Positions 1 through 64,000 of a DNA stretch of 64,000 nucleotides are shown piece after piece. The DNA lies in contig NZ_AP031573.1 in the NCBI RefSeq assembly GCF_041154745.1, forward strand, positions 2,108,001 through 2,172,000, written 5' to 3'. The DNA comes from Flavobacterium sp. CFS9. Lineage in GTDB: Bacteria > Bacteroidota > Bacteroidia > Flavobacteriales > Flavobacteriaceae. The notes below the pieces were generated by a model. It was not told the origin of the DNA. It did not search any database and saw nothing but the letters and a program-made list of their open reading frames with translations. The position numbers were made by a program, and so were the translations under genes. The first letter of the stretch is position 1. Every line of letters starts with the position of its first letter.

Positions 1-408
1 AGGAGCTACTCCGATTGCCTGAGCAGCATCAAAAACTGTTGAAAGATCAGCAGTTGTTAATCCGAAATTTTCAATGTCTAAAGTTGGAGACGACGTTCTG
101 CGGTCACGAACAGGGTTTGTTTTGGTAAACAAGTGTCCGCGAGTACGGTAAGCATCGATTAATTTTAGGACATTGAATTCTTTTTGTAATTTATCAGAAA
201 CTAAACTACAATCTACGTTGTCGTTTGTTACGTATTCAACGATTCGTTGAACCGGATTTTCGTCATTATAAGTCGTTTGTCCAAAATCGAAACCTTGAAA
301 AAAACTTCTCCAGCTTGGCTCAACGCTATCTGGGTTTACTAAATACTGATCATATAATTGTGCGAAAAACTCTGTATGCGCTGCATTTAAAAATGAAAAC
401 CTATCCAT
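1..408 (-). CDS. sucA: 2-oxoglutarate dehydrogenase E1 component, N-terminal part (cut by window edge)
   Basis: This encodes the first 136 residues of the E1 subunit of 2-oxoglutarate dehydrogenase, the thiamine-diphosphate enzyme that decarboxylates 2-oxoglutarate in the TCA cycle. Read on the minus strand from the ATG at 406-408, it begins MDRFSFLNAAHTEFF and continues with VEPSWRSFFQGFDFG and AYRTRGHLFTKTNPV. These are the conserved N-terminal E1o segments, including the peptide thought to dock the complex core. The frame stays open to base 1, so the thiamine-binding and catalytic parts lie outside the window. The short plus-strand frame over the same bases is a shadow. The family call rests on recognised residue patterns and is secure. 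Confidence 0.95.
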   Translation of the reverse strand, partial: MDRFSFLNAAHTEFFAQLYDQYLVNPDSVEPSWRSFFQGFDFGQTTYNDENPVQRIVEYVTNDNVDCSLVSDKLQKEFNVLKLIDAYRTRGHLFTKTNPVRDRRTSSPTLDIENFGLTTADLSTVFDAAQAIGVAP

Positions 409-524
409 AATATGAGTGAATATACTTTTTGTTAAATAGAATCGCAAAAGTACAACAATCACATTTATTTAAATCTTTTTTTTACGTACTTTTACGTAAA
501 AATTTGTTAAAAATAGACTCAACT

Positions 525-1076
525 ATGGATAAAAATCAAATTTCAATCGTTTTCAAAACTTTTTTTGTGATTTTGGCTGTCTCATTTTCGGGTTCTGCAT
601 TTGCACAGCAAAAATATGTCATAGACAATAGTAATCATTTTTGGGAGAAAGTTCAGTTTGGAGGAGGTCTTGGTTTAGGAATTGGTTCCGGATATACGGA
701 CATTTCAGTTGCACCAAGTGCCATTTATAATGTAAACGAAATTGTGGCGGTTGGTGTTGGATTACAGTTTGGTTATTTGTCTTCTAAAAATTATTACAGC
801 TCTTTTGTTTATGGCGGAAGCCTTGTTGGACTGGTGAATCCGATTCCTGAAATTCAGTTGTCAGCAGAATTGGAACAGGTTCGTATAAATACCGACTATA
901 AATCAAATGCCTCTCGACCAAGTTATTCTGATGATTATTGGAATACCGCCTTATACCTCGGTGCGGGTTACCGAACCGGAAGTGTTACTATCGGAGCACG
1001 TTACGATGTTTTGTATGATAAAAACACCAGTCTTTACGGATCAGGGTTTATGCCTTTTGTGAGAGTTTATTTTTAG
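525..1076 (+). CDS. Small exported beta-barrel-like protein, function unknown
   Basis: A 183-residue protein. The ATG at 525 is chosen over the upstream in-frame start at 429 because it places a clean signal peptide at the N-terminus: a short basic stretch, the hydrophobic run FFVILAVSF, and a cleavage-like SAFA-Q at residues 24-28. The remainder is rich in Gly, Tyr and alternating hydrophobic residues (FGGGLGLGIGSGY, VGVGLQFGYLSS, YLGAGYRTGSVTIGARY) and ends in an aromatic residue. That pattern is usual for small outer-membrane beta-barrels. It is divergent from sucA. No specific family was recognised; the outer-membrane location is inferred from composition. Confidence 0.7.
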   Translation: MDKNQISIVFKTFFVILAVSFSGSAFAQQKYVIDNSNHFWEKVQFGGGLGLGIGSGYTDISVAPSAIYNVNEIVAVGVGLQFGYLSSKNYYSSFVYGGSLVGLVNPIPEIQLSAELEQVRINTDYKSNASRPSYSDDYWNTALYLGAGYRTGSVTIGARYDVLYDKNTSLYGSGFMPFVRVYF

Positions 1077-1077
1077 A

Positions 1078-1112
1078 GGGGCTAAGGTTCTGAGATTCTG
1101 AGGTACTAAGTT
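1078..1112 (+). repeat. Left arm of an imperfect inverted repeat flanking the next gene
   Basis: The element starting GGCTAAGGTTCTGAG at about 1080-1110 reappears in inverted form at 1544-1576. Over about 31 positions the two arms differ at roughly seven. They bracket the 131-codon gene at 1139-1534 and nothing else. Confidence 0.6.
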
Positions 1113-1138
1113 TTAGATTGAGAATAAAAAATTTTTAA

Positions 1139-1534
1139 ATGGATCAAGCTTTATATTCTGAAGTAACTTTAAAATATTTGATACAAAATCATATTGAATT
1201 TTCAGAAAACGTTGATTTTAAAGAAGATAAATCTTTTGAGTGTTCTGTAAAAAGTATGAGTGGAAACAGATTTTTGTGGATCTCGACTTATGATTTGGAA
1301 ATAACGATTGGTTTTGAAAATTCTGAAAAAGAATGTGATTGGCATTTCCATATAGGATCATCGGGAGGAAATAATCAGCATGAAGAATTAAAAGAATTGA
1401 CTAAAGAGCTGAATAAAATTTTAAGCAATGAACAGGTTTTTATTTTAGAAAATGATAAATATATTCCATTTGATAAAAATGAAAGGTCAGCTGTAAAAGA
1501 AAATAAAAAGCTTTTTGTGTGGGGTGAGATATAA
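1139..1534 (+). CDS. Hypothetical cytoplasmic protein, 131 aa
   Basis: A 131-residue soluble protein starting MDQALYSEVTLKYL, with no signal peptide or membrane segment. It is rich in Glu, Lys and Asn, with a central WHFHIGSSGG and the helical tail EELKELTKELNKIL. No family was recognised. It may be an immunity-like or orphan accessory protein, but nothing in the sequence decides this. It sits alone between two arms of an imperfect inverted repeat (about 1080-1110 and 1544-1576), which suggests a small accessory insertion. Coding status is supported by a full open frame with an ATG. Confidence 0.55.
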   Translation: MDQALYSEVTLKYLIQNHIEFSENVDFKEDKSFECSVKSMSGNRFLWISTYDLEITIGFENSEKECDWHFHIGSSGGNNQHEELKELTKELNKILSNEQVFILENDKYIPFDKNERSAVKENKKLFVWGEI

Positions 1535-1543
1535 GAATTTAAA

Positions 1544-1576
1544 ACCTTAGAATCTTAGTAGCTCAGCACCTTAGCC
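1544..1576 (-). repeat. Right arm of the inverted repeat flanking the 131-aa gene
   Basis: The reverse complement starts GGCTAAGGTGCTGAGC and matches the left arm at 1080-1110 with about seven mismatches. It ends four bases before the stop codon of the next minus-strand gene, so it could also act as a hairpin-forming transcription end. Confidence 0.6.
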
Positions 1577-1579
1577 ACT

Positions 1580-1933
1580 CTACCTGTAATGCTTCCGAAA
1601 CCAAACCTTCTGCCATTCTCTTTTTAAAATCAAAAAAGAAACCTGCTCGGCTAAGATTACCAAATCAGAACCGTCGAGTTTTTTGATTTCATTTTCAGGC
1701 ACATCAATAATGTAAAGCAGATTGAGGTATTCGGCAAATTTGTACTGAATCATTCTGTAGATTTTCTCGTGAAGCTGGATTTTTAGTTCTTCGGGAGAAA
1801 TACTCATCGGAAAATCTATTCCTTCGTTGGCTAAATTAAAGTCTTTGTTGATTTGCTCAATCAGACTTAAATATAGATTTTCGCTTTCGGCATCAGCCAA
1901 TAAAATATCGGTATTTGCAGGAATTGGAAACAT
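1580..1933 (-). CDS. Conserved hypothetical protein, 117 aa
   Basis: A 117-residue soluble protein starting MFPIPANTDILLADAE. It has no signal peptide. It is mostly helical in appearance (LYLSLIEQINKDF, LKIQLHEKIYRMIQYKFAEYL) and ends in a basic tail, REWQKVWFRKHYR. It lies 41 bases downstream of the LacI regulator on the same strand and could be read through from it. No named domain was recognised and no function is proposed. Confidence 0.65.
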   Translation of the reverse strand: MFPIPANTDILLADAESENLYLSLIEQINKDFNLANEGIDFPMSISPEELKIQLHEKIYRMIQYKFAEYLNLLYIIDVPENEIKKLDGSDLVILAEQVSFLILKREWQKVWFRKHYR

Positions 1934-1974
1934 TGAGGCTTTTTAAGAATTGGCGCAAAGTTAAAACTAAAAAA

Positions 1975-3000
1975 TCATTTAACAGTCGATTCTCTTTCAA
2001 TGATTCTTGTAGGAAGTTCAATAATTTGATGGGTCACCGGTCGATGCTCTTTCAGATCGGCAATTTCATCGATTAAAAGCGAAACGGCCTGATGTCCCAT
2101 TTCAAAGCCAGGCTGGTCAATTGTCGTTAATTTAGGCGATATAACCGTACTCATAAACCAGTTGCTAAAACCAAAAACCGCTACCTGCTCCGGTGTTTTG
2201 ATTCCTGCCTCATTAAAATATTTGATGATTCCGATGGCTACTAAGTCAGTGATGGCAAAAATCGCGTCTATGTCCGGGTGTTCCGTCATTATTTTTTGAG
2301 CATTTTCGTAGCCGTCTTCAAAATCGGTATTGTTGTCACACACATAAACCAGTTTTGAATCGTATTCTATGCCGTGCGCTTCCAAAGCCCTTTTGTATCC
2401 TAAGAACCGATCGATGGAGTTTTGCGGAACATAGGAACCTCTAAAATGTGCGATCTTTTTGTATCCTTTCTTAATAAGATAGGAAACGGCATCGAACGCC
2501 GCTTTAGCATCATTGATAACCACTTTGGAACAATCGACTCTTTTGGCAATTTTATCAAACAAAACCACCGGCGTGTTTTTGCGGATGGCATCATTAATAT
2601 GAGTAAAATCATCCGTTTCGTTAGAGAGCGACATCAAAACCCCGTCAACACGTTTTTGAAGCAGCAAAGCAAGCTGTTTTTTCTCGAGTTCGTATTTTTC
2701 GTTCGACTGTAATATAATGACGAGATAGCCTCTTTTTTCGGCTTCTTCAAGAATACCATTTAAAACACTGGAGAAAAAATGATGCACGGTAGCCGGAATG
2801 ATGACACCTATTGTTTTGGTTTCGTTGGTTCTCAGGTTTACTGCAACCGAGTTAGGCATGTAGTTCATGCTCTCGGCCATTTCGATCACGCGGGCACGTG
2901 TAGACTTACTAATATCGGTATAGCCTTTTAATGCCTTTGAAACTGTGGTAACCGAAATTCCCAATGCCGAGGCTATATCTATTAATTTGGTGTCATTCAT
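1975..3000 (-). CDS. LacI-family transcriptional regulator of the trehalose locus
   Basis: A 341-residue LacI/GalR repressor. Residues 1-60 form the helix-turn-helix and hinge helix (IDIASALGISVTTVSKAL, then YMPNSVAVNLRTN). The rest is the periplasmic-binding-protein-like sensor domain (TIGVIIPATVHHFFSSVL, FRGSYVPQNSIDRFLGYKRAL). The gene is divergent from the TonB receptor, permease and trehalase genes. The 168-base gap between them carries two CG-centred palindromes of the type this family binds. The inferred role is sugar-responsive repression of that operon and of itself. The true inducer, trehalose or a derivative, is inferred from the neighbouring trehalase. Confidence 0.92.
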   Translation of the reverse strand: MNDTKLIDIASALGISVTTVSKALKGYTDISKSTRARVIEMAESMNYMPNSVAVNLRTNETKTIGVIIPATVHHFFSSVLNGILEEAEKRGYLVIILQSNEKYELEKKQLALLLQKRVDGVLMSLSNETDDFTHINDAIRKNTPVVLFDKIAKRVDCSKVVINDAKAAFDAVSYLIKKGYKKIAHFRGSYVPQNSIDRFLGYKRALEAHGIEYDSKLVYVCDNNTDFEDGYENAQKIMTEHPDIDAIFAITDLVAIGIIKYFNEAGIKTPEQVAVFGFSNWFMSTVISPKLTTIDQPGFEMGHQAVSLLIDEIADLKEHRPVTHQIIELPTRIIERESTVK

Positions 3001-3048
3001 GAAATAAAAGTACTAAAAAATAAAGTGTATTAATAAAAAATTAACTTC

Positions 3049-3084
3049 CGAAAACGTTTTAGGGGATTTCGAAAACGTTTTCGA
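3049..3084. promoter_or_regulatory. Tandem LacI-type operators
   Basis: Two CG-centred palindromes lie between the divergent LacI and TonB-receptor genes. The first is cgaaaacgtttt at 3049-3060. The second is a perfect 16-base palindrome, tcgaaaacgttttcga, at 3069-3084. Their centres are 21 bases apart, two helical turns, so two dimers would sit on the same face of the DNA. LacI/GalR proteins characteristically bind such sites. Confidence 0.8.
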
Positions 3085-3168
3085 TTTAGAATTCTTAAAT
3101 TAGAGTTAATTCCTTGAGTAAGTTTACATTTCATAAATGAAAGATTTACTAACTAAACCAAAAAAAAC

Positions 3169-5808
3169 ATGAAACAGCAACAATCTTATTTAAGCATATT
3201 ATTACTGATATTGTGCTTAATTTCTGTTCCAAACCATTTGTTTGCACAAAATAAAAATACCGTTTCCGGAAAGGTGCTTGATGATAGCGGACAAACTATC
3301 CCGGGAGCCAATGTTTCGCTTAAAGGAACTGATAAAAATACGATTACAGATGAAAACGGAAGATTTGTATTTTCCGATATTCCTGCAGGAGATTATACCA
3401 TTGTAGCCACTAATGTGGGATATAAAACTTTCGGGAAGCCAATCACCATAAAAGAAGGAGAATCTCTGGAGGTTAATTTACTTCTGGAAGGAGAATCGCA
3501 AAGTTTAAAAGAAGTGGTAGTAACAGGGTCTTCAAGTCCGAGATCGAAATTAGAATCCAGTGTGGCCATTACCACAATGGGAGCTAAAGCAATTGAAGAC
3601 AGAGCGCCGTCAAGTACAGCCGCTTTATTGCAGACAATTCCGGGATTTGTGGTGGAAGCTTCGGGAGGGGAAATTGGGAACAACCTTTTTGCCAGAGGAA
3701 TTCCGTCTGCAGGAGCTTATGAGTATGTACAGATTCAGGAAGACGGATTGCCGGTTTTTGAAGATGGAGCTTTACAGTTTGCAAATGCCGATACTTTTTA
3801 CAGATTAGACGAAACGGTGAGTAAAATGGAAGCGGTTCGTGGAGGTTCGGCCTCTATTTTTGCCAATAATGCTCCGGGAGGAATCATTAATTTTATTTCT
3901 AAAACAGGGCAGAATGATTTTCAGGGAAGAGCTAAACTCTCGACTTCGGATTATGGAATGTTCAGAACTGATCTGAATTTATCAGGGGCTTTAATTCAGG
4001 ATAAATTATTCTTTAACGTTGGAGGTTTTTACAGAGCTGATAATGGGGTAAGAAATACTGGTTTTACCGCTAATAAAGGAGGACAGATCAAAGGAAATAT
4101 TACCTATAAATTTGATGACAACGATTATTTGAGAATTAACTTCAAACATCTGGACGACAGAAATGCGTTCTACTTACCGATTCCGTTAAAAAGTAATAAT
4201 GGTAAAATCGAAGGAATTCCGGGCTTTAATCCAAATTATGGAACATTGACTTCAGTAAATTTCAGTCGTTTGAATGTGCCTCAATATGGAGGAGGAACTT
4301 TTACAGCAGATTTAGAAGACGGATCTCATCCGATCATCAACTCGATTGGTGCTGAATTTAAGAAGAAGATATCGGACAAGGTGACGTTCAAGAATGCTTT
4401 TAAACAGACGAATATCAATTTGAATTACAATGCTATTTTTCCAAATGGAGGTCCGTGGACACAAGATGCTTATGCAACAGGAGTTCAGAATACAACAGCC
4501 AGTAACCTGACGTATTCTTATGTGGATAACGGAGCAACTCTTGATCCGAATGCTTTAATCATGAGAGCAGATCTTTGGCACATCGAGAAAAAGATGAACA
4601 ATTTTGCGAATAATTTCTCTTTTGCGTTTGATTTAGACCCTGTAAAACTGACTGCTGGTTACTATTATTCCAACTGGAAATCGAATCAGTACTGGAACTG
4701 GAATTCGTATTTAGTGGGAGTTTCAGACAATCCGAGACTTTTAAATGTAAAAGACAATACTACGGGAGTAAATCATACCTGGAATGGAGTAGAGAGAATT
4801 ACATGGCTGGAAAGAGACGCGCAAACTAAAGGAGTTTTGAATGATGTTTATGCTGATGCCGAAATTAAAGCGACAGACAAGCTGACTTTCAATGCCGGTT
4901 TACGATACAACAAAGACAAGTATTCGGGTTACAGAGACAATGCGAGATTTTTTGCAGAGAATTTAGGAGTTTTAGACAACAATACAGCCGATGATAAGGT
5001 AACAACGGTAAAAGGAAATCCATACACCTACTGGAGATATGATGTGAGTGAATGGTCCTATACCGCTGCCGGAAACTACAAATTCAATGATAATATGGCT
5101 TCGTATGTGCGTTACAGCCACGGTTTCAGATCGCCTATTGAAGAGTCTTTTTATGATAATGCAGCCGATTTGAGCAAGCTGGAAAACACAGAAGTAAATC
5201 AGTTTGAGCTGGGGTATAAATATTCTAATTCTTTCTTCAATGTGAATGCGAACTTATTTCATATGAATTTGAAAAATGTTGCCTTTACTGATATTTTATC
5301 GGATGGATCCTCTGAGAATAAATTCGCCGACGTAAACAATATTGGTCTTGAGGTAGAAACCAATGCCAGATATAAAATGGTAAAAATGAACTTTACTTTC
5401 ACCGTTCAAAAACCGGAGTACGATAATTTTACTGGCACCAATGCTGACGGATCTACTTTTAATTTTAACGGAAATACAGCCAGAAGAATTCCTAAGTTTT
5501 TCTGTAACTTAAGACCGGAAGTTGATATTACGAAAGCGCTTAATGCTTATGTGCAGTTCTCTTATTACGATAAAAAATTCACGAATCAGGACAACAAGCA
5601 GGTTTTGCCGGCTTATAAAGAAGTGGGGGCAGGATTAAATTATACCTATAATAATCTTCGTTTTGCAGTTGATGCTTCTAACCTGTTCAATGAAATTGGT
5701 TTAACCGAAGGTGATCCAAGACAGACTACTTCTGCAGCCAGTGATGTTTTTATGGCTAGACCAATTTTAGGACGTGCCTTTAGATTTTCGGTGGCGATTA
5801 ATTTTTAG
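3169..5808 (+). CDS. TonB-dependent outer-membrane receptor, probable trehalose-type substrate uptake
   Basis: An 879-residue TonB-dependent receptor. A signal peptide ends at HLFA-Q (about residue 27). It is followed by a carboxypeptidase-regulatory-like beta-sandwich (VSGKVLDDSGQTIPGANV), a plug domain at about 120-250 (LLQTIPGFVVE, GGSASIFANNAPGGIINF) and a large barrel ending FRFSVAINF. Energy comes from TonB-ExbBD encoded elsewhere. No SusD partner follows, so it is not a SusCD pair. The operators just upstream, and the permease and trehalase directly downstream, point to uptake of trehalose or a trehalose-containing glycan. The substrate is inferred from context only. Confidence 0.9.
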   Translation: MKQQQSYLSILLLILCLISVPNHLFAQNKNTVSGKVLDDSGQTIPGANVSLKGTDKNTITDENGRFVFSDIPAGDYTIVATNVGYKTFGKPITIKEGESLEVNLLLEGESQSLKEVVVTGSSSPRSKLESSVAITTMGAKAIEDRAPSSTAALLQTIPGFVVEASGGEIGNNLFARGIPSAGAYEYVQIQEDGLPVFEDGALQFANADTFYRLDETVSKMEAVRGGSASIFANNAPGGIINFISKTGQNDFQGRAKLSTSDYGMFRTDLNLSGALIQDKLFFNVGGFYRADNGVRNTGFTANKGGQIKGNITYKFDDNDYLRINFKHLDDRNAFYLPIPLKSNNGKIEGIPGFNPNYGTLTSVNFSRLNVPQYGGGTFTADLEDGSHPIINSIGAEFKKKISDKVTFKNAFKQTNINLNYNAIFPNGGPWTQDAYATGVQNTTASNLTYSYVDNGATLDPNALIMRADLWHIEKKMNNFANNFSFAFDLDPVKLTAGYYYSNWKSNQYWNWNSYLVGVSDNPRLLNVKDNTTGVNHTWNGVERITWLERDAQTKGVLNDVYADAEIKATDKLTFNAGLRYNKDKYSGYRDNARFFAENLGVLDNNTADDKVTTVKGNPYTYWRYDVSEWSYTAAGNYKFNDNMASYVRYSHGFRSPIEESFYDNAADLSKLENTEVNQFELGYKYSNSFFNVNANLFHMNLKNVAFTDILSDGSSENKFADVNNIGLEVETNARYKMVKMNFTFTVQKPEYDNFTGTNADGSTFNFNGNTARRIPKFFCNLRPEVDITKALNAYVQFSYYDKKFTNQDNKQVLPAYKEVGAGLNYTYNNLRFAVDASNLFNEIGLTEGDPRQTTSAASDVFMARPILGRAFRFSVAINF

Positions 5809-5882
5809 GAGAATGTGGGATGTGAGATGTAGAGTACGTTCGAAACTTGAAACATTCCCCAAATAAAAGACAAACAAAAAAA

Positions 5883-7103
5883 ATGAAAAACATAGGAATC
5901 AAAATCTCACTTTACCTTAATTATTTTGTCTTCGCTATTCTGCTGAATAGCGTGGGCATTGTGATTTTGAAATCGCAGAAAAATTATGGAGTAGATGAAG
6001 TTCAGGCGAGTATTTTAGAAGCGTTTAAGGACATGCCTATTGCGATTGTTTCCTTTTTTATAGCCTCTTTTTTGCCCAGAATCGGATATCGAAAATCCAT
6101 GCTGATTGGTTTGGGACTGGTTACTCTGGCTTGTATTTCTATGTATTTTGGAAATTCATTCGACAATGCTAAAATTCTCTTTGCAACAGTAGGAGTTTCG
6201 TTTGCCTTGATTAAAGTTTCGGTTTACTCCTTAATTGGTACCGTGACCGAAACCAAAAAAGAACACAACGCTTTAATGAGCAGTATCGAAGGTTTTTTTA
6301 TGGTTGGAATTGCACTGGCTTATTTTTTATTTCCTGCCTTTAATGATGAAAACGATCCAAATTCATGGTTAAATGTATATTGGTTATTGGCAGGATTATC
6401 TTTTTTGTCCTTTATGTTTTTATTGTTTGTGAAGTTTGAAGAAAAAGAAGCAGCAGCAGGAGCAGACCTCAGAGACGATTTCATGCAGATGTTCCGTTTA
6501 ATGGCGAAATTGTTAACGGTTATTTTTGTCATCAGTGTCTTTTTGTTTGTGATGATTGAGCAGGGAATACTTTCGTGGCTGCCTACATTCAATACCAAAG
6601 TGCTTCATCTGCCGGAAAATATAAGCATCATGATGGCTAGTATTTTGGCCATTTCACTGGCAGCCGGAAGGATGATTGCGGGAATTGTCACTAAAAAAGT
6701 GGGCTGGATCTGGGTGCTGAGTTTCTGTATTCTTTCGGCCATGCTGATTGTGGTTTTTGTACTTCCAAAAACCGTCGGATTAGAAGTAAAAAGTATCAAT
6801 ACCTTCGCAGATATACCCTTAATTGGTTTCGCATTTCCTCTAATCGGATTGTTTATTGCGCCGATTTATCCGCTGTTAAATTCCATTGTATTAAGTGCTC
6901 TGCCTAAAAACCTGCAAAGTTCGATGACAGGATTAATTGTGATTTTTTCGGCTCTTGGCGGCACCTTAGGCTCCAGAATAACAGGCTGGCTGTTTAAAAA
7001 TGAAGGGCCCGAAAAGGCATTTTATTTTACATTAATTCCAATGTCTTTATTATTAGTGTCCTTTTTTATTCTTAAAAAAATAACTGCAAAAGATGAAATT
7101 TAA
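5883..7103 (+). CDS. MFS permease, probable inner-membrane trehalose importer
   Basis: A 406-residue major facilitator protein with about twelve hydrophobic helices. The ATG at 5883 is preferred because the frame upstream opens only with a TTG and adds a charged, non-membrane tail. The loop LPRIGYRKSMLIGLG resembles the conserved motif between helices 2 and 3, and a long charged loop near residue 200 separates the two halves. The last 11 bases overlap the trehalase start, indicating translational coupling. It most likely moves the sugar delivered by the TonB receptor into the cytoplasm. It has no partner that would suggest efflux. Confidence 0.85.
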   Translation: MKNIGIKISLYLNYFVFAILLNSVGIVILKSQKNYGVDEVQASILEAFKDMPIAIVSFFIASFLPRIGYRKSMLIGLGLVTLACISMYFGNSFDNAKILFATVGVSFALIKVSVYSLIGTVTETKKEHNALMSSIEGFFMVGIALAYFLFPAFNDENDPNSWLNVYWLLAGLSFLSFMFLLFVKFEEKEAAAGADLRDDFMQMFRLMAKLLTVIFVISVFLFVMIEQGILSWLPTFNTKVLHLPENISIMMASILAISLAAGRMIAGIVTKKVGWIWVLSFCILSAMLIVVFVLPKTVGLEVKSINTFADIPLIGFAFPLIGLFIAPIYPLLNSIVLSALPKNLQSSMTGLIVIFSALGGTLGSRITGWLFKNEGPEKAFYFTLIPMSLLLVSFFILKKITAKDEI

Positions 7104-8958
7104 ACTACATATATCCCAAACTATCGAAAAACTATTGGCTCAGGAAGATACTGACGGCGATAAAAAAATAACGATTGATGATCATGGTCCGAAGCGATTT
7201 TTACTGAATGACGAAGAAGGAAATTCAACCGTTATTGAAGGTACTTATCAGCTTTCAAACTTGTTGCAGGAATTGGCTTTGGCCAAAAAAGAAAATGTGG
7301 AATTTGCTGAAATTAGTCTCGATCAAATTGTAGAGAATCCTGTAAAAAGAATCTCCGGAAAAATAAAAAACCTGTACTGGAAAGGTCTGACCCGTACGAT
7401 CGATGCCAATGGGGTGAAAAAAATACTGGAAGATAATAAAATAGAAAATGCGATTTCGTATTTGTATGTGCCTTTTGGAGATGAAATCGTTTTTGATTAT
7501 TTCAAAAAACTGGAAGCCGTAACGCCAAAGTTAAAAGTGGTACAAATGCCAAGACACATTACACCTGAATATGTCATGTCGCTCAATCAAAAACCGGGCA
7601 TACTGGCTTTGGCACTTCAAATTAAAAACAATGAAATTTCAGGAGTTCCCTTTGTGGTTCCTGGCGGAAGATTTAATGAAATGTACGGCTGGGACAGCTA
7701 TTTTATTGCCAAAGGACTTTTAATAGATGATAAAATAGAACTGGCTTTGGGAATTGCAGAGAATTTTAAATACCAGATAGATCATTACGGAAAAATACTA
7801 AATGCCAATCGGAGTTATTATTTAACCCGCACGCAGCCTCCGCTTTATACGTCCCTGATCAGAGATGTTCTGGAAAAATCGAATCCGGATATTTTTTGGA
7901 TTGAAAGACATTTAAAAACTGCGATAAAAGAATATCAGACGGTTTGGATGGAAGAAGGCAAAAGACTTACCGCTAATGGATTGAATCGTTATAAAGCAGA
8001 AGGAATTGGACTTCCGTTTGAAGTAGAAGAAGGGCATTTTGATGATATTCTGGAACAATATGCGCCAAAATACAATTTGTCGACCCGCGAGTTCGAAAAA
8101 AAATATCTGGAAAGAGAAGTGGTCGATGCTGAACTGGATAAGTATTTTATTCACGACCGAAGCATGCGAGAAAGCGGTCATGATACGACCAACAGGCTGG
8201 TTGAAATTTGTGCCAATTTAAATACCGTTGCGATCAATAGTCTGCTTTATAAATACGAAACCGATATTGCTTTTTTGATTCGGAAGTATTTTAAAAACGA
8301 ATTTCAATATTTTGAGGATCAGTCTTTTTCAGGCGAATATTGGCTTGCGAAAGCAGCTTCGAGAAAAGAAAAAATCAATCAATTGTGCTGGAATTCGGAG
8401 TATGGATGTTATCTGGATTATAATTTTGTAAATGAAGAGCAGCATTTTTTTGAGGCTGCCACTACTTTTTATCCGCTTTGGGCCAAAATCAGTACACCCG
8501 AACAGGCAGATATTTTGGTGAAAAAGACCCTGCCGAAGTTTAAAATGAAAGGCGGAATTGCAGGAAGTACCAAAGAATCGATTGCAGGGGTAGACGAAAA
8601 CGCACCTGTACGTCAATGGGATTATCCGTTTGGATGGGCACCGCATCAAATGCTTTTGTGGGAAGGCCTGCTGCATTATAATTTTAATGAAGAAGCACAG
8701 GAAATGGTGTACCGCTGGCTTTGGCTGATTACCAGAAATGCGGTGGATTATAACGGAACCATTCCCGAAAAGTTTGATTTATCGATCAGTTCGCATAAAA
8801 TCTTTGCAGAATACGGAAACGTCGGAACCGAATTTGATTTCATCCCCGAAGAAGGTTTTGGATGGATGAACGCTTCGTACCAATATGGTTTAACCATTTT
8901 AGAAGAAGATTTAAAACAGAAATTATCAGAGTTGGTTGATCCGGATGAACTTTTTTAA
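7093..8958 (+). CDS. treF: Cytosolic alpha,alpha-trehalase (GH37), fungal neutral-trehalase type
   Basis: A 621-residue GH37 trehalase that hydrolyses trehalose to two glucoses. Both family signatures are present: PGGRFNEMYGWDSYF at 190-204 and QWDYPFGWAP at 508-517. The catalytic acid is Asp364 in RESGHDTTNR, and the base is probably Glu559 in IPEKFD. There is no signal peptide, so it acts in the cytoplasm on imported sugar. Residues 19-30 form an EF-hand-like loop, DTDGDKKITIDD, followed by HGPK. This matches the calcium-binding element of fungal neutral trehalases, as does the RESGHDTT form of the active-site motif; E. coli enzymes have RESGWD. The gene overlaps the permease by 11 bases. 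Confidence 0.93.
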   Translation: MKFKLHISQTIEKLLAQEDTDGDKKITIDDHGPKRFLLNDEEGNSTVIEGTYQLSNLLQELALAKKENVEFAEISLDQIVENPVKRISGKIKNLYWKGLTRTIDANGVKKILEDNKIENAISYLYVPFGDEIVFDYFKKLEAVTPKLKVVQMPRHITPEYVMSLNQKPGILALALQIKNNEISGVPFVVPGGRFNEMYGWDSYFIAKGLLIDDKIELALGIAENFKYQIDHYGKILNANRSYYLTRTQPPLYTSLIRDVLEKSNPDIFWIERHLKTAIKEYQTVWMEEGKRLTANGLNRYKAEGIGLPFEVEEGHFDDILEQYAPKYNLSTREFEKKYLEREVVDAELDKYFIHDRSMRESGHDTTNRLVEICANLNTVAINSLLYKYETDIAFLIRKYFKNEFQYFEDQSFSGEYWLAKAASRKEKINQLCWNSEYGCYLDYNFVNEEQHFFEAATTFYPLWAKISTPEQADILVKKTLPKFKMKGGIAGSTKESIAGVDENAPVRQWDYPFGWAPHQMLLWEGLLHYNFNEEAQEMVYRWLWLITRNAVDYNGTIPEKFDLSISSHKIFAEYGNVGTEFDFIPEEGFGWMNASYQYGLTILEEDLKQKLSELVDPDELF

Positions 8959-8965
8959 TCCGGAC

Positions 8966-9000
8966 AAACGCGACAGGTTTTTAAAACCTGTCGCGTTTTT
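8966..9000 (+). terminator. Rho-independent terminator after trehalase
   Basis: A long hairpin with arms around CGCGACAGG and CCTGTCGCG is followed by a T run, starting eight bases after the trehalase stop. Nearly the same stem recurs at 33808-33836. Confidence 0.85.
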
Positions 9001-9024
9001 TGAATGAAATTTCTTGGTTAATAG

Positions 9025-9184
9025 GGCTTCGACTTCGCTCAGCCTGACACAATGTTATCATGTGAATTATTGTGTCAGGCTGAGCGAAGTCTGTTGTCAA
9101 GTCGAGTAAAATCGATGGTCAGACTGATCAAAGTCGATGGTCAAACTGAGCGGAGTCGAATGTCCGGCTGAGCGGAGTCGAAGC
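9025..9184. repeat. Cluster of CTGAGCGAAGTCGA-type dispersed hairpin repeats
   Basis: A perfect 23-base inverted repeat (9031-9053 and 9068-9090) has arms beginning gacttcgctcagcctgaca. Two further half-copies, ctgagcggagtcga, follow before the polyprenyl synthase stop codon. The same motif occurs at 10304-10371 and three times at 28303-28670. It fills the gap between two convergent genes. Confidence 0.8.
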
Positions 9185-10159
9185 CTAAACTCTTCTTCCC
9201 ATCAAATTCTCCCCGAAAGTACGCAGGATGTTTCTTTTTTCGGAAGTAAGCTCCATTCTGTCAAGCGTTTCAAAAGCTTTAAGAGTATACATTTCAATGG
9301 CGTCCTGAGTGGCTTTTGAAGCACCGGATTCATTGAAAATAGCCTTAACGGTTTCAATTTTATGAGTATTGTCTTCTAATTGCTGACCAAATAATTCTTC
9401 TAATTCAGCTGTTTTTTCAGGAGAAGAAAATTCTCTTGCTTTGAGGTATAAATACGTTTTTTTGTTTTCGATAATGTCTCCCCCAACTTGTTTTCCGAAA
9501 GTTTCCGGATCTCCAAAAGCATCCAGATAATCATCCTGAAGCTGGAAAGCCAGACCTAAATTCAATCCGAAATCATAGATTAAATCCCCTTCTTTTTCAG
9601 ATGTTTTGGCTACGATGGCTCCCATTTTCATAGCAGCAGCAACCAGAACAGCTGTTTTATATTCGATCATTTTCAGGTATTCCGGAATTGTAACATCGTT
9701 TCTTTTTTCAAAGTCAACGTCCCATTGCTGTCCTTCGCAAACCTCAAGAGCTGTTTTGCTGAATAGTTTTGCCAGGTTTCTGAAAACAATCGGTTCGTAT
9801 TGCTCAAAGTACTGATACGCAAGGATAAGCATTGCATCACCGGACAAAATTCCGGTGTTGAGATCCCATTTTTCATGAACGGTTTCCTGCCCTCTTCTCA
9901 GAGGCGCATCATCCATAATATCGTCATGTACAAGCGAGAAATTATGAAAAACTTCTACCGCCATTGCAGCCGGAAGTGCTGTTGTATATGGAGTGTTAAA
10001 AACTTCAGCGGCCATCAAAGTAAGTACGGGACGAATTCGTTTTCCGCCGAGGCCCAGAATGTATTCAATAGGTGCGTAAAGATTTTTGGGTTCTTTTCGT
10101 ATGCTTTGGTTTTTTAAGTAATGAATAAAAAAATCCTGGTACTGACTAATATCGTGCAT
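9185..10159 (-). CDS. Polyprenyl (trans-isoprenyl) diphosphate synthase
   Basis: A 324-residue all-helical trans-prenyltransferase that condenses isopentenyl diphosphate with an allylic diphosphate. The two aspartate-rich metal-binding motifs are present: DDIMDDAPLRRG (first) and QLQDDYLDAFGD (second). So is GGKRIRP for substrate binding. The inner ATG at 10157-10159, giving MHDISQYQDF, is preferred over one 14 codons upstream because the family normally starts close to this point. Product length (C15 to C40) cannot be read reliably; a role in menaquinone or carotenoid precursor supply is possible. The YceI gene, whose family binds polyisoprenoids, is divergent. Confidence 0.9.
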   Translation of the reverse strand: MHDISQYQDFFIHYLKNQSIRKEPKNLYAPIEYILGLGGKRIRPVLTLMAAEVFNTPYTTALPAAMAVEVFHNFSLVHDDIMDDAPLRRGQETVHEKWDLNTGILSGDAMLILAYQYFEQYEPIVFRNLAKLFSKTALEVCEGQQWDVDFEKRNDVTIPEYLKMIEYKTAVLVAAAMKMGAIVAKTSEKEGDLIYDFGLNLGLAFQLQDDYLDAFGDPETFGKQVGGDIIENKKTYLYLKAREFSSPEKTAELEELFGQQLEDNTHKIETVKAIFNESGASKATQDAIEMYTLKAFETLDRMELTSEKRNILRTFGENLMGRRV

Positions 10160-10303
10160 AAAATGAAATTCTGATTTGCGAGGCCCAAAGATACGATTCA
10201 TTATGAATTATTGCGTTTTTAAAATTTTAAAAGATGGTGGAGGAATTAGATAATAGAGGTAATTTGATAATTTGATAATGGGTTTTGGGTGTAAGTGCGG
10301 AAG

Positions 10304-10371
10304 GTTTCGACTCTGCTCAACCTGACATTTACGTGATGATAGCGTTTGTCAGCCTGAGCGGAGTCGAAGGC
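10304..10371. repeat. Dispersed hairpin repeat, CTGAGCGGAGTCGA type
   Basis: Arms at about 10306-10326 and 10347-10367 form an imperfect inverted repeat of the same family as 9031-9090. It lies in the 374-base gap between the divergent polyprenyl synthase and YceI genes. The rest of that gap is AT-rich and carries the YceI promoter and operators. Confidence 0.7.
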
Positions 10372-10409
10372 GGTTTTGGACTTGTTTTAAAAATATTTAA
10401 AAAAAACTT

Positions 10410-10489
10410 GGAAACTTTTTTGGTATTCAGAGTTTCCTGTCTATATTTGCACCGTTGAATAGGAAACTTGAAACACTGAAATAGTTTCC
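10410..10489 (+). promoter_or_regulatory. YceI promoter with two GGAAACT-N14-AGTTTCC operators
   Basis: A Bacteroidota-type -7 element, tatatttg, lies at 10442-10449. A TTG at 10420-10422 is a fitting -33. Two inverted repeats with the arms GGAAACT and AGTTTCC and a 14-base spacer lie at 10410-10437 and 10462-10489. The first fills the gap between -33 and -7 and the second covers the transcript start. Their centres are 52 bases apart, about five helical turns. The identical repeat precedes the TetR gene at 11103-11130. Confidence 0.8.
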
Positions 10490-10533
10490 TTGTAGAATTG
10501 AGAAATGTATAACCTCAGTAAAAACAGTAATTT

Positions 10534-11055
10534 ATGAAAACAACATGGACCTTAGATTCTAGCCAATCAGATGTTTTGATTAAAATGAGACATTCGATTA
10601 TTGCTTACATGGGAGGAACTACAAATAAATTTGGTGGTTATGTGAATATTGAAGACAATGAAGTAGAAGACGCATCGGTTGAGTTTTCGCTTGACATTAA
10701 CAACAAGATTGATAATTTTCAGCAAATCGATACTTATTTACAACTGCAGGATTTGTTTGATGTAAACGAACATCCGATTATTAGTTTCAAATCGACTTCG
10801 TTTCAAAAAGTAAACAACAATATTAATTTTTTCAAGGGTGACTTAACGATTAAAGATGTTACCAAAGTGGTAGAACTTGATGCTGAATTTATAGGGGTTA
10901 ATACTTATAATGGTGAGAAGAAAGTTGCTTTTGAAATCAAAGGTGACATTAAGCGTCAGGATTTTGGTTTAGATTATAACTCGTTCAGTCATAATGGAGG
11001 TTTGGCTTTAGGGAAAGACATTAAGCTTATTGCAAATTTAGAGTTTAGCATATAA
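10534..11055 (+). CDS. YceI-family lipid-binding-like protein, cytoplasmic form
   Basis: A 173-residue YceI domain protein. It starts TTWTLDSSQSDVLIKMRHS and has the usual family features: SVEFSLDINN, HPIISFKSTSF, GDLTIKDVTK and IKGDIKRQDFGL. The family forms a lipocalin-like barrel that binds polyisoprenoid or amide ligands. Many members are periplasmic, but this one has no signal peptide and is probably cytosolic. Its promoter carries two copies of the inverted repeat that also sits before the adjacent TetR gene, so it is probably a member of that regulon. Induction together with the efflux pump is inferred. Confidence 0.88.
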   Translation: MKTTWTLDSSQSDVLIKMRHSIIAYMGGTTNKFGGYVNIEDNEVEDASVEFSLDINNKIDNFQQIDTYLQLQDLFDVNEHPIISFKSTSFQKVNNNINFFKGDLTIKDVTKVVELDAEFIGVNTYNGEKKVAFEIKGDIKRQDFGLDYNSFSHNGGLALGKDIKLIANLEFSI

Positions 11056-11102
11056 ATCTTATGGACTGTAGTAAATTAATGTAAAATTATTACAAATATT
11101 AC

Positions 11103-11142
11103 GGAAACTATTTTCGTGAGTTTAGTTTCCTCAGTATATTTG
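11103..11142 (+). promoter_or_regulatory. TetR gene promoter with GGAAACT-N14-AGTTTCC operator
   Basis: The inverted repeat GGAAACT / AGTTTCC with a 14-base spacer spans 11103-11130. Four bases later comes the -7 element tatatttg at 11135-11142. This geometry is identical to the first YceI operator, where the repeat ends at 10437 and -7 starts at 10442. Autoregulation by the TetR protein encoded next is the simplest reading. Confidence 0.8.
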
Positions 11143-11163
11143 TGATGCAATTTGAAAATTAAA

Positions 11164-11763
11164 ATGAAAGAGAAAATTATAGCAAAAGCAAGTGAGCTGT
11201 TTTTAAAACTTGGATTTAAAAGTGTCACAATGGATGATATTGCAGGTGAAATGTGTATTTCGAAAAAAACGATTTACAAGTATTTCTGTAATAAAGAGGT
11301 CCTGATTGAGGAAAGTACATCGTTGGTTCATAAACAGGTACACGAAATAATTGACACTATTGTAGCGAAAAATTACAATTCTATTCATGAAAATTTTGAA
11401 ATCAGAGAAATGTTCAGAGACATGTTTAAAAACAATACCGATACTTCGCCCATTTATCAGCTAAAAAAACATTATCCGGAGATTTATCAAAACATATTGA
11501 GTCAGGAAATTGATTTGTGCAGTCACTGGTTCAGAAAGAATATTGAAAAAGGAATTCGGGAAGGGCTTTATCGCGAAGATCTGAATGTAGACGTTTATGT
11601 GAAATTTTATTATACCTTAATTTTTCACATTAATGAAACTACCGTTTCGGAAAGCGAAGCTCAAAAAATAGAACTGGAGGCACTGGAATACCACACCAGA
11701 GCTATGGCGACAGAAAAAGGAATAGTAGAATTGGAAAAACAGCTTAAGAAAATCAAAGTATAA
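11164..11763 (+). CDS. TetR/AcrR-family regulator of the efflux operon
   Basis: A 199-residue TetR repressor. The ATG at 11164 is preferred to the TTG four codons upstream. The N-terminal helix-turn-helix (KASELFLKLGFKSVTMDDIA, then ISKKTIYKYFCNKEVLI) is typical. The C-terminal part is an all-helical ligand-binding domain of ordinary length. It is followed after 61 bases by the TolC, adaptor and RND genes in the same direction. It probably represses this operon and the YceI gene through the shared inverted repeat. The inducing compound is unknown. Confidence 0.92.
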   Translation: MKEKIIAKASELFLKLGFKSVTMDDIAGEMCISKKTIYKYFCNKEVLIEESTSLVHKQVHEIIDTIVAKNYNSIHENFEIREMFRDMFKNNTDTSPIYQLKKHYPEIYQNILSQEIDLCSHWFRKNIEKGIREGLYREDLNVDVYVKFYYTLIFHINETTVSESEAQKIELEALEYHTRAMATEKGIVELEKQLKKIKV

Positions 11764-11824
11764 TCATCAATTAATAATAGTATGATTTTTTAAATCATCA
11801 ACACAAACAAATATCTAACAGCAT

Positions 11825-13159
11825 ATGAAACGAATAGTTCTCATTTTTTTGTGTACAATAGGTCTGTCGGCCAGTGCACAAGTCACACGTTTAACCCTAA
11901 AAGACGCGCTTACTTATGCGCTTCAAAATAAAGCCGATGCTAAAAAGGCGAAACTTCAGGTTGAAAACAGTGAATACAAAATACAGGAAATACGCTCAAG
12001 AGCTTTGCCTCAAATTTCGGCAAACGGAAATTTAACACACAATCCGATCATTCAGACTACGGTAATTGATGGTGCAGGATTTGGTGCTCCGGGGACAACT
12101 ATTCAGGCAGCATTTGGTCAGAAATGGGTTTCGACTGCCGGAGTTTCTTTAACACAGGCTATTTTTGATCAGTCTGTTTTTACAGGATTAAGAGCAGCAA
12201 GATCTACCCGTGAATTCTATCAAATCAACGATCAGTTAACAGAAGAGCAGGTTATTGAAAGAGTAGCTAATAACTACTATTCTGTTTACGTACAAAAAGA
12301 AAGGCTTACTTTATTAGACAGTAATTATGTTAATACTACTAAAGTTCGTGATATCGTAAAAGGACAGTTTGATAACGGTTTGGCTAAGAAGATTGATTTA
12401 GATCGTATCATCGTAAAAATGTCAAACATTGATACCGAACGTCAGCAAATTAAAAATCAGATTACGTTACAGGAAAATGCGTTGAAGTTTTATATGGGAA
12501 TGCCAATTGATACTCAAATTGACATGCCAAAAGAAGAATTTGAAGTGGTTCCTGCTTCCTTAACGGAACAGCCTAATACGGAAAACAGAACAGAGTACCT
12601 GCTTTTGAAAAAACAACAAGAGCTTCTGGTATTCAATAAAAAAGCAGTTGAAGCAGGATATTACCCAACACTTTCCTTAACAGCAGGGTATAACTACATT
12701 GGTCAGGGACCTCAGATGCCTTGGTTTGCAAAACCTTCTCAGGGAGTATACTGGTCAGATTTCTCTGCAATTGCGTTAAACCTGCACGTACCAATCTTTA
12801 CCGGATTCGGAACTCGTGCAAAAGTAAGACAGGCAGATGTTGAGTTAAGATCGCTTGAGGAAGATATCAAGGATACCAAACTTTCGCTTGATCTGGATTA
12901 TAAAAATGCGATGGCACAAATCGATAACAACCTTGTGACAATCACTAATCAGAAAGAAAATATGCGCTTAGCGACAGAAATCTTAAGCAATACAAAAAAC
13001 AATTATCTTCAGGGGTTAGCTTCTCTAACAGACTTATTAGATGCAGAAAACGCATCACTTGAAGCACAAAATAATTATACCAGAGCCATTTTAAATTATA
13101 AAATAGCTGAAGTAGCATTAATCAAATCAAAAGGCGAACTTAAAACTCTTATTAAATAA
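11825..13159 (+). CDS. TolC-family outer-membrane efflux channel
   Basis: A 444-residue outer-membrane factor of a tripartite pump. It has a signal peptide ending SASA-Q (about residue 19), then two long helical TolC repeats (LTLKDALTYALQNKADAKKA and, in the second half, LSLDLDYKNAMAQIDNN). A typical C-terminal region is present: NNYLQGLASLTDLLDAE, AILNYKIAEVALIKSKGEL. It forms the channel through which the RND pump expels its substrate. It is the first structural gene of the operon, 11 bases before the adaptor. Confidence 0.93.
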   Translation: MKRIVLIFLCTIGLSASAQVTRLTLKDALTYALQNKADAKKAKLQVENSEYKIQEIRSRALPQISANGNLTHNPIIQTTVIDGAGFGAPGTTIQAAFGQKWVSTAGVSLTQAIFDQSVFTGLRAARSTREFYQINDQLTEEQVIERVANNYYSVYVQKERLTLLDSNYVNTTKVRDIVKGQFDNGLAKKIDLDRIIVKMSNIDTERQQIKNQITLQENALKFYMGMPIDTQIDMPKEEFEVVPASLTEQPNTENRTEYLLLKKQQELLVFNKKAVEAGYYPTLSLTAGYNYIGQGPQMPWFAKPSQGVYWSDFSAIALNLHVPIFTGFGTRAKVRQADVELRSLEEDIKDTKLSLDLDYKNAMAQIDNNLVTITNQKENMRLATEILSNTKNNYLQGLASLTDLLDAENASLEAQNNYTRAILNYKIAEVALIKSKGELKTLIK

Positions 13160-13170
13160 CTAGAAGTACA

Positions 13171-14238
13171 ATGAAGAAAACTATTATAACAATCGTAATC
13201 ATAATCGCATCTCTGGGCGTGATTGGATATATCTTAAATAAAAATAAGAAAGAGAACAAGGAAAAAACAGATATCGTAGCAGAAAAGAATGCTGCCGTTT
13301 CCGTAAAAGTATCTCCGGTTAAAACAGAAGAAGTTTCACTTGATTTCGTAGCAAACGGAAACTTCCAGCCAACCCAGCAATTGACATTTTCTGCTGAGAA
13401 ATCAGGAAAAGTAATCAGTGTTCTGGCTAAAGAAGGAGACTATGTAAGAGTTGGTCAAACGTTATTAACAATGAGAGGAGACGTTATTAATGTTGATGCT
13501 CAAACTGCAGAAGCGGCTTATCAGAATGCAAAATCAGATTACATGAGATATGAAAATGCTTATAAAACCGGAGGGGTTACTAAGCAGCAGGTAGACCAGG
13601 CAAAACTGGCTTTAACCAATGCACAGTCGCATTTGACACAAGCAAAAATCAATGTTGGTGATACCAGAGTAAAAGCTCCAATCAGCGGTTTTATCAACAA
13701 AAAATACATCGAGCCGGGATCTATCTTAACCGGAATGCCTGCAACAGCTTTGTTTGATATCGTAAACGTTTCTAAATTAAAATTAGTAGTTACCGTAAAC
13801 GAAAATCAGGTAGCGAGTTTAAAAACAGGAGATCATATCAACGTAACAGCAAGTGTTTATCCGGATAAGACTTTTTCAGGTAAAATTACTTTCATTGCTG
13901 CAAAAGCAGATGAATCTTTGAATTTCCCGGTTGAAATTGAAATTACTAATAATACAAACAATGACCTGAAAGCGGGTATGTACGGAACGGCAAACTTTGC
14001 ATCGAAACAACAAAAACAACATCTTATGGTTGTACCTAGAAATGCATTCGTAGGAAGTGTGAGCAGTAACCAGATTTTCGTAGTAGAAAAAGGTATTGCA
14101 AAATTAAGAAAAGTAACTGCCGGAAGAATTTTGGGTGATAAAGTAGAAATCATCAACGGATTAACTGATGGAGAAACTGTAATTGTAACGGGGCAAATCA
14201 ACCTGCAAGACGGTAACACAGTAGAAATTATTAAATAA
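13171..14238 (+). CDS. RND periplasmic adaptor (membrane fusion protein)
   Basis: A 355-residue HlyD/AcrA-type adaptor with an N-terminal hydrophobic anchor (IITIVIIIASLGVIGYIL). It has a split biotinyl-lipoyl domain (GKVISVLAKEGDYVRVGQTL and later VKAPISGFINKKYIEPGSIL), a short helical hairpin between them, and a beta-barrel region (ITNNTNNDLKAGMYGTANF). It bridges the inner-membrane RND pump and the TolC channel. Its position between those two genes fits the usual operon order. Confidence 0.93.
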   Translation: MKKTIITIVIIIASLGVIGYILNKNKKENKEKTDIVAEKNAAVSVKVSPVKTEEVSLDFVANGNFQPTQQLTFSAEKSGKVISVLAKEGDYVRVGQTLLTMRGDVINVDAQTAEAAYQNAKSDYMRYENAYKTGGVTKQQVDQAKLALTNAQSHLTQAKINVGDTRVKAPISGFINKKYIEPGSILTGMPATALFDIVNVSKLKLVVTVNENQVASLKTGDHINVTASVYPDKTFSGKITFIAAKADESLNFPVEIEITNNTNNDLKAGMYGTANFASKQQKQHLMVVPRNAFVGSVSSNQIFVVEKGIAKLRKVTAGRILGDKVEIINGLTDGETVIVTGQINLQDGNTVEIIK

Positions 14239-14330
14239 TTGTACCGCTTTAAGCCTTACGCCGTAAGCTTTAAGCCTTTAATAAGAGCCTAAAGCCTACA
14301 GCGTATAGCCTACAGCCTAAAATAACATAT
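14239..14330. repeat. Short degenerate TAAGCCTA/TAAAGCCT repeats between adaptor and pump
   Basis: The 92-base gap is filled with variants of taagcc, taaagcct and acagcctac in alternating orientation, including ttaagccttacg opposite cgtaagctttaa. It can fold into a hairpin and might tune expression between the adaptor and the pump. No gene is present. Confidence 0.5.
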
Positions 14331-17300
14331 ATGAAATTAGCCGAAATATCCATCACACGTCCGTCGTTGGTAATTGTACTCTTTACAATTCTAACATTAG
14401 GTGGACTGTTCAGCTACAGCCAGTTAGGTTATGAGCTGATCCCGAAATTTGAACAAAACGTTATTACCATTTCTACCATATATCCGGGAGCTTCTCCAAG
14501 TGAGGTAGAAAATACAGTAACCAAGAAAATTGAAGATGCGATCGCATCCTTAGAGAATGTTAAGAAAATTGACTCGAAATCGTACGAGAGTTTATCTATT
14601 GTTTCGATTACACTAACATCTGAAGCAAAAGTCGATTTCTCTCTGAATGATGCACAGCGAAAAATAAACGCGATTATTAGTGATTTACCGGAAGACGTAA
14701 AAACCCCGGCACTAACCAAATTCTCGCTGAGTGATTTACCAATCATGACGCTTGGTGCCAACGGAAAAATGGATGAGGCAGAATTTTATGACTTAATCGA
14801 CAAAAAAATTGCTCCTATTTTATCCCGTGTGCAGGGTGTGGCTCAGGTAAATATTATTGGTGGTTCAGAGCGTGAAATTCAGGTAAATCTTGACGCACTA
14901 AAAATGCAGGGTTACGGATTATCTATTCCGCAGGTACAGCAAAATATTCTGACTTCGAATCTGGATTTCCCAACAGGTAATATCCAGACACGTGATCAAA
15001 AGATATTGATTCGTTTAGCAGGTAAATATAAAAGTGTTGAAGAATTAAGAAACTTAGTGGTTTCTTCTCAAAACGGAATTCAGGTTCGTTTGAAAGATAT
15101 TGCCGATGTTCAGGATACTCAAAAGATCGCTGAAAAAATATCACGTGTTGATCAGAAAAGTGCGATCGTTTTGCAAATTGTAAAGCAATCAGATGCAAAT
15201 GCGGTTGCGGTAAGTGAGCATTTATTAAAGACAATTGCAACTCTTGAAAAAGATTATAAAGCAAACCAGTTAAAACTGGAAGTAGCAAAGGATAGTACCG
15301 TTTTTACTTTAGAGGCGGCAGACTCTGTAGTACATGATTTATTAATTGCGGTAGTACTGGTAGCTTTCGTAATGTTGTTCTTCCTTCATAGTATCAGAAA
15401 CTCGCTGATTGTAATGGTGTCGATTCCGGCCTCTTTGATTGCTACTTTTATCGGTATTTATTTAATGGGATATACTCTGAACTTGATGAGTTTATTAGGA
15501 TTATCTCTTGTAGTGGGTATTCTGGTGGATGATGCGATTGTGGTATTGGAAAACATCTACAGACACATGGAGATGGGTAAAAGCCGAATTCGTGCTTCTT
15601 ATGACGGAACAGCAGAAATTGGAGGTACCGTAACATCGATTACTTTAGTAATTGTGGTGGTATTCCTTCCGATTGCGATGAGCTCCGGATTAGTATCTAA
15701 CATTATTACACAATTCTGTGTGACGGTAATTATTTCAACGATGTTGTCGCTTTTAGCTTCTTTTACCATTATTCCTTGGTTGTCTTCTCGTTATGGTAAA
15801 TTAGAGCATATTGAAGGAAAGAATTTATTCGGGAGAATTATTCTTGGTTTCGAAAGTTATTTAACACGTTTTACAGACTGGGTTTCTCATTTATTAACCT
15901 GGTGTCTGGATCATTATATCAAAACATTTGCAGTAGTAATTGTATTGTTTTTTGCTTCAACAATTGGTTTGATGGCAGGTGGTTTCATTGGGGGAGAGTT
16001 CTTTGCTTCTTCTGATAGTGGGGAGTTCTTAGTTCAAATCGAAATGCCGAAAGATGCTTCGTTAGAGCAAACCAACTTCATGACCCAGAAAGCAGAAGCT
16101 TATTTGAAAGGACAAGAATATGTTCACAGTCAGATTACAACGGTAGGACAAACCAGTGAAGGTTTTGGAGCATCGCAGGCAACGGCTTACAAGGCGGAGA
16201 TCGACGTAAAAATGATCGAACAAAAAGATCGTACTGACGATGCTAACGTTTACGCAGCAAAAATCAAGCGTAAGTTAGAAAAAGTATTAGTTGGTGCTAA
16301 AGTAAAAACCGTTCCGGTTGGTATCTTAGGAACAGCCGAAGATGCTACATTAGGATTGATCGTAACAGGTCCGTCAACAGAAAGTGCTATGGCATTTGCT
16401 AAATTAGCAGAAGCAGAATTACGTACAATCCCGGGAACGACAGAGATCAAATTAACGGTTGAGGACGGAAACCCGGAGATCAACGTTAAAGTAGATCGTG
16501 ATAAAATGGCAGCGTTAGGATTAACACTTCAAACCGTTGGTTTAACCATGCAGACTGCTTTTAGTGGAAATACAGACGGTAAATACAGAGCCGGTGAATA
16601 CGAATACGATATCAACATCAGATACAATGCATTCGACAGAAAAAGTATTACGGACGTTAGTAACCTGATTTTTATTAACGCAGCAGGTCAGCAAATTAAA
16701 TTGTCTCAGTTTGCAGACATTACAGAAGGTTCAGGGCCTAGCCAGTTAGAGCGAAGAGATAAATCGGCTTCGGTAACGGTAAAAGGACAAAACGTTGGGG
16801 TGCCATCTGGAACAATCGTTCAGCAATGGCAAGCCAAATTAGACAAACTGAAAAAACCGGCTGGTGTAAACTACATCTGGGGTGGTGACCAGGAGAACCA
16901 ATCAGAAGGATTTGGTACTTTAGGAATCGCTTTGTTAGCCGCTATTATCCTGGTTTACCTGGTAATGGTGGGACTTTACGACAGTTTCGTTCACCCGTTC
17001 GTAGTATTGTTTGCTATCCCGCTTTCGTTTATCGGTGCGATGTTAGCCTTGGCTTTGACCAACAACTCATTGAATATCTTTACGATTTTGGGGATCATCA
17101 TGTTGATCGGTCTGGTGTGTAAAAATGCGATCATGCTAGTCGATTATACCAACCAGAGAAGAGCAGCAGGTGAATCCATTCGTACAGCCTTAATTCAGGC
17201 CAACCACGCTCGTTTGCGCCCAATTTTGATGACCACTATCGCGATGGTATTCGGTATGTTCCCAATTGCATTAGCATCAGGAGCAGGAGCTGAGTGGAAA

Positions 17301-17507
17301 AACGGTTTGGCATGGGTAATTATCGGAGGATTGATTTCGTCTTTATTCCTTACCTTAATTGTGGTTCCGGTTATCTATAATATCATGGAGAAAATCATTC
17401 ATAAATTCTCTAAAGGAGAAAAAATCAACTACGAAGCAGAAATGTTCGCCGATTATACGCCAACAGAATTAAGCGAAGATGGTTTTAATCCTAAACATAC
17501 CCATTAA
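14331..17507 (+). CDS. RND efflux transporter permease (HAE1/AcrB type)
   Basis: A 1058-residue inner-membrane proton antiporter, the usual length for AcrB relatives. Helix 1 is at the N-terminus (LVIVLFTILTLGGLFSYSQL). The porter domains at about 40-330 and 560-860 are recognisable (YPGASPSEVENTVTKKIEDA; RDKSASVTVKGQNVGVPSG). The motif VVGILVDDAIVVLENIYRH in helix 4 holds the paired Asp residues needed for proton transfer, and a matching GLVCKNAIMLVDYTNQRR lies in the second half. With the TolC and adaptor genes it makes a complete tripartite pump. The substrate is unknown. Confidence 0.95.
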   Translation: MKLAEISITRPSLVIVLFTILTLGGLFSYSQLGYELIPKFEQNVITISTIYPGASPSEVENTVTKKIEDAIASLENVKKIDSKSYESLSIVSITLTSEAKVDFSLNDAQRKINAIISDLPEDVKTPALTKFSLSDLPIMTLGANGKMDEAEFYDLIDKKIAPILSRVQGVAQVNIIGGSEREIQVNLDALKMQGYGLSIPQVQQNILTSNLDFPTGNIQTRDQKILIRLAGKYKSVEELRNLVVSSQNGIQVRLKDIADVQDTQKIAEKISRVDQKSAIVLQIVKQSDANAVAVSEHLLKTIATLEKDYKANQLKLEVAKDSTVFTLEAADSVVHDLLIAVVLVAFVMLFFLHSIRNSLIVMVSIPASLIATFIGIYLMGYTLNLMSLLGLSLVVGILVDDAIVVLENIYRHMEMGKSRIRASYDGTAEIGGTVTSITLVIVVVFLPIAMSSGLVSNIITQFCVTVIISTMLSLLASFTIIPWLSSRYGKLEHIEGKNLFGRIILGFESYLTRFTDWVSHLLTWCLDHYIKTFAVVIVLFFASTIGLMAGGFIGGEFFASSDSGEFLVQIEMPKDASLEQTNFMTQKAEAYLKGQEYVHSQITTVGQTSEGFGASQATAYKAEIDVKMIEQKDRTDDANVYAAKIKRKLEKVLVGAKVKTVPVGILGTAEDATLGLIVTGPSTESAMAFAKLAEAELRTIPGTTEIKLTVEDGNPEINVKVDRDKMAALGLTLQTVGLTMQTAFSGNTDGKYRAGEYEYDINIRYNAFDRKSITDVSNLIFINAAGQQIKLSQFADITEGSGPSQLERRDKSASVTVKGQNVGVPSGTIVQQWQAKLDKLKKPAGVNYIWGGDQENQSEGFGTLGIALLAAIILVYLVMVGLYDSFVHPFVVLFAIPLSFIGAMLALALTNNSLNIFTILGIIMLIGLVCKNAIMLVDYTNQRRAAGESIRTALIQANHARLRPILMTTIAMVFGMFPIALASGAGAEWKNGLAWVIIGGLISSLFLTLIVVPVIYNIMEKIIHKFSKGEKINYEAEMFADYTPTELSEDGFNPKHTH

Positions 17508-17562
17508 TAGTTTTGATTTTTAATAACGAAATTCTATAGCCCGAACTTGGAATTTCAACGAA

Positions 17563-17605
17563 AGATCCCAGATTCCTTTATTAAATTGGAATTTGGGATT
17601 TTTTG
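17563..17605 (+). terminator. Terminator of the efflux operon
   Basis: The inverted arms gatcccagattcc (17564-17576) and ggaatttgggatt (17588-17600) are followed by TTTTT, 55 bases after the RND stop codon. Confidence 0.8.
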
Positions 17606-17696
17606 TGGTTTAAAAGTTTGATAGTTATTGACAAGAAATTGACTCGTAAAAGCATTCATAAATACTCTTTTGGAAGTAAAAAAAAATAATAATATT

Positions 17697-17834
17697 CAAC
17701 ACATAGAAACATAGATTTCTAACAAACGATAAAGAATATTTAAAAAGAAATACATTTCCTTCACCTAGAACTATGAGTTTTATTTGAAGTGAAATGCCTA
17801 GTTTTCAATGAAAAAACTATGTTTCTATGTGTTT
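17697..17834. repeat. MITE/REP-like element with perfect 16-base terminal inverted repeats
   Basis: The arms ACACATAGAAACATAG (17699-17714) and its exact reverse complement (17817-17832) enclose about 100 AT-rich bases. These contain a second, weaker inverted pair around catttcctTCAC and gtgaaatg. There is no open reading frame inside. With the upstream terminator this accounts for the 349-base gap between the efflux operon and the next gene. Confidence 0.7.
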
Positions 17835-17856
17835 AAAAAAAGTTACCCTCAACGGG

Positions 17857-18693
17857 TTAAATGAGAACTTTTTTAATGTGCTGGTTTTCTATAGCCGTGT
17901 GTATTTTAGTAGACAGTTCGTTATAATCGGGGTTGTAGTTGTCCCAGATTTTCCATACATCGTCTCTTTTTTTGATGAAATAAGTTTGTCTGTTCACCTT
18001 ATTCAGTACAATCGTAGTGACGTCATTTTCGTTTTTCCATTCCAGATTCCAAAACTCCTTCACCGTAAGAATAGCGATATTTTCTTCGATACTTGAAATC
18101 TTAAAATCATAAAGTTCATAATTAGACCGGTTATCTTCGCAGTTTAAATGATATTTTAAGGTAGAGTAATTCTCAAAGAGATCCTTAATCCTTTTGGCAA
18201 AAGGGCCTTCTTTGAATACAAAATCGCATAATCCATCCATACTAATGACAGGTAATTTTTGTAAAGAATTAAACTCTTCCCGGCAATAATCACTAATCAG
18301 TTTTTCAAAAAAGGTACCTGATTCCATTTTATTTTCAGACTCTAAAGTTTTTAACGTGTCTGTCGCTTCATCATTCAGAAAATGATTTAAAGAAGGATAG
18401 CCGATAAAAATAGCCAGCTTATCAAGACTTTTTAAAAACCGCAAATCAGAGTTTTTGGTTTTAGTAGAGTCATTGGTGAAAATCCTTTGCAAGGTCATGC
18501 TCGAGATAGAACAGCCAAGTTCATTTCTTTTGGAGCCCTGCATAAATTCCGATTTCTCTAAAACATCAGAGATTATTTCCGAAAGGATAATGTAGTGTGC
18601 TCTTTTCCATTCTGTAACACCGGAGAGGGTACTGTTTTGTATGATTGGATGTGATTGTATGCCCTTTATTAATTTTTCTATTATGATTTCCAT
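17857..18693 (-). CDS. Hypothetical protein with possible N-terminal DNA-binding region
   Basis: A 278-residue soluble protein. The ATG at 18691-18693 (MEIIIEKLIKGIQ) is preferred to a more distant start that adds a basic tail. Residues about 25-105 contain SISSMTLQRIFTNDSTKTKN followed by LDKLAIFIGYPSLNHFL. This resembles the helical N-terminal region of some Bacteroidota regulators that pair with TPR or effector domains. The C-terminal half is mixed alpha/beta, with the pattern ILTVKEFWNLEW and TYFIKKRDDVWKIWDNY suggestive of an NTF2-like fold. The function is not known. It is divergent from the papain-like lipoprotein gene. Confidence 0.6.
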   Translation of the reverse strand: MEIIIEKLIKGIQSHPIIQNSTLSGVTEWKRAHYIILSEIISDVLEKSEFMQGSKRNELGCSISSMTLQRIFTNDSTKTKNSDLRFLKSLDKLAIFIGYPSLNHFLNDEATDTLKTLESENKMESGTFFEKLISDYCREEFNSLQKLPVISMDGLCDFVFKEGPFAKRIKDLFENYSTLKYHLNCEDNRSNYELYDFKISSIEENIAILTVKEFWNLEWKNENDVTTIVLNKVNRQTYFIKKRDDVWKIWDNYNPDYNELSTKIHTAIENQHIKKVLI

Positions 18694-18892
18694 AGGCGAA
18701 TTTTTTAATAATTGACGTTCGTTTTGACGATAATTAAAATACAATTCCTGTTAATTAAATCCCGATTACAGATTTGTGTGTAAGATAAGTTATTGTTGTG
18801 ATCTTTTTAGTGTTAATGTTCTGCTAAAATTAATAATAAATTCGTTAAATAATTTAACAAACTAAAAATTAACAACAAAACCCAAAAGAATT

Positions 18893-19861
18893 ATGAAAAA
18901 ACTATTTACCAAATTTTCGATTAAAAAAATGGCACTTGTACTGCTGGTATTGCTTGCCTTGTACTCTTGTGAAAAAGGAAATGACCAGACAGAAGCCGTT
19001 GCCCAGGAAAAATTAATGGACGGTAATGTCGATCTTTTAGACAAAGGAAGATACGGACTTGCTCAGATGCCGGATGCCTATTTAAAGAGTATTGAATTTT
19101 TAACTCCCGTTGATTATCGTGCGAGAATTGCTGAGTTAAGACCAGATTTAGTGACAAGCACTCAAAAAATGTCATTGACTGCTAAAGTTGCGGCCGCAAA
19201 AAACTTACCGACTCCACCGGTTGGAGATCAGGGAAGCGAGGGTTCCTGCGTAGGCTGGGGAGTGGGTTACGCGGCACACAGTATTGCCAGATATCTTAAT
19301 AATTCAGTACACCAAAGTAATTGGAGCGGGGCTTCAAGAAGTGCGGCGTATATTTACAATCAGATAAAACTGGGGAATTGCGGAGCAGGTTCTTACCCGA
19401 ATGATGCCATGAATCTGATCAAAAATCAGGGAGAATGTTCAGAGGCTCAAATGCCTTATATTGCAGGAGGCTGTTTTACACAACCATCAGCACAGCAAAA
19501 AACATGGGCTGCCGCCAGAAAAACGGGAGGATGGTTTAATGTGAATCCGAGAAGTACAGCTGATATCAAGTATTATCTGAATCAAAATTATGCCGTTGCA
19601 GTGTGTTTTGATGTTAATCAGAGTTTTTATGATATTCGTAATAACAACCATGTTTGGTCCAGTCTTTACGGCAGCAGACAAGGAGGTCACTGTGTATGTA
19701 TCGTAGGATATGACGATGCGACCGGGCTTTTTAAAGTGCAAAATTCCTGGGGAGCAGGTTGGGGACGCAGCGGTTTCTTTTATGTAACGTACAACAATAT
19801 TGCTAACGGAGCCTTCAATTGGGCAGGATGTATTATTCCAAATCCAGGAGCGAATTCTTAG
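18893..19861 (+). CDS. Papain-like (C1) cysteine peptidase lipoprotein
   Basis: A 322-residue C1A-type peptidase. The N-terminus has a lipoprotein signal ending LALYSC, so the protein is probably anchored by lipid on the outer membrane. The catalytic set is intact: Gln113 and Cys119 in GDQGSEGSCVGWG, His266 in GGHCVCIVGYDD and Asn284 in QNSWGAGWG. A pro-region of about 75 residues precedes the domain (EFLTPVDYRARIAELRP). It is monocistronic, ending at a bidirectional terminator shared with the convergent adhesin gene. Its substrate is unknown; roles in nutrient proteolysis or in antagonism are possible. Confidence 0.88.
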   Translation: MKKLFTKFSIKKMALVLLVLLALYSCEKGNDQTEAVAQEKLMDGNVDLLDKGRYGLAQMPDAYLKSIEFLTPVDYRARIAELRPDLVTSTQKMSLTAKVAAAKNLPTPPVGDQGSEGSCVGWGVGYAAHSIARYLNNSVHQSNWSGASRSAAYIYNQIKLGNCGAGSYPNDAMNLIKNQGECSEAQMPYIAGGCFTQPSAQQKTWAAARKTGGWFNVNPRSTADIKYYLNQNYAVAVCFDVNQSFYDIRNNNHVWSSLYGSRQGGHCVCIVGYDDATGLFKVQNSWGAGWGRSGFFYVTYNNIANGAFNWAGCIIPNPGANS

Positions 19862-19880
19862 TCACACAATTAACTCAATC

Positions 19881-19924
19881 AAAAAAAGGAGACTGTCTAA
19901 TTTTTTAGACAGTCTCCTTTTGTT
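19881..19924. terminator. Bidirectional terminator between the peptidase and adhesin genes
   Basis: A near-perfect hairpin with arms aaaaggagactgtctaa and ttagacagtctcctttt has A and T runs on both sides, so it can stop transcripts from either strand. Confidence 0.88.
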
Positions 19925-19952
19925 TATAGAAAATTATGAGCTTTTTGTGGCT

Positions 19953-22900
19953 CTATTTCTTGATTATTTTAATGGTTTTGATTTGCCCTTCTGCTTTTAC
20001 TTTAAGGAAATAGAACCCTGTAGCAACATTAGATAAATCAATTTCAGATTGTGTATGGTTTATTCTCTTCGTTAAAATAGTCTTTCCGGAAACCGAGATT
20101 AATTCAATCTCATCAATAGCCGAACTGTTCTGTATGGATAAGTTGTGCTGAACAGGATTTGGATAAAATCTGAAATTTGACAGTACAAAATCCGGTGTAG
20201 TCAGCGATCCGTTTACTTTTGCTGTAACGGCAAGACGTTCTGTACTTTCGATTCCGTCTATTGTTTGGGAGGCATAATACGTAACTCCGTCAACTAAAAC
20301 AGTGGTCAACGGCAAAGGAGTTTCAGAAGTTTTACTCGTTTTACCTGTTGAAAGACCTTTAGTGCTGTACCATTTTATGTTCTGACCTTCGATAACAAGA
20401 TCTCCTAAAGTCTGGCCTGATTTAAAATCGACTGTTATTGTATTTTTACCTTCTATTAAAGGTGCAGGAGGATCTACAGTAACATGAGTTAATGCAATAC
20501 ATCCCATAGCGTCTCTTGCAGCTACCTGATACATCCCATAGTTGAAAACTGTAAAAGTATTGCCTGACTGAAAAGTATTTAAATCTAATGAATATTGATA
20601 CGGAGCAGTGCCACCGGTTGCTGTAACAGTTATATTTTTATTGTAAACAGTTGCTGAAACAGCTACAGGAATTGGCGCTTGCAACATTAAACTGGTTGTT
20701 TCTGTACAATTATTAGTATCTCTTACAGTTATGGTGTAAACACCGGCATTTAAATTCGCGAAGGTATTACTTGCCTGATAAGGACTTCCATTTATGGAAT
20801 AAGTATACGGAGCCTGTCCTCCTATAGCATTTGCCATGATTACTCCGTTTGAAACGCAGGATACTGAGGAAATAACTACCGCAGTAAGATGTACCGGATT
20901 TGGAGCTACAATCGTTGTAACAAAAGTATATAGGGCATTGTTCAAATCACGCACTTTTATACTATAGCTGCCAGGGGGAACTGTAAAAGTATTGGAATGA
21001 CTATAAGTTACACCATTATCGATTGAATATTGATAAGGAAAGATACCTCCCATTGCCGTTACGGTTATTATTCCCATTGGATTATTACAATCTGGCTGAA
21101 CAACAGCAGCTGTTGCTAAAAGCGGATTAGGAGCCGAAATGGTTACCTGATTTTGTAATGAAGAACAGCCTCTGGCATCTTTAACAATCACACCATAGGT
21201 TCCGGGAGCCAGATTATAAAAGCTATTTGCGCTCTGTGCCGGAACTATAATTGTGTTATTGCTGTTCAAAAGGGTGTAAGTATAAGGTGCTGTTCCTCTG
21301 GTTGCACTTACGATTATAGCTCCGTCGTTACTGGTTGCAGTTGTTGCATTGGTAATGATCAATGTACTTTCGGGTGCAGTGTTTGGGGTTATCGTAGCGA
21401 TTACGGCAGTGATACATCCATTGTTGTCTTTGGCCTTTAAGGTATAGGTTCCGGGAGCTAAAGTGAAGGTATTCGCTGCTGAAAATGTATTAGATTCGTT
21501 AACAGAATAGGTATACGGTGGCTGTCCTCCGATTGCGGTAATGGTTGCGACATCAAAATCGTTACAATTTTGAGCCTGATTAATGGCTACAGTTGCCACG
21601 AAAGAAACCGGTGTTTCTATAGTAAATACTGTACTGAAGCTGCATCCATTTGCATCTCTGACTTCCAGAATATAATTTCCGGGATTTATACCCGTATAGA
21701 AAGAACTAGATTGAAAAGGAAGACCATTTAATGAATACTGATACGGAACAGTACCACCAACGGCATTAATAACGACATCACTCACAGGAGAAGAGCAATT
21801 TGTAATGGGGGTATGAGTGACTGTCGCTGTTAAAAGAGCAGGCTGTTCCAGCGTTATAGCATGTACAAGTGCAGTACAATTTAGAATATCTCTTACCAGA
21901 ACAGAATAAGTCCCTGCAATTAAATTGGTAAAAACAGGATTGGGAGTATAGGTAACCCCATTGTCTATTGAATATTGATAAGATCCGTTACCTCCTGAAG
22001 CAATAACATGTATAGTACCATTGCTAATGCAATCTATTGTTTTGGTAACAGTAGCTGTAGCAGTTAAAGAGTTTAAAGCAATTATAACAGCAGTTGTGTT
22101 GGCTGTAGCAGCTTGTGAATCTTTAACTTTTATCAGATAACTTCCGGCAACAAGGTTAGGAAATACATTTGAAGAAGTATAATTATTACCGTTGTCTATA
22201 GAATACTCATAAGGTGCAGTTCCACCAGTTGCAGTAACCGTAATGGTCCCTTTAGTATTCTCACAGGTAATTGGAGTTACTACAGCTGAAACGAGAAGAA
22301 CAGGAGGCTGAACAATCTCTATAAAATTTGGTTGAAAAAGACATCCTTTTGTATCTATCGTTCGAACAGTATAAATCCCTACAGGCAGATTATCAAATCT
22401 ATTAGAATCTTGCCAGTCCATAATTATTCCATTATTACTTTCTAAAGAGTACTTGTAAGGCGGTGTTCCGCCTGTTGAAGATGCAGTAATCGAGTTGCCA
22501 TTAACAGCAAGTGTGGATTGTATGAAAGCAGGTTCTGATAATGTGACAGATACAGTAGTTTGACAGCCATTTTTATCTAAAACTTTTATGGTGTGAGTTC
22601 CCGGGCTAACATTTCTAAAAGTATCATCAGTTTGTAATGAACCATTATCAAGAGCGTAGGTATAGGGTGACTGTCCCTGAGTTATATTTACTTTTACTAC
22701 ACCATCACTGGAACTATTACAACTTATTGCAGAGATAATCTGTGCTGAAGCCAATACCGGTTTTGCGTTTGAAATTGTAATCGAAGCAGTAGTTTTAAAA
22801 TTATTTGAATCCCGAACGGTTACCAGATAACTCCCGGCATTTAAATTAGAAAAGACATTTGAATTTACAAAATTCTCCGGACTCGACATAGAATACTGAT

Positions 22901-25148
22901 AAGGAGCGGAGCCTCCGGTTGCTGTTACCGTTAGGATACTTTTTAGATCCGTACAGGTGATAGGAGTTGAAGTAGCTGTTGCAGTAAATGGAGCCGATTC
23001 AGAAATAATGATATCAGAGAACCAAACCTGACTGCCTTTTGCGTCTCTTACGATTATCTGGTACGAACCATTGATTAGGTTTGTAAATATATTGCTCTGA
23101 CTTGTAGTTATTGGAAACCCTGTCGATTTCTCAAGGACGTAACTGTAAGGCGAGATACCCCCACTGGTAGTAATCGTAACGGTACCTTTGTCGACTACAT
23201 AAGAAGCAACAAGCGGAGTAGGCTGTACTACTGTTATAGGTACAGTTAGAGTACAGTTATTAGGATCTCTTACGGTAATCGTGTGGTTGCCATAACTTAC
23301 ATTCGAATATATTCCTGATTCACGGTAAGTACCTCCATCAAGCGAATATTCATATTTTCCGTAACCCCCACTTGCAGTAATAGTTACAGATCTGTCAAAA
23401 TACTTAACATCGGCGGTTAGTGGAGCAGGATTCTCTAATAATACTGTTGTTGAAACAATACAGCCGTTAGCATCTTTGGCAGATAAAGTGTAATTCCCTG
23501 CAGCTAAATTTTCAAATAGGTTATTAGAAGTATAAGGCCCTCCGTTTATTGAAAAAAGAATAGGCGATTTTCCGTTATTGGTTCCCACTAATATGGAACC
23601 ATTAGAATCTCCGTGACACAATATACTTTTATAAGTTGTGTTTATTACGGGTATTTTTATTGGATCTATAGTTGCAGTTGCCGTAGCTACAGCGTTTTGT
23701 GCATCAAGAACTTTTACATTGTAAGTTCCTGCATTTAAATTAGAGAATACATTAGAACTGCTATACGTATTTCCGTTATCTATTGAGTATTGATAAGGCA
23801 AAGTTCCACCATTTGGAGTAATCGTAATCGTTCCGGTAGTAATGATACATGTAATAGGAGTTACTGCTGCTGTTGTCGTAAGCGGTGTAGGCTCATTAAG
23901 GATATTGATTCCTTTTTGTGAAAAAGTACATCCGCGGCTGTCTGTTACAATAGCTTCATACGATCCGGCCGCTAAACCTGTAAATGGATTAGTTGTTTTA
24001 GAAGGAATCAGGGTTCCGTTGCTATCTTTAAGGGAATAGTTATATGGGGTAGCTCCACCGGAAACCATCAGTTCTATTTTTCCCGCATTCGTAGCATTAC
24101 TGTCATTTGTTATAATTGGACTTATAGTTACAGCAGTATTAATAAGAGGCATATTTAAACTAAAAGAGATAGTACATCCGGTTGCATCCTGTATTTTTAC
24201 CGTATAGTCTCCAACGCTTAAATTTTTGAAAACATCCACTGTGGTAAACTCATTTCCAATAGAATATAGATAAGGAGCTTTTCCTCCTGTCCCGGTAACT
24301 TGAAAAGAACCGTCGTTTCCTCCCTGACAGGTAATGCCTGTCCTGTTGCTAACCCTCCAAGACAATGGTTTTAAAGATTCTACAATTAGTGTTTTCGAAG
24401 CGACACAGCCATTACCATCCCGAACATATACGGTTTGATTTCCGGGGCTTGGATTGATAACAGTATTATTTTGTGTATACGTAACTCCAAAATGGGAATA
24501 TTCATAATTAGAATTACCCCCACTTCCTGAAATGACTATTCTTGGAACACAATTTACATATTCAACCTTTGCGTCAGCCATTAATATAAGAGGTTGTACG
24601 ATCTGAACAACTTGAGTCATCGAAGTACAGCCTAGGGCATCTTTTATGGTTATTGTATGATAGCCAGGTGACAAATTGGTAAAGTTAGCTGTAGGATTAC
24701 CGGTATAAATCGTAAAAGGGCCACTATTCAGGCTGTAAGCATAAGGCGCTTTACCTCCTGATGGCGCAACAGTTATGGTGCCGTCATTTTGTCCGAAACA
24801 GCGAACAGGTGTTGTAAGAGGAGTAAAGTTTATTGGATCATATACTTTTATATTAAAGTAATTAGTCGTTACACTTCCATTGTTATCTATTCTGGCATAA
24901 ATAGTTTTAGAACTTTCTGCACTGGTATAATTTGCCGGATTTGTTATAGCATTTAAGTTATCAGTTGCATCTGCAAGGCTTAAATGATAACTAACCGTAG
25001 TTTCGGCAGGGTTTAAATTACCAATTAAAAGTGCTTTTTGAGTAGTTAAATTAAAGGAAGTATTCCCGTAACAATGCTCAATGTCGCTGACCTGAGCATA
25101 AAAATAATTGGAAAACAATAAAATAAAAAAAAGTAGAGTTTTTTTCAT
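19953..25148 (-). CDS. SprB-repeat surface adhesin with T9SS type A sorting domain
   Basis: A 1731-residue exported protein. The ATG at 25146-25148 starts a signal peptide (KKTLLFFILLFSNYFYAQ). It then has about 19 repeats of 75-85 residues, each with a GG-x2-PYxYS core (GGTAPYQYS, GGKAPYAYS, GGTLPYQYS), a following aromatic or G-x-Y-x-V strand, and a D-x-x-GC cysteine. These are SprB-type repeats, named after the gliding adhesin of Flavobacterium johnsoniae. The C-terminus (FRFYPNPVQHNLSIQN ending IKTIKIIKK) is a type A T9SS sorting signal, so the protein is secreted and fixed at the cell surface. It is the last gene of the retropepsin-CHAT block. Adhesion or motility is inferred. Confidence 0.92.
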   Translation of the reverse strand: MKKTLLFFILLFSNYFYAQVSDIEHCYGNTSFNLTTQKALLIGNLNPAETTVSYHLSLADATDNLNAITNPANYTSAESSKTIYARIDNNGSVTTNYFNIKVYDPINFTPLTTPVRCFGQNDGTITVAPSGGKAPYAYSLNSGPFTIYTGNPTANFTNLSPGYHTITIKDALGCTSMTQVVQIVQPLILMADAKVEYVNCVPRIVISGSGGNSNYEYSHFGVTYTQNNTVINPSPGNQTVYVRDGNGCVASKTLIVESLKPLSWRVSNRTGITCQGGNDGSFQVTGTGGKAPYLYSIGNEFTTVDVFKNLSVGDYTVKIQDATGCTISFSLNMPLINTAVTISPIITNDSNATNAGKIELMVSGGATPYNYSLKDSNGTLIPSKTTNPFTGLAAGSYEAIVTDSRGCTFSQKGINILNEPTPLTTTAAVTPITCIITTGTITITPNGGTLPYQYSIDNGNTYSSSNVFSNLNAGTYNVKVLDAQNAVATATATIDPIKIPVINTTYKSILCHGDSNGSILVGTNNGKSPILFSINGGPYTSNNLFENLAAGNYTLSAKDANGCIVSTTVLLENPAPLTADVKYFDRSVTITASGGYGKYEYSLDGGTYRESGIYSNVSYGNHTITVRDPNNCTLTVPITVVQPTPLVASYVVDKGTVTITTSGGISPYSYVLEKSTGFPITTSQSNIFTNLINGSYQIIVRDAKGSQVWFSDIIISESAPFTATATSTPITCTDLKSILTVTATGGSAPYQYSMSSPENFVNSNVFSNLNAGSYLVTVRDSNNFKTTASITISNAKPVLASAQIISAISCNSSSDGVVKVNITQGQSPYTYALDNGSLQTDDTFRNVSPGTHTIKVLDKNGCQTTVSVTLSEPAFIQSTLAVNGNSITASSTGGTPPYKYSLESNNGIIMDWQDSNRFDNLPVGIYTVRTIDTKGCLFQPNFIEIVQPPVLLVSAVVTPITCENTKGTITVTATGGTAPYEYSIDNGNNYTSSNVFPNLVAGSYLIKVKDSQAATANTTAVIIALNSLTATATVTKTIDCISNGTIHVIASGGNGSYQYSIDNGVTYTPNPVFTNLIAGTYSVLVRDILNCTALVHAITLEQPALLTATVTHTPITNCSSPVSDVVINAVGGTVPYQYSLNGLPFQSSSFYTGINPGNYILEVRDANGCSFSTVFTIETPVSFVATVAINQAQNCNDFDVATITAIGGQPPYTYSVNESNTFSAANTFTLAPGTYTLKAKDNNGCITAVIATITPNTAPESTLIITNATTATSNDGAIIVSATRGTAPYTYTLLNSNNTIIVPAQSANSFYNLAPGTYGVIVKDARGCSSLQNQVTISAPNPLLATAAVVQPDCNNPMGIITVTAMGGIFPYQYSIDNGVTYSHSNTFTVPPGSYSIKVRDLNNALYTFVTTIVAPNPVHLTAVVISSVSCVSNGVIMANAIGGQAPYTYSINGSPYQASNTFANLNAGVYTITVRDTNNCTETTSLMLQAPIPVAVSATVYNKNITVTATGGTAPYQYSLDLNTFQSGNTFTVFNYGMYQVAARDAMGCIALTHVTVDPPAPLIEGKNTITVDFKSGQTLGDLVIEGQNIKWYSTKGLSTGKTSKTSETPLPLTTVLVDGVTYYASQTIDGIESTERLAVTAKVNGSLTTPDFVLSNFRFYPNPVQHNLSIQNSSAIDEIELISVSGKTILTKRINHTQSEIDLSNVATGFYFLKVKAEGQIKTIKIIKK

Positions 25149-25230
25149 ACGTATCGGTTTGTTAAAAATAGGCAAACAAATATATACAAAAAAACGGACT
25201 AAAAATTTCAGTATTTAAATTTGTAATCGA

Positions 25231-25668
25231 TTATTTTAAATACAAATAATGGTTGTAATAATCGATAATTGCTTTGCCTTCAAGCAGAATATCTGCACCA
25301 ATAATACCATGAACAGGTTTTGCTTTGTAAGACTCCAAAGCTTCATTTACATGAGAGAGATCAAAAATAACCAGACTAAAATCGTGGTTTTTCCAACTTC
25401 CGAGCTGCAGGCGATTGTGCTTTGAAATTTGGGTTAGCATTCCCGTTCCTCCGGCACCCGAAGCTTTGGTTTTTGAATTCTTTGCGGTCAGTTCAAAACG
25501 TTCAATACTTTCAAATCCTACACAGGAGTTAGAGGCCCCGGTATCTAAAATAAAATTTCCCGAAATACCGTTGATTTTTGCCTTAATCAATAAATGCTGT
25601 GTTTTGGTAACCTTGAATTTTATTTTTCTGTATTTCTCTTTTTTGAGAACCTCGTGAAGATTTTCCAT
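25231..25668 (-). CDS. Retropepsin-like aspartic protease
   Basis: A 145-residue clan AA aspartic protease-like protein. The active-site loop is FILDTGAS with Asp42. The family's second motif, GIIGADIL followed by IDYYNHYLYLK, closes the domain. Retropepsins act as dimers, and a single domain of this length fits. No signal peptide is visible, so a cytoplasmic location is predicted. The start lies inside the end of the CHAT gene (49-base overlap), meaning the two are translationally coupled. The target protein is unknown; processing of the CHAT protein or of the co-transcribed adhesin is a hypothesis. Confidence 0.85.
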   Translation of the reverse strand: MENLHEVLKKEKYRKIKFKVTKTQHLLIKAKINGISGNFILDTGASNSCVGFESIERFELTAKNSKTKASGAGGTGMLTQISKHNRLQLGSWKNHDFSLVIFDLSHVNEALESYKAKPVHGIIGADILLEGKAIIDYYNHYLYLK

Positions 25669-28283
25669 TTTCGATTGTGATTGAAAACCAAAAATAAACC
25701 AATTACCCCCAATAAACTAATGATATAAAAGATATAATTTGTCGATTGTTTCTCTGTTTGGATAGCACCATAGTACACAAAAGAACTCCAGTAATAAGGA
25801 GATTTTTTAGCATTCGAAATGGACTTGTCCTGTAAAAAAGCACGTTTTGCATTTGTATTGGCTTCCGTATAGGATTGCCCCCTTTTGATGTTTTCATAAA
25901 AATAGGTCATAAAAACAGAGGTTGTATAATCGTTGACTTTCCATAAAGAGAACAATAAATTCTGTGCCCCTGCAAACTGAAAACCTCTGGCCACACTCAT
26001 AGCACCTTCACCTTTGTACAATTTACCGATTCCGGTTTCACAGGCGCTCAAAACTACTAAATCAGGATTGACATTCAGATTGTATAATTCGGAATATAAA
26101 ATTTCCTGATCGTAAAATTTAATGCTCGCAGGAGTTTCAATATCACCTGAAGAAGCGTGAGTACTTAAGTGTAAAATCGAATAATGGTTCGCATTATTCT
26201 TGAAATTGGAGAAAGTAGCTTCTGAGTTTTCTAAATATCTTCCCTTAAAATTACGTTTGATGGCCTCTAGTTCCTTTTTGGAATAACGCAATTCAAAAGA
26301 AGTATTTTCGAAAACCGGAAAAACGCCTAAAATGGTATTTTCTGAATTTGAAACCGGGTTAGGGTTAAGATACAGGTTTGCAGAAGTAGCATAAGCAATC
26401 CTGAAATCATTCAGTAAATAATGCATTCTGGAAAAATTGGTGGTTTTTGAGTCCTTTGTAATCAAAGCCTCAAAAGGCAAGAAGTTTAAAATGCCATCGG
26501 GAACAATGATGAGGTTTTGGTAAATAGTATTTCGTGGCATCTGCAATAAATCATATACTTTTTTGCCATAGTAGTTGTATCCCGAAATATCATTTGTAAT
26601 GGCAGCTGAGGTATTAAAAAAGTTTATAAATTTTAGAATATCCAGCATAGCCGTATGTGCCGTATAAAGATGATTGAGACTGATTCGGTTGTTCTGCAAG
26701 GTGAAATAATACAAATTTTCAGCTCCCATAAAGTAGTAAACCATAACCGCTTTGTCTTTTTCCAGTTTCGAAAATAAGGTTTTTAGATCGCTGATCTCAG
26801 GAAGTAAGTCAGGGCTTTTAGACTGAAGCTGTTTCAGCGAGAGCATTACTTCATTTTGCTTTCTGATCGCTATGTTGATGTTTGCAATATTGGCCAGACG
26901 GCCCTTTTGCTGCTCTTTAACAATAACATTGTTTAAATTTTGAAGCCGCTGTAAAAGTGATTTTTCTTCTGTAGTTGCTTTTTTAATATTCGAATGATAA
27001 TTTTTTAAAACTCCTGATTTTGTTTTTTCCGCCAATTGAAAAGCGCTCTCGAGATATTCCGTTTTGTTTTCTTTCTGAAACAGACGATCATAAATCAAAA
27101 GGCATTTTTCGGTACGGTTTCGGGAACGAATCTGACTGATTATCTTCGAGTTTTCGTAAAGAGTAAGGTTCATCAAGAGCTCTTCGATATGAAGCGAAAG
27201 TTCATAAGATTCCAATGCTTTTTTAAGCTGATTTTGACTCAGGAAAAGCTGGGCCTGTAAATCGAGTGCATCAATTAAAACCGTTTCGGCGTACAATTGA
27301 TTTTGATTCGGAAGAGCTTGCGAGTCTTCATAATTTGGGATTAAAAATTTAAAAACGGCTTTAATTTGTTTGGTGCTTTCAGCATATTTTCTCTCATCAA
27401 AAAGCAATAAAGCTTTTTCATAGTACAGCTTTGCTATTTTTCGGGTTTGTACCTGAGGGGTTTCCAGTAGAAGTTTTTCCGCTTTTGCTAAATAAGAATT
27501 GGAAGCTTCAAATTGATGTCTTTGCCGATTTAACATCGCCAGATTCCGGTAAGAATTAGATAAAGTCTCGGATTGGTTTTTCTCGCTTTTCAAATAATTT
27601 ACAGACGACTCAAAGGTGTTTTCGATTCTCTGATACAGCTCAGGGCGTATTAAATTACCAGTGGAACTTAACAGGTAATTGTTGCCCAGATTATTTAGTG
27701 CAATTCCTTTTTGAACATTAGACAGTTTCTCCGTTTTCAGGATTTGTTCCAATAAATCAATAGCCAGATTGAATTTGCCCGAACTCTGATAGACATTGGA
27801 TAAATTCAGAACCGCAGCAAATTTTTGCTTTTGGGCATCCGGATATTTTGGAGTAGTGTTGACAATAAAAAAATACTGCTTTATGGTATTTTCCGCACTG
27901 TCATAATCCCCCAAAACTGTATACAAATTGCCTAAGGGTTTCAGGCAGTATTCGATGATATCATAATCTGTAAGTTTGTTTTTCTGATAAATTTGCCAGG
28001 CTTTTTCATAACTCGCGATTGCTTTCTCTGTTTTCCCAAACTGATTTTCATAATACGCTTTATTGCAGTTTAAAACTACAATCGCCAGTAATTCCCCTTT
28101 GGTTTTAGATTTCGGATTTTTCCAGAAAACAGCTTCTGTATCAGTGAGATTTTGTAGTGCTTTTGTGGAAGGGTGAGCAATAAAGATGTCAATTGCGGTA
28201 TATATTTGATCTTCCTGATTCTGTCCTAAAACATTCAGATTGAAAAAAAGGAAGATTGAAACATATAAGCAATATAAGTTCAT
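25620..28283 (-). CDS. Exported TPR-CHAT caspase-like protease
   Basis: An 887-residue protein with a signal peptide (FFNLNVLGQ), tetratricopeptide repeats over about residues 60-400, and a CHAT domain at about 590-850. The caspase-type dyad is His709 in LHLSTHA and Cys748 in LSACETG, both intact. After the CHAT domain comes a membrane helix (FYIISLLGVIGLFLVF) and a basic tail. The predicted topology therefore puts the TPR and protease domains in the periplasm with a C-terminal anchor, unlike cytosolic CHAT effectors. It overlaps the retropepsin gene by 49 bases. Three 151-base tandem repeats separate it from the PKD gene upstream. Confidence 0.9.
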   Translation of the reverse strand: MNLYCLYVSIFLFFNLNVLGQNQEDQIYTAIDIFIAHPSTKALQNLTDTEAVFWKNPKSKTKGELLAIVVLNCNKAYYENQFGKTEKAIASYEKAWQIYQKNKLTDYDIIEYCLKPLGNLYTVLGDYDSAENTIKQYFFIVNTTPKYPDAQKQKFAAVLNLSNVYQSSGKFNLAIDLLEQILKTEKLSNVQKGIALNNLGNNYLLSSTGNLIRPELYQRIENTFESSVNYLKSEKNQSETLSNSYRNLAMLNRQRHQFEASNSYLAKAEKLLLETPQVQTRKIAKLYYEKALLLFDERKYAESTKQIKAVFKFLIPNYEDSQALPNQNQLYAETVLIDALDLQAQLFLSQNQLKKALESYELSLHIEELLMNLTLYENSKIISQIRSRNRTEKCLLIYDRLFQKENKTEYLESAFQLAEKTKSGVLKNYHSNIKKATTEEKSLLQRLQNLNNVIVKEQQKGRLANIANINIAIRKQNEVMLSLKQLQSKSPDLLPEISDLKTLFSKLEKDKAVMVYYFMGAENLYYFTLQNNRISLNHLYTAHTAMLDILKFINFFNTSAAITNDISGYNYYGKKVYDLLQMPRNTIYQNLIIVPDGILNFLPFEALITKDSKTTNFSRMHYLLNDFRIAYATSANLYLNPNPVSNSENTILGVFPVFENTSFELRYSKKELEAIKRNFKGRYLENSEATFSNFKNNANHYSILHLSTHASSGDIETPASIKFYDQEILYSELYNLNVNPDLVVLSACETGIGKLYKGEGAMSVARGFQFAGAQNLLFSLWKVNDYTTSVFMTYFYENIKRGQSYTEANTNAKRAFLQDKSISNAKKSPYYWSSFVYYGAIQTEKQSTNYIFYIISLLGVIGLFLVFNHNRKWKIFTRFSKKRNTEK

Positions 28284-28703
28284 ATAATAGATGTAATACT
28301 ACGATTGTCCGTCTGAGCGAAGTCGAAGACCTTTATTGTAAGGAAGCCTTCGACTTCGCTCAGGGTGACATTCAGTGGCGAAGAAATAACATTTAAAACT
28401 TCTAAAATCCACATAAGTTATATAAGTTCATAAAATAATAGATGTAATATTACGATTGTCCGTCTGAGCGAAGTCGAAGACCTTTATTGTAAGGAAGCCT
28501 TCGACTTCGCTCAGGGTGACATTCAGTGGCGAAGAAATAGCTCTTAAAACTTCTAAAATCCACATAAGTTATATAAGTTCATAAAATAATAGATGCAATA
28601 TTACGATTGTCCGTCTGAGCGAAGTCGAAGACCTTTATTGTAAGGGAGCCTTCGACTTCGCTCAGGGTGACATTCAGTGGCGAAGAAATAGCTCTTAAAA
28701 CTT
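28268..28703. repeat. Three tandem copies of a 151-base unit between the PKD and CHAT genes
   Basis: The anchor acgattgtcc occurs at 28301, 28452 and 28603, giving an exact 151-base period. Each unit contains a hairpin of the ctgagcgaagtcgaag / cttcgacttcgctcag family. The units also carry echoes of both neighbouring genes: copies of the start of the CHAT gene (ATGAACTTATAT on the minus strand) and of the last codons of the PKD gene. The array therefore arose by tandem duplication of the whole intergenic segment. It fills the 411-base gap; no gene is present in it. Confidence 0.9.
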
Positions 28704-30647
28704 CCAAATCCCATAAAACTGAAAATAGTTAAAATTCTGCTCAAAATTAATCACATAACGCGCTCCAAAACTCGGCCCGATTCTCGCAAAACCGGCTGTT
28801 AAATCGAATAAAACTCCCGTTTTTAAATTTCCAAAACCGTTCTTTACCGAATTGGATTCCGATCGGGTACTGATCAGAAACTGATCTGTTCCGCCTTCAA
28901 AGTTTTCAATTTTTTTCGTTTGGTTTTCTTCTGATGAAATGTCAAAATTGGCCTGAATTCCGGCTCCGACTCCTATATAATTGTTAAGGTTATAGCGAAT
29001 CAAGACCGGGATTTCCCAGTTTACATTTTTGTTTTCGGTTGTAGAGGTGGTACGTTGCAATTGCTTCACACCGTTTGCACTTACTACCGTTTGATCAACT
29101 ATCATTAGACCGCTTTCGTATTTGTTCAGGGCATTAATCCATTCGGCCTGCCAGTAAAACCGATACGATTTAAATGGCGAAATAGTCGCCCCCACAAAAT
29201 AACTCGTCGATTTTTCCAGATCAGGATACAAATTATAACCGGCTTTAGCTCCAATTGAAATTCCGGGAAGGAACCGCGTTGTGGCATAGTTGGTAATGAT
29301 GGGTTCGTTTTTATCAAATATAATAGCCGTTCGGCTTCGGGTTTTTACTTTGTGAAAATCTTCACCAAACTTCATCGAATACTTTACAAAACCTTTTGTA
29401 CTGTCTTTTTCATGTACATTTTTCTGTTCGCTTCCGGGTAAGTAAATGTTTTTGAAAGTAAAAAAGATTTGATTCTTTTTGATAATGGTATCCAGACAGC
29501 TTGTCGTTGGAACTTCATCTTTTGGACAGATGGGACATTTGGGATACATGTCTTCGATCTGGAAAGTTTTTTTGTCAAACATATCCGGAATATCGGTTTC
29601 AAGTCTAATCATACGTGCAGGACCTTCACCGTTGTTTTGAAAACGTGTTTTAAAATTTACTCTTTTAAAACGAACCAGTCTGTAATTCATAAAACGTCCG
29701 TTAGAGCCCATTTTGTTTGGGTCATGAGAGGTTACGATTTCCATTTCCAGATTCTTGATTTTATGGTTTTTATAGCTTCTATTCGGGACAAAAATACCAC
29801 GCATCGTAACCGTTGCACTGGTATCTTTAATCATTTCGGGAGTCGTTTTAAAAGTATAAAAAACATTTCGGGTCTCATTAGGATTCGCATCCTCAAACTC
29901 TAAAACCGAAACATTATGATAGGTTTTATGGGCATCAAGCAGGGAAGCATCCAGGTCCTCTTCGCTGGTTGTATTTCTGTATTTTTTGGCTTTAAAAGTG
30001 TTTTCGACAGAAGCAGTATAATTTTTAGAATCGTCCAGATCGTCCACAGAAGCAACAGCTTTTTCCTTTACTTCACGCTCGTTGGCATAGGTTCTGAAAT
30101 CAACCAGTTCGAAATTATTATTCTTAAATTGCTTTTCATTATAAAACAAATACAGTTTTCCGCTGGAAACATAATTCTCCAGATTCTGATAACTCACTAC
30201 GACTACCATTTCCTGTTCCGGAATCGGGTCACAGTTTTTTAAAATGGCAAATCCGTTTTGATCGGCGATAGAAGCAATGTCTTTATAGTTGGTGTCGGTA
30301 AGGTCATTTACGGCCACTTTTTTCGGGCGTGTTGCCGGAGGTTTTCCATTGTCGTAATTGTTGGTTACGGCAAGTCTGGTCGTATAGGTTCCTTTGTTTT
30401 TGTAGACATGTTTTGGTTCGGCTTCTTTGCTGTAATGCCCGTCACCGAGTTCCCACAAATAAGAATAACTGGGTTTTGGAGCACCGGCAATAGGAATCAA
30501 AGGAGGAGTTTCGGGTTTATAAGTAACCGTATTTCCGTTTTGAATGAAAACAATATTGGCTCTTCGCGTTATGGTGTCTTTTACTTTCGTTTGACCCATC
30601 GCGAAAACAGAAAACAGAATCAATAAAATCGACGATAGTGGTTTCAT
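28695..30647 (-). CDS. PKD-domain protein with C-terminal beta-barrel, exported
   Basis: A 650-residue exported protein with a signal peptide (ILLILFSVFAMGQ). A PKD domain lies at about 45-115 (YSYLWELGDGHY, then HVYKNKGTYTTRLAV). The central region of about 300 residues is unassigned and contains a CPICPKDE cysteine pair. The C-terminal part from about 460 has alternating strands (ISIGAKAGYNLYPDL, YIGVGAGIQANFDI, and an end at FYGIWKF), consistent with an outer-membrane barrel. It is upstream of the CHAT, retropepsin and adhesin genes on the same strand. A structural or anchoring role at the outer membrane is inferred. Confidence 0.75.
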   Translation of the reverse strand: MKPLSSILLILFSVFAMGQTKVKDTITRRANIVFIQNGNTVTYKPETPPLIPIAGAPKPSYSYLWELGDGHYSKEAEPKHVYKNKGTYTTRLAVTNNYDNGKPPATRPKKVAVNDLTDTNYKDIASIADQNGFAILKNCDPIPEQEMVVVVSYQNLENYVSSGKLYLFYNEKQFKNNNFELVDFRTYANEREVKEKAVASVDDLDDSKNYTASVENTFKAKKYRNTTSEEDLDASLLDAHKTYHNVSVLEFEDANPNETRNVFYTFKTTPEMIKDTSATVTMRGIFVPNRSYKNHKIKNLEMEIVTSHDPNKMGSNGRFMNYRLVRFKRVNFKTRFQNNGEGPARMIRLETDIPDMFDKKTFQIEDMYPKCPICPKDEVPTTSCLDTIIKKNQIFFTFKNIYLPGSEQKNVHEKDSTKGFVKYSMKFGEDFHKVKTRSRTAIIFDKNEPIITNYATTRFLPGISIGAKAGYNLYPDLEKSTSYFVGATISPFKSYRFYWQAEWINALNKYESGLMIVDQTVVSANGVKQLQRTTSTTENKNVNWEIPVLIRYNLNNYIGVGAGIQANFDISSEENQTKKIENFEGGTDQFLISTRSESNSVKNGFGNLKTGVLFDLTAGFARIGPSFGARYVINFEQNFNYFQFYGIWKF

Positions 30648-30778
30648 AACTAGAGGGTTTTAGCCCTGATGGGAGCGGCATCCTTTTGTACCGGGGTTCG
30701 GGACAAAAGATACAGCGGACAGCAGGATTAGCTTCTGAAAAGCATCAGAATTAATTTGAAAACTGGATTAAATGTAAA

Positions 30779-30808
30779 AAAAAGTGATGAGCAAATCATC
30801 ACTTTTTC
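30779..30808 (-). terminator. Terminator of the lipoprotein gene
   Basis: The arms aagtgatga and tcatcactt around a five-base loop, flanked by A and T runs, lie 20 bases beyond the stop of the minus-strand lipoprotein gene. Confidence 0.8.
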
Positions 30809-30827
30809 TTAAAAAGTATTTTGTAAC

Positions 30828-31811
30828 TTACTGAATAGCATTGATTGCAGCTACCAATTGTGCTTCAGTCCCCACTACTGTTTCCCCCAGTGTAAAGGTG
30901 TAGATGTCATTTGCAGCAACCGTTACGGCTTTAATCGCATATCGCCATTGACCATTGTCTTCGGTTACAAAAATCACATGACATTTTAAACCAATTGGGA
31001 TCTGTCCGTAGTGCTCGCTAAACAATCCGGCAGCTGTGTAAGTATCTAATTTTGCAAGCGCATTAGTACCTTCGCCATCATAAGACAAATAAACTGCACT
31101 GTTGTTATTGTCGTAACCGTCAGGAGCATCAACCAAAAGAGTGGTTTTCGGTCTTGGGTCACTGTAAAAACGGTCAACGTTTGTCCATCCAAAATTACCA
31201 AAAGTCACGTAGTAATTGGTTCCTTCGCCCTGAACGCCGCCTTTACCTCCGGTTCCGTCAGCATTTGGTTTAGGCTGTTCCCATGCCAGTTCGCCTTGTT
31301 CATCAATTTTACCCACCCATAAAGTCATGGCATTGTCTACACCATCTGTTAAAGCAGCAGGAACAATTAAATTCATAGAACAGGAACTTTTAAGCTCAAC
31401 ACCGCCCTGAGTAGCTCTGATGAAAAATTCTCCACCGGAAATCAATAAGTTTTTCTTTCCGTCAGGCATAACTCCCATGGTAGGTTTGTTGGTAACCAGC
31501 ATAGTTCCTTTGTCAAAAAGTTCGATGTACTCAATTGCAACCGCTCCCGTTACCGCAACTCCATTTTTGGTAAGGCAGTCTCCGTTGATGCTTAATTTTA
31601 CTCCTTTAGCCGAAGTTAAAGTTACCACACCGGTTCCGGCAGTAATGGTAAAGTTTTGTGTGTTTTTCTTCACCCCTTTTTCGCTTATGCTTTTAAAAGC
31701 GGTAGCCGAGGGAGGCAAAATAAGATTATCGTCGCCGTCACTGTTGTCACAGCTTACAAAACTCATTGCCAATAAAAATAAAAGTCCGATTTTTTTAAAA
31801 TGTGTGTTCAT
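30828..31811 (-). CDS. Hypothetical surface lipoprotein
   Basis: A 327-residue lipoprotein with signal peptide IGLLFLLAMSFVSC. After the lipid-bearing Cys comes the acidic run DNSDGDD, which resembles the lipoprotein export signal that sends flavobacterial lipoproteins to the cell surface. The body is rich in beta strands (FTITAGTGVVTLTSAKGVKL, EFFIRATQGGVEL) with two Cys residues; no named domain was recognised. A two-part motif, GAAATAAATTTC-N8-GGGTAACAA, lies about 90 bases upstream and recurs upstream of the next gene, suggesting common control. Confidence 0.75.
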   Translation of the reverse strand: MNTHFKKIGLLFLLAMSFVSCDNSDGDDNLILPPSATAFKSISEKGVKKNTQNFTITAGTGVVTLTSAKGVKLSINGDCLTKNGVAVTGAVAIEYIELFDKGTMLVTNKPTMGVMPDGKKNLLISGGEFFIRATQGGVELKSSCSMNLIVPAALTDGVDNAMTLWVGKIDEQGELAWEQPKPNADGTGGKGGVQGEGTNYYVTFGNFGWTNVDRFYSDPRPKTTLLVDAPDGYDNNNSAVYLSYDGEGTNALAKLDTYTAAGLFSEHYGQIPIGLKCHVIFVTEDNGQWRYAIKAVTVAANDIYTFTLGETVVGTEAQLVAAINAIQ

Positions 31812-31902
31812 GATTTCTAGTTTTTATAAATCTGTCCTGATGATCAGGTGGTTTTCAGATTTCGGTTGTTAATTATATTGCTATATCAATTTGGGTTTGA
31901 TA

Positions 31903-31931
31903 TTGTTACCCTTATTATTGAAATTTATTTC
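31903..31931 (-). promoter_or_regulatory. Two-part promoter-like motif upstream of the lipoprotein gene
   Basis: Read on the minus strand, GAAATAAATTTC (31920-31931), eight unconserved bases and GGGTAACAA (31903-31911) occur 92 bases before the lipoprotein start. The same two words with the same spacing are at 32387-32415. A further GGGTAACAA is at 31974-31982 with only a partial upstream box. An alternative-sigma promoter is inferred. Confidence 0.55.
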
Positions 31932-32003
31932 TGAACTTGTTCTTATTAGTAGTAAATCAACTTTGATAAACAATTGTTACCCCTGTTTTTGTTTTTTCTG
32001 AAT

Positions 32004-32303
32004 TTATTCTGAAAGACATTTATCTTCAAATAAATTACCGTCTTCATCTACAGCAACAAGAATACTTGTCTTTCGTGAAAGCGTTATTGTAAAATAGATC
32101 CATACTGTAATCCAGAGTCCGAATGTGATACAGGTAAGAAAGAGGTGCAACGGATGATTGATTGCTTTTGGCTTTTTGGATAAAACCACATACGGAAGCT
32201 TTTCGTTATGCTCCACGACCACAAATCCATTTCGTGTTTTGGCAGAAATCATCTGATGAAATTGATCCAAACTCTTTTCGTTTACAAATTGATAGGTTTC
32301 CAT
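32004..32303 (-). CDS. Small membrane protein, 99 aa, function unknown
   Basis: A 99-residue protein with a soluble N-terminal half (YQFVNEKSLDQFHQMI), one strong membrane segment (LFLTCITFGLWITVWIYFTI) and a short tail. No family was recognised. It is transcribed away from the ECF sigma factor gene, with the two-part GAAATAAATTTC / GGGTAACAA motif 84 bases before its start. This suggests it is a target or accessory of that sigma factor. Confidence 0.7.
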   Translation of the reverse strand: METYQFVNEKSLDQFHQMISAKTRNGFVVVEHNEKLPYVVLSKKPKAINHPLHLFLTCITFGLWITVWIYFTITLSRKTSILVAVDEDGNLFEDKCLSE

Positions 32304-32386
32304 TTTCCTGATTTTTGATGGTTTTTAGATTCTTATAGGAGACTATTTTGTTAGTTCTTCGCTATTACATCAACTTGATTTGTTAA

Positions 32387-32415
32387 TTGTTACCCTATGA
32401 CATGAAATTTATTTC
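32387..32415. promoter_or_regulatory. Two-part promoter-like motif between the ECF sigma gene and the 99-aa gene
   Basis: GAAATAAATTTC, eight bases and GGGTAACAA read on the minus strand, exactly as at 31903-31931. Because GAAATTTATTTC is nearly self-complementary, it could also serve the plus-strand sigma gene that starts 37 bases to the right. Autoregulation is possible but not shown. Confidence 0.55.
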
Positions 32416-32451
32416 CAATTGTTTTTTAAATTAGCTACAAAATGGTTCTTT

Positions 32452-33036
32452 ATGGTAAAGAGTAAAATTCATCCCGATCAAATGTATATTGAGGGCATTG
32501 CTGCAAATAATTCTGCAGTCATTCAAAGCATTTACAAAAAATTCGTTCCCAAAGTAGTGATGTTCGTTATGAACAATTCAGGAGATAAGGAACATGCTCA
32601 GGATGTGGTCCAGGAAGTCATGATTTTACTTTTTAATCAGGCCAAAGCGAAGACACTGCAATTGACTTGTCCTTTTGACGCTTACTTTTTTTTATTGTGC
32701 AAAAGGAAATGGCTTAACGAACTTAAAAAAACATCCAATAAAGGGGTAACAATTAATGAGGATGCAGTATCTATGAATGAATCTGCTCTGGAGTTAATTG
32801 GTCAGACCGAAGAATTTGATGAAAAACAGCAGCTGTTTGATGCCATGTTTCAGAAATTAGGAGACAAATGTCAGGAGTTGTTAAAACTAAGTTTCACCAC
32901 CAAAACGATGGAAGAAGTTGCTTCGAAGCTCAACGTGACTTACGCGTATGTTCGTAAGAAAAAATCGTTGTGTATAGGGCAATTGACACAGTGGATTCAG
33001 GAAGCCAAAAATTTTAAATCGTTAAAAAATAATTAG
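32452..33036 (+). CDS. ECF-type RNA polymerase sigma factor
   Basis: A 194-residue sigma-70 family factor of the extracytoplasmic-function class. The ATG at 32452 (MVKSKIHPDQ) is chosen because the frame upstream opens with TTG and adds a hydrophobic stretch. Region 2 is clear (YKKFVPKVVMFVMNN, HAQDVVQEVMILLF, CPFDAYFFLLCKRKWLNEL), as is region 4 (CQELLKLSFTTKTMEEVA, VTYAYVRKKKSLCIGQL). The stop is two bases before the membrane TPR gene, its likely regulator. Adjacent recurring GGGTAACAA motifs are candidate target promoters. Confidence 0.9.
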   Translation: MVKSKIHPDQMYIEGIAANNSAVIQSIYKKFVPKVVMFVMNNSGDKEHAQDVVQEVMILLFNQAKAKTLQLTCPFDAYFFLLCKRKWLNELKKTSNKGVTINEDAVSMNESALELIGQTEEFDEKQQLFDAMFQKLGDKCQELLKLSFTTKTMEEVASKLNVTYAYVRKKKSLCIGQLTQWIQEAKNFKSLKNN

Positions 33037-33038
33037 TC

Positions 33039-33764
33039 ATGAACGAAGAACGCTATATATTATTCGATCAATATCTTCAGGGAGAAATGACTGTTGAGGA
33101 AAAAGATAGTTTTGAGAAACAATTGTCTGAGGATCATGAACTGGCTTCGGAGTTTGAAACTTTCAAAGAAGTGCAGTTGCAGCTTAAAAATAATTTTGCA
33201 CACCAAGTAGAAAGAGAAGCCTTTACTGCAAATCTGACGGAGATTTCAGAGAAACATTTTAATGCCAACAAGCCTAAAGTGGTTCAAATGCGGCCTTGGT
33301 ATTTCGCAGCTGCGGCATCAGTCGTTATTTTATTCGGACTGTTCTTTTTTGATTACAATCAGAATCCAGATTTTGAAGATTTTAATCATCCCGAAACTGC
33401 TTCTTTTGTCGAACGAGGTGATGCGGACGAAACTTTAAAACAAGCAGAAAAAGCATTCAATGAAAAGAATTATGAACTGGCGATTCCGTTTTTTGAAGAA
33501 ATTTTAAGGGAGAATAAAACACCCGAAATACAATATTTTTATGGAGTTTCTTTACTGGAAGAAAGTGATTATAAAGAAGCAGAAGCCGTTTTTAATGAAC
33601 TAAAATCAGGTAATTCAGCTTACAAAGAAAAAGCCAAATGGAGTCTGGCACTGTCCAAATTAAAACAGAAAGATTACAATGCCTGCAGAGAAATCCTGCA
33701 GACCATTTCGCAGGATTATGAAAACTACGACGACGTTCAGGAGTTATTGGACGAGTTGGATTGA
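33039..33764 (+). CDS. Anti-sigma-like membrane protein with TPR region
   Basis: A 241-residue protein. The cytoplasmic N-terminus (FDQYLQGEMTVEEKDSFEKQ, DHELASEFETFKEV) has the pattern common in Bacteroidota anti-sigma-like partners that lack the zinc-binding residues. A membrane segment at about 88-107 (WYFAAAASVVILFGLFFF) is followed by periplasmic TPR repeats (LKQAEKAFNEKNYELAIPFF, YFYGVSLLEESDYKEAEAVF). It starts two bases after the sigma factor gene. The inferred job is to hold the sigma factor until a periplasmic signal reaches the TPR part. Confidence 0.8.
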   Translation: MNEERYILFDQYLQGEMTVEEKDSFEKQLSEDHELASEFETFKEVQLQLKNNFAHQVEREAFTANLTEISEKHFNANKPKVVQMRPWYFAAAASVVILFGLFFFDYNQNPDFEDFNHPETASFVERGDADETLKQAEKAFNEKNYELAIPFFEEILRENKTPEIQYFYGVSLLEESDYKEAEAVFNELKSGNSAYKEKAKWSLALSKLKQKDYNACREILQTISQDYENYDDVQELLDELD

Positions 33765-33804
33765 TTGTTCAAACAGGGAAACAGCTAATTATTTTATACT
33801 TATT

Positions 33805-33840
33805 CAAACCCGACAGGTTTTTAAAACCTGTCGGGTTTAC
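33805..33840 (+). terminator. Terminator after the sigma/anti-sigma pair
   Basis: The stem aacccgacagg / cctgtcgggtt has a central ttttaaaa-type loop. It is almost the same palindrome as the trehalase terminator at 8966-9000, which marks it as a dispersed repeat used as a terminator. Confidence 0.75.
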
Positions 33841-33965
33841 TTTTTAAATATCAGTTTTATTCGCGTTTTCACAAAGTGAATCCGTAAGCGATGTTTCATC
33901 ATTACACTCAAATTGGGAAAGTTTTTAATATTATCGTAATTTTGGGCCATTAAAAATTACAACAA

Positions 33966-34745
33966 TTGAATTTGAAGCCCATAATTACCGATACACATAC
34001 ACATTTATATTCTGAAGAATTTGATCAGGATCGTGACGAGATGATGCAAAGAGCTATAGAGGCCGGAGTAACCCGTTTTTTTATTCCTGCTATTGATGCC
34101 GCTGCAACACAGTCGATGTACGATCTCGAGCAAAATTACCCGGATTATGTATACCTGATGATGGGATTGCATCCTACTTACGTGAAAGACAATTATGAAG
34201 AGGAATTAAAACATGTAGAAACCGAACTGGCCAAACGAAAGTTCTATGCTGTGGGGGAAATCGGAATCGATTTGTACTGGGATAAAACACATTTGAAAGA
34301 ACAGCAAATTGCTTTTAAAAGACAAATTCAACTGGCCAAGCAATACAAATTACCTATTGTGATTCATTGTCGTGAGGCTTTTGACGAAATCTTTGAAGTA
34401 CTGGAAGAGGAAAAATCAGCAGATTTATTTGGGATCTTCCATTGCTTTTCAGGAACGTACGAACAGGCACTTCAGGCACTGTCTTACAATATGAAACTGG
34501 GAATCGGAGGGGTCGTAACATTCAAGAATGGAAAAATCGATCAGTTTCTAAATCAGATCGATTTGAAGCATATCGTTCTCGAAACCGATTCTCCTTATTT
34601 GGCACCGATTCCATATCGTGGAAAAAGAAATGAAAGCAGTTATCTGATAAATGTTATTGCCAAATTAGCCGATCTATATGACGTTTCTGAGGAAGAAATT
34701 GCAGCGCGAACCACTCAAAACTCAATAGACGTTTTCGGGATTTAA
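33966..34745 (+). CDS. TatD-family metal-dependent hydrolase
   Basis: A 259-residue TIM-barrel nuclease of the TatD family, which degrades DNA or RNA 3' ends. Metal ligands are visible: TDTHTHL near the N-terminus, GEIGID, PIVIHCRE, FHCFSG and the Asp in LETDSPYLAP. The N-terminal part has no ATG before the HxH motif, so translation probably begins at TTG, either 33966 or 33972. It is a housekeeping gene at usual length. Confidence 0.92.
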   Translation: MNLKPIITDTHTHLYSEEFDQDRDEMMQRAIEAGVTRFFIPAIDAAATQSMYDLEQNYPDYVYLMMGLHPTYVKDNYEEELKHVETELAKRKFYAVGEIGIDLYWDKTHLKEQQIAFKRQIQLAKQYKLPIVIHCREAFDEIFEVLEEEKSADLFGIFHCFSGTYEQALQALSYNMKLGIGGVVTFKNGKIDQFLNQIDLKHIVLETDSPYLAPIPYRGKRNESSYLINVIAKLADLYDVSEEEIAARTTQNSIDVFGI

Positions 34746-34809
34746 CCCATACCTTACAATAGTTTAATTTTTTTTTTGTTCTTTTGCTCACTTAATACCA
34801 ATATAAATA

Positions 34810-35946
34810 ATGCAGAGATTTGATGCCATTCGACCGTTTTATGATTCTGAAATAAATGAAGCACTTCATGATGTGGTCAATCATCCAATGATGAAAACCA
34901 TGATGAATTTTACTTTTCCGGAAGTAGCAGATGAGGTTTGGAAAGAGCAGCTAAAAAAGACACATTCTATTCGTGATTTTCAATGCAATTTTATTTATAA
35001 CACCATACAAAAGGTTTTAGAGAAAAGTTCTGAAGGTCTTACGACTTCAGGATTTGAGAAACTGGAAAAAAATGAATCTTACTTATTCATCTCTAATCAC
35101 AGAGATATTTTATTAGATACTACTTTATTGAACGTTTGCCTTTTTGAGCATGGATTAGTCATGACAGCATCTGCTATTGGAGACAATCTGGTTAAAAAAG
35201 CATTCCTGAGTACTTTGGCAAAATTAAACAGAAACTTTCTGGTTCTAAGAGGTTTATCGCCAAGAGAAATGCTGCAGAGTTCTAAATTATTGTCCGAATA
35301 TATCGGGCAATTATTGCTTCGTGAAAATCGTTCGGTTTGGATTGCGCAGAGAGAAGGCCGTACCAAAGACGGAAATGACGAAACCAATCCGGGAGTTCTG
35401 AAAATGATCGGAATGGGATCTGATGAACCTAATTTAATGGATTATTTTAAGAAATTAAAAATTGTTCCCGTGTCCATTTCATATGAATACGATCCAACAG
35501 ATGTTCTGAAGATGCCGCAGTTAATGGCAGAAGCCAATAATGAGGTTTATGTTAAAGACAAAAACGAAGATTTCATGAATATCCTAAGCGGTATCATGGG
35601 AACTAAAAAAAGAATACACATTTCGGTAGGAGATGTTTTAGATACAGAAATCGATCAGATTGTAGCCGAAAATGACAATGTCAACAAGCAAGTACAGGCT
35701 TTGGCTCAGGTTATTGACGATTCGGTTTTGAAAAATTACCAATTATGGCCCACTAATTTTATTGCTTACGATATTTTAAACGAGACCAATAAGTTCGCAC
35801 ATCTGTACAAAGAAAGTGAAAAATCGTTGTTCGAGCGTCGTTTAGAAATGCGTATCGGAAGTGATAACCCGGTAACAAGACAAGGATTTTTGGCCATGTA
35901 TGCTAATCCGGTTGTTAATAAATTAAAATATCAGGATGTCATCTAA
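34810..35946 (+). CDS. PlsC-like 1-acylglycerol-3-phosphate acyltransferase
   Basis: A 378-residue acyltransferase of the PlsC superfamily. The catalytic NHxxxxD box is FISNHRDILLD, followed by FLVLRG and IAQREGRTKDGND, the acceptor-binding motifs. It differs from short PlsC by about 130 extra C-terminal residues. The likely reaction is acylation of lysophosphatidate or a related acceptor in membrane lipid synthesis. It overlaps the asparaginase gene by 11 bases, indicating coupled translation. Confidence 0.85.
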   Translation: MQRFDAIRPFYDSEINEALHDVVNHPMMKTMMNFTFPEVADEVWKEQLKKTHSIRDFQCNFIYNTIQKVLEKSSEGLTTSGFEKLEKNESYLFISNHRDILLDTTLLNVCLFEHGLVMTASAIGDNLVKKAFLSTLAKLNRNFLVLRGLSPREMLQSSKLLSEYIGQLLLRENRSVWIAQREGRTKDGNDETNPGVLKMIGMGSDEPNLMDYFKKLKIVPVSISYEYDPTDVLKMPQLMAEANNEVYVKDKNEDFMNILSGIMGTKKRIHISVGDVLDTEIDQIVAENDNVNKQVQALAQVIDDSVLKNYQLWPTNFIAYDILNETNKFAHLYKESEKSLFERRLEMRIGSDNPVTRQGFLAMYANPVVNKLKYQDVI

Positions 35947-36967
35947 ACCAAAAATATTACTAATCTATACCGGTGGAACCATTGGTATGAGCAAAGATTT
36001 CGAGACAGGCGCGCTCAAAGCGTTTAACTTTGGTAAGTTATTACAAAAGATACCTGAAATCAAACAATTAGACTGCGATATTGAAACGGTATCCTTTGAA
36101 GACCCGATTGATTCCTCGAATATGAATCCTCAGGAGTGGACAAAAATTGCCACTATTATTGAGGAAAATTATAGTGCTTACGACGGGTTTGTGGTATTAC
36201 ATGGTTCAGATACCATGTCGTATTCTGCTTCGGCATTGAGTTTTATGTTAGAGAATTTGGCAAAACCGGTAGTGTTTACAGGTTCCCAGCTTCCGATAGG
36301 AGACTTGCGTACCGATGCAAAAGAAAACCTGATTACAGCCATTCAGATTGCTTCACTTCAGGAAAATGGAAAACCGGTAATCACGGAGGTCTGTTTGTAT
36401 TTTGAATATAAACTGTACCGCGGTAACCGAACTTCAAAAGTAAATGCAGAACATTTCAGAGCATTTACAGCACCAAACTACCCGGAATTAGTAGAGTCGG
36501 GAGTTCATTTAAAACTGAACACCCATTTGTTTCTTCCTGTAAAGACAGACGCGAAACTAATCGTTCATAAAGAAATGGACAATCATGTCGCGATTATCAA
36601 AATGTTCCCCGGAATGAGCGAAGTGGTTTTAGCTTCAATTCTTGCTATTAAAGATCTAAGGGGAATTGTTTTGGAAACTTATGGTTCCGGTAATGCGCCA
36701 ACAGAAGACTGGTTTTTGAATTTGATTGAGAAAGCAATTCAGTCCGGATTGCACGTAGTCAATGTGACGCAATGTTCAGGCGGAAGTGTCAATATGGGAC
36801 AATACGAAACCAGTACGGCTTTAAAATCTCTTGGAGTTATCTCCGGAAAAGATATTACTACCGAAGCAGCTATTACAAAATTAATGTATCTGCTGGGACA
36901 AAATATTCCTCAAACTGAATTTAAGGCAATTTTCGAAACGGCTTTACGCGGGGAGATTTCGTTGTAA
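35936..36967 (+). CDS. ansA: Type I L-asparaginase, cytoplasmic
   Basis: A 343-residue asparaginase that hydrolyses asparagine to aspartate and ammonia. The first active-site motif IYTGGTIGM and the second region (LHGSDTMSYSA, FTGSQLPIGDLRTDA) are clear. The second catalytic residue is Ser in HGSDTM, where most family members have Thr. That change is conservative. No signal peptide is present, which fits the cytoplasmic type I enzyme. It overlaps the acyltransferase gene. Confidence 0.92.
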   Translation: MSSKPKILLIYTGGTIGMSKDFETGALKAFNFGKLLQKIPEIKQLDCDIETVSFEDPIDSSNMNPQEWTKIATIIEENYSAYDGFVVLHGSDTMSYSASALSFMLENLAKPVVFTGSQLPIGDLRTDAKENLITAIQIASLQENGKPVITEVCLYFEYKLYRGNRTSKVNAEHFRAFTAPNYPELVESGVHLKLNTHLFLPVKTDAKLIVHKEMDNHVAIIKMFPGMSEVVLASILAIKDLRGIVLETYGSGNAPTEDWFLNLIEKAIQSGLHVVNVTQCSGGSVNMGQYETSTALKSLGVISGKDITTEAAITKLMYLLGQNIPQTEFKAIFETALRGEISL

Positions 36968-36976
36968 AATAAAATT

Positions 36977-37050
36977 CCAAAATAAAAATTCCAAATTCCA
37001 ATTGTTTGTTGATTATATCTTCATTTTGGAATTTGGAATTTTTATTTTGG
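36977..37050. terminator. Perfect 24-base inverted repeat between convergent genes
   Basis: The arms ccaaaataaaaattccaaat(tcca) at 36977-37000 and their exact reverse complement at 37027-37050 flank a 26-base loop. The element lies between the ansA stop and the MFS stop and probably terminates both. The composition suggests a dispersed repeat. Confidence 0.75.
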
Positions 37051-37060
37051 GCTTTAAAAA

Positions 37061-38293
37061 TCAATTTTTGTAGCGAACCTCACAAGTTCCAAACTCTTCT
37101 TCAGAACTCTGTTTTTTGTAGTACACATAAACAATTACGGAGAGTATGCAAATAATACCCTGAATGGCCACAGTTTCTCGGGTCCCGATAATGTGCGAAA
37201 CATATCCGATAATCAAACTTCCCACAGGAATCATTCCCTGATAGGCCATCAGATAGTAACTAATACTTCTCGAACGCAGGTGCACAGGACTTTGTGTCTG
37301 AACGTAAATGTTTATAGACGAGGTTTGTGCCATCATTCCCAGGCCGCTCAGAGCCATGCAAATAAGTGCCACAGTCAGACTATTTGAATAAGCCAGTATG
37401 ATAATACTAAAGCCTAATAATAAGCTCGCAGCGATCATTATTTTGCCCATATTGTCCGCTTTTTTAAGATTAGCCAGATAAATAGCAGACAGTATCGAAC
37501 CAATTCCGGCAGCGCTCTCAAACCAGCTGAAAGTCTGCGCATTTCCGCTAAAAATATCCTTGGCAAAAACAGGCATTAAAGTGTTGAACGAAATAACAAA
37601 CAAGCTGCTGCACATTAACATCAGAAGCATTTTGGCCATTTCGCTTTCTTTTTTAATATAATCCAGACCTTCCAAAAAATCGTCTACCATTTTCATTTTT
37701 TCGGTTGCTTTAATATGAGGTGTGATTTTCATCATCAATAAAGAAATCAGAACCGGAATGTAGCTTAAGAAGTTTCCAATAAAACAAATGTCCTCACCGT
37801 AATTGTGCAGAATAATTCCGGCTAAGGCAGGTCCGGCAATTCGGGCGAAATTATTCAGCGTAGAGTTTAAGGCTACTGCATTGGGTAAGTCCTCTTTATT
37901 GTCAACAATATCAATCATCATCGTTTGTCGGCAAGTCATGTCAAAAGAATTGATGATTCCCTGAATTAAACTCAAGGCCAGAATAAAGTTGATGTTGTAT
38001 ATTTTCAGATAAATTAACAGTGCCAAAGCACCAGTCTGAAGCATAGCCAAAGATTGCAATAGAATCATAGCGCGGTGTCTGTCGTAACGGCCAATAATAC
38101 TTCCGGCCAAGGGAGCCAGAAACAAGGACGGGATCATGCTTAAAAATGTCGCTAATCCCAGTAAGAAAACCGAACCCGTAACGCTGTAAATCATCCAGCT
38201 TACAGCTGTTTTTTGAAGCCAGGTTCCAATTACAGAAACAGATTGTCCGTAAAAGAACAACTTGAAGTTTTTTGATTTTAACGCTTTAAACAT
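37061..38293 (-). CDS. MFS transporter, EntS-like family
   Basis: A 410-residue major facilitator with about ten to twelve helices. It begins ALKSKNFKLFFYGQSVSVIGTW and has the loop SIIGRYDRHRAMIL between helices 2 and 3. This start and loop are typical of the MFS_3 group, which includes the enterobactin exporter. Drug or siderophore export is therefore possible, but the substrate is not determined. It is divergent from the LysR gene 91 bases away, a common regulator-transporter pairing. Confidence 0.85.
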   Translation of the reverse strand: MFKALKSKNFKLFFYGQSVSVIGTWLQKTAVSWMIYSVTGSVFLLGLATFLSMIPSLFLAPLAGSIIGRYDRHRAMILLQSLAMLQTGALALLIYLKIYNINFILALSLIQGIINSFDMTCRQTMMIDIVDNKEDLPNAVALNSTLNNFARIAGPALAGIILHNYGEDICFIGNFLSYIPVLISLLMMKITPHIKATEKMKMVDDFLEGLDYIKKESEMAKMLLMLMCSSLFVISFNTLMPVFAKDIFSGNAQTFSWFESAAGIGSILSAIYLANLKKADNMGKIMIAASLLLGFSIIILAYSNSLTVALICMALSGLGMMAQTSSINIYVQTQSPVHLRSRSISYYLMAYQGMIPVGSLIIGYVSHIIGTRETVAIQGIICILSVIVYVYYKKQSSEEEFGTCEVRYKN

Positions 38294-38384
38294 AATGCCT
38301 GATATTTTTTTACAAAGTTCGGGATTATGATTTCATTAGAAAAATTAATAATTTTACTTATAATAAGTATTTAAACTTATCAAT

Positions 38385-39254
38385 ATGGAAATTTATCAAT
38401 TGGAATATTTTATAAAAACTGCTGAGGTACTTCATTTTACCAAAGCGGCCGAGTTGTGTTTTGTAACCCAATCGGGCTTATCACAGCAAATAAAAAAACT
38501 TGAAGAAGAACTCGAAATGCCTTTGTTTAAAAGGATCGGTAAAAAAGTACAGCTTACCGAAGCCGGCGCTGTTTTCCTGATTCACGCCAAAAAAGTTATC
38601 GAAAATGTAGAAAACGGAAAACAGGCTATTGAAGATTTAAACGAAATGATTGGCGGTGAACTGCGAATTGGTGTAACCTATATCTTCGGCCTTTTAATTC
38701 TGCCCGTTATCAATACGTTCGCAAAACAATACCCCAATCTAAAAATTGTAGTTGAATACGGTACAACAGAAGCTTTAGAACAAAAATTATTAACGAATGA
38801 ATTAGACCTAGTTTTGGTGATTTCGTCACATGAAATAAATATTCCCGTTGAGAAAGTTCCTTTGTTTACTTCACAAATGGTATTGGTGGTTTCAAAAACA
38901 CATTCTTTGGCAACTTTAGACAAAATTGTGTTTAAGAAAATTGAAGAAATTCCGCTTGTTTTACCGGGAAAAGGGTCGAATTCGAGAGAATTTGTGGAAG
39001 AACTATTTGCTAAAAACAAAATGAGACCCAAGATTTCCATCGAATTAAACTCGATTCATGCCTTACTGCAAATGGTGCAGGACAGTGACTGGGCTACTAT
39101 AGTTGCCGAGAAAGCCCTAAAAGGCTGGGACGACCTGAAAGCGATTCAGATTACGGGAGTTCCAACAAAAAGAGAATCGTTTATGCTGACCCTTGGAGGC
39201 TACCAAAAAAAGGCCGTAAAACTGTTTATGGAAGAATTTAGAAAAAGTATGTAA
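38385..39254 (+). CDS. LysR-family transcriptional regulator
   Basis: A 289-residue LysR regulator. The winged helix at residues 1-60 is typical (LEYFIKTAEVLHFTKAAEL, TQSGLSQQIKKLEEEL, MPLFKRIGKKV). The substrate-binding domain follows (GELRIGVTYIFG, LDLVLVISS, LVLPGKGSNSREF). The target is probably the divergent MFS gene. Confidence 0.9.
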   Translation: MEIYQLEYFIKTAEVLHFTKAAELCFVTQSGLSQQIKKLEEELEMPLFKRIGKKVQLTEAGAVFLIHAKKVIENVENGKQAIEDLNEMIGGELRIGVTYIFGLLILPVINTFAKQYPNLKIVVEYGTTEALEQKLLTNELDLVLVISSHEINIPVEKVPLFTSQMVLVVSKTHSLATLDKIVFKKIEEIPLVLPGKGSNSREFVEELFAKNKMRPKISIELNSIHALLQMVQDSDWATIVAEKALKGWDDLKAIQITGVPTKRESFMLTLGGYQKKAVKLFMEEFRKSM

Positions 39255-39314
39255 ACTAATATCCGATTTTGTTTTTCTAAGTCATTTTTTTTTATGTTAT
39301 TTGCAGACCAATTT

Positions 39315-39401
39315 AGAGAGGTGTCCGAGTGGTTGAAGGAGCTAGCCTGGAAAGCTAGTATATGGGTAACTGTATCGAGGGTTCGAATCCCTTCCTCTCT
39401 G
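39315..39401 (+). tRNA. tRNA-Ser (anticodon GGA)
   Basis: An 87-base tRNA with acceptor stem AGAGAGG pairing with CCTCTCT and discriminator G. The anticodon stem-loop ctagc-ctGGAaa-gctag has the anticodon at 39349-39351. There is a long variable arm typical of serine tRNA, and a T arm with TTCGAAT. CCA is not encoded; GCA follows. Confidence 0.95.
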
Positions 39402-39426
39402 CAAATTTTTAACGTAAAGAATACCA

Positions 39427-39457
39427 AACCCCGAAACAAAAGTTTCGGGGTTTTTTA
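39427..39457 (+). terminator. Terminator of tRNA-Ser
   Basis: The stem aaccccgaaac / gtttcggggtt has an aaaa loop and a following T run. Confidence 0.88.
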
Positions 39458-39607
39458 TTAACTTTCTTCAATTATCAATTTCACATTAAACAAAGGTGTA
39501 ACAGTAGACCAAACTATTGTTTTTTTGTACTAAGTTGAATATCAAAATACTTTTTGAAGATGGAAAAGCAATGTGTAAATTTTGCACTTTGCAAATTCCA
39601 ATAAACC

Positions 39608-39653
39608 AGTATAAGGGTAACTATATCAAGAGTTCAAATTCTTTTCTCTCTGC
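39608..39653 (+). pseudogene. Decayed copy of the tRNA-Ser 3' half
   Basis: About 46 bases align with the tRNA-Ser gene from the end of its anticodon stem to its 3' end, including the gggtaact variable arm and the ctctctgc terminus. About eight positions differ, nearly all G-to-A or C-to-T changes, so the segment no longer folds well. It lies some 250 bases downstream of the intact gene. A remnant attachment site is the likely origin. Confidence 0.75.
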
Positions 39654-39654
39654 T

Positions 39655-39690
39655 AAAAAAAGCGCCACAATTTTTGTGGCGCTTTTTTTA
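39655..39690. terminator. Bidirectional terminator
   Basis: The stem aaaaagcgccacaa / ttgtggcgcttttt has A and T runs on both sides. It ends the minus-strand T9SS gene and whatever transcript crosses the tRNA remnant. Confidence 0.85.
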
Positions 39691-42129
39691 TTTCTTTATA
39701 ATTTTTTTGGTTATGCTTTGGTTATCGTTTTTAAATTTCATTATATATATACCAGTATTTAAAAAATTTAAATCTAATGATGAAGTTGAATAATTTTTTT
39801 TGTTGAAAACAGTTTTGCCTGATTGGTCATAAATTGTAATGTCATAATTTACATCGGAGTCCCATGAAATCTTATCCGATGTGGGATTTGGGTAAATACG
39901 TATTTCATTATTGTTAGAATCGGTTACATCTTCTATGCTTAATGTTGAAGTATTTATGAAAAAACTAGCTTTACCTATAAAGTAATAGCTCGTTGCAATA
40001 TCTAATTTATGGTCCTTATTTAAGTCCCCTAACGTAACATCTCGACTCAAACTACTTGCATTTCCTAAATTATGTATTATGGTTTTTTGAAAAGCATTTT
40101 TTTGAAAAGAATAAGCAATTAATTTTTCATCATATGGAGCATAATATTCATAAGACACACCTATGACTTCTATATTTCCATCGCCATCAAGATCACCACA
40201 AGTAATAGATTGTAAGCTCTGTTGGTTGTCAATAGTTTTTATTGTTGAATTTGGATCAAATATTCCTTTGTCGTTTTTTATCCAATACACGTTACGAGGA
40301 GAATAGGAATAAGAGTCTGCGGAAATTATATCAAGGTAGCCATCATTATCAATATCTGCTAATTCAATTGGGTTAGTTGAGATACTGGTTAGCTCCGTAT
40401 TTATAGTGAAATTTCCTTGTCCATCATTTTTTAGTATTTGAATTGAAGAAGTTTCTGCTGAACTAACAACAATGTCAATATCTCCATCATTATCAATATC
40501 TCCACTTTTTATTCTATTTGGTTTAAATCTATAATTTGTAGGAAAGCTAATTTGATTTACATTTTCGAAATTAAAATCTCCCAAATTTTTAATTATACCA
40601 AAATTAGTCCCTTTTTGATATGGATTTGTAAAACATATATCCGGTTTTCCGTCTTTATTGAAATCAGCTATTTCTATATCTCGAAAAGAAAGAAGAGGGA
40701 TGCTGTAAACTGACGTGAATTTTTCATTGCCATTATTCTTGTAGATTTCAAACTTATATTGAGTGGAGGCTATAATATCAAGCCAGCCATCACCATTCAT
40801 GTCTGCGAGTTCAATTTCGGAGCTAAGAGTTGATGTAATATCAGTAGGGAGTAGATATGGAGAAGAAAAATTTCCATTTCCTAAATTTTTATTCCACATG
40901 ACAATACTAGATCCAGTAACAATATCATTAAGCCCATCATTATTTAGATCTCCAATTCTAATAGAAGAAATCGCACCTAATGGAGTTCTGATAATAGTCT
41001 CATCATATAACAAAGTAGATGGGTTATAAGAGTAATATGAAAGTTTTTCTCTTTCAGAATATTCAGTTTTTAAAGTAGAGAGACATACTATTTCCGGAAG
41101 CGAATCTTTATTAAAGTCGTCAGCAATTAGATCTTTTATAAATTTTATAGTATTGTTGCTTACTGTTTGAAAAGTAAAAGTTTTGTCAGTGTTATTCTTG
41201 TACCATCCTAGAATTGATGATTTTGAAGTAATGATATCAGGATAGCCATCATTATCCATGTCTCGAACACATAATTTAGTAAAATTACTTTCCTCATTAT
41301 CAATAACAGTAGGAGGATCGAATTTGTTTCCTTTTTGACTAATATAGTACGATAGTTTGTTACTAGCATTAAAAGAGATAAGATCTAAAAAACCATCCAT
41401 ATTTATATCCATAAAATCAAAACTGCCATAATCAGCTATGTATGCAACATACACAGGAGGTTCAAAAGAGCCATTTCCCGTATTTTTATTCAAAAATATT
41501 GTGTTATCTTCACTTAGAGACATTATGTCTAAAAAGCCATCATTATTAAGATCAATTATTTTTACTTTTTCAAAGCCATATACTGAAGTGCTAATTTTTT
41601 TTCCTTCAGTAAAGACGCCATTTCCTTTATTGAGATAAAAAACTACTCCATCTTTATTTAATGAACCAACAACAATATCATTGAGGCCGTCTTTATTTAA
41701 ATCAGCCACCTCCACAGATTGTGGGTTATCTATGGATGCGATAATTATTTCTTTAGAAAATTTTTCATTGCCTAAATTTTTATACCATGTAATTTTATCT
41801 AGGAAATAATCAACTGTTATTATATCATTTAAGTTGTCATTATCAATATCTGCTGCATAAATACATTTTAAGTAAAGAGTATTGTCAACGATTTTTTTTT
41901 GTTCATGTAGTAAATTCCCGTTTACATTTTTATACCAAACAAGAGTATTATCCTTTGTGTTTGTAATTAGTTCTTTGAAACCATCGTTATTTAAGTCTGC
42001 ACTAAAAGAATTTGAGATATTAGTTGCAGTATTTCTTTCATCTACAAAAATTTGCTCTGTAGAGAAATTAATTTGGGGAAAAATGGATATGGAGTTTGAT
42101 AAAAGTATAAAAAGTAATAGTTTTTTCAT
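39688..42129 (-). CDS. Secreted FG-GAP/VCBS repeat protein with T9SS type A sorting domain
   Basis: An 813-residue secreted protein with signal peptide (LLLFILLSNSISIFPQ). It is a long array of FG-GAP/VCBS-type repeats, each carrying a calcium-binding loop of the form DLNNDGFxD, DIDNDNLND or DMNGDGWLD, more than a dozen in all. These fold as a beta-propeller. The C-terminus IRIYPNPTSDK to ITKKIIKK is a type A T9SS sorting signal, so the protein is exported to the surface or medium. No catalytic domain is visible. A role in adhesion or in binding glycans is inferred from the family. Confidence 0.9.
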   Translation of the reverse strand: MKKLLLFILLSNSISIFPQINFSTEQIFVDERNTATNISNSFSADLNNDGFKELITNTKDNTLVWYKNVNGNLLHEQKKIVDNTLYLKCIYAADIDNDNLNDIITVDYFLDKITWYKNLGNEKFSKEIIIASIDNPQSVEVADLNKDGLNDIVVGSLNKDGVVFYLNKGNGVFTEGKKISTSVYGFEKVKIIDLNNDGFLDIMSLSEDNTIFLNKNTGNGSFEPPVYVAYIADYGSFDFMDINMDGFLDLISFNASNKLSYYISQKGNKFDPPTVIDNEESNFTKLCVRDMDNDGYPDIITSKSSILGWYKNNTDKTFTFQTVSNNTIKFIKDLIADDFNKDSLPEIVCLSTLKTEYSEREKLSYYSYNPSTLLYDETIIRTPLGAISSIRIGDLNNDGLNDIVTGSSIVMWNKNLGNGNFSSPYLLPTDITSTLSSEIELADMNGDGWLDIIASTQYKFEIYKNNGNEKFTSVYSIPLLSFRDIEIADFNKDGKPDICFTNPYQKGTNFGIIKNLGDFNFENVNQISFPTNYRFKPNRIKSGDIDNDGDIDIVVSSAETSSIQILKNDGQGNFTINTELTSISTNPIELADIDNDGYLDIISADSYSYSPRNVYWIKNDKGIFDPNSTIKTIDNQQSLQSITCGDLDGDGNIEVIGVSYEYYAPYDEKLIAYSFQKNAFQKTIIHNLGNASSLSRDVTLGDLNKDHKLDIATSYYFIGKASFFINTSTLSIEDVTDSNNNEIRIYPNPTSDKISWDSDVNYDITIYDQSGKTVFNKKNYSTSSLDLNFLNTGIYIMKFKNDNQSITKKIIKK

Positions 42130-42211
42130 ATGAGGAATTTACTTGAATAATTAGGTTTCAAATTTATATTAAAAAAAAGTAGGATTAATGCTAAAAACTA
42201 AAATCATAATA

Positions 42212-42256
42212 AAAAAATCCCACAATTTCTTTTTTTTGAAATTGTGGGATTTTTAC
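42212..42256 (-). terminator. Terminator of the XRE regulator gene
   Basis: The stem aaaaatcccacaatttc / gaaattgtgggattttt lies about 50 bases beyond the stop of the minus-strand XRE gene. Confidence 0.85.
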
Positions 42257-42305
42257 TTTTGAGATCTAAACAAAAAAATCTTTTTCTATGGTATTTTTTA
42301 AAAAC

Positions 42306-42704
42306 TTATTTCTTGTTCAATAACTTCTCCAAATATTCATTTTTATCCTTCTCAGCCTGCACTAAACGTTCGTAAAGTTCTACAACTTTATCAAGAGGAT
42401 TGAATGAGCAATTATTTGATTGAATGGCTCCGTTACTATGGCTAAAGTCATTATCATAAATATTATTAAAATAATTAAAAACGGCTTCTTCTGAAAAGTT
42501 TTTAATGGCTTCAACCGTAACTCCAAGAACTTTTGCCACTTCTTTTAGTTTTTCTTCATCTATGGTTTCGCTGTTTTCTATAGTAGAAACAGATTGTTGA
42601 GATATACCTAAAGCCTGTGCCAATGCTTCTTGTTTCATGTCTTTCAGTTCACGAATACGACTTATTTTTCGCCCTATATGATATGGTTTTTCTGCTATGC
42701 TCAT
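42306..42704 (-). CDS. XRE-family helix-turn-helix regulator
   Basis: A 132-residue protein. It has an N-terminal HTH of the XRE type at about 10-65 (IGRKISRIRELKDMKQEALA, LGISQQSVSTIENSE) and a C-terminal helical segment (VVELYERLVQAEKDKNEYLE) that could pair as a coiled coil. The ATG at 42702-42704 is as likely as one two codons upstream. Proteins of this shape are common single-gene regulators in flavobacteria; the target is unknown. Confidence 0.85.
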   Translation of the reverse strand: MSIAEKPYHIGRKISRIRELKDMKQEALAQALGISQQSVSTIENSETIDEEKLKEVAKVLGVTVEAIKNFSEEAVFNYFNNIYDNDFSHSNGAIQSNNCSFNPLDKVVELYERLVQAEKDKNEYLEKLLNKK

Positions 42705-43031
42705 ATTCAAAGATATTTAAAATTATAAAAGAATGATCGATTTTGGTAAAAAACAAGTTCGTTTTTGTAAGATACGCTTTTCATTATTGATACAAAAATA
42801 CGGTTTTTCTACTTTGGCACAACTCCATTATGGAAGTTCACCAATAATAAGTTTATCAAAAATCAAATGGTTAGTAAAAGTAATATTAAAAGGGTTTTAA
42901 AAACAGAAAAAGCAATCCTTCAGAAGGTTAAAAATAGAAGATTGTCGAAGATTTTGAAGACGTATTTTTAAGTTAAATTTATTAAAGAAATTATTATATA
43001 TTTGGCCTCTTTTGTTCCCTAAAAAACTAGA
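42705..43031. other. Intergenic region with only weak short frames
   Basis: The 327-base gap between the divergent XRE and SpeD-like genes has no convincing gene. Two overlapping short plus-strand frames exist, 42733-42900 (55 codons) and 42867-42971 (34 codons). Both are basic but have no recognisable motif. A -7-like tatatttg at 42997-43004 is the probable promoter of the operon that follows. Confidence 0.5.
42997..43004 (+). promoter_or_regulatory. Probable -7 element of the SpeD-like operon
   Basis: TATATTTG matches the Bacteroidota TAnnTTTG consensus, 28 bases before the ATG at 43032. A clear -33 TTG was not found at the usual distance. Confidence 0.5.
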
Positions 43032-43394
43032 ATGGATTTACCTCCTTACTCACCAGGATTGCATAAACTGGTTACTTTACATGTCGATGAAACTCAGAAA
43101 CTAACCAATAGTAAGGGCTTTGTTGATGCGACCAATATGATTTTAGAAAAATATGGACTGGAAAAGGTAGGGGTGGTTGTACATAATTTCGACAACGATA
43201 GTTTTACAATTTCATTCTGCTTAAAAGAATCTCATATCTGCATACATACCTGGCCCGAATACAATCAACTTACATTGGATGTTTATCTGTGTAACTATCT
43301 TCAGGATAATTCACAGAAAGTTAAAGATGTTATGGCGGATTATATTAGCTATTTTGAAGGAAGAATTATTAAAGATTTTGAAATCAATCGATAG
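43032..43394 (+). CDS. S-adenosylmethionine decarboxylase-family proenzyme
   Basis: A 120-residue SpeD/SpeH-type protein. The self-cleavage site is Glu66-Ser67 in KESHICIHTWPE; Ser67 would become the pyruvoyl cofactor. His72 and Cys87 lie 5 and 20 residues after the Ser, exactly the spacing of the catalytic His and Cys in the short bacterial class of the enzyme. It should therefore make decarboxylated SAM, the aminopropyl donor. It begins a seven-gene operon that also encodes a membrane aminopropyltransferase, which would use that donor. Confidence 0.88.
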   Translation: MDLPPYSPGLHKLVTLHVDETQKLTNSKGFVDATNMILEKYGLEKVGVVVHNFDNDSFTISFCLKESHICIHTWPEYNQLTLDVYLCNYLQDNSQKVKDVMADYISYFEGRIIKDFEINR

Positions 43395-43397
43395 GAT

Positions 43398-44630
43398 ATG
43401 AAAATTACTTGTTACAATTGTAATACAGAAACTGAATTAAGAGTTGGTTTTGATGTTGTGAATTTTGTATGTCCCAATTGTCAGAGTTTGTATACTCGTG
43501 ATGATGAAGGGCAGTTTCGCAGAAGATCTCAGTATAAAACCACACTTAATGATTTTCCGTTGGCTATTGGTGATGTTGGTTTTTTGAAAGGAAGCGAATA
43601 TAAAGTCACAGGGATCTTGGTGAAAAAAGTTCATCCTGATTACAGATGGACAGAATTTATATTGGAGAATCACGAAAACGAGTGTATTTACCTTTCGGTT
43701 TCTAACGGACATTGGATTTTACTAACTGAAATGGAAGAGGTTTTTGAGGTAAAAAAACATCCTTTGGTTCTGGAGCATAATGACAAAGACTATAATATTT
43801 TCGAATATTCAGATGCTGCAATTATAAACGCTCAGGGGTTTTTCGATTTCGAATTGCCTCAGAATAAGAATATTCATTTAGTGGAGTATATAAGACCACC
43901 TTACATGATTTCTGTTGAAAGAATGAATGGAGTTGAAACAGCTTTTTATGGAGAATACATTAAAAAGGAAGAAATAAAAAAGGCTTTTAAAAATGTTGTA
44001 CTGCCTTATAAGTTTGGTGTAAACATGATTCAGCCATCCCGGTTTAACCTTAATAATACAGCAATTATTTTTTGCTGTATTGCTGCATTGCTGATAGCAA
44101 CCAATTGGTTTATCTATAAGGATCAATTTAAACAAAAGGTATTTTCCAAATCCATAAAATTTACTGAATTTAATAATAAAGAAATTACAAGTGATGCTTT
44201 TATTCTAAATGGCGGTTCGGCACCGCTGACTATTACAGTTGCTACAGATGTTGATAATTCCTGGGCAAATCTTAATGTTGCTTTAGTAGATGAAATGACC
44301 AATGATGAAATTTATGCCAATAAAGACATAGAATTTTATCACGGTTATTCTGATGGAGAATCATGGACAGAAGGGGACAATATGGAGAAGTTTAATATTT
44401 GCGGTGTTAAAGCAGGACGATATCATCTTTTGATAACCCCAATGAAAGCACCGGAAGATGTCAATAATAGTGAAATGCGTGTAAATGTAGTTTGGAACGA
44501 ACCATCAAACAGAAATGTCTGGATGGTCGTTATTGGTATGATTGTCATTTACTTAATAATATGGTTTTTTACGTATAATTTTGAAAAAGAGAGATGGGCT
44601 GATAGTTCTTATTCTCGTTACGATGAATAA
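43398..44630 (+). CDS. DUF4178-type membrane protein with zinc-ribbon
   Basis: A 410-residue protein. It starts with two CxxC pairs (CYNCNTE and CPNCQS) forming a probable zinc ribbon. A DUF4178-like soluble domain follows at about 45-190 (DFPLAIGDVGFLKGSEYKV, FILENHENECIYLSVSNGHW). Two membrane segments are at about 215-235 (AIIFCCIAALLIATNWFIY) and near the C-terminus (WMVVIGMIVIYLIIWFF), with a beta-rich extracytoplasmic region between. The gene starts three bases after the SpeD-like gene. DUF4178 is often found with DUF350 and polyamine-type enzymes; its activity is unknown. Confidence 0.8.
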   Translation: MKITCYNCNTETELRVGFDVVNFVCPNCQSLYTRDDEGQFRRRSQYKTTLNDFPLAIGDVGFLKGSEYKVTGILVKKVHPDYRWTEFILENHENECIYLSVSNGHWILLTEMEEVFEVKKHPLVLEHNDKDYNIFEYSDAAIINAQGFFDFELPQNKNIHLVEYIRPPYMISVERMNGVETAFYGEYIKKEEIKKAFKNVVLPYKFGVNMIQPSRFNLNNTAIIFCCIAALLIATNWFIYKDQFKQKVFSKSIKFTEFNNKEITSDAFILNGGSAPLTITVATDVDNSWANLNVALVDEMTNDEIYANKDIEFYHGYSDGESWTEGDNMEKFNICGVKAGRYHLLITPMKAPEDVNNSEMRVNVVWNEPSNRNVWMVVIGMIVIYLIIWFFTYNFEKERWADSSYSRYDE

Positions 44631-44636
44631 ATAGTC

Positions 44637-44816
44637 ATGAAAAAAATTTCGGATTTTATCTATAATAATGCAGCTTCATTAGCAATAGGACTTTTTTGCT
44701 TTGGAGTTTATCTTTATTTTGCAATTGCGGGAAACCGAATTTGCGATTGCGAAACCACAGAAAATTACAAGTCAACTGGAAGCCGGACTTCTTATAACCG
44801 TTTTTATCACAAATAA
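44637..44816 (+). CDS. Small single-pass membrane protein, 59 aa
   Basis: A 59-residue protein read from the ATG at 44637, six bases after the DUF4178 gene, and ending nine bases before the DUF350 gene. It has one membrane segment (ASLAIGLFCFGVYLYFAIAG), then CDCETTE and a Ser/Tyr-rich tail. Its tight fit between operon genes is the main evidence that it is real. Homologues and function are unknown. Confidence 0.65.
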   Translation: MKKISDFIYNNAASLAIGLFCFGVYLYFAIAGNRICDCETTENYKSTGSRTSYNRFYHK

Positions 44817-44825
44817 TATTTTACT

Positions 44826-45041
44826 ATGGATTTAATACATGTTCAACCAGTAGTTAATTCAGTTATTTTTTCTTTTTTAGGAATTATCATTTTACTGGTA
44901 GCTTATTTAATTATCGAAAAACTTACACCGGAAAACACCTGGAAAGAGGTAGGGGAGAAAAATAATGTTGCCGTTGCAATTGTTTTGGCCGCATTCATCA
45001 TCGGGATTTCGATGATCATTAGTGCAGCGATTCATGGGTAA
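44826..45041 (+). CDS. DUF350 membrane protein
   Basis: A 71-residue two-helix membrane protein (VIFSFLGIIILLVAYLII and VAVAIVLAAFIIGISMIISA) with the charged loop KLTPENTWKEVGEKNN, matching a single DUF350 unit. Many DUF350 proteins carry two such units, so this is a half-length form that probably oligomerises. It overlaps the aminopropyltransferase start by eight bases. DUF350 is known from envelope stress operons with polyamine-type genes; its molecular role is unsettled. Confidence 0.82.
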   Translation: MDLIHVQPVVNSVIFSFLGIIILLVAYLIIEKLTPENTWKEVGEKNNVAVAIVLAAFIIGISMIISAAIHG

Positions 45042-46554
45042 AAAGTTTCTAAGGTTTGAATTTCTTTTGCTGTTTGCCGTATTTATTATTGCGACCTGCG
45101 GGCTTATCTATGAGCTAGTTGCAGGAACGTTAGCAAGTTATTTATTAGGCGACTCCGTAAAACAATTTTCATTTATTATTGGAGTTTACCTGTTTTCGAT
45201 GGGTATTGGCTCCTTTTTTTCAAAGTTTTTTCACAAAAACCTGCTCAATACATTTGTCGAGATCGAGATTTTGGTGGGTTTAATAGGCGGATTAAGTTCC
45301 GTTGTTTTATTTCTTTTGTTCGAAAGCGTCGAGTCTTTTCAGTTCATACTATACCTGTTTGTTTTTGTAACGGGCTTTTTGGTCGGATTAGAGATTCCGC
45401 TTCTGATGAACATTTTAAAAGACAAAGTCGAATTTAAGGACTTGGTTTCTAATGTCTTTACATTCGATTATATCGGGGCATTATTGGCGTCAATACTTTT
45501 TCCTTTGGTTTTAGTTCCGAAATTAGGGATAATGGGAACTTCACTTTTCTTCGGAATGATCAACGTTAGTATCGCCATAGTGTTGTGTTTTTTGCTTAAA
45601 AAAGAACTGAAAAAGCCTTATTTTTTAAAAGTAAAAGCTATTTTTTCATTCGGTGTTCTGCTTACGGTTTTTATCTTTTCCGATGTAATCCTATCTTATT
45701 CAGAAGGGAAACTATATGGTGAAAACATAATTTATACCAACACAACTCCGTATCAGCGTATTGTTCTAACACATAATAAAAGCGATTACAGACTATATTT
45801 AAACAACAATCTTCAGTTTAGTTCTGTAGACGAATATCGTTATCATGAAGCCTTAGTTCATCCGGCAATGTCAATGGCAAAAGTGGTAAAAAATGTTCTG
45901 GTTTTAGGAGGAGGTGATGGATTGGCAGTTCGGGAAATTCTGAAATACAAAGAGGTTCAAAAAGTAACTTTAGTCGATCTGGACGAAGGGATGACCAGAC
46001 TTTTTAAAACTAATAAAGTATTGACGAAGTTCAATCAAAATTCATTAAACAATCCGAAAGTTACAGTTATAAATACGGATGCTTATATCTGGGCAAAAAG
46101 TTGTCAGGAGAAGTTTGACGTTGCGATTATAGATTTCCCCGATCCGTCAAATTATAGCTTAGGAAAGTTATATTCTTTGAATTTTTATCAAACTATAAAA
46201 GGAATTTTAAAACCCAATGCGGCAGTTGTCATTCAGACGACTTCACCCTATTTTGCGCCTAAGTCATTCTGGTGTATCAATAAAACAGTAATGCAGGTTT
46301 TTCCTCAGGTAGATGCTTATCATGCCTACGTTCCTTCGTTTGGAGAATGGGGTTATACCATTGCAATCAATGGTTTTGGATCCGGTTTTAACGAAGTGCA
46401 TAGAAAAAGTCCGGGATTGAAATTTTACAATTATCAGTTTGACAGATTTAATTATTTTACCAACGATATGATTTCAAATGAAATAGAAATTAATCGTTTG
46501 GATAACCAGATTTTAGTACGCTATTTTGATGAAGAATGGGGAAAATTGCAATAA
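45034..46554 (+). CDS. Membrane-embedded polyamine aminopropyltransferase (spermidine-synthase-like)
   Basis: A 506-residue protein with about seven membrane helices over the first 215 residues (FEFLLLFAVFIIATCGLIYE onwards) and a spermidine-synthase domain after about 240. The donor-binding site is VLGGGDGLAVRE with VDLDEGM and TDAY. The active-site loop is IIDFPDPSN, with the catalytic-type Asp in place. It would transfer an aminopropyl group from decarboxylated SAM to an acceptor, possibly at the membrane face. The ATG at 45034 is chosen over an upstream GTG because it gives a short basic start before helix 1. It overlaps both neighbours. Confidence 0.88.
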   Translation: MGKKFLRFEFLLLFAVFIIATCGLIYELVAGTLASYLLGDSVKQFSFIIGVYLFSMGIGSFFSKFFHKNLLNTFVEIEILVGLIGGLSSVVLFLLFESVESFQFILYLFVFVTGFLVGLEIPLLMNILKDKVEFKDLVSNVFTFDYIGALLASILFPLVLVPKLGIMGTSLFFGMINVSIAIVLCFLLKKELKKPYFLKVKAIFSFGVLLTVFIFSDVILSYSEGKLYGENIIYTNTTPYQRIVLTHNKSDYRLYLNNNLQFSSVDEYRYHEALVHPAMSMAKVVKNVLVLGGGDGLAVREILKYKEVQKVTLVDLDEGMTRLFKTNKVLTKFNQNSLNNPKVTVINTDAYIWAKSCQEKFDVAIIDFPDPSNYSLGKLYSLNFYQTIKGILKPNAAVVIQTTSPYFAPKSFWCINKTVMQVFPQVDAYHAYVPSFGEWGYTIAINGFGSGFNEVHRKSPGLKFYNYQFDRFNYFTNDMISNEIEINRLDNQILVRYFDEEWGKLQ

Positions 46555-48157
46555 AGGAAGACGGAATTTCGTAAAAGGAATCACAGCATCTTTGCTCTTA
46601 CTTCCTTTTATACAGTTTTGTTCTGATAAAATAGCAGTCCTGATGATCCGGTTATCAGGAACAAATCATCTTTTAGGACATCGATTGTGGATAAAAGATT
46701 TTCCGAAACCACAACAACAGGTAAAAATTCCTTATTTAATTATAGGTGGTGGAATCTCAGGTTTGAGCGCTGCACGTCAGTTTCATAAAAAGGGAATCTC
46801 TGATTTTTTATTAATTGAAATGGCAGATCATTTGGGAGGGAACTCTTCAAATGGTCAAAATAAATATTCTAAATACCCTCTGGGAGCACATTATTTGCCT
46901 CTTCCAAATTTTAATGATAAAGAGCTTCTTGGTTTTCTTGAAGAAGAAAAGATTATTTTGAGTTATGATAAAAAAGGGCTTCCGGTTTTTGATGAATTGC
47001 AACTAACTTTTGCACCGGATGAAAGGTTGTTTTATAAAAACAATTGGCAGGAAGGAGTTGTTCCAAAGGAAGGAAATTCAGAAGAAGAACATAAAGAATT
47101 TCAACGATTTTTCAGAGAAATGGATGCTTTTAGAAGCGCAAAAGGAGAAGATCAGAAATACTTATTTGATATTCCAATACGTCTTTCTTCCAAGGATCAA
47201 AAAACAAGAGCATTGGATAAAATTACTATGCAGCAATGGTTTGAGAAGAATAATTTTAAATCAAAACCCCTGTTTAATTATATTGATTATTGCTGTAAAG
47301 ATGATTTTGGATTAGGAATTACTTTTGTCTCAGCCTGGGCGGGAATTCATTATTTTGCAGGACGAAAACAAGATGCAGCTGTAGAAAAATCCGATAGCGT
47401 TTTAACCTGGCCGGAAGGAAATGCCAGATTAGCACATCATCTTAAAAAATACACAGCGCAAAAAACACTCAAAAATCATTTGGTTTATGAGGTGAAAATT
47501 GAAAAAGAGAAGGTTGTTGTTCAGGCATTTGATGATGTTAACAAGTCTTCAATAGAAATAATAGCGGATAGCGTTATCATGGCAACGCCGCAATTTGTAA
47601 ATCAATACCTCATAAAAGACCGTAAACAATTTACAAAACATTTTCATTACACACCTTGGCTTTTGGCGACTTTAGTGGTAAACAATCTGACAGATAATTT
47701 AAGTTTTCCTCTTTCGTGGGATAATGTGATTTATGAAGCAAAAGGTCTCGGTTACGTTTATGCACAGCATCAAACATTAAATCAGGTTCAGGACAAAAAA
47801 GTGATTACGTATTATCATAGTTTCTCATCTGCAGATCTAAAGAAAACACGTAAAGAAATCTACAAAAAAGACAAAGAATATTGGAAACAGGTTGTTCTTG
47901 ATGATCTGAAAATTGCACATCCGGACATTGAAAATGATACTGAAGAAATGGAAGTTTTCTTATTAGGACATGGTATGATCTCTCCGGTGCCTGATTTTAT
48001 CTTTGGAGAAGCAAAAGAGAAAGCTTCACAGAATATTGAAAATCTAATCTATTTTGCACACTCTGATTTGTCGGGGATTTCAATTTTTGAGGAAGCTTTT
48101 CATCAGGGAATTAATGCCGTAAATAAAATATTAGATGGAACAGCCCTGGATTCATAA
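46529..48157 (+). CDS. FAD-dependent amine-oxidase-like oxidoreductase with Tat-type signal
   Basis: A 542-residue flavoprotein. A twin-arginine-type signal (GRRNFVKGITASLLLLPF) precedes the Rossmann motif IIGGGISGLSAARQF and IEMADHLGGNSS of the amine oxidase/phytoene desaturase superfamily. Export through Tat with bound FAD is predicted, and the Cys after LPFIQF could be lipid-modified. It overlaps the aminopropyltransferase gene by 26 bases and the next gene by 23. Oxidation of the amine product made by the preceding enzyme is an attractive but unproven role. Confidence 0.8.
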   Translation: MKNGENCNKGRRNFVKGITASLLLLPFIQFCSDKIAVLMIRLSGTNHLLGHRLWIKDFPKPQQQVKIPYLIIGGGISGLSAARQFHKKGISDFLLIEMADHLGGNSSNGQNKYSKYPLGAHYLPLPNFNDKELLGFLEEEKIILSYDKKGLPVFDELQLTFAPDERLFYKNNWQEGVVPKEGNSEEEHKEFQRFFREMDAFRSAKGEDQKYLFDIPIRLSSKDQKTRALDKITMQQWFEKNNFKSKPLFNYIDYCCKDDFGLGITFVSAWAGIHYFAGRKQDAAVEKSDSVLTWPEGNARLAHHLKKYTAQKTLKNHLVYEVKIEKEKVVVQAFDDVNKSSIEIIADSVIMATPQFVNQYLIKDRKQFTKHFHYTPWLLATLVVNNLTDNLSFPLSWDNVIYEAKGLGYVYAQHQTLNQVQDKKVITYYHSFSSADLKKTRKEIYKKDKEYWKQVVLDDLKIAHPDIENDTEEMEVFLLGHGMISPVPDFIFGEAKEKASQNIENLIYFAHSDLSGISIFEEAFHQGINAVNKILDGTALDS

Positions 48158-49154
48158 AGCAAAAACAGATTCATTGTTAATCATTGGACCGTCATTTTTT
48201 GTGCTGGCCGTTATTTTTGTTTTTCAGAACTATATTACTTCGATCGAAAATAATTATTCGTTTTACACCTGGCTTTTTTTAATTGTATTTATTGATGTAG
48301 CACATGTTTATGCCACCTTATTTAAAACCTATTTTGTAAAAGAGAAATTTCTGAAAGACAAGAAGAGATTGATTCTTTTACCTGTTATTTGTTTTCTTAC
48401 CGGTTTAGTCTTATTCTCTTTCGGAAGCTTAGTTTTTTGGTCTTTTCTGGCGTATATAGCTGTTTTTCATTTTATTCGGCAGCAATATGGGTTTATGCGA
48501 TTATATGCTCGCAAGGAAGAGAAAACAAAGGCCTCCGTCTGGATTGATAATCTGGCAATTTATGCTGCTACAGTTTACCCAATGCTGTTTTGGTTTTTTT
48601 CTTCCAAAAGAAAGTTCAATTGGTTTGTTGAAAATGAATTCTTTCATTTTGAAAATAAAGCCATTTTAGAAATTTTGTTTTGGGTATATAGTGCCATTCT
48701 ATCCCTTTACGTTATTCGCACTACAATCGTTTCCGTTAAAACTAAATTCTTTAACATCCCTAAAAACAGCATTATTTTGGGAACTGTACTTTCGTGGTAT
48801 TTTGGAATTGTTTACTTCAACGACGACCTTATTTTTACTTTGCTAAATGTAGTTTCACACGGAATTCCTTATATGGCTTTAGTGTATTTTAAAGAAATTG
48901 ATGGAAAGAGCAGTAAAGAAATAGGTGCTTTGGCTTATTTAAAGAGATACAATGGCATTTTAATTTACATTGGCATATTAGTGTTAATTGCTTTTTCAGA
49001 AGAATTTCTCTGGGAGTTTTTCGTTTGGAATGAAAATATCACGGTAAGTAATTTCGATTTTTCAGGATGGCAATTTCTATTAGTGCCGCTTCTGAGTGTA
49101 CCTCAGTTTACACACTATATTTTAGATGGCTTTATTTGGAAAACTAAAAAATAA
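48135..49154 (+). CDS. Polytopic membrane protein, function unknown
   Basis: A 339-residue integral membrane protein with about eight to nine helices (LIIGPSFFVLAVIFVF, FYTWLFLIVFIDVAHVYATL, FLVPLLSVPQFTHYIL near the end). Histidines recur in or beside helices (IDVAHVYATLF, VFHFIRQQYG, VSHGIPYM, FTHYILDG) and might bind metal. No named family was recognised. It is the last gene of the operon, ends at a strong terminator, and is translationally coupled to the flavoprotein gene. Confidence 0.7.
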   Translation: MEQPWIHKAKTDSLLIIGPSFFVLAVIFVFQNYITSIENNYSFYTWLFLIVFIDVAHVYATLFKTYFVKEKFLKDKKRLILLPVICFLTGLVLFSFGSLVFWSFLAYIAVFHFIRQQYGFMRLYARKEEKTKASVWIDNLAIYAATVYPMLFWFFSSKRKFNWFVENEFFHFENKAILEILFWVYSAILSLYVIRTTIVSVKTKFFNIPKNSIILGTVLSWYFGIVYFNDDLIFTLLNVVSHGIPYMALVYFKEIDGKSSKEIGALAYLKRYNGILIYIGILVLIAFSEEFLWEFFVWNENITVSNFDFSGWQFLLVPLLSVPQFTHYILDGFIWKTKK

Positions 49155-49175
49155 ATTAAATGTGAATCTCAAATA

Positions 49176-49220
49176 AAAAAGAAACGGTTTGTGAAACTTT
49201 ATTCACAAGCCGTTTCTTTT
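49176..49220. terminator. Terminator at the end of the polyamine-type operon
   Basis: The stem aaagaaacggtttgtgaa / ttcacaagccgtttctttt has A and T runs on both sides. It separates the operon from the convergent GNAT gene. Confidence 0.88.
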
Positions 49221-49243
49221 AATGAGCTTACTTATATTAGATG

Positions 49244-49750
49244 TTACAGCTTAATCTCAAACAAACTAAAAGAACCTTCCTTATAATGTTCCGGTAGTTC
49301 ACTTGTCCATTCGATGGTGCTGATTCCCTTGTATTCAAAACCGCAGCTGGTGTAATACTTATTTATCCTTTCGTTACCGCTGTGTGTGTCAAGTCTGATG
49401 TATGATTTGTTGTTTTTTTTAGCATATATTTTTGCCCATTCGATGATTTTTTTAACATACGACTGACCTCTAAATTTAGGGTTGGTTGCAATGCGATGGA
49501 GATAAACCGCAGGGTCTGCACTGGCTTCTTTCCAGATAATCAAATCGTTAAAGGTAAGAACAAAGGTACAGGCAATTTCATCTCCCTCTTTGATGATAAA
49601 GTGACGATTTTCGGCAATTTCTTTTTCTATAAGTGTTCTCTCAAAGCCTCTCCAGCTTTTGTTGTTGACTGTTTTTTGATAAGAGGTAGCGGCATTGTAG
49701 AGATCAAAAACGGCATCGATATCCTCGTTTGTAGTTTTAAAAAATTCCAT
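49244..49750 (-). CDS. GNAT-family N-acetyltransferase
   Basis: A 168-residue GNAT acetyltransferase. It starts MEFFKTTNEDIDAVFDLYN. The acetyl-CoA site lies in LHRIATNPKFRGQSYVKKII (motif A, with RGQSYV) and is followed by IRLDTHSGNERINKYYTSCG (motif B). The acceptor cannot be read from sequence. It appears to be a single gene or the end of the nitrilase transcript 80 bases upstream. Confidence 0.85.
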   Translation of the reverse strand: MEFFKTTNEDIDAVFDLYNAATSYQKTVNNKSWRGFERTLIEKEIAENRHFIIKEGDEIACTFVLTFNDLIIWKEASADPAVYLHRIATNPKFRGQSYVKKIIEWAKIYAKKNNKSYIRLDTHSGNERINKYYTSCGFEYKGISTIEWTSELPEHYKEGSFSLFEIKL

Positions 49751-49830
49751 TATTGGGTGGTATGCTGTAGATTAATGAATCTTCCAAAGATAAATCTTTA
49801 AGACGCGTAAAGTCGCATGATACGTCAGTT

Positions 49831-50790
49831 TTAACTTTTTGTATTAGAATCCAGCCAGACCACATTTTGTTCGGATTGATGCTCCTGGCCAATAATGTCT
49901 TTATATAATTCTGGTCTTCTTGCTTTTATGTAACGATTTCCACCAGCCTGAAGGCACTTTTCAGGAGTTAATATTGCCGTTACAAAAGAGTCTTCAAAAG
50001 ACCTGCATTCGGAAAGAATATCCCCAAAAGGATCAACAATCATCGAACAGCCATTTTTTAGTTGATCGTCGTCCATTCCAATTGGGTTCGAGAATACGGC
50101 ATAAATCGCATTGTCATAGGCTCTTGCTGGAAGCCATTTCATCAGCCAGTCTCTGCCTTTCATGCCGTCAAATTCCAGTCGGAGAGAAGTAGGATCAGCT
50201 TCACGGTTTTCCCAAAGCTGTGGAGCGACAAATCCGGCACCTGGACGGGTCGAAGGAGTGCACATCGTAACATGTGGCATAAAAATAATTTGAGCACCTA
50301 AAAGAGTGGTAGCGCGAACATTCTCAATAATATTGTTGTCGTAACAAATTAAGATTCCGCATTTCCAGCCTTTAATTTCAAAGATACAGTATTGATCACC
50401 CGGAGTAAGGTGTGGATTGATAAACGGGTGTAGTTTTCGGTATTTGGCAACCAAACCATTTTCATCTACGCATACATAAGCTTTGAATAAATTATCGTTT
50501 TCATCTTTTTCAAAGAGCCCCGCCAGAATCACAATGTTATGGTTTCGGGCAATTTCGATTAATTTCAAAATACTTTCTCCACTCGGAATTAATTCTGCCA
50601 GGTTTAGCATTTGCTCTTTTGACAGATGTCGGGCAAAAGTATAGCCTGTTATGGAACACTCGTGAAAGGAGATCGCATCGCAGCCCTGACTTGCTGCCTG
50701 TTGTGAAAGTTTTTCAATTACAGACAAGTTATAGCTTTTGTCGCCGCTTTTATTCTCAAACTGAGCAGTGGCTATTTTTAAATTTTTCAT
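49831..50790 (-). CDS. Nitrilase/carbon-nitrogen hydrolase family protein
   Basis: A 319-residue member of the C-N hydrolase superfamily. The catalytic triad is intact: Glu44 in SFHECSITGY, Lys in YRKLHPF, and Cys in CGILICYDNN. Such enzymes hydrolyse amides or nitriles in the cytoplasm. The exact substrate is not evident. An AraC regulator gene lies 69 bases upstream on the same strand and may control it. Confidence 0.88.
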   Translation of the reverse strand: MKNLKIATAQFENKSGDKSYNLSVIEKLSQQAASQGCDAISFHECSITGYTFARHLSKEQMLNLAELIPSGESILKLIEIARNHNIVILAGLFEKDENDNLFKAYVCVDENGLVAKYRKLHPFINPHLTPGDQYCIFEIKGWKCGILICYDNNIIENVRATTLLGAQIIFMPHVTMCTPSTRPGAGFVAPQLWENREADPTSLRLEFDGMKGRDWLMKWLPARAYDNAIYAVFSNPIGMDDDQLKNGCSMIVDPFGDILSECRSFEDSFVTAILTPEKCLQAGGNRYIKARRPELYKDIIGQEHQSEQNVVWLDSNTKS

Positions 50791-50859
50791 AATGCTTACT
50801 ATTGATTGGAGACAAAAGTAGCATCAGTATTATTTAAAAAATTGTACAAAACCGACATT

Positions 50860-51687
50860 CTAAAGCAGAATAGACGAAACAGTTTTAATGAGATTATTGG
50901 TTAGCTTTCCGGTATTGTTTAAGTACTCTTTTGGAGTGATTCCCGTGTGTTTTTTGAATTCCTTTATCAGATGAGACTGATCCGAAAAACCGGCATCGTA
51001 GCTAATGTTTGTGAGATTTGTATCGACAGACTTATCTTTTAATAGTTTTAAGAAATAATGCAGTTTGATAATATTTCCAAATTTCTTCGGATTTAATCCA
51101 ATGCACTCTTTGAACTTTCTTTCCAGATGACGTTCGGTATAACCTGTAAATTTAGCCAGTTGGTTTACATTAAAACTTCCTTTGTACGCGGTAATAAAAC
51201 GAAGTGAACTTTCAATAATTAATTGGTGAGAAGCTGTTTTGTCGGAAATATAAGTACCGAAAAAATGATTGAGAAGTTCAACTTTCTTTGAGATCGTATA
51301 ATTTTCGCATAGCTGCTCCTGAAGAATTAAACCGTCTCTGTTAAAAATAGTATCAATAGAAACAATAGAGTCGAGAAATTCATAAGCCGGAATGCCCAAC
51401 AATTGATGAATCCCGTTAGGCTGAAAAACAACAATTACAAGATTGATTTCATGGTTCGAATAAATGTCTTTAAACCCTGTAAGTTGCCCGTATAAAAAGG
51501 AATCCGGTAAGAAGCTCCGAACGTCTTGATTGTTTAGATCAGAGGTAAGATTGCCTTTTACAGAAAATACTATACCGGTATTACCATCAGAAAACAGACG
51601 AAGCTTTTGTTCGGATACCTCTTTAGTATCTAAAAAAAGATAATGTTTAATGTAAGGTGATAATTTTACTGATGGTGAAATCTGCAT
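50860..51687 (-). CDS. AraC-family transcriptional regulator
   Basis: A 275-residue AraC regulator. The C-terminal double HTH is typical (VNQLAKFTGYTERHLERKF, CIGLNPKKFGNIIKLH, NISYDAGFSDQSHLIKEF, HTGITPKEYL). The N-terminal half is a cupin-like sensor region (IVFSVKGNLTSDL, VIVVFQPNGIHQLLGI). It precedes the nitrilase-like gene on the same strand and probably controls that gene. Confidence 0.88.
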   Translation of the reverse strand: MQISPSVKLSPYIKHYLFLDTKEVSEQKLRLFSDGNTGIVFSVKGNLTSDLNNQDVRSFLPDSFLYGQLTGFKDIYSNHEINLVIVVFQPNGIHQLLGIPAYEFLDSIVSIDTIFNRDGLILQEQLCENYTISKKVELLNHFFGTYISDKTASHQLIIESSLRFITAYKGSFNVNQLAKFTGYTERHLERKFKECIGLNPKKFGNIIKLHYFLKLLKDKSVDTNLTNISYDAGFSDQSHLIKEFKKHTGITPKEYLNNTGKLTNNLIKTVSSILL

Positions 51688-51819
51688 TATTTAAAAGATT
51701 ATAGACTGCAGTCAATTATTGTTACTTCTTCAAAAGTCAATTGTATGAGGTCATTTTTGATTGGTGAAGAATAACTTTTGATAAAATTAAGGATATTTTT
51801 CCAATTGATATTTTAAATA

Positions 51820-52551
51820 TTAGTCCTGTAATGCTATCCTTACCGAAGGTAAAATACGTTCAGTAAATAAAGTGTAAGCCTTGGCGGAAGGGTGTAAGCC
51901 ATCTGCAGCTACCAGATCAGGATTGTCAAGACCTTTACGTGAAATATCGGTTATCGAAACAAAAACAACATTATTAAGTTTACAGTAATTCTCGGCAAAG
52001 GAATTGTATTGATTGATTTCGCTTGAAATTCTTTCACCTTCTCCCTCCATTTGTATTTTGCCAAAAGGAGTATAAGCATAATCCGGAATTGAGATCACTA
52101 TTACCCTTTTTTTATTCCCTTTTGCTAAAACAATTGCTTTGTTTACAAGTTCCGGAAACTCTTTCTCATAGATCGAAAAACTCTTGCCCTGATATTGATT
52201 GTTAACCCCGATGAGAAGCGTGACTAAATCATAGTTAGGATCCGGATTTTGGGTGTTTATTGCCGAAATTAAATTAGTAGTAGTCCATCCGGTGGTCGCA
52301 ATTATTTTTAATGAAAAACCAGCTTGTGGATAAATTGCTGTTAAACTCGATTTTAACTGTTCAGGAAATCCACAGGTTTCGCAGACGCTTTGTCCGATGG
52401 TATAGCTGTCTCCTAAAGCCAAATATTTGATGGAACCGAAAAGAGGAGTAATTGGAAAAGTAGTTATTTCCGAATTCGTTTCGTCAGAACTGCAGCTTAG
52501 CAGGAATATAGAGAGGATAACAATAACTATTTGTTTGAAATGCAGTTTCAT
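51820..52551 (-). CDS. SGNH/GDSL hydrolase lipoprotein
   Basis: A 243-residue lipoprotein with signal IVIVILSIFLLSC and an acidic SSDETNSE after the Cys. The SGNH hydrolase blocks are present: ALGDSYTIG (catalytic Ser), LIGVNNQYQG, and ADGLHPSAKAY (catalytic Asp and His). Esterase or lipase activity in the envelope is expected. The substrate is unknown. Confidence 0.88.
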   Translation of the reverse strand: MKLHFKQIVIVILSIFLLSCSSDETNSEITTFPITPLFGSIKYLALGDSYTIGQSVCETCGFPEQLKSSLTAIYPQAGFSLKIIATTGWTTTNLISAINTQNPDPNYDLVTLLIGVNNQYQGKSFSIYEKEFPELVNKAIVLAKGNKKRVIVISIPDYAYTPFGKIQMEGEGERISSEINQYNSFAENYCKLNNVVFVSITDISRKGLDNPDLVAADGLHPSAKAYTLFTERILPSVRIALQD

Positions 52552-52618
52552 AATTTTGACAAATTAAGTTTCGGTTCATTTTAAACAAATAGTTACGTTA
52601 AATAACTTGTTTCGGTTT

Positions 52619-53401
52619 TTAGACCATTTCAGTTTTCATCAGAATTTCTTCTTCAATAGCATTCCAAAGTCCGATACGTTTTTCTAATGCTAAAATCGAA
52701 ATTTCTTCCACTTCTTTCCATTTTTGTGCATCATCTTCACACAAATCAGTGATCATTTGCATCGCCATTGGTCCGTGTTCATCAGCATCCAATTCGATAT
52801 GTCTTTCGAAATAGTATAAAAGTTTATTTAGATCCGTTTCAGGAAGATTTTTCTGGAAGTTTTTCAGGATCGCGGTAAACATACTCGGAATCAAATCTTC
52901 TCTTCCAAAAGTAAATGCTGCGGCAATTTGATGAGGTTTTCCTTCTTCGATTACTCTAAAAGTAAAATCTAAGAAAGCTTTTGTGTCAGGATGTAGGGAA
53001 CTCTGTTTTATGGCAACAAAAATATTATGCAAGGAGTTTACTTCGGCCAGAAAGTTGTTGATTCCGCTTGTATCAGCACCACAATCTTCCATGGCTTCAA
53101 TATACATTTCATAGTGACTTTGTCTTTTTCCATCAATACTTAAATCGGTTTCTTCTGCCAAAACGATTTCATTGATTAAGTATCTTGTTTCAGGATTTTT
53201 TGTCGCGAACCAAGGGGTAGAAGTACAGGTAAGCTTAGATTGTAATGCTTTTAGTAAGGACATAAAATCCCAAACAGCGAAAACATGAGTTTCTAAAAAA
53301 CGATGAAGATCGTCAATGCTCTGAATTTTATTGTATAATGAATGTTGTAGAAGTTGATCTTTTTGGGGTTGAATGCTATTGTTGATAGTTTCAATATTCA
53401 T
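52619..53401 (-). CDS. DUF3050 heme-oxygenase-like metal protein
   Basis: A 260-residue all-helical protein of the DUF3050 type. It starts MNIETINNSIQPQKDQLL and has FLETHVFAVWDFMSLLKALQ, EIVLAEETDL and YYFERHIELDADEHG. The Glu, His and Asp residues in these helices fit a di-metal site of the heme-oxygenase-like diiron oxidase group. The reaction is not known. Confidence 0.82.
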   Translation of the reverse strand: MNIETINNSIQPQKDQLLQHSLYNKIQSIDDLHRFLETHVFAVWDFMSLLKALQSKLTCTSTPWFATKNPETRYLINEIVLAEETDLSIDGKRQSHYEMYIEAMEDCGADTSGINNFLAEVNSLHNIFVAIKQSSLHPDTKAFLDFTFRVIEEGKPHQIAAAFTFGREDLIPSMFTAILKNFQKNLPETDLNKLLYYFERHIELDADEHGPMAMQMITDLCEDDAQKWKEVEEISILALEKRIGLWNAIEEEILMKTEMV

Positions 53402-53424
53402 TTTCGAATTTTTTATGCAAATAT

Positions 53425-53456
53425 AAAAAGCTTCTCGTTAAGAAGAAGCTTTTTGT
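53425..53456 (-). terminator. Terminator of the glutaryl-CoA dehydrogenase gene
   Basis: The stem aaaaagcttct / agaagcttttt lies 34 bases beyond the gcdH stop codon. Confidence 0.82.
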
Positions 53457-53488
53457 ATTGGTTTTGTATATATTTTAATAGTTGTTCA

Positions 53489-54667
53489 TTATTTAAATGC
53501 TGGAATTCCAGTTACATCCATCCCCGTTATTAGTAAATGAATGTCGTGAGTTCCTTCATAAGTAATAACACTTTCCAGATTCATCATATGGCGCATGATC
53601 GAGTATTCGCCTGTAATACCCATTCCGCCCAACATTTGTCTGGCTTCGCGTGCAATATGTATGGCCATATCAACATTGTTGCGTTTCGCCATTGAGATTT
53701 GTGTGGTTGTAGCTCTTCCTTCGTTGCGTAAAACACCCAGACGCCAGGTTAATAACTGTGCTTTTGTGATTTCGGTAATCATTTCAGCTAGTTTTTTCTG
53801 TTGCAATTGCGTTCCTCCAATAGGTTTTCCAAATTGAATTCTTTCTTTAGAATAGCGTAAAGCAGTATCGTAGCAATCCATTGCAGCTCCGATAGCTCCC
53901 CAGGCAATTCCGTATCGTGCCGAATCTAAGCATCCAAGAGGTGCACCAAGACCGGATTTGTTAGGTAATAAGTTTTCTTTAGGAACTTTCACATTATCGA
54001 AGATTAATTCTCCCGTTGAGGAGGCACGCAAAGACCATTTATTATGTGTCTCAGGAGTGGTAAAGCCCTCCATTCCGCGCTCAACGATCAAACCGTGAAT
54101 TCTTCCTTCCTCATTTTTTGCCCAAACGATTGCGATATCGGCAAAAGGAGCGTTAGAAATCCACATTTTGGCACCATTTAAAAGATAATGATCTCCCATA
54201 TCTTTAAAATTAGTGATCATGCTTCCCGGGTCAGAACCGTGATCCGGTTCAGTCAAACCAAAGCATCCCATGAATTCTCCGGTAGCCAGTTTTGGTAAAT
54301 ATTTCATTCGCTGTTCTTCGTTTCCATATTTCCAGATCGGATACATTACCAAGGAAGACTGAACGGATGAAGTCGATCGAACACCGGAATCTCCGCGTTC
54401 TATCTCCTGCATAATTAAACCGTAAGAAATCTGATCCAGACCCGCACCTCCGTATTCTACCGGAATATACGGTCCGAAACCACCGATTTCGCCGAGTCCT
54501 TTTATAATTTGTGTAGGGAATGCTGCTTTTTGAGCATATTCTTCTATAATTGGGGAAACTTCTCTCTTGACCCAGGCTCGTGCCGATTCGCGAACTAGTT
54601 TGTGTTCGTCTGTCAATAAGTCATCTAAGTTATAGTAATCTGGTGCTTGAAATAGGTCTGGTTTCAT
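53489..54667 (-). CDS. gcdH: Glutaryl-CoA dehydrogenase
   Basis: A 392-residue acyl-CoA dehydrogenase closest to glutaryl-CoA dehydrogenase, which oxidises and decarboxylates glutaryl-CoA to crotonyl-CoA in lysine and tryptophan breakdown. It carries SVQSSLVMYPIWKYG, GCFGLTEPDHGSDPGSM and SARYGIAWGAIGAA. The catalytic Glu lies in TYEGTHDIH, followed by the family's C-terminal GIPAF. FAD binding motifs are intact. A perfect 14-base inverted repeat overlaps its predicted promoter, suggesting repressor control. Confidence 0.92.
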   Translation of the reverse strand: MKPDLFQAPDYYNLDDLLTDEHKLVRESARAWVKREVSPIIEEYAQKAAFPTQIIKGLGEIGGFGPYIPVEYGGAGLDQISYGLIMQEIERGDSGVRSTSSVQSSLVMYPIWKYGNEEQRMKYLPKLATGEFMGCFGLTEPDHGSDPGSMITNFKDMGDHYLLNGAKMWISNAPFADIAIVWAKNEEGRIHGLIVERGMEGFTTPETHNKWSLRASSTGELIFDNVKVPKENLLPNKSGLGAPLGCLDSARYGIAWGAIGAAMDCYDTALRYSKERIQFGKPIGGTQLQQKKLAEMITEITKAQLLTWRLGVLRNEGRATTTQISMAKRNNVDMAIHIAREARQMLGGMGITGEYSIMRHMMNLESVITYEGTHDIHLLITGMDVTGIPAFK

Positions 54668-54686
54668 TTTTGATAGTTTTATAATA

Positions 54687-54739
54687 CAAATCTACGCAAT
54701 AAAAATATAACAAAATGCTGTTAAATTGTTATATTTTTA
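54687..54739 (-). promoter_or_regulatory. gcdH promoter with overlapping inverted repeat
   Basis: Read on the minus strand, TAGATTTG (54687-54694) matches the TAnnTTTG -7 box, 20 bases before the gcdH ATG. A perfect inverted repeat, TAAAAATATAACAA (54700-54713) and its complement (54726-54739) with a 12-base spacer, covers the -33 region. This is an operator-like placement for a dimeric repressor. Confidence 0.6.
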
Positions 54740-54831
54740 TAAATGGCAAAGAAGGAAAATAGTATAAACACGAATTAATTTTAGTTTATTGTGAATTTAT
54801 AAGCTATTTTTGAGATTCAAAAACGAATTGA

Positions 54832-56574
54832 ATGAGGCTGATCATCTCTTTTATACTCTTTTTTGTTGTAAATGTCGCTGTTTCTCAGGAGAAAAAGGAT
54901 TTTACGGAACAAGAGTACTTAATATTACAAGACAAAATTCGACTAACGGCAAATGCTAATGTTGACAGTTCGATCGTATATGCTAATCAGCTGGCAAGAT
55001 CTAATAACAATAAACATCTGGCTTTTGCAAATGCTGCATTGTCTTATTTGATTCAGTTAAAAGGAAATGCAGTAAAATCTAAGGAAAAATACCAGTTAGC
55101 ATTAAATTACTTAGATAAAATGCCGGATGATAAAGAGAAAACTCAACTTCGGTCTTATTTGTATAATTATGCCGGATTATCAGAATGGAAAAGAGAGAAT
55201 TACAGTGATGCGATCGAAAATTACCAACAAGGAATAAAACTTTCTATAAAGATTGGGGATATTATTCAAATTGTTAAGTTTAAGAGTAATATCGCGGCTA
55301 TAAATGTTGCTGTAGGTAATTATCGATTAGCGATTAAGGATTTGCGGAGTCTCAATGATTTTGTGGATAAAAACCAGAGCGTTTATACCAAGCAGCAATA
55401 TCTTAATAATAAGAGTAACATCAATCTTAGTTTAGCAGGATCATATGAAAGCTTTTATATGAAAGATCCTAAAAAGAAAGTTTTACTTGACTCTGCGGAG
55501 TATTTTTACCAAAAAACCATTAGCTATTCTCAAAATTTTCCGGACAATAAGATTGTAGCGAAATTAAGTTTAGGGAATATTTATGGTGAGCTGAAAGAAT
55601 ACAAAAATGCCGAAAAAACGTATTACGACATCATCTTTCTGGCCAATCAAAATAATATGCAGGAAATCTTATGTACTACTAATTATAATTTAGGAGACTT
55701 GTATTATAATACCAAGAAGTATGATAAGGCATTAGTGTTTTTTAAAAAATCAGATTCTATTGGTGAGTTAACTAAAACCAATCAGGTAGATCATCTGAAA
55801 TCAAATTATTATCAGGCAAAGATTTATAACATACTAAAAGAGCCGGAACTGGCTTATAAACATTCAAAAATTTACCTTGACAATTACGAAAAATCAGAAT
55901 CAAAATTAAATGATGAGATTCTGGAAGTAAATTATAAACTTGGTGTAGGAGATTTGACCAGTGAGATGGTTACCATTCAGGAGAAGTATAAGTACGACGT
56001 TTTTCTGAATAAAGCTTTGAAAGTCTTTTATGTTGTTTTATTTATAGGTATCGTATTCTTACTGATAAAAAACATACGGGATAAGAATAAAGCGCATAAA
56101 AAAATGAATGCTTTAATAGAAGAGTTTAAAGCTAATTTAGAGAAGAAAAACGAACCAGAACCAGAGATTGCTGTTCTGGAGTCTGAGGAGTTACAGCTTA
56201 AGAAAGAGAATGTCAATTTAAGTATTGATGAGGCAAAAGAGAATAAAATAGTAGAAAAATTGCTGGCTTTAGAGAGTAAACAGGAATTTTTGCATGCTGA
56301 TTTTACTTTGCCTTATGTGGCTAAGAAAATAAAAACAAATACAACTTATTTGTCTTATGTGGTAAACAAACGATTTGGTAAGTCTTTTGGTGAATATTCG
56401 AATGAGTTGAAAATTAATTATGTTATTAATGAAATGATTACGAACCATATGTATCGTAAATATTCAACTCAGGCAATAGCAGAAAGTGTAGGTTTCAAAA
56501 ATGCAGTGTCATTTGCTAAATCATTTCGCAAAAGAACTGGAGTGTCTCCAGCTCAGTTTGCGAATAATATCTAA
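54832..56574 (+). CDS. Transmembrane TPR regulator with C-terminal AraC DNA-binding domain
   Basis: A 580-residue protein with a signal-peptide-like start (IISFILFFVVNVAVSQ). TPR repeats follow over about 35-370 (LYNYAGLSEWKRENYSDAI, NLGDLYYNTKKYDKALVFF). A membrane helix lies at about 388-408 (VFYVVLFIGIVFLLI), then a coiled segment and an AraC-type HTH at about 475-580 (LPYVAKKIKTNTTYLSYVV, QAIAESVGFKNAVSFAKSF, RTGVSPAQFAN). The predicted layout is a periplasmic TPR sensor coupled to cytoplasmic DNA binding in one chain. It converges on the double-glycine peptide array, whose last stop is 20 bases beyond its own. TPR domains often bind peptides, so sensing of an exported peptide is a hypothesis. 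Confidence 0.85.
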   Translation: MRLIISFILFFVVNVAVSQEKKDFTEQEYLILQDKIRLTANANVDSSIVYANQLARSNNNKHLAFANAALSYLIQLKGNAVKSKEKYQLALNYLDKMPDDKEKTQLRSYLYNYAGLSEWKRENYSDAIENYQQGIKLSIKIGDIIQIVKFKSNIAAINVAVGNYRLAIKDLRSLNDFVDKNQSVYTKQQYLNNKSNINLSLAGSYESFYMKDPKKKVLLDSAEYFYQKTISYSQNFPDNKIVAKLSLGNIYGELKEYKNAEKTYYDIIFLANQNNMQEILCTTNYNLGDLYYNTKKYDKALVFFKKSDSIGELTKTNQVDHLKSNYYQAKIYNILKEPELAYKHSKIYLDNYEKSESKLNDEILEVNYKLGVGDLTSEMVTIQEKYKYDVFLNKALKVFYVVLFIGIVFLLIKNIRDKNKAHKKMNALIEEFKANLEKKNEPEPEIAVLESEELQLKKENVNLSIDEAKENKIVEKLLALESKQEFLHADFTLPYVAKKIKTNTTYLSYVVNKRFGKSFGEYSNELKINYVINEMITNHMYRKYSTQAIAESVGFKNAVSFAKSFRKRTGVSPAQFANNI

Positions 56575-56593
56575 AAAGTTTTTTAGATCTTTA

Positions 56594-56728
56594 TTAAGGA
56601 ATTTCGTCAGTACTTCCTTTCCCATTCCCTCTGGAAGGGTCACCGTCACCTCCGAAAATTGTTTGTTGCTCTTTTCTGGATAATTTTTCGTTCCCAAAAT
56701 CTTCGAATTTTATTTTTTTAGTTTTCAT
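56594..56728 (-). CDS. Double-glycine leader peptide A (44 aa)
   Basis: A 44-residue peptide, the last of a tandem array of five. The leader ends LSRKEQQTIFGG with the paired Gly at 26-27. The positions Leu(-12), Ser(-11), Glu(-8) and Ile(-4) match the leaders cut by C39 peptidases. The predicted 17-residue product is DGDPSRGNGKGSTDEIP. Its ATG overlaps the stop of peptide B as ATGA. No cysteine is present in the product. Confidence 0.78.
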   Translation of the reverse strand: MKTKKIKFEDFGNEKLSRKEQQTIFGGDGDPSRGNGKGSTDEIP

Positions 56729-56868
56729 TGTTGTAGGTTTATTAGTTGTGTAGATCCGTTGCCATTTCCTCTGTTACTATCGTTGTCACCTCCGTGAACC
56801 GATTTTTGTTCTTTTTTTGAAAGTGTATGGCTTGTAAAATCTTCGAAATTTAATTTTTTATTTTTCAT
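56725..56868 (-). CDS. Double-glycine leader peptide B (47 aa)
   Basis: A 47-residue peptide. The leader ends LSKKEQKSVHGG with the Gly pair at 26-27. The 20-residue product is DNDSNRGNGNGSTQLINLQQ, the most divergent core of the five: GNGNG replaces GNGKG and the tail is hydrophobic. It overlaps peptide A by four bases. Upstream, 20 bases separate it from peptide C. Confidence 0.78.
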   Translation of the reverse strand: MKNKKLNFEDFTSHTLSKKEQKSVHGGDNDSNRGNGNGSTQLINLQQ

Positions 56869-56888
56869 TTTTAGTAGATCTTTAGCGA

Positions 56889-57041
56889 TTAATTAGATCC
56901 TTTTCCATTTCCTCTACTTGGATCACCGGCAATTGTTTCGATGGGAGTACCAGGATCATCACCTCCGTGAACCGATTTTTGTTCTCTTTTTGAAAGTGTA
57001 TTGCTTTTGAAATTTTCGAAGTTTAATTTTTTATTTTTCAT
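56889..57041 (-). CDS. Double-glycine leader peptide C (50 aa)
   Basis: A 50-residue peptide. The leader ends LSKREQKSVHGG with the Gly pair at 26-27. The product is 23 residues, starting DDPGTPIETIAG and ending DPSRGNGKGSN. It differs from peptide D at only about nine positions overall, showing recent tandem duplication. The start is exactly 173 bases from the starts of B and D. Confidence 0.8.
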   Translation of the reverse strand: MKNKKLNFENFKSNTLSKREQKSVHGGDDPGTPIETIAGDPSRGNGKGSN

Positions 57042-57061
57042 GATTTGATTTTTTTAATTGA

Positions 57062-57214
57062 TTAATTAGATCCTTTTCCATTTCCTCTACTCGGATCCCC
57101 TGTAATTGTTTCTATAGGATTATTAGAATCATCACCTCCGCGAACCGTTTTTTGTTCTTTTTTTGAAAGTGTATTGCTTTTGAAATTTTCGAAGTTTAAT
57201 TTTTTATTTTTCAT
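57062..57214 (-). CDS. Double-glycine leader peptide D (50 aa)
   Basis: A 50-residue peptide. The leader ends LSKKEQKTVRGG with the Gly pair at 26-27. The product starts DDSNNPIETITG and ends DPSRGNGKGSN. It follows peptide E after 20 bases and precedes C after 20 bases. C, D and E share the ending GKGSN-stop. Confidence 0.8.
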   Translation of the reverse strand: MKNKKLNFENFKSNTLSKKEQKTVRGGDDSNNPIETITGDPSRGNGKGSN

Positions 57215-57234
57215 AATTTGATTTTTTTAAATGA

Positions 57235-57372
57235 TTAATTAGACCCTTTTCCATTCCCTCTATTTGGATCACCAGGGGTACAAGGTTCGTCTCCTCCCTG
57301 AACAATTTTTTGCTCTTTTTTGGATAGTTTTTCAGATAGAAAATCTTCCATTTTTTGTGTTCGATTTGACAT
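57235..57372 (-). CDS. Double-glycine leader peptide E (45 aa), first of the array
   Basis: A 45-residue peptide. The leader ends LSKKEQKIVQGG with the Gly pair at 26-27, and the predicted product is DEPCTPGDPNRGNGKGSN. It is the only array member with a Cys in the product. Two in-frame ATGs exist, at 57370-57372 and 57349-57351. The upper one is chosen because it puts the Gly pair at the same residue as in the other four. A TAnnTTTG box lies 30 bases upstream. Confidence 0.78.
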   Translation of the reverse strand: MSNRTQKMEDFLSEKLSKKEQKIVQGGDEPCTPGDPNRGNGKGSN

Positions 57373-57401
57373 GTTTGTTTGATTTAGGATTATTGATATA
57401 T

Positions 57402-57409
57402 CAAAACTA
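57402..57409 (-). promoter_or_regulatory. Probable -7 element of the peptide array
   Basis: On the minus strand TAGTTTTG matches TAnnTTTG, 30 bases before the first array ATG. No convincing -33 box was found. The remaining bases up to 57631, upstream of the divergent VKOR fusion, are AT-rich and hold no gene. Confidence 0.45.
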
Positions 57410-57631
57410 TATAAAAAGGAAAACGCTTAATCGAGAATAGGGTTTTTGAGGGTTCTGATAAAATTTTTAAGCATTAAAATATTGATAATCAGATAATTAT
57501 GATTTTATTCAGACTGATATAATTTATAAATTGTATGTAGTATAATTAATAAAATGTGTACTACTAGCGTTTTTTTCTCAACAAAAACAACAATCTTTGC
57601 AGTGTAATTATGATTTTAAAGACTCGAAAAG

Positions 57632-59194
57632 ATGTTAAAACTTGTCCAAAAATTTCTACAAATAAACAAGTACTCGGAGATTAAAAATGAGTTTAAAGAT
57701 TTGTTCCTTTCTCATCCAAATTATCCTAGTTTATTTGCGATAACAGATTCTCTGGATTTACTGTCTGTAGAGAATGCTGCGATAAGAGTTCCGAAAGAGC
57801 AAATAGTAGATTTGCCTTCAAATTTTTTGGCTTATTTCAAAGAAGAGTTAATATTAGTGGAAAAAGCAAAGAATTTTGTTCGAATCAATACAATGAAGAA
57901 AGGAAGTCAGAAAATGGCTTATGAAAAGTTTTTATTAGACTGGAATGGGGTTATAGTTGCAATTGAACCAAACAATGTTATAGCGAGAGAGAGAATAAAA
58001 GTTGAATTCAGCTGGTTAAAATATGGTTTGCCGCTCTTGTTGGTAGTTGGATTGTCATTTTTTTACAATACATACAATTTATTTAGCCTGGTTTTTTTAA
58101 CAACATCAATTTTAGGATTCATTGTAAGTATTTTCATTGTTCAGGAAAAACTGGGATTTAAGAATAGTATCATTTCAAAACTTTGCAATTTTAGTTCTAA
58201 TTCTTCCTGTAGCTCTGTAATCAATAATAAAGAAGGTAATGAAAGCAAATGGATTAGCTTTCCGGACTTACCACTAATGTTTTTTGGGGCCAGTTTGATT
58301 GCAATTCTGGTAAAACCACTGGAATCTTCGATTTTCATAGGTTTTTTAAGCTTATTAGCGATACCGGTTATTGTGTCTTCTATCTGGATTCAAAAATTTG
58401 AAATTCAAAGATGGTGTGTAATGTGTTTAATAGTGTCTGCTTTGATTTTTGTACAAAGTACTATATGGTTTGCGTCAGATTTGTTTACGTTGAGTTTTAG
58501 TTTTACCGAAATTTTTCCATTCTTGTTCTCATTGGCGCTTCTTGTTCCCATTTGGGCAGTTTTGAAAACAATTATAAAAAATATCTTAGGGACTGAAGGC
58601 TCACTTAAAGAGATGAAAAAGTTTAAAAGAAATTACTCTTTATTGAACTTCTTGTCTAAAAAAGTGCCTCATATAAATGGACTTGATGCTCTAAGAGGAT
58701 TACATTTTGGAAATAGAAATGCGGCCGTTAAGTTATCAGTAATCATCAGCCCTAGTTGTGGACATTGTCATAAAACATTTCAGGAGGCATTTGATTTAGT
58801 GTTGAGATTTCCGGAAAAGATACATTTAAATGTGTTGTTTAATGTAAATCCTGAGAATGCCGAAAATCCATATAAAGCAGTAGTTGAAAGACTTTTAACA
58901 ATAAACAGATCTACACCGGGAAAAACGGTTGAGGCTATTTCTGACTGGCATATCAAAAATATGAGTCTTAAAAAATGGTTGAAAAAATGGACTGTTGATT
59001 CTGTAAGCATGATGGTAACACAGGAAATCAACAAGCAATATGAATGGTGTTCTAAAAACGATTTTAATTACACACCAGTTAAGATTGTAAATGATAAAAT
59101 TTTTCCGGCAGAATATGAACTAGGAGAGTTAAAATACTTCTTAAACGATTATATCGAAGAGAAAGAGGAAGTTATTTTGGAAAAAACAGCATAA
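57632..59194 (+). CDS. VKOR-thioredoxin fusion with degenerate C39-like N-terminal domain
   Basis: A 520-residue disulfide-forming membrane protein. Residues 1-125 (HPNYPSLFAITDSLDLLSV, LVEKAKNFVRI, WNGVIVAIEPN) resemble a C39 peptidase fold without the catalytic Cys, a form known to bind leader peptides. Several helices follow, with a VKOR core: Cys185 and Cys193 (spaced as in human VKOR), then WCVMC with Cys262 and Cys265. A C-terminal thioredoxin-like domain carries SPSCGHCH (Cys376, Cys379). It would make disulfides in substrate peptides on the periplasmic side. The six-cysteine double-glycine peptide encoded 85 bases downstream is the obvious substrate. Confidence 0.85.
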   Translation: MLKLVQKFLQINKYSEIKNEFKDLFLSHPNYPSLFAITDSLDLLSVENAAIRVPKEQIVDLPSNFLAYFKEELILVEKAKNFVRINTMKKGSQKMAYEKFLLDWNGVIVAIEPNNVIARERIKVEFSWLKYGLPLLLVVGLSFFYNTYNLFSLVFLTTSILGFIVSIFIVQEKLGFKNSIISKLCNFSSNSSCSSVINNKEGNESKWISFPDLPLMFFGASLIAILVKPLESSIFIGFLSLLAIPVIVSSIWIQKFEIQRWCVMCLIVSALIFVQSTIWFASDLFTLSFSFTEIFPFLFSLALLVPIWAVLKTIIKNILGTEGSLKEMKKFKRNYSLLNFLSKKVPHINGLDALRGLHFGNRNAAVKLSVIISPSCGHCHKTFQEAFDLVLRFPEKIHLNVLFNVNPENAENPYKAVVERLLTINRSTPGKTVEAISDWHIKNMSLKKWLKKWTVDSVSMMVTQEINKQYEWCSKNDFNYTPVKIVNDKIFPAEYELGELKYFLNDYIEEKEEVILEKTA

Positions 59195-59279
59195 TAGCTA
59201 AAAATAGTTGCAACAGACAGAAGCTTCAGCTGTCTTAAAATGATTGAAGTAGGAGTTCAAAAAACAAAAACCTTTAGTT

Positions 59280-59477
59280 ATGTTAAAAATCATTTTAAAC
59301 TTAGAAGGTGCTCAAGAGCTAAGTGCATTCGAGCAAAAAGGCATGATAGGTGGGCAGCCAATTAATCCGCCTAAAAGATGTTGTGTTTGTCCGGGCAAAG
59401 GTTCGTCTACTCTTGTGACATGTGATTCGATTTGTTCGAACGGTACAATACCGGCAGTGCTTGAGGATTGTTTATAG
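59280..59477 (+). CDS. Six-cysteine double-glycine peptide precursor
   Basis: A 65-residue peptide. The leader NLEGAQELSAFEQKGMIGG ends with the Gly pair at 24-25. It has Leu, Ser and Glu at positions matching C39-cleaved leaders. The 40-residue product contains six Cys (34, 35, 37, 48, 52, 64), enough for three disulfides, with a CCVCPGKG start. It follows the VKOR-thioredoxin fusion and precedes the C39 ABC exporter. A bacteriocin-like or signalling role is possible; the fold is not recognised. Confidence 0.82.
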   Translation: MLKIILNLEGAQELSAFEQKGMIGGQPINPPKRCCVCPGKGSSTLVTCDSICSNGTIPAVLEDCL

Positions 59478-60147
59478 TCTTATTTCTGTGAGAAGCATTT
59501 AATATAAGAAGGAGGTTAAATAAACCTGTGCATTTACAGAATGTTTCAGAGTTGAAGTACATAAGACAAGGTAAAATGACTTTGGTCGTTTTTGATATTA
59601 ATTTTTTAGCGTTTTAATAGAAGTACGAAATAGCCTTTTTTAGAATTTAGTCATGTTTTTTTTAATTTGTAGGCGCTCGATCGTGGAACATTGAGCAAAT
59701 TTCCCCACATTGATGATTGGTGTAGGGATTCTTAGGAAATTGGTCACTGAGTTGATTTTAATTGGTTAGGGTTAACCAGTGCCATGTCCTAAAGAAGTTG
59801 TATTTCTAATAGATATGTTTCTAAATACTCTAACAGAGAAGATTTGTTTCTTCTCTGTTTTTTTTTGGATTAATCCATCGCTTCTTGATCAAGTTAAGAA
59901 AGTCATTTATATTGTTTAATTGGTAAGGTGGTAAAGAATAGAAATAAGATCTTTACATGGTCTGGTAGACTTAAACTTGATATGAAAAATCCCTGTAAAA
60001 TCTTTTTTTTAGGATCATTGTTGTTTTTTAACTATAAATCAGAAGGAAAAACAAATAATTGCGATTTTTTGGCGGATAAATATTATATTTTTGTAAGACA
60101 GATAATGCTAAGATTGTTTGTACATAAATGATTAACCCTAAATTAAA
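59478..60147 (+). other. 670-base region between the Cys-rich peptide and the exporter
   Basis: This region holds one terminator (59832-59867) and no secure gene. An open frame at 59982-60131 encodes 49 residues beginning MKNPCKIFFLGSLLFF; it overlaps a candidate promoter box (TATTTTTG, 60086-60093) for the exporter. Its stop overlaps the ATG of a 7-codon frame (60128-60151), which in turn ends over the TTG of the exporter gene. The rest is AT-rich with no recognised motif. Confidence 0.5.
59832..59867 (+). terminator. Terminator downstream of the Cys-rich peptide gene
   Basis: The stem aacagagaaga / ttcttctctgtt is followed by a T run, 355 bases after the peptide stop codon. Confidence 0.8.
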
Positions 60148-62340
60148 TTGAAAAAATTTACCAATTATAAGCAGGCCGATTATAAAGATTGTGGGCCGAC
60201 GTGTTTAAAAATAATAGCGAAACATTACGGCAAAACAATCAACATTCAGGAGTTGAGAGACATCAGTGAAACAACTCGTGAAGGAAGTAATTTGCTTTTT
60301 TTGAGTGATGCGGCCGAGAAAATTGGTTTTAGAACTTTAGGGGTGAAATTAAGTCTCGAACGATTAGAAGAGGCTCCGCTTCCTTGTGTTCTGCATTGGA
60401 ACAAAAATCATTATGTAGTACTTTACAAAATTAAAAAAAATACCTACTATATTTCGGATCCTGCCTTTGGTCTGATCGAATACAACAAAGAGGATTTTAT
60501 TAAATTCTGGATCGGAAACAATGCAGACGAATCTACTCAGGAAGGAATAGCATTATTGATTGAAGCGACTCCTAAATTCTTTCAATCTGATTTTGATAAA
60601 GAAGACAATCATGGACTCGGATTTGGGTTGTTGGCACAATATGTACTTCGGTACAGGTCGTTTCTATTACAGTTAAGTATAGGGTTACTGGCCAGTAGTT
60701 TATTACAGCTTATTTTTCCGTTTTTAACCCAAAGTATCGTAGATGTCGGGATTCAAAATCAGAACATTCATTTTATTTATCTGATTCTTTTTGCTCAATT
60801 GTTTCTTTTTGCGGGAAGGACAGGTTTGGAACTTATCAGAAGCTGGATTTTATTGCATCTTTCTACCCGAATAAACATTTCTCTTATTTCGGATTTCTTT
60901 ATTAAACTGATGAACTTGCCCATTTCGTTTTTCGATGTGCGAATGACTGGTGATATTATGCAGCGTATTAATGACCATCGCAGAATTGAACGAATTTTGA
61001 CAACATCATCTCTGAATGTCTTATTTTCTGTGATCAATATGTTTGTGATGGGAGGTGTTCTGGCTTATTTTAACCTGAAGATCTTTCTGGTGTTTTTTGC
61101 CGGTAGTCTGCTTTATTTTGGATGGATTACTTTGTTCTTAAAAAGAAGAGAGGTGCTCGATTACAAGCGTTTTGCAGAGGTTTCCAGTGAGCAAAACAAA
61201 GTAATGGAGCTTATCAACGGAATGCAGGAAATAAAGCTGCACAACGCCGAAAAACAAAAACGCTGGGGGTGGGAATACATACAGGCCAGACTTTTTAGAG
61301 TTTCGATAAAAGGCTTGGTTTTAGAACAAACACAAACTATCGGCTCTTCTGTAATCAATGAATTAAAAAATATCTTTATTATATTCCTATCGGCAAAACT
61401 GGTAATCGACGGCTCCATTACACTGGGGATGATGCTGGCGATTAGTTCGATAGTGGGGAGTTTAAACGGGCCAATTACGCAGCTTATAGAATTCGTAAGG
61501 GAACTTCAGGATGCAAAGATATCATTGGCCAGATTATCAGAAATTCATGAAAAAGAAGACGAAACACAGCAAGAAGTCTATCAGACGAGTGATGTCCCGT
61601 TTGATTCGGATATCGATATTAATAATCTTTCCTATAGGTATTTAGGTTCTGATATTCCTGTTTTGGAAGATCTGACATTGAAAATACCGGCCAATAAAGT
61701 TACGGCGATAGTAGGAGTCAGTGGAAGCGGTAAAACAACTTTAATGAAGCTCTTATTGAAATTCTATGAACCTGAAAAAGGGGAGATCAACATCGGAAAT
61801 ACACAATTGAAAAATATTTCGCAAAAAGCATGGAGATCTAATATCGGAGCTGTTATGCAGGAAGGGTTTATTTTTAGTGATACTATTGCTAACAATATTG
61901 CGATAGGAGTTGATAAAGTGGATAAAGAACGTTTGGTATATGCTGCTGATGTAGCCAATATAAAAGAATACATTTCAGGTTTACCATTAGGGTACAATAC
62001 TAAAATTGGTGCCGAAGGACTTGGGATGAGTACCGGACAAAAACAACGTTTGTTAATTGCAAGAGCTGTATATAAAAATCCGGAAGTTTTGTTTTTTGAT
62101 GAAGCTACATCGGCATTGGATGCGAATAATGAAAAAGAAATCATGCAAAAACTGGATATTTTCTTTAAAGACAAGACAGTTGTGGTTATTGCCCATCGCT
62201 TGAGTACCGTGATGAATGCCGATCAAATTGTGGTTTTAGACAAAGGGAAAATCATCGAAATTGGCAGTCATTCTGTTTTAGTAGAGCAAAAAGGGAATTA
62301 TTTTGAACTGGTTAAGAATCAATTACAATTAGGAAATTAA
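60148..62340 (+). CDS. C39 peptidase-containing ABC exporter (PCAT)
   Basis: A 730-residue bacteriocin-type exporter that cleaves double-glycine leaders and exports the product. The C39 domain at 1-140 has catalytic Cys15 (YKDCGPTC), His in WNKNHYVVLY and Asp in ISDPAFGL. A six-helix transmembrane domain at about 160-450 and an ATPase after about 490 follow: Walker A GVSGSGKTTL, signature STGQKQR, Walker B VLFFDEATSALDA. No ATG precedes the C39 domain, so translation probably starts at the TTG at 60148. The HlyD adaptor follows after three bases. Its substrates should be the six double-glycine peptides nearby. Confidence 0.93.
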   Translation: MKKFTNYKQADYKDCGPTCLKIIAKHYGKTINIQELRDISETTREGSNLLFLSDAAEKIGFRTLGVKLSLERLEEAPLPCVLHWNKNHYVVLYKIKKNTYYISDPAFGLIEYNKEDFIKFWIGNNADESTQEGIALLIEATPKFFQSDFDKEDNHGLGFGLLAQYVLRYRSFLLQLSIGLLASSLLQLIFPFLTQSIVDVGIQNQNIHFIYLILFAQLFLFAGRTGLELIRSWILLHLSTRINISLISDFFIKLMNLPISFFDVRMTGDIMQRINDHRRIERILTTSSLNVLFSVINMFVMGGVLAYFNLKIFLVFFAGSLLYFGWITLFLKRREVLDYKRFAEVSSEQNKVMELINGMQEIKLHNAEKQKRWGWEYIQARLFRVSIKGLVLEQTQTIGSSVINELKNIFIIFLSAKLVIDGSITLGMMLAISSIVGSLNGPITQLIEFVRELQDAKISLARLSEIHEKEDETQQEVYQTSDVPFDSDIDINNLSYRYLGSDIPVLEDLTLKIPANKVTAIVGVSGSGKTTLMKLLLKFYEPEKGEINIGNTQLKNISQKAWRSNIGAVMQEGFIFSDTIANNIAIGVDKVDKERLVYAADVANIKEYISGLPLGYNTKIGAEGLGMSTGQKQRLLIARAVYKNPEVLFFDEATSALDANNEKEIMQKLDIFFKDKTVVVIAHRLSTVMNADQIVVLDKGKIIEIGSHSVLVEQKGNYFELVKNQLQLGN

Positions 62341-62343
62341 AAC

Positions 62344-63636
62344 ATGGAAGAAGATACTACATTTGAACTAAGAAGTGAAGAAGTTCAGGATATTCTAACC
62401 AAAGTACCGCATTGGATGATTCGTTGGGGAACCGTTTTGATATTTGTCATTATTGTGATGCTTTTTTTCGTGTCCTGGTTTATCAAATATCCGGATGTTG
62501 TTACTACTCAAATTGTAATTACAACCAATATTCCTCCAGAGAAGATCGTTTCGAAATCATCGGGTCGTATTGAGGCAATTTTAGTAAAAGATAAATCGAT
62601 CGTTTCGAAAAACAGCACACTTGCCGTCATTGAAAACACCGCTAATTTTAAAGATGTTTTTTTGTTGAAAAAGATCGTTGACGAATATAATATCAATGAC
62701 CCTAAGAAAGCTTTTCCGTTCGATTTGTTGAAAAACACTCAGTTAGGAGAGATTGAAAGTGCTTTTGCTGTTTTTCAAAAGGATTATTTGGCCGAGCAGT
62801 TGAATAAAAACTTGCAGCCTTTTGAGGTAGAAAATCGGGCACAGGTTTCTGAAAAAGTTCAGATCAAAGACAGATTGGAAATTTTGCAGCAGCAAAAAGT
62901 GATTAATGAAAGTGAATTGCAGCTTCAGAAAAATGAAATGGCAAGATTTGAAACCTTATTCAATAAAGGAATCATTTCTGCACAGGAAATGGAAGCTAAA
63001 AAACTGGGATATCTTCAGGCGCAAAAAAATTACAGGAGCCTTTTGTCTTCCATTTCTCAGTTAAAGTCGGCTTTGATTACGAATACTAAATTAAGTCAAA
63101 ACTCACAAATCAGCGGGACAAAAGAAGAAGTTACTTTAGGAAGAAATATGGCGCAGTCTTTTTATCAGCTTAAAAAAGTAATAAAAGACTGGGAGCTGGC
63201 ATATGCTTTAAGATCTTCGGTAAGTGGAGTGGTTACTTTTTTACAGGTTTGGACGGAGAATCAAACTATTAATATTGGAGATAACGTCTTCTCGATTATT
63301 CCGGATACCAAAAATGGTTTTGTAGGTAAGGTAAAAGCACCGGCATTAAATTCGGGAAAAATTAAAGTAGGTCAGATGGTGAACATCAGATTGGCGAATT
63401 TTCCCGACAGAGAATTCGGAGTGCTAAGAGGAAAGATCCGAAATATCTCTTTAGTTCCGGATAAAGATGGAAATTTATTGCTGGATGTAGCGCTTCCAAA
63501 CGGACTGGAAACGTCCTATAAAAAGCAAATTGTTTTTCAACAGGAAATGAAAGGAAGTGCTGAGATCGTAACCGAAGATTTGCGTTTAATCGAGAGAATC
63601 TTATATCAGTTTAAAAGTCTTTTTGAGCAAGTTTAG
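62344..63636 (+). CDS. HlyD-family secretion adaptor
   Basis: A 430-residue membrane fusion protein with a single N-terminal anchor (VLIFVIIVMLFFVSWFI). A long coiled hairpin lies at about 160-290 (LQKNEMARFETLFNKGIIS, AQEMEAKKLGYLQAQKNY). A lipoyl-like and barrel region follows (SSVSGVVTFLQVWTENQTI, NSGKIKVGQMVNIRLANFP). It starts three bases after the ABC gene and links the exporter to an outer-membrane channel encoded elsewhere. Its last bases overlap those of the convergent methyltransferase gene. Confidence 0.9.
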   Translation: MEEDTTFELRSEEVQDILTKVPHWMIRWGTVLIFVIIVMLFFVSWFIKYPDVVTTQIVITTNIPPEKIVSKSSGRIEAILVKDKSIVSKNSTLAVIENTANFKDVFLLKKIVDEYNINDPKKAFPFDLLKNTQLGEIESAFAVFQKDYLAEQLNKNLQPFEVENRAQVSEKVQIKDRLEILQQQKVINESELQLQKNEMARFETLFNKGIISAQEMEAKKLGYLQAQKNYRSLLSSISQLKSALITNTKLSQNSQISGTKEEVTLGRNMAQSFYQLKKVIKDWELAYALRSSVSGVVTFLQVWTENQTINIGDNVFSIIPDTKNGFVGKVKAPALNSGKIKVGQMVNIRLANFPDREFGVLRGKIRNISLVPDKDGNLLLDVALPNGLETSYKKQIVFQQEMKGSAEIVTEDLRLIERILYQFKSLFEQV

Positions 63637-64000
63637 AATTTCAAATAAAAATCTTTAGTAAGCTCAATATACTCAGGAGTATAAACGTGTCGGTCAATTT
63701 CTATTGTTAATTCATCAATTTCAGGTTGTGCATTTTCATTTCGGCTAAAAGCCAAAAGACTGCGCTTTACAACAGATGTAGGGGTACCTTTTACGCGGGT
63801 AATTTTAATAGGGTATAATTCTGATTCTTTGGCTAAGGCAATAAATTTTTCTTCTTCTTTAAAAGGGAGAATGATGGCAAATATTCCATTTTCAGACAAA
63901 AGTAAATCAGCAGCTTCGACTAATTCTTCAAAAGGCATTGCATCCTGAAAGCGCGCTAAGTCACGTTGTTCGTTTTCGCTTTTATAATCTTCAGCATAAA
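63633..64000 (-). CDS. Probable tRNA1(Val) (adenine37-N6)-methyltransferase, C-terminal part (cut by window edge)
   Basis: The last 121 residues of a SAM-dependent methyltransferase, running off the right edge. It reads ARFQDAMPFEELVEAADLLL, GIFAIILPF, RVKGTPTSVVKRSLLAF, ending YTPEYIELTKDFYLKF. This tail is characteristic of the TrmN6/YfiC family, which modifies A37 of tRNA1(Val). The SAM-binding and NPPY motifs lie outside the window, so the call rests on the C-terminus alone. The stop overlaps the HlyD stop. Confidence 0.72.
   Translation of the reverse strand, partial: YAEDYKSENEQRDLARFQDAMPFEELVEAADLLLSENGIFAIILPFKEEEKFIALAKESELYPIKITRVKGTPTSVVKRSLLAFSRNENAQPEIDELTIEIDRHVYTPEYIELTKDFYLKF

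What the first reader, a model, noticed from the sequence alone, without database searches (positions are those of the whole stretch)
56594..57372. Five tandem tiny genes encode double-glycine peptides with a conserved RGNGxGS core
Seen directly: five consecutive minus-strand frames of 44-50 codons, each with a leader matching L-S-x-x-E-Q-x-x-[IV]-x-G-G and the Gly pair always at residues 26-27. The predicted products are 17-23 residues and share GDP[SN]RGNGKGS with variable ends. Established: C39 peptidases cut after such GG pairs. Inference: this is a multi-product secreted peptide family, possibly signals or antimicrobials, of a type not known to me. The conserved core suggests a common receptor or modification.
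Basis: partly seen in the sequence, partly recalled or inferred. Interest (0 to 1): 0.88.

Follow-up and report, generated by a model that had tools for sequence, protein, structure and literature searches.

The report
Flavobacterium peptide signal array with receptor
A Flavobacterium carries five small genes for short, probably secreted peptides beside a sensor-regulator and a peptide exporter, an arrangement that looks like an undescribed peptide signalling system and can now be tested in the laboratory.

Summary
In detail: five adjacent minus-strand genes (57372 down to 56594) encode double-glycine precursors whose mature parts share RGNGxGS; 0 of 3000 shuffles give even one such leader ORF. 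The array is one position of a conserved Flavobacterium locus: TPR-TM-AraC regulator (+) / peptide array (-) / VKOR-thioredoxin (+) / Cys-rich GG peptides (+) / C39 ABC exporter (+) / HlyD (+). In named genomes 79 of 80 regulator orthologues have such peptide genes downstream on the opposite strand; the 80th lies at a contig end. Cores are more uniform than leaders within genomes and less uniform between them. The TPR domain has about nine times the mean distance of the HTH. The divergent promoter region holds a tandem repeat found once per genome in 70 of 71 genomes with a close regulator orthologue and in 0 of 327 others. Best reading (0.6): exported peptide pheromones sensed by the TPR-AraC protein, which acts on that repeat to switch on the array and the export/bacteriocin-like operon. 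Export, receptor binding and regulation are inferred. The label 'rSAM-modified RiPP' (TIGR04149) fits some leaders, but the TIGR04148 maturase was not found. Ten literature searches found no account.

The parts
57235..57372 (-). array peptide 1, 45 aa, mature DEPCTPGDPNRGNGKGSN
   Evidence: ORF and GG leader; no TIGR04149 match
57062..57214 (-). array peptide 2, 50 aa, mature DDSNNPIETITGDPSRGNGKGSN
   Evidence: TIGR04149 28.9 bits, cut-off 25
56889..57041 (-). array peptide 3, 50 aa, mature DDPGTPIETIAGDPSRGNGKGSN
   Evidence: TIGR04149 28.2 bits
56725..56868 (-). array peptide 4, 47 aa, mature DNDSNRGNGNGSTQLINLQQ
   Evidence: TIGR04149 25 bits, equal to the cut-off
56594..56728 (-). array peptide 5, 44 aa, mature DGDPSRGNGKGSTDEIP; overlaps peptide 4 by 4 bp
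   Evidence: TIGR04149 21.8 bits, below cut-off
57518..57559 (+). candidate operator: tandem repeat TATAATTTATAAATTGTATGT-nn-TATAATTnATAAAATGTnT (half-sites 23 bp apart) between array and VKOR gene
   Evidence: first half ATAATTTATAAATTGTATG identical in 58 of 58 loci, the whole repeat without a mismatch in 44 of 58; with up to 3 mismatches once per genome in 70 of 398 genomes; window score 65.8, next -35.1 on its own other strand, elsewhere -42.5 at best
57402..57409 (-). Bacteroidota-type -7 element TAGTTTTG, 37 nt upstream of the array start
   Evidence: TAnnTTTG 15-120 nt upstream of the array in 34 of 58 loci, 33 of them at 36-37 nt, against 2 of 58 on the other strand; consensus recalled
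54832..56574 (+). N-terminal hydrophobic segment / TPR superhelix / one TM / AraC-type HTH regulator: candidate pheromone receptor
   Evidence: Pfam TPR, HTH_18; AF2 model pLDDT 82.8, pTM 0.58; TM about 394-413
57632..59194 (+). VKOR-thioredoxin fusion with N-terminal C39-like domain (below Pfam cut-off) without Cys: presumed disulfide formation for the Cys-rich peptides
   Evidence: Pfam VKOR 44.4 bits; six Cys invariant in 36 of 36; no Cys in the N-terminal part
59280..59477 (+). Cys-rich GG peptide, 65 aa, bacteriocin-like candidate effector
   Evidence: ORF; class of 75 such ORFs in 28 loci, all with Cys
60148..62340 (+). C39 peptidase ABC exporter (TTG start)
   Evidence: Pfam C39 120 bits, ABC; Q9, C15, H88, D104 invariant in 30 of 30
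62344..63636 (+). HlyD-type membrane fusion protein
   Evidence: Pfam HlyD_3; TIGR01843 85.6 bits, below its cut-off

Best explanation
The array encodes a multi-copy peptide pheromone. Each precursor is exported through the C39 ABC/HlyD pair and cut after the double glycine, releasing a short hydrophilic peptide with the core DPSRGNGKGS. The extracytoplasmic TPR superhelix of the neighbouring TPR-TM-AraC protein binds the species' own core, and the protein then acts through its nearly invariant HTH on the single tandem-repeat operator between array and VKOR gene. That switches on the array (positive feedback) and, divergently, the oxidation/export operon with its Cys-rich bacteriocin-like peptides. 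Shown here: gene order, conservation, selection pattern, operator and its link with the regulator. Inferred: export, cleavage site, topology, receptor binding, DNA binding and direction of regulation.
For: (1) Position: 79 of 80 named loci have at least one GG peptide gene downstream of the regulator on the opposite strand (within 4.9 kb); in the other the contig ends after 105 bp. The two samples share genomes and are not independent. (2) Operator: first half-site identical in 58 of 58 loci; in 398 genomes found once each in 70 of 71 with a close regulator orthologue and in 0 of 327 others (lists compared by hand). (3) Regulator: mean distance over 58 loci 0.46 for the sensor, 0.05 for the HTH, 0.25 for VKOR; TPR fold resembles LGN-peptide complexes (top ranks) and Rap-Phr pheromone receptors (ranks 32-45). 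(4) Peptides: within genomes the core varies less than the leader (0.201 against 0.279; 38 of 51 genomes, p 0.008), between genomes more, in all five distance bins; dN/dS 0.21 core, 0.35 leader over 296 pairs. (5) Peptide-sensor distance correlation r 0.47; 0.41 with VKOR held fixed; 0.31 with leader and VKOR held fixed. (6) Two peptide classes: 196 array peptides, median 20 aa, GRAVY -1.39, 5 with Cys; 75 plus-strand ORFs with a loose GG pattern in 28 loci, median 42 aa, 75 with Cys.
Against: The distance correlation is not specific to the mature part: the leader correlates with the sensor as well (r 0.51; 0.39 with core and VKOR held fixed), so plain co-inheritance of regulator and array is not excluded. 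In 13 of 51 genomes the core varies more than the leader. Presumed concave TPR positions are only slightly more variable than other helix positions (1.18 against 0.95 and 0.91 bits). In distant orthologues the repeat is recognisable only in some loci. No direct evidence that the TPR domain binds these peptides, or that this regulator binds the operator. A signal must cross the outer membrane or act in the periplasm; neither is shown.
Confidence: 0.6

Rival explanations
1. The array peptides are themselves antimicrobial (a multi-component unmodified bacteriocin), and the TPR-AraC protein is only their regulator, answering another cue.
For: GG leaders and a C39 exporter are typical of bacteriocins (recalled); NCBIfam's leader_Chryseo model, named bacteriocin-like, matches all five weakly, below its cut-off.
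Against: Mature parts are short, hydrophilic and acidic (median GRAVY -1.39, charge -2), unlike membrane-active bacteriocins; the locus has a separate Cys-rich, bacteriocin-like set; within-genome uniformity of the core in 38 of 51 genomes fits one receptor better than a weapon cocktail.
Confidence: 0.17
2. The peptides are rSAM-modified RiPP precursors of the TIGR04149 kind.
For: Two of five pass the TIGR04149 cut-off and one equals it; four of the five TIGR04149 matches in the genome at E 0.01, the best three among them, are array members.
Against: TIGR04148 maturase: 0 matches in the genome at E 0.001, while the model gives weak matches in 11 of 14 control genomes; no modification enzyme among the ten window proteins scanned; 4 of 4 array peptides from other species are below the cut-off or unmatched. 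TIGR04150 was not searched.
Confidence: 0.06
3. The array and the regulator are simply co-inherited: peptides are a secreted product with another role (for example matrix, metal or surface function), and repeat and synteny reflect ordinary local regulation without peptide sensing.
For: Leader and core correlate about equally with the sensor; AraC regulators next to their targets are common (recalled).
Against: Does not explain why the predicted extracytoplasmic domain and the mature core diversify while HTH and repeat stay nearly fixed.
Confidence: 0.17

Closest known systems
GG-leader pheromone systems of class II bacteriocin loci (plantaricin plnA, Blp, Sip; recalled)
   Same: short GG pheromone and bacteriocin precursors share one C39 exporter; regulator gene in the locus; autoinduction expected
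   Different: here the presumed receptor is a single membrane TPR-AraC protein, not a histidine kinase with response regulator; the peptide gene is repeated 1-8 times; Gram-negative Bacteroidota
RRNPP receptors (Rap, PlcR, ComR, Rgg; recalled) with Phr-type peptides
   Same: TPR superhelix as presumed peptide receptor; Rap structures with Phr-type peptides are among the structure matches
   Different: RRNPP receptors are cytosolic and need peptide import; this TPR is predicted extracytoplasmic, joined to an AraC HTH through one TM
TIGR04149 (GG_sam_targ_CFB) precursors (PMC4573289, passages seen: Bacteroides clusters with rSAM proteins)
   Same: leader and GG
   Different: no TIGR04148 maturase found; different mature part
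RiPP clusters of Bacteroidales with TPR genes (PMC10352776, passages seen)
   Same: GG precursors near TPR genes, pheromone role considered there
   Different: modification enzymes are described there; no conserved array, operator or receptor pairing in the passages seen

Membership tests
TIGR04149 rSAM-modified RiPP | profile score at or above 25 bits | tested here: inconclusive
   none, 28.9, 28.2, 25 and 21.8 for peptides 1-5; 4 of 4 array peptides from other loci below cut-off or without match
TIGR04149 rSAM-modified RiPP | partner rSAM maturase | tested here: not met
   TIGR04148 0 matches in G000; TIGR04150 was not searched; no rSAM Pfam hit among the ten window proteins scanned
C39-exported double-glycine peptide | leader with GG at the cut site | tested here: met
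C39-exported double-glycine peptide | C39 ABC exporter with intact catalytic residues in the locus | tested here: met
   Q9, C15, H88, D104 invariant in 30 of 30; one row, L068, a 27% match, was dropped; with it no residue of these kinds was invariant
C39-exported double-glycine peptide | cleavage and export of these peptides | not testable with these tools
   needs mass spectrometry
Peptide-pheromone (quorum-sensing) system | signal gene linked to cognate receptor-regulator gene | tested here: met
   genomic linkage only; binding not tested
Peptide-pheromone (quorum-sensing) system | signal and receptor specificity co-vary | tested here: inconclusive
   r 0.47, but leader equally correlated
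Peptide-pheromone (quorum-sensing) system | signal-dependent activation of its own genes | not testable with these tools
   shared repeat in the divergent promoter region is consistent
RRNPP | cytosolic TPR receptor with HTH or phosphatase, imported peptide | tested here: not met
   N-terminal hydrophobic segment and TM 394-413 place the TPR outside the cytosol (topology predicted from hydropathy)

The most novel reading that the evidence does not exclude
A dedicated, species-specific peptide quorum-sensing family in Bacteroidota: exported multi-copy GG pheromones read by a one-component membrane receptor (extracytoplasmic TPR, TM, AraC) that works on one operator per genome, with TPR-TM copies lacking the HTH in some species acting as decoys or immunity.
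Probability: 0.5. Interest if true: 0.9.

Novelty: new variant of a known kind. Interest (0 to 1): 0.78.

Why it matters
[quoted passage not shown] This locus gives named, testable parts in culturable species, among them Flavobacterium johnsoniae CI04 and F. hibernum: candidate ligand, receptor, operator and target operon. If true it adds a receptor architecture to peptide signalling and links it to a bacteriocin-like output in a widespread genus.

Tried and rejected
Mantel tests as proof of ligand-receptor co-evolution: rejected as proof, because the leader control correlates equally. TPR groove variability: weak difference only, repeat registration set by eye. Sigma-70 promoter scan at chance level and no terminator. 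Pfam: one weak match below cut-off among the five peptides; PHROGs: none for the three array peptides and the one Cys-rich peptide given. Other loci in the same genome: one lone Cys-rich GG peptide at L249:9804-10004; no TPR-AraC paralogue close to this one, the other 7 matches being partial and 24-30% identical. Generality outside the genus: 6 other genomes of 299 searched matched, none over more than positions 283-585 of the model, with four candidates scored per genome; of 7 regions fetched from these, 2 (both of genome G708) have GG peptides beside TPR-AraC genes and 5 do not, chance-like ORFs in L243 apart. Ten literature searches gave no description of this locus; the library holds open-licence papers only. 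Papers seen as passages found by term, none in full: PMC4573289, PMC5524665, PMC8939145, PMC10352776, PMC7662799, PMC6801697.

Rows dropped: the 58-locus statistics use the window plus 57 of 102 fetched loci, those with one full-length regulator of at least 60% identity directly followed by VKOR; tandem and distant loci were left out. One precursor with an N run was dropped. Three of 58 loci lack the full 61-base segment in the column count. L177 and L212 each listed one unrelated extra ORF. The count of 80 plus-strand peptides held repeats and was redone as 75.

Full report
Observation. The longer core GDP[SN]RGNGKGS is in four of five. Neighbouring genes are 20 bp apart or overlap by 4 bp, so one transcript is likely (inference). 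The pattern is not chance (0 of 3000 mononucleotide shuffles against 5 real).

Locus. Convergent to the array, 19 bp from its end, lies a 580-aa regulator: N-terminal hydrophobic segment, TPR repeats, one TM segment, AraC-type HTH. Divergent from the array are a VKOR-thioredoxin protein with a C39-like domain that has no Cys, a Cys-rich GG peptide, a C39 ABC exporter and an HlyD protein. In 30 exporter sequences Q9, C15, H88 and D104 are invariant, one unrelated-looking row (L068) dropped; in 36 VKOR proteins the six VKOR/thioredoxin Cys are invariant. That these four are the catalytic residues is recalled.

Taxonomy. A scan of named genomes with the regulator alignment kept the best 80 of 200 encoding stretches: 77 titles read Flavobacterium, two Flavobacteriaceae bacterium and one [Flexibacter] sp. 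ATCC 35103; the closest is F. tructae, with 100% identity over the regulator. The window's own organism is therefore F. tructae or a near relative (inference). Within the family sample, 6 genomes besides the window's own, of 299, matched at E 1e-40, none over more than positions 283-585 of the model.

Linkage. Of 32 large neighbourhoods fetched, 31 have the regulator with the same acyl-CoA dehydrogenase gene within 4 kb; L068 has neither. Downstream of the regulator on the opposite strand there is a GG peptide gene in 79 of 80 named loci; L234 has only 105 bp left on its contig. In the unnamed sample, 91 of 103 terminal regulator copies (101 loci) pass a fixed leader pattern. By eye, 8 more (L066, L124-L127, L137, L138, L146) carry a leader-like convergent peptide, with GG turned to GM in L137 and L138 and to CG in L124; L119 (contig end), L123, L130 and L140 do not. 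Copy number in the 58 loci used for statistics is 1 to 8.

Selection. Within genomes the core is kept while synonymous sites change: dN/dS 0.21 for an eight-codon core, 0.35 for the leader, 296 pairs. In the window the serine of the core is coded by both AGT and TCC, so identity of the core is not recent copying. Within 51 genomes the core differs less than the leader (0.201 and 0.279; 38 genomes to 13; Wilcoxon p 0.008); between genomes it differs more, in all five distance bins. All five copies of F. collinsii read DTIRGNGKGS where four of five in F. tructae read DPSRGNGKGS; Flavobacterium sp. SLB02 has one precursor with the core twice. This is the pattern expected of one ligand specificity per species (inference).

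Regulator and operator. Over 58 loci the TPR part has mean distance 0.46, the HTH 0.05 and the VKOR protein 0.25. If the HTH is fixed, its target should be fixed. The array-VKOR intergenic region has two half-sites, TATAATTwATAAAwTGTnT, 23 bp apart. The first, ATAATTTATAAATTGTATG, is identical in 58 of 58 loci; the whole repeat is without mismatch in 44 of 58. With up to 3 mismatches it occurs once in each of 70 of 398 genomes, with none for the reversed control pattern in the table. Comparing this list by hand, it is present in 70 of the 71 genomes whose best regulator match is at least 63% identical, and in none of the other 327, 26 of which have a distant orthologue (52% or less). The exception, G508, is 81% complete and its regulator lies about 700 bp from the end of a 7-kb contig. 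Several distant loci show a related tandem repeat (L123, L124, L131, L136, L138), others do not. Tandem repeats about two helix turns apart are usual targets of AraC-type proteins (recalled).

Two peptide classes. The 196 array products are short, acidic and hydrophilic; 5 contain Cys and 44 an aromatic residue. Between VKOR and exporter in 28 of the loci there are 75 plus-strand ORFs with a loose GG pattern: 75 contain Cys, 70 an aromatic residue, median 42 aa; with a strict leader 58, all with Cys. Two of the 28 loci have none. The VKOR-thioredoxin protein therefore most likely serves the second class (inference).

Mechanism. The best-supported reading is a pheromone circuit: array peptides exported and cut by the C39 exporter, bound by the TPR domain outside the cytosol, regulator acting on the single operator to raise both divergent units. 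Structure matches of the model include LGN-peptide complexes at the top and Rap receptors, some with Phr-type peptides, at ranks 32-45, which shows that such superhelices can hold peptides, not that this one does.

Limits. Peptide and sensor distances correlate (r 0.47; 0.41 with VKOR held fixed), but the leader correlates as well (r 0.51). With leader and VKOR held fixed the core still gives 0.31, and with core and VKOR held fixed the leader gives 0.39, so this is not proof of ligand-receptor co-evolution. Groove variability is inconclusive. Nothing here shows expression, export, binding or response.

Known families. TIGR04149 fits part of the leaders, but the TIGR04148 maturase was not found in the genome, so the array is not filed there. 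It works most like the pheromone arm of class II bacteriocin loci (recalled), with a different receptor type. No description was found in the ten searches listed under Tried and rejected.

Noticed in passing
L059 9961-12749, L099, L101, L104 (genomes G154, G460, G429, G511): Extra TPR-TM copies that lack the HTH (regulator positions 1 to about 440 only) between the full regulator and the peptide gene; possible decoy or immunity receptors.
   Followed up: no
L162 and L080 (Flavobacterium sp. SLB02 and its unnamed counterpart): One precursor carries the core IDPSKGDGKGNT twice.
   Followed up: no
window 57632-59194: N-terminal C39-like domain without any Cys fused to VKOR and thioredoxin; possibly binds leaders without cutting.
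   Followed up: partly
L237, L238 (genome G708, other genus): TPR-AraC genes similar only in the C-terminal part also have GG peptide genes nearby, on both strands in L237.
   Followed up: partly
L066 11648-16255: A run of about 15 plus-strand GG-like peptide ORFs between VKOR and the C39 exporter.
   Followed up: no
L249 9804-10004 (own genome): A lone Cys-containing GG peptide of 66 aa far from the locus.
   Followed up: no
L137, L138: Convergent peptides where the GG has become GM but the shared stretch DTVSSEDNGDGKP is kept.
   Followed up: no
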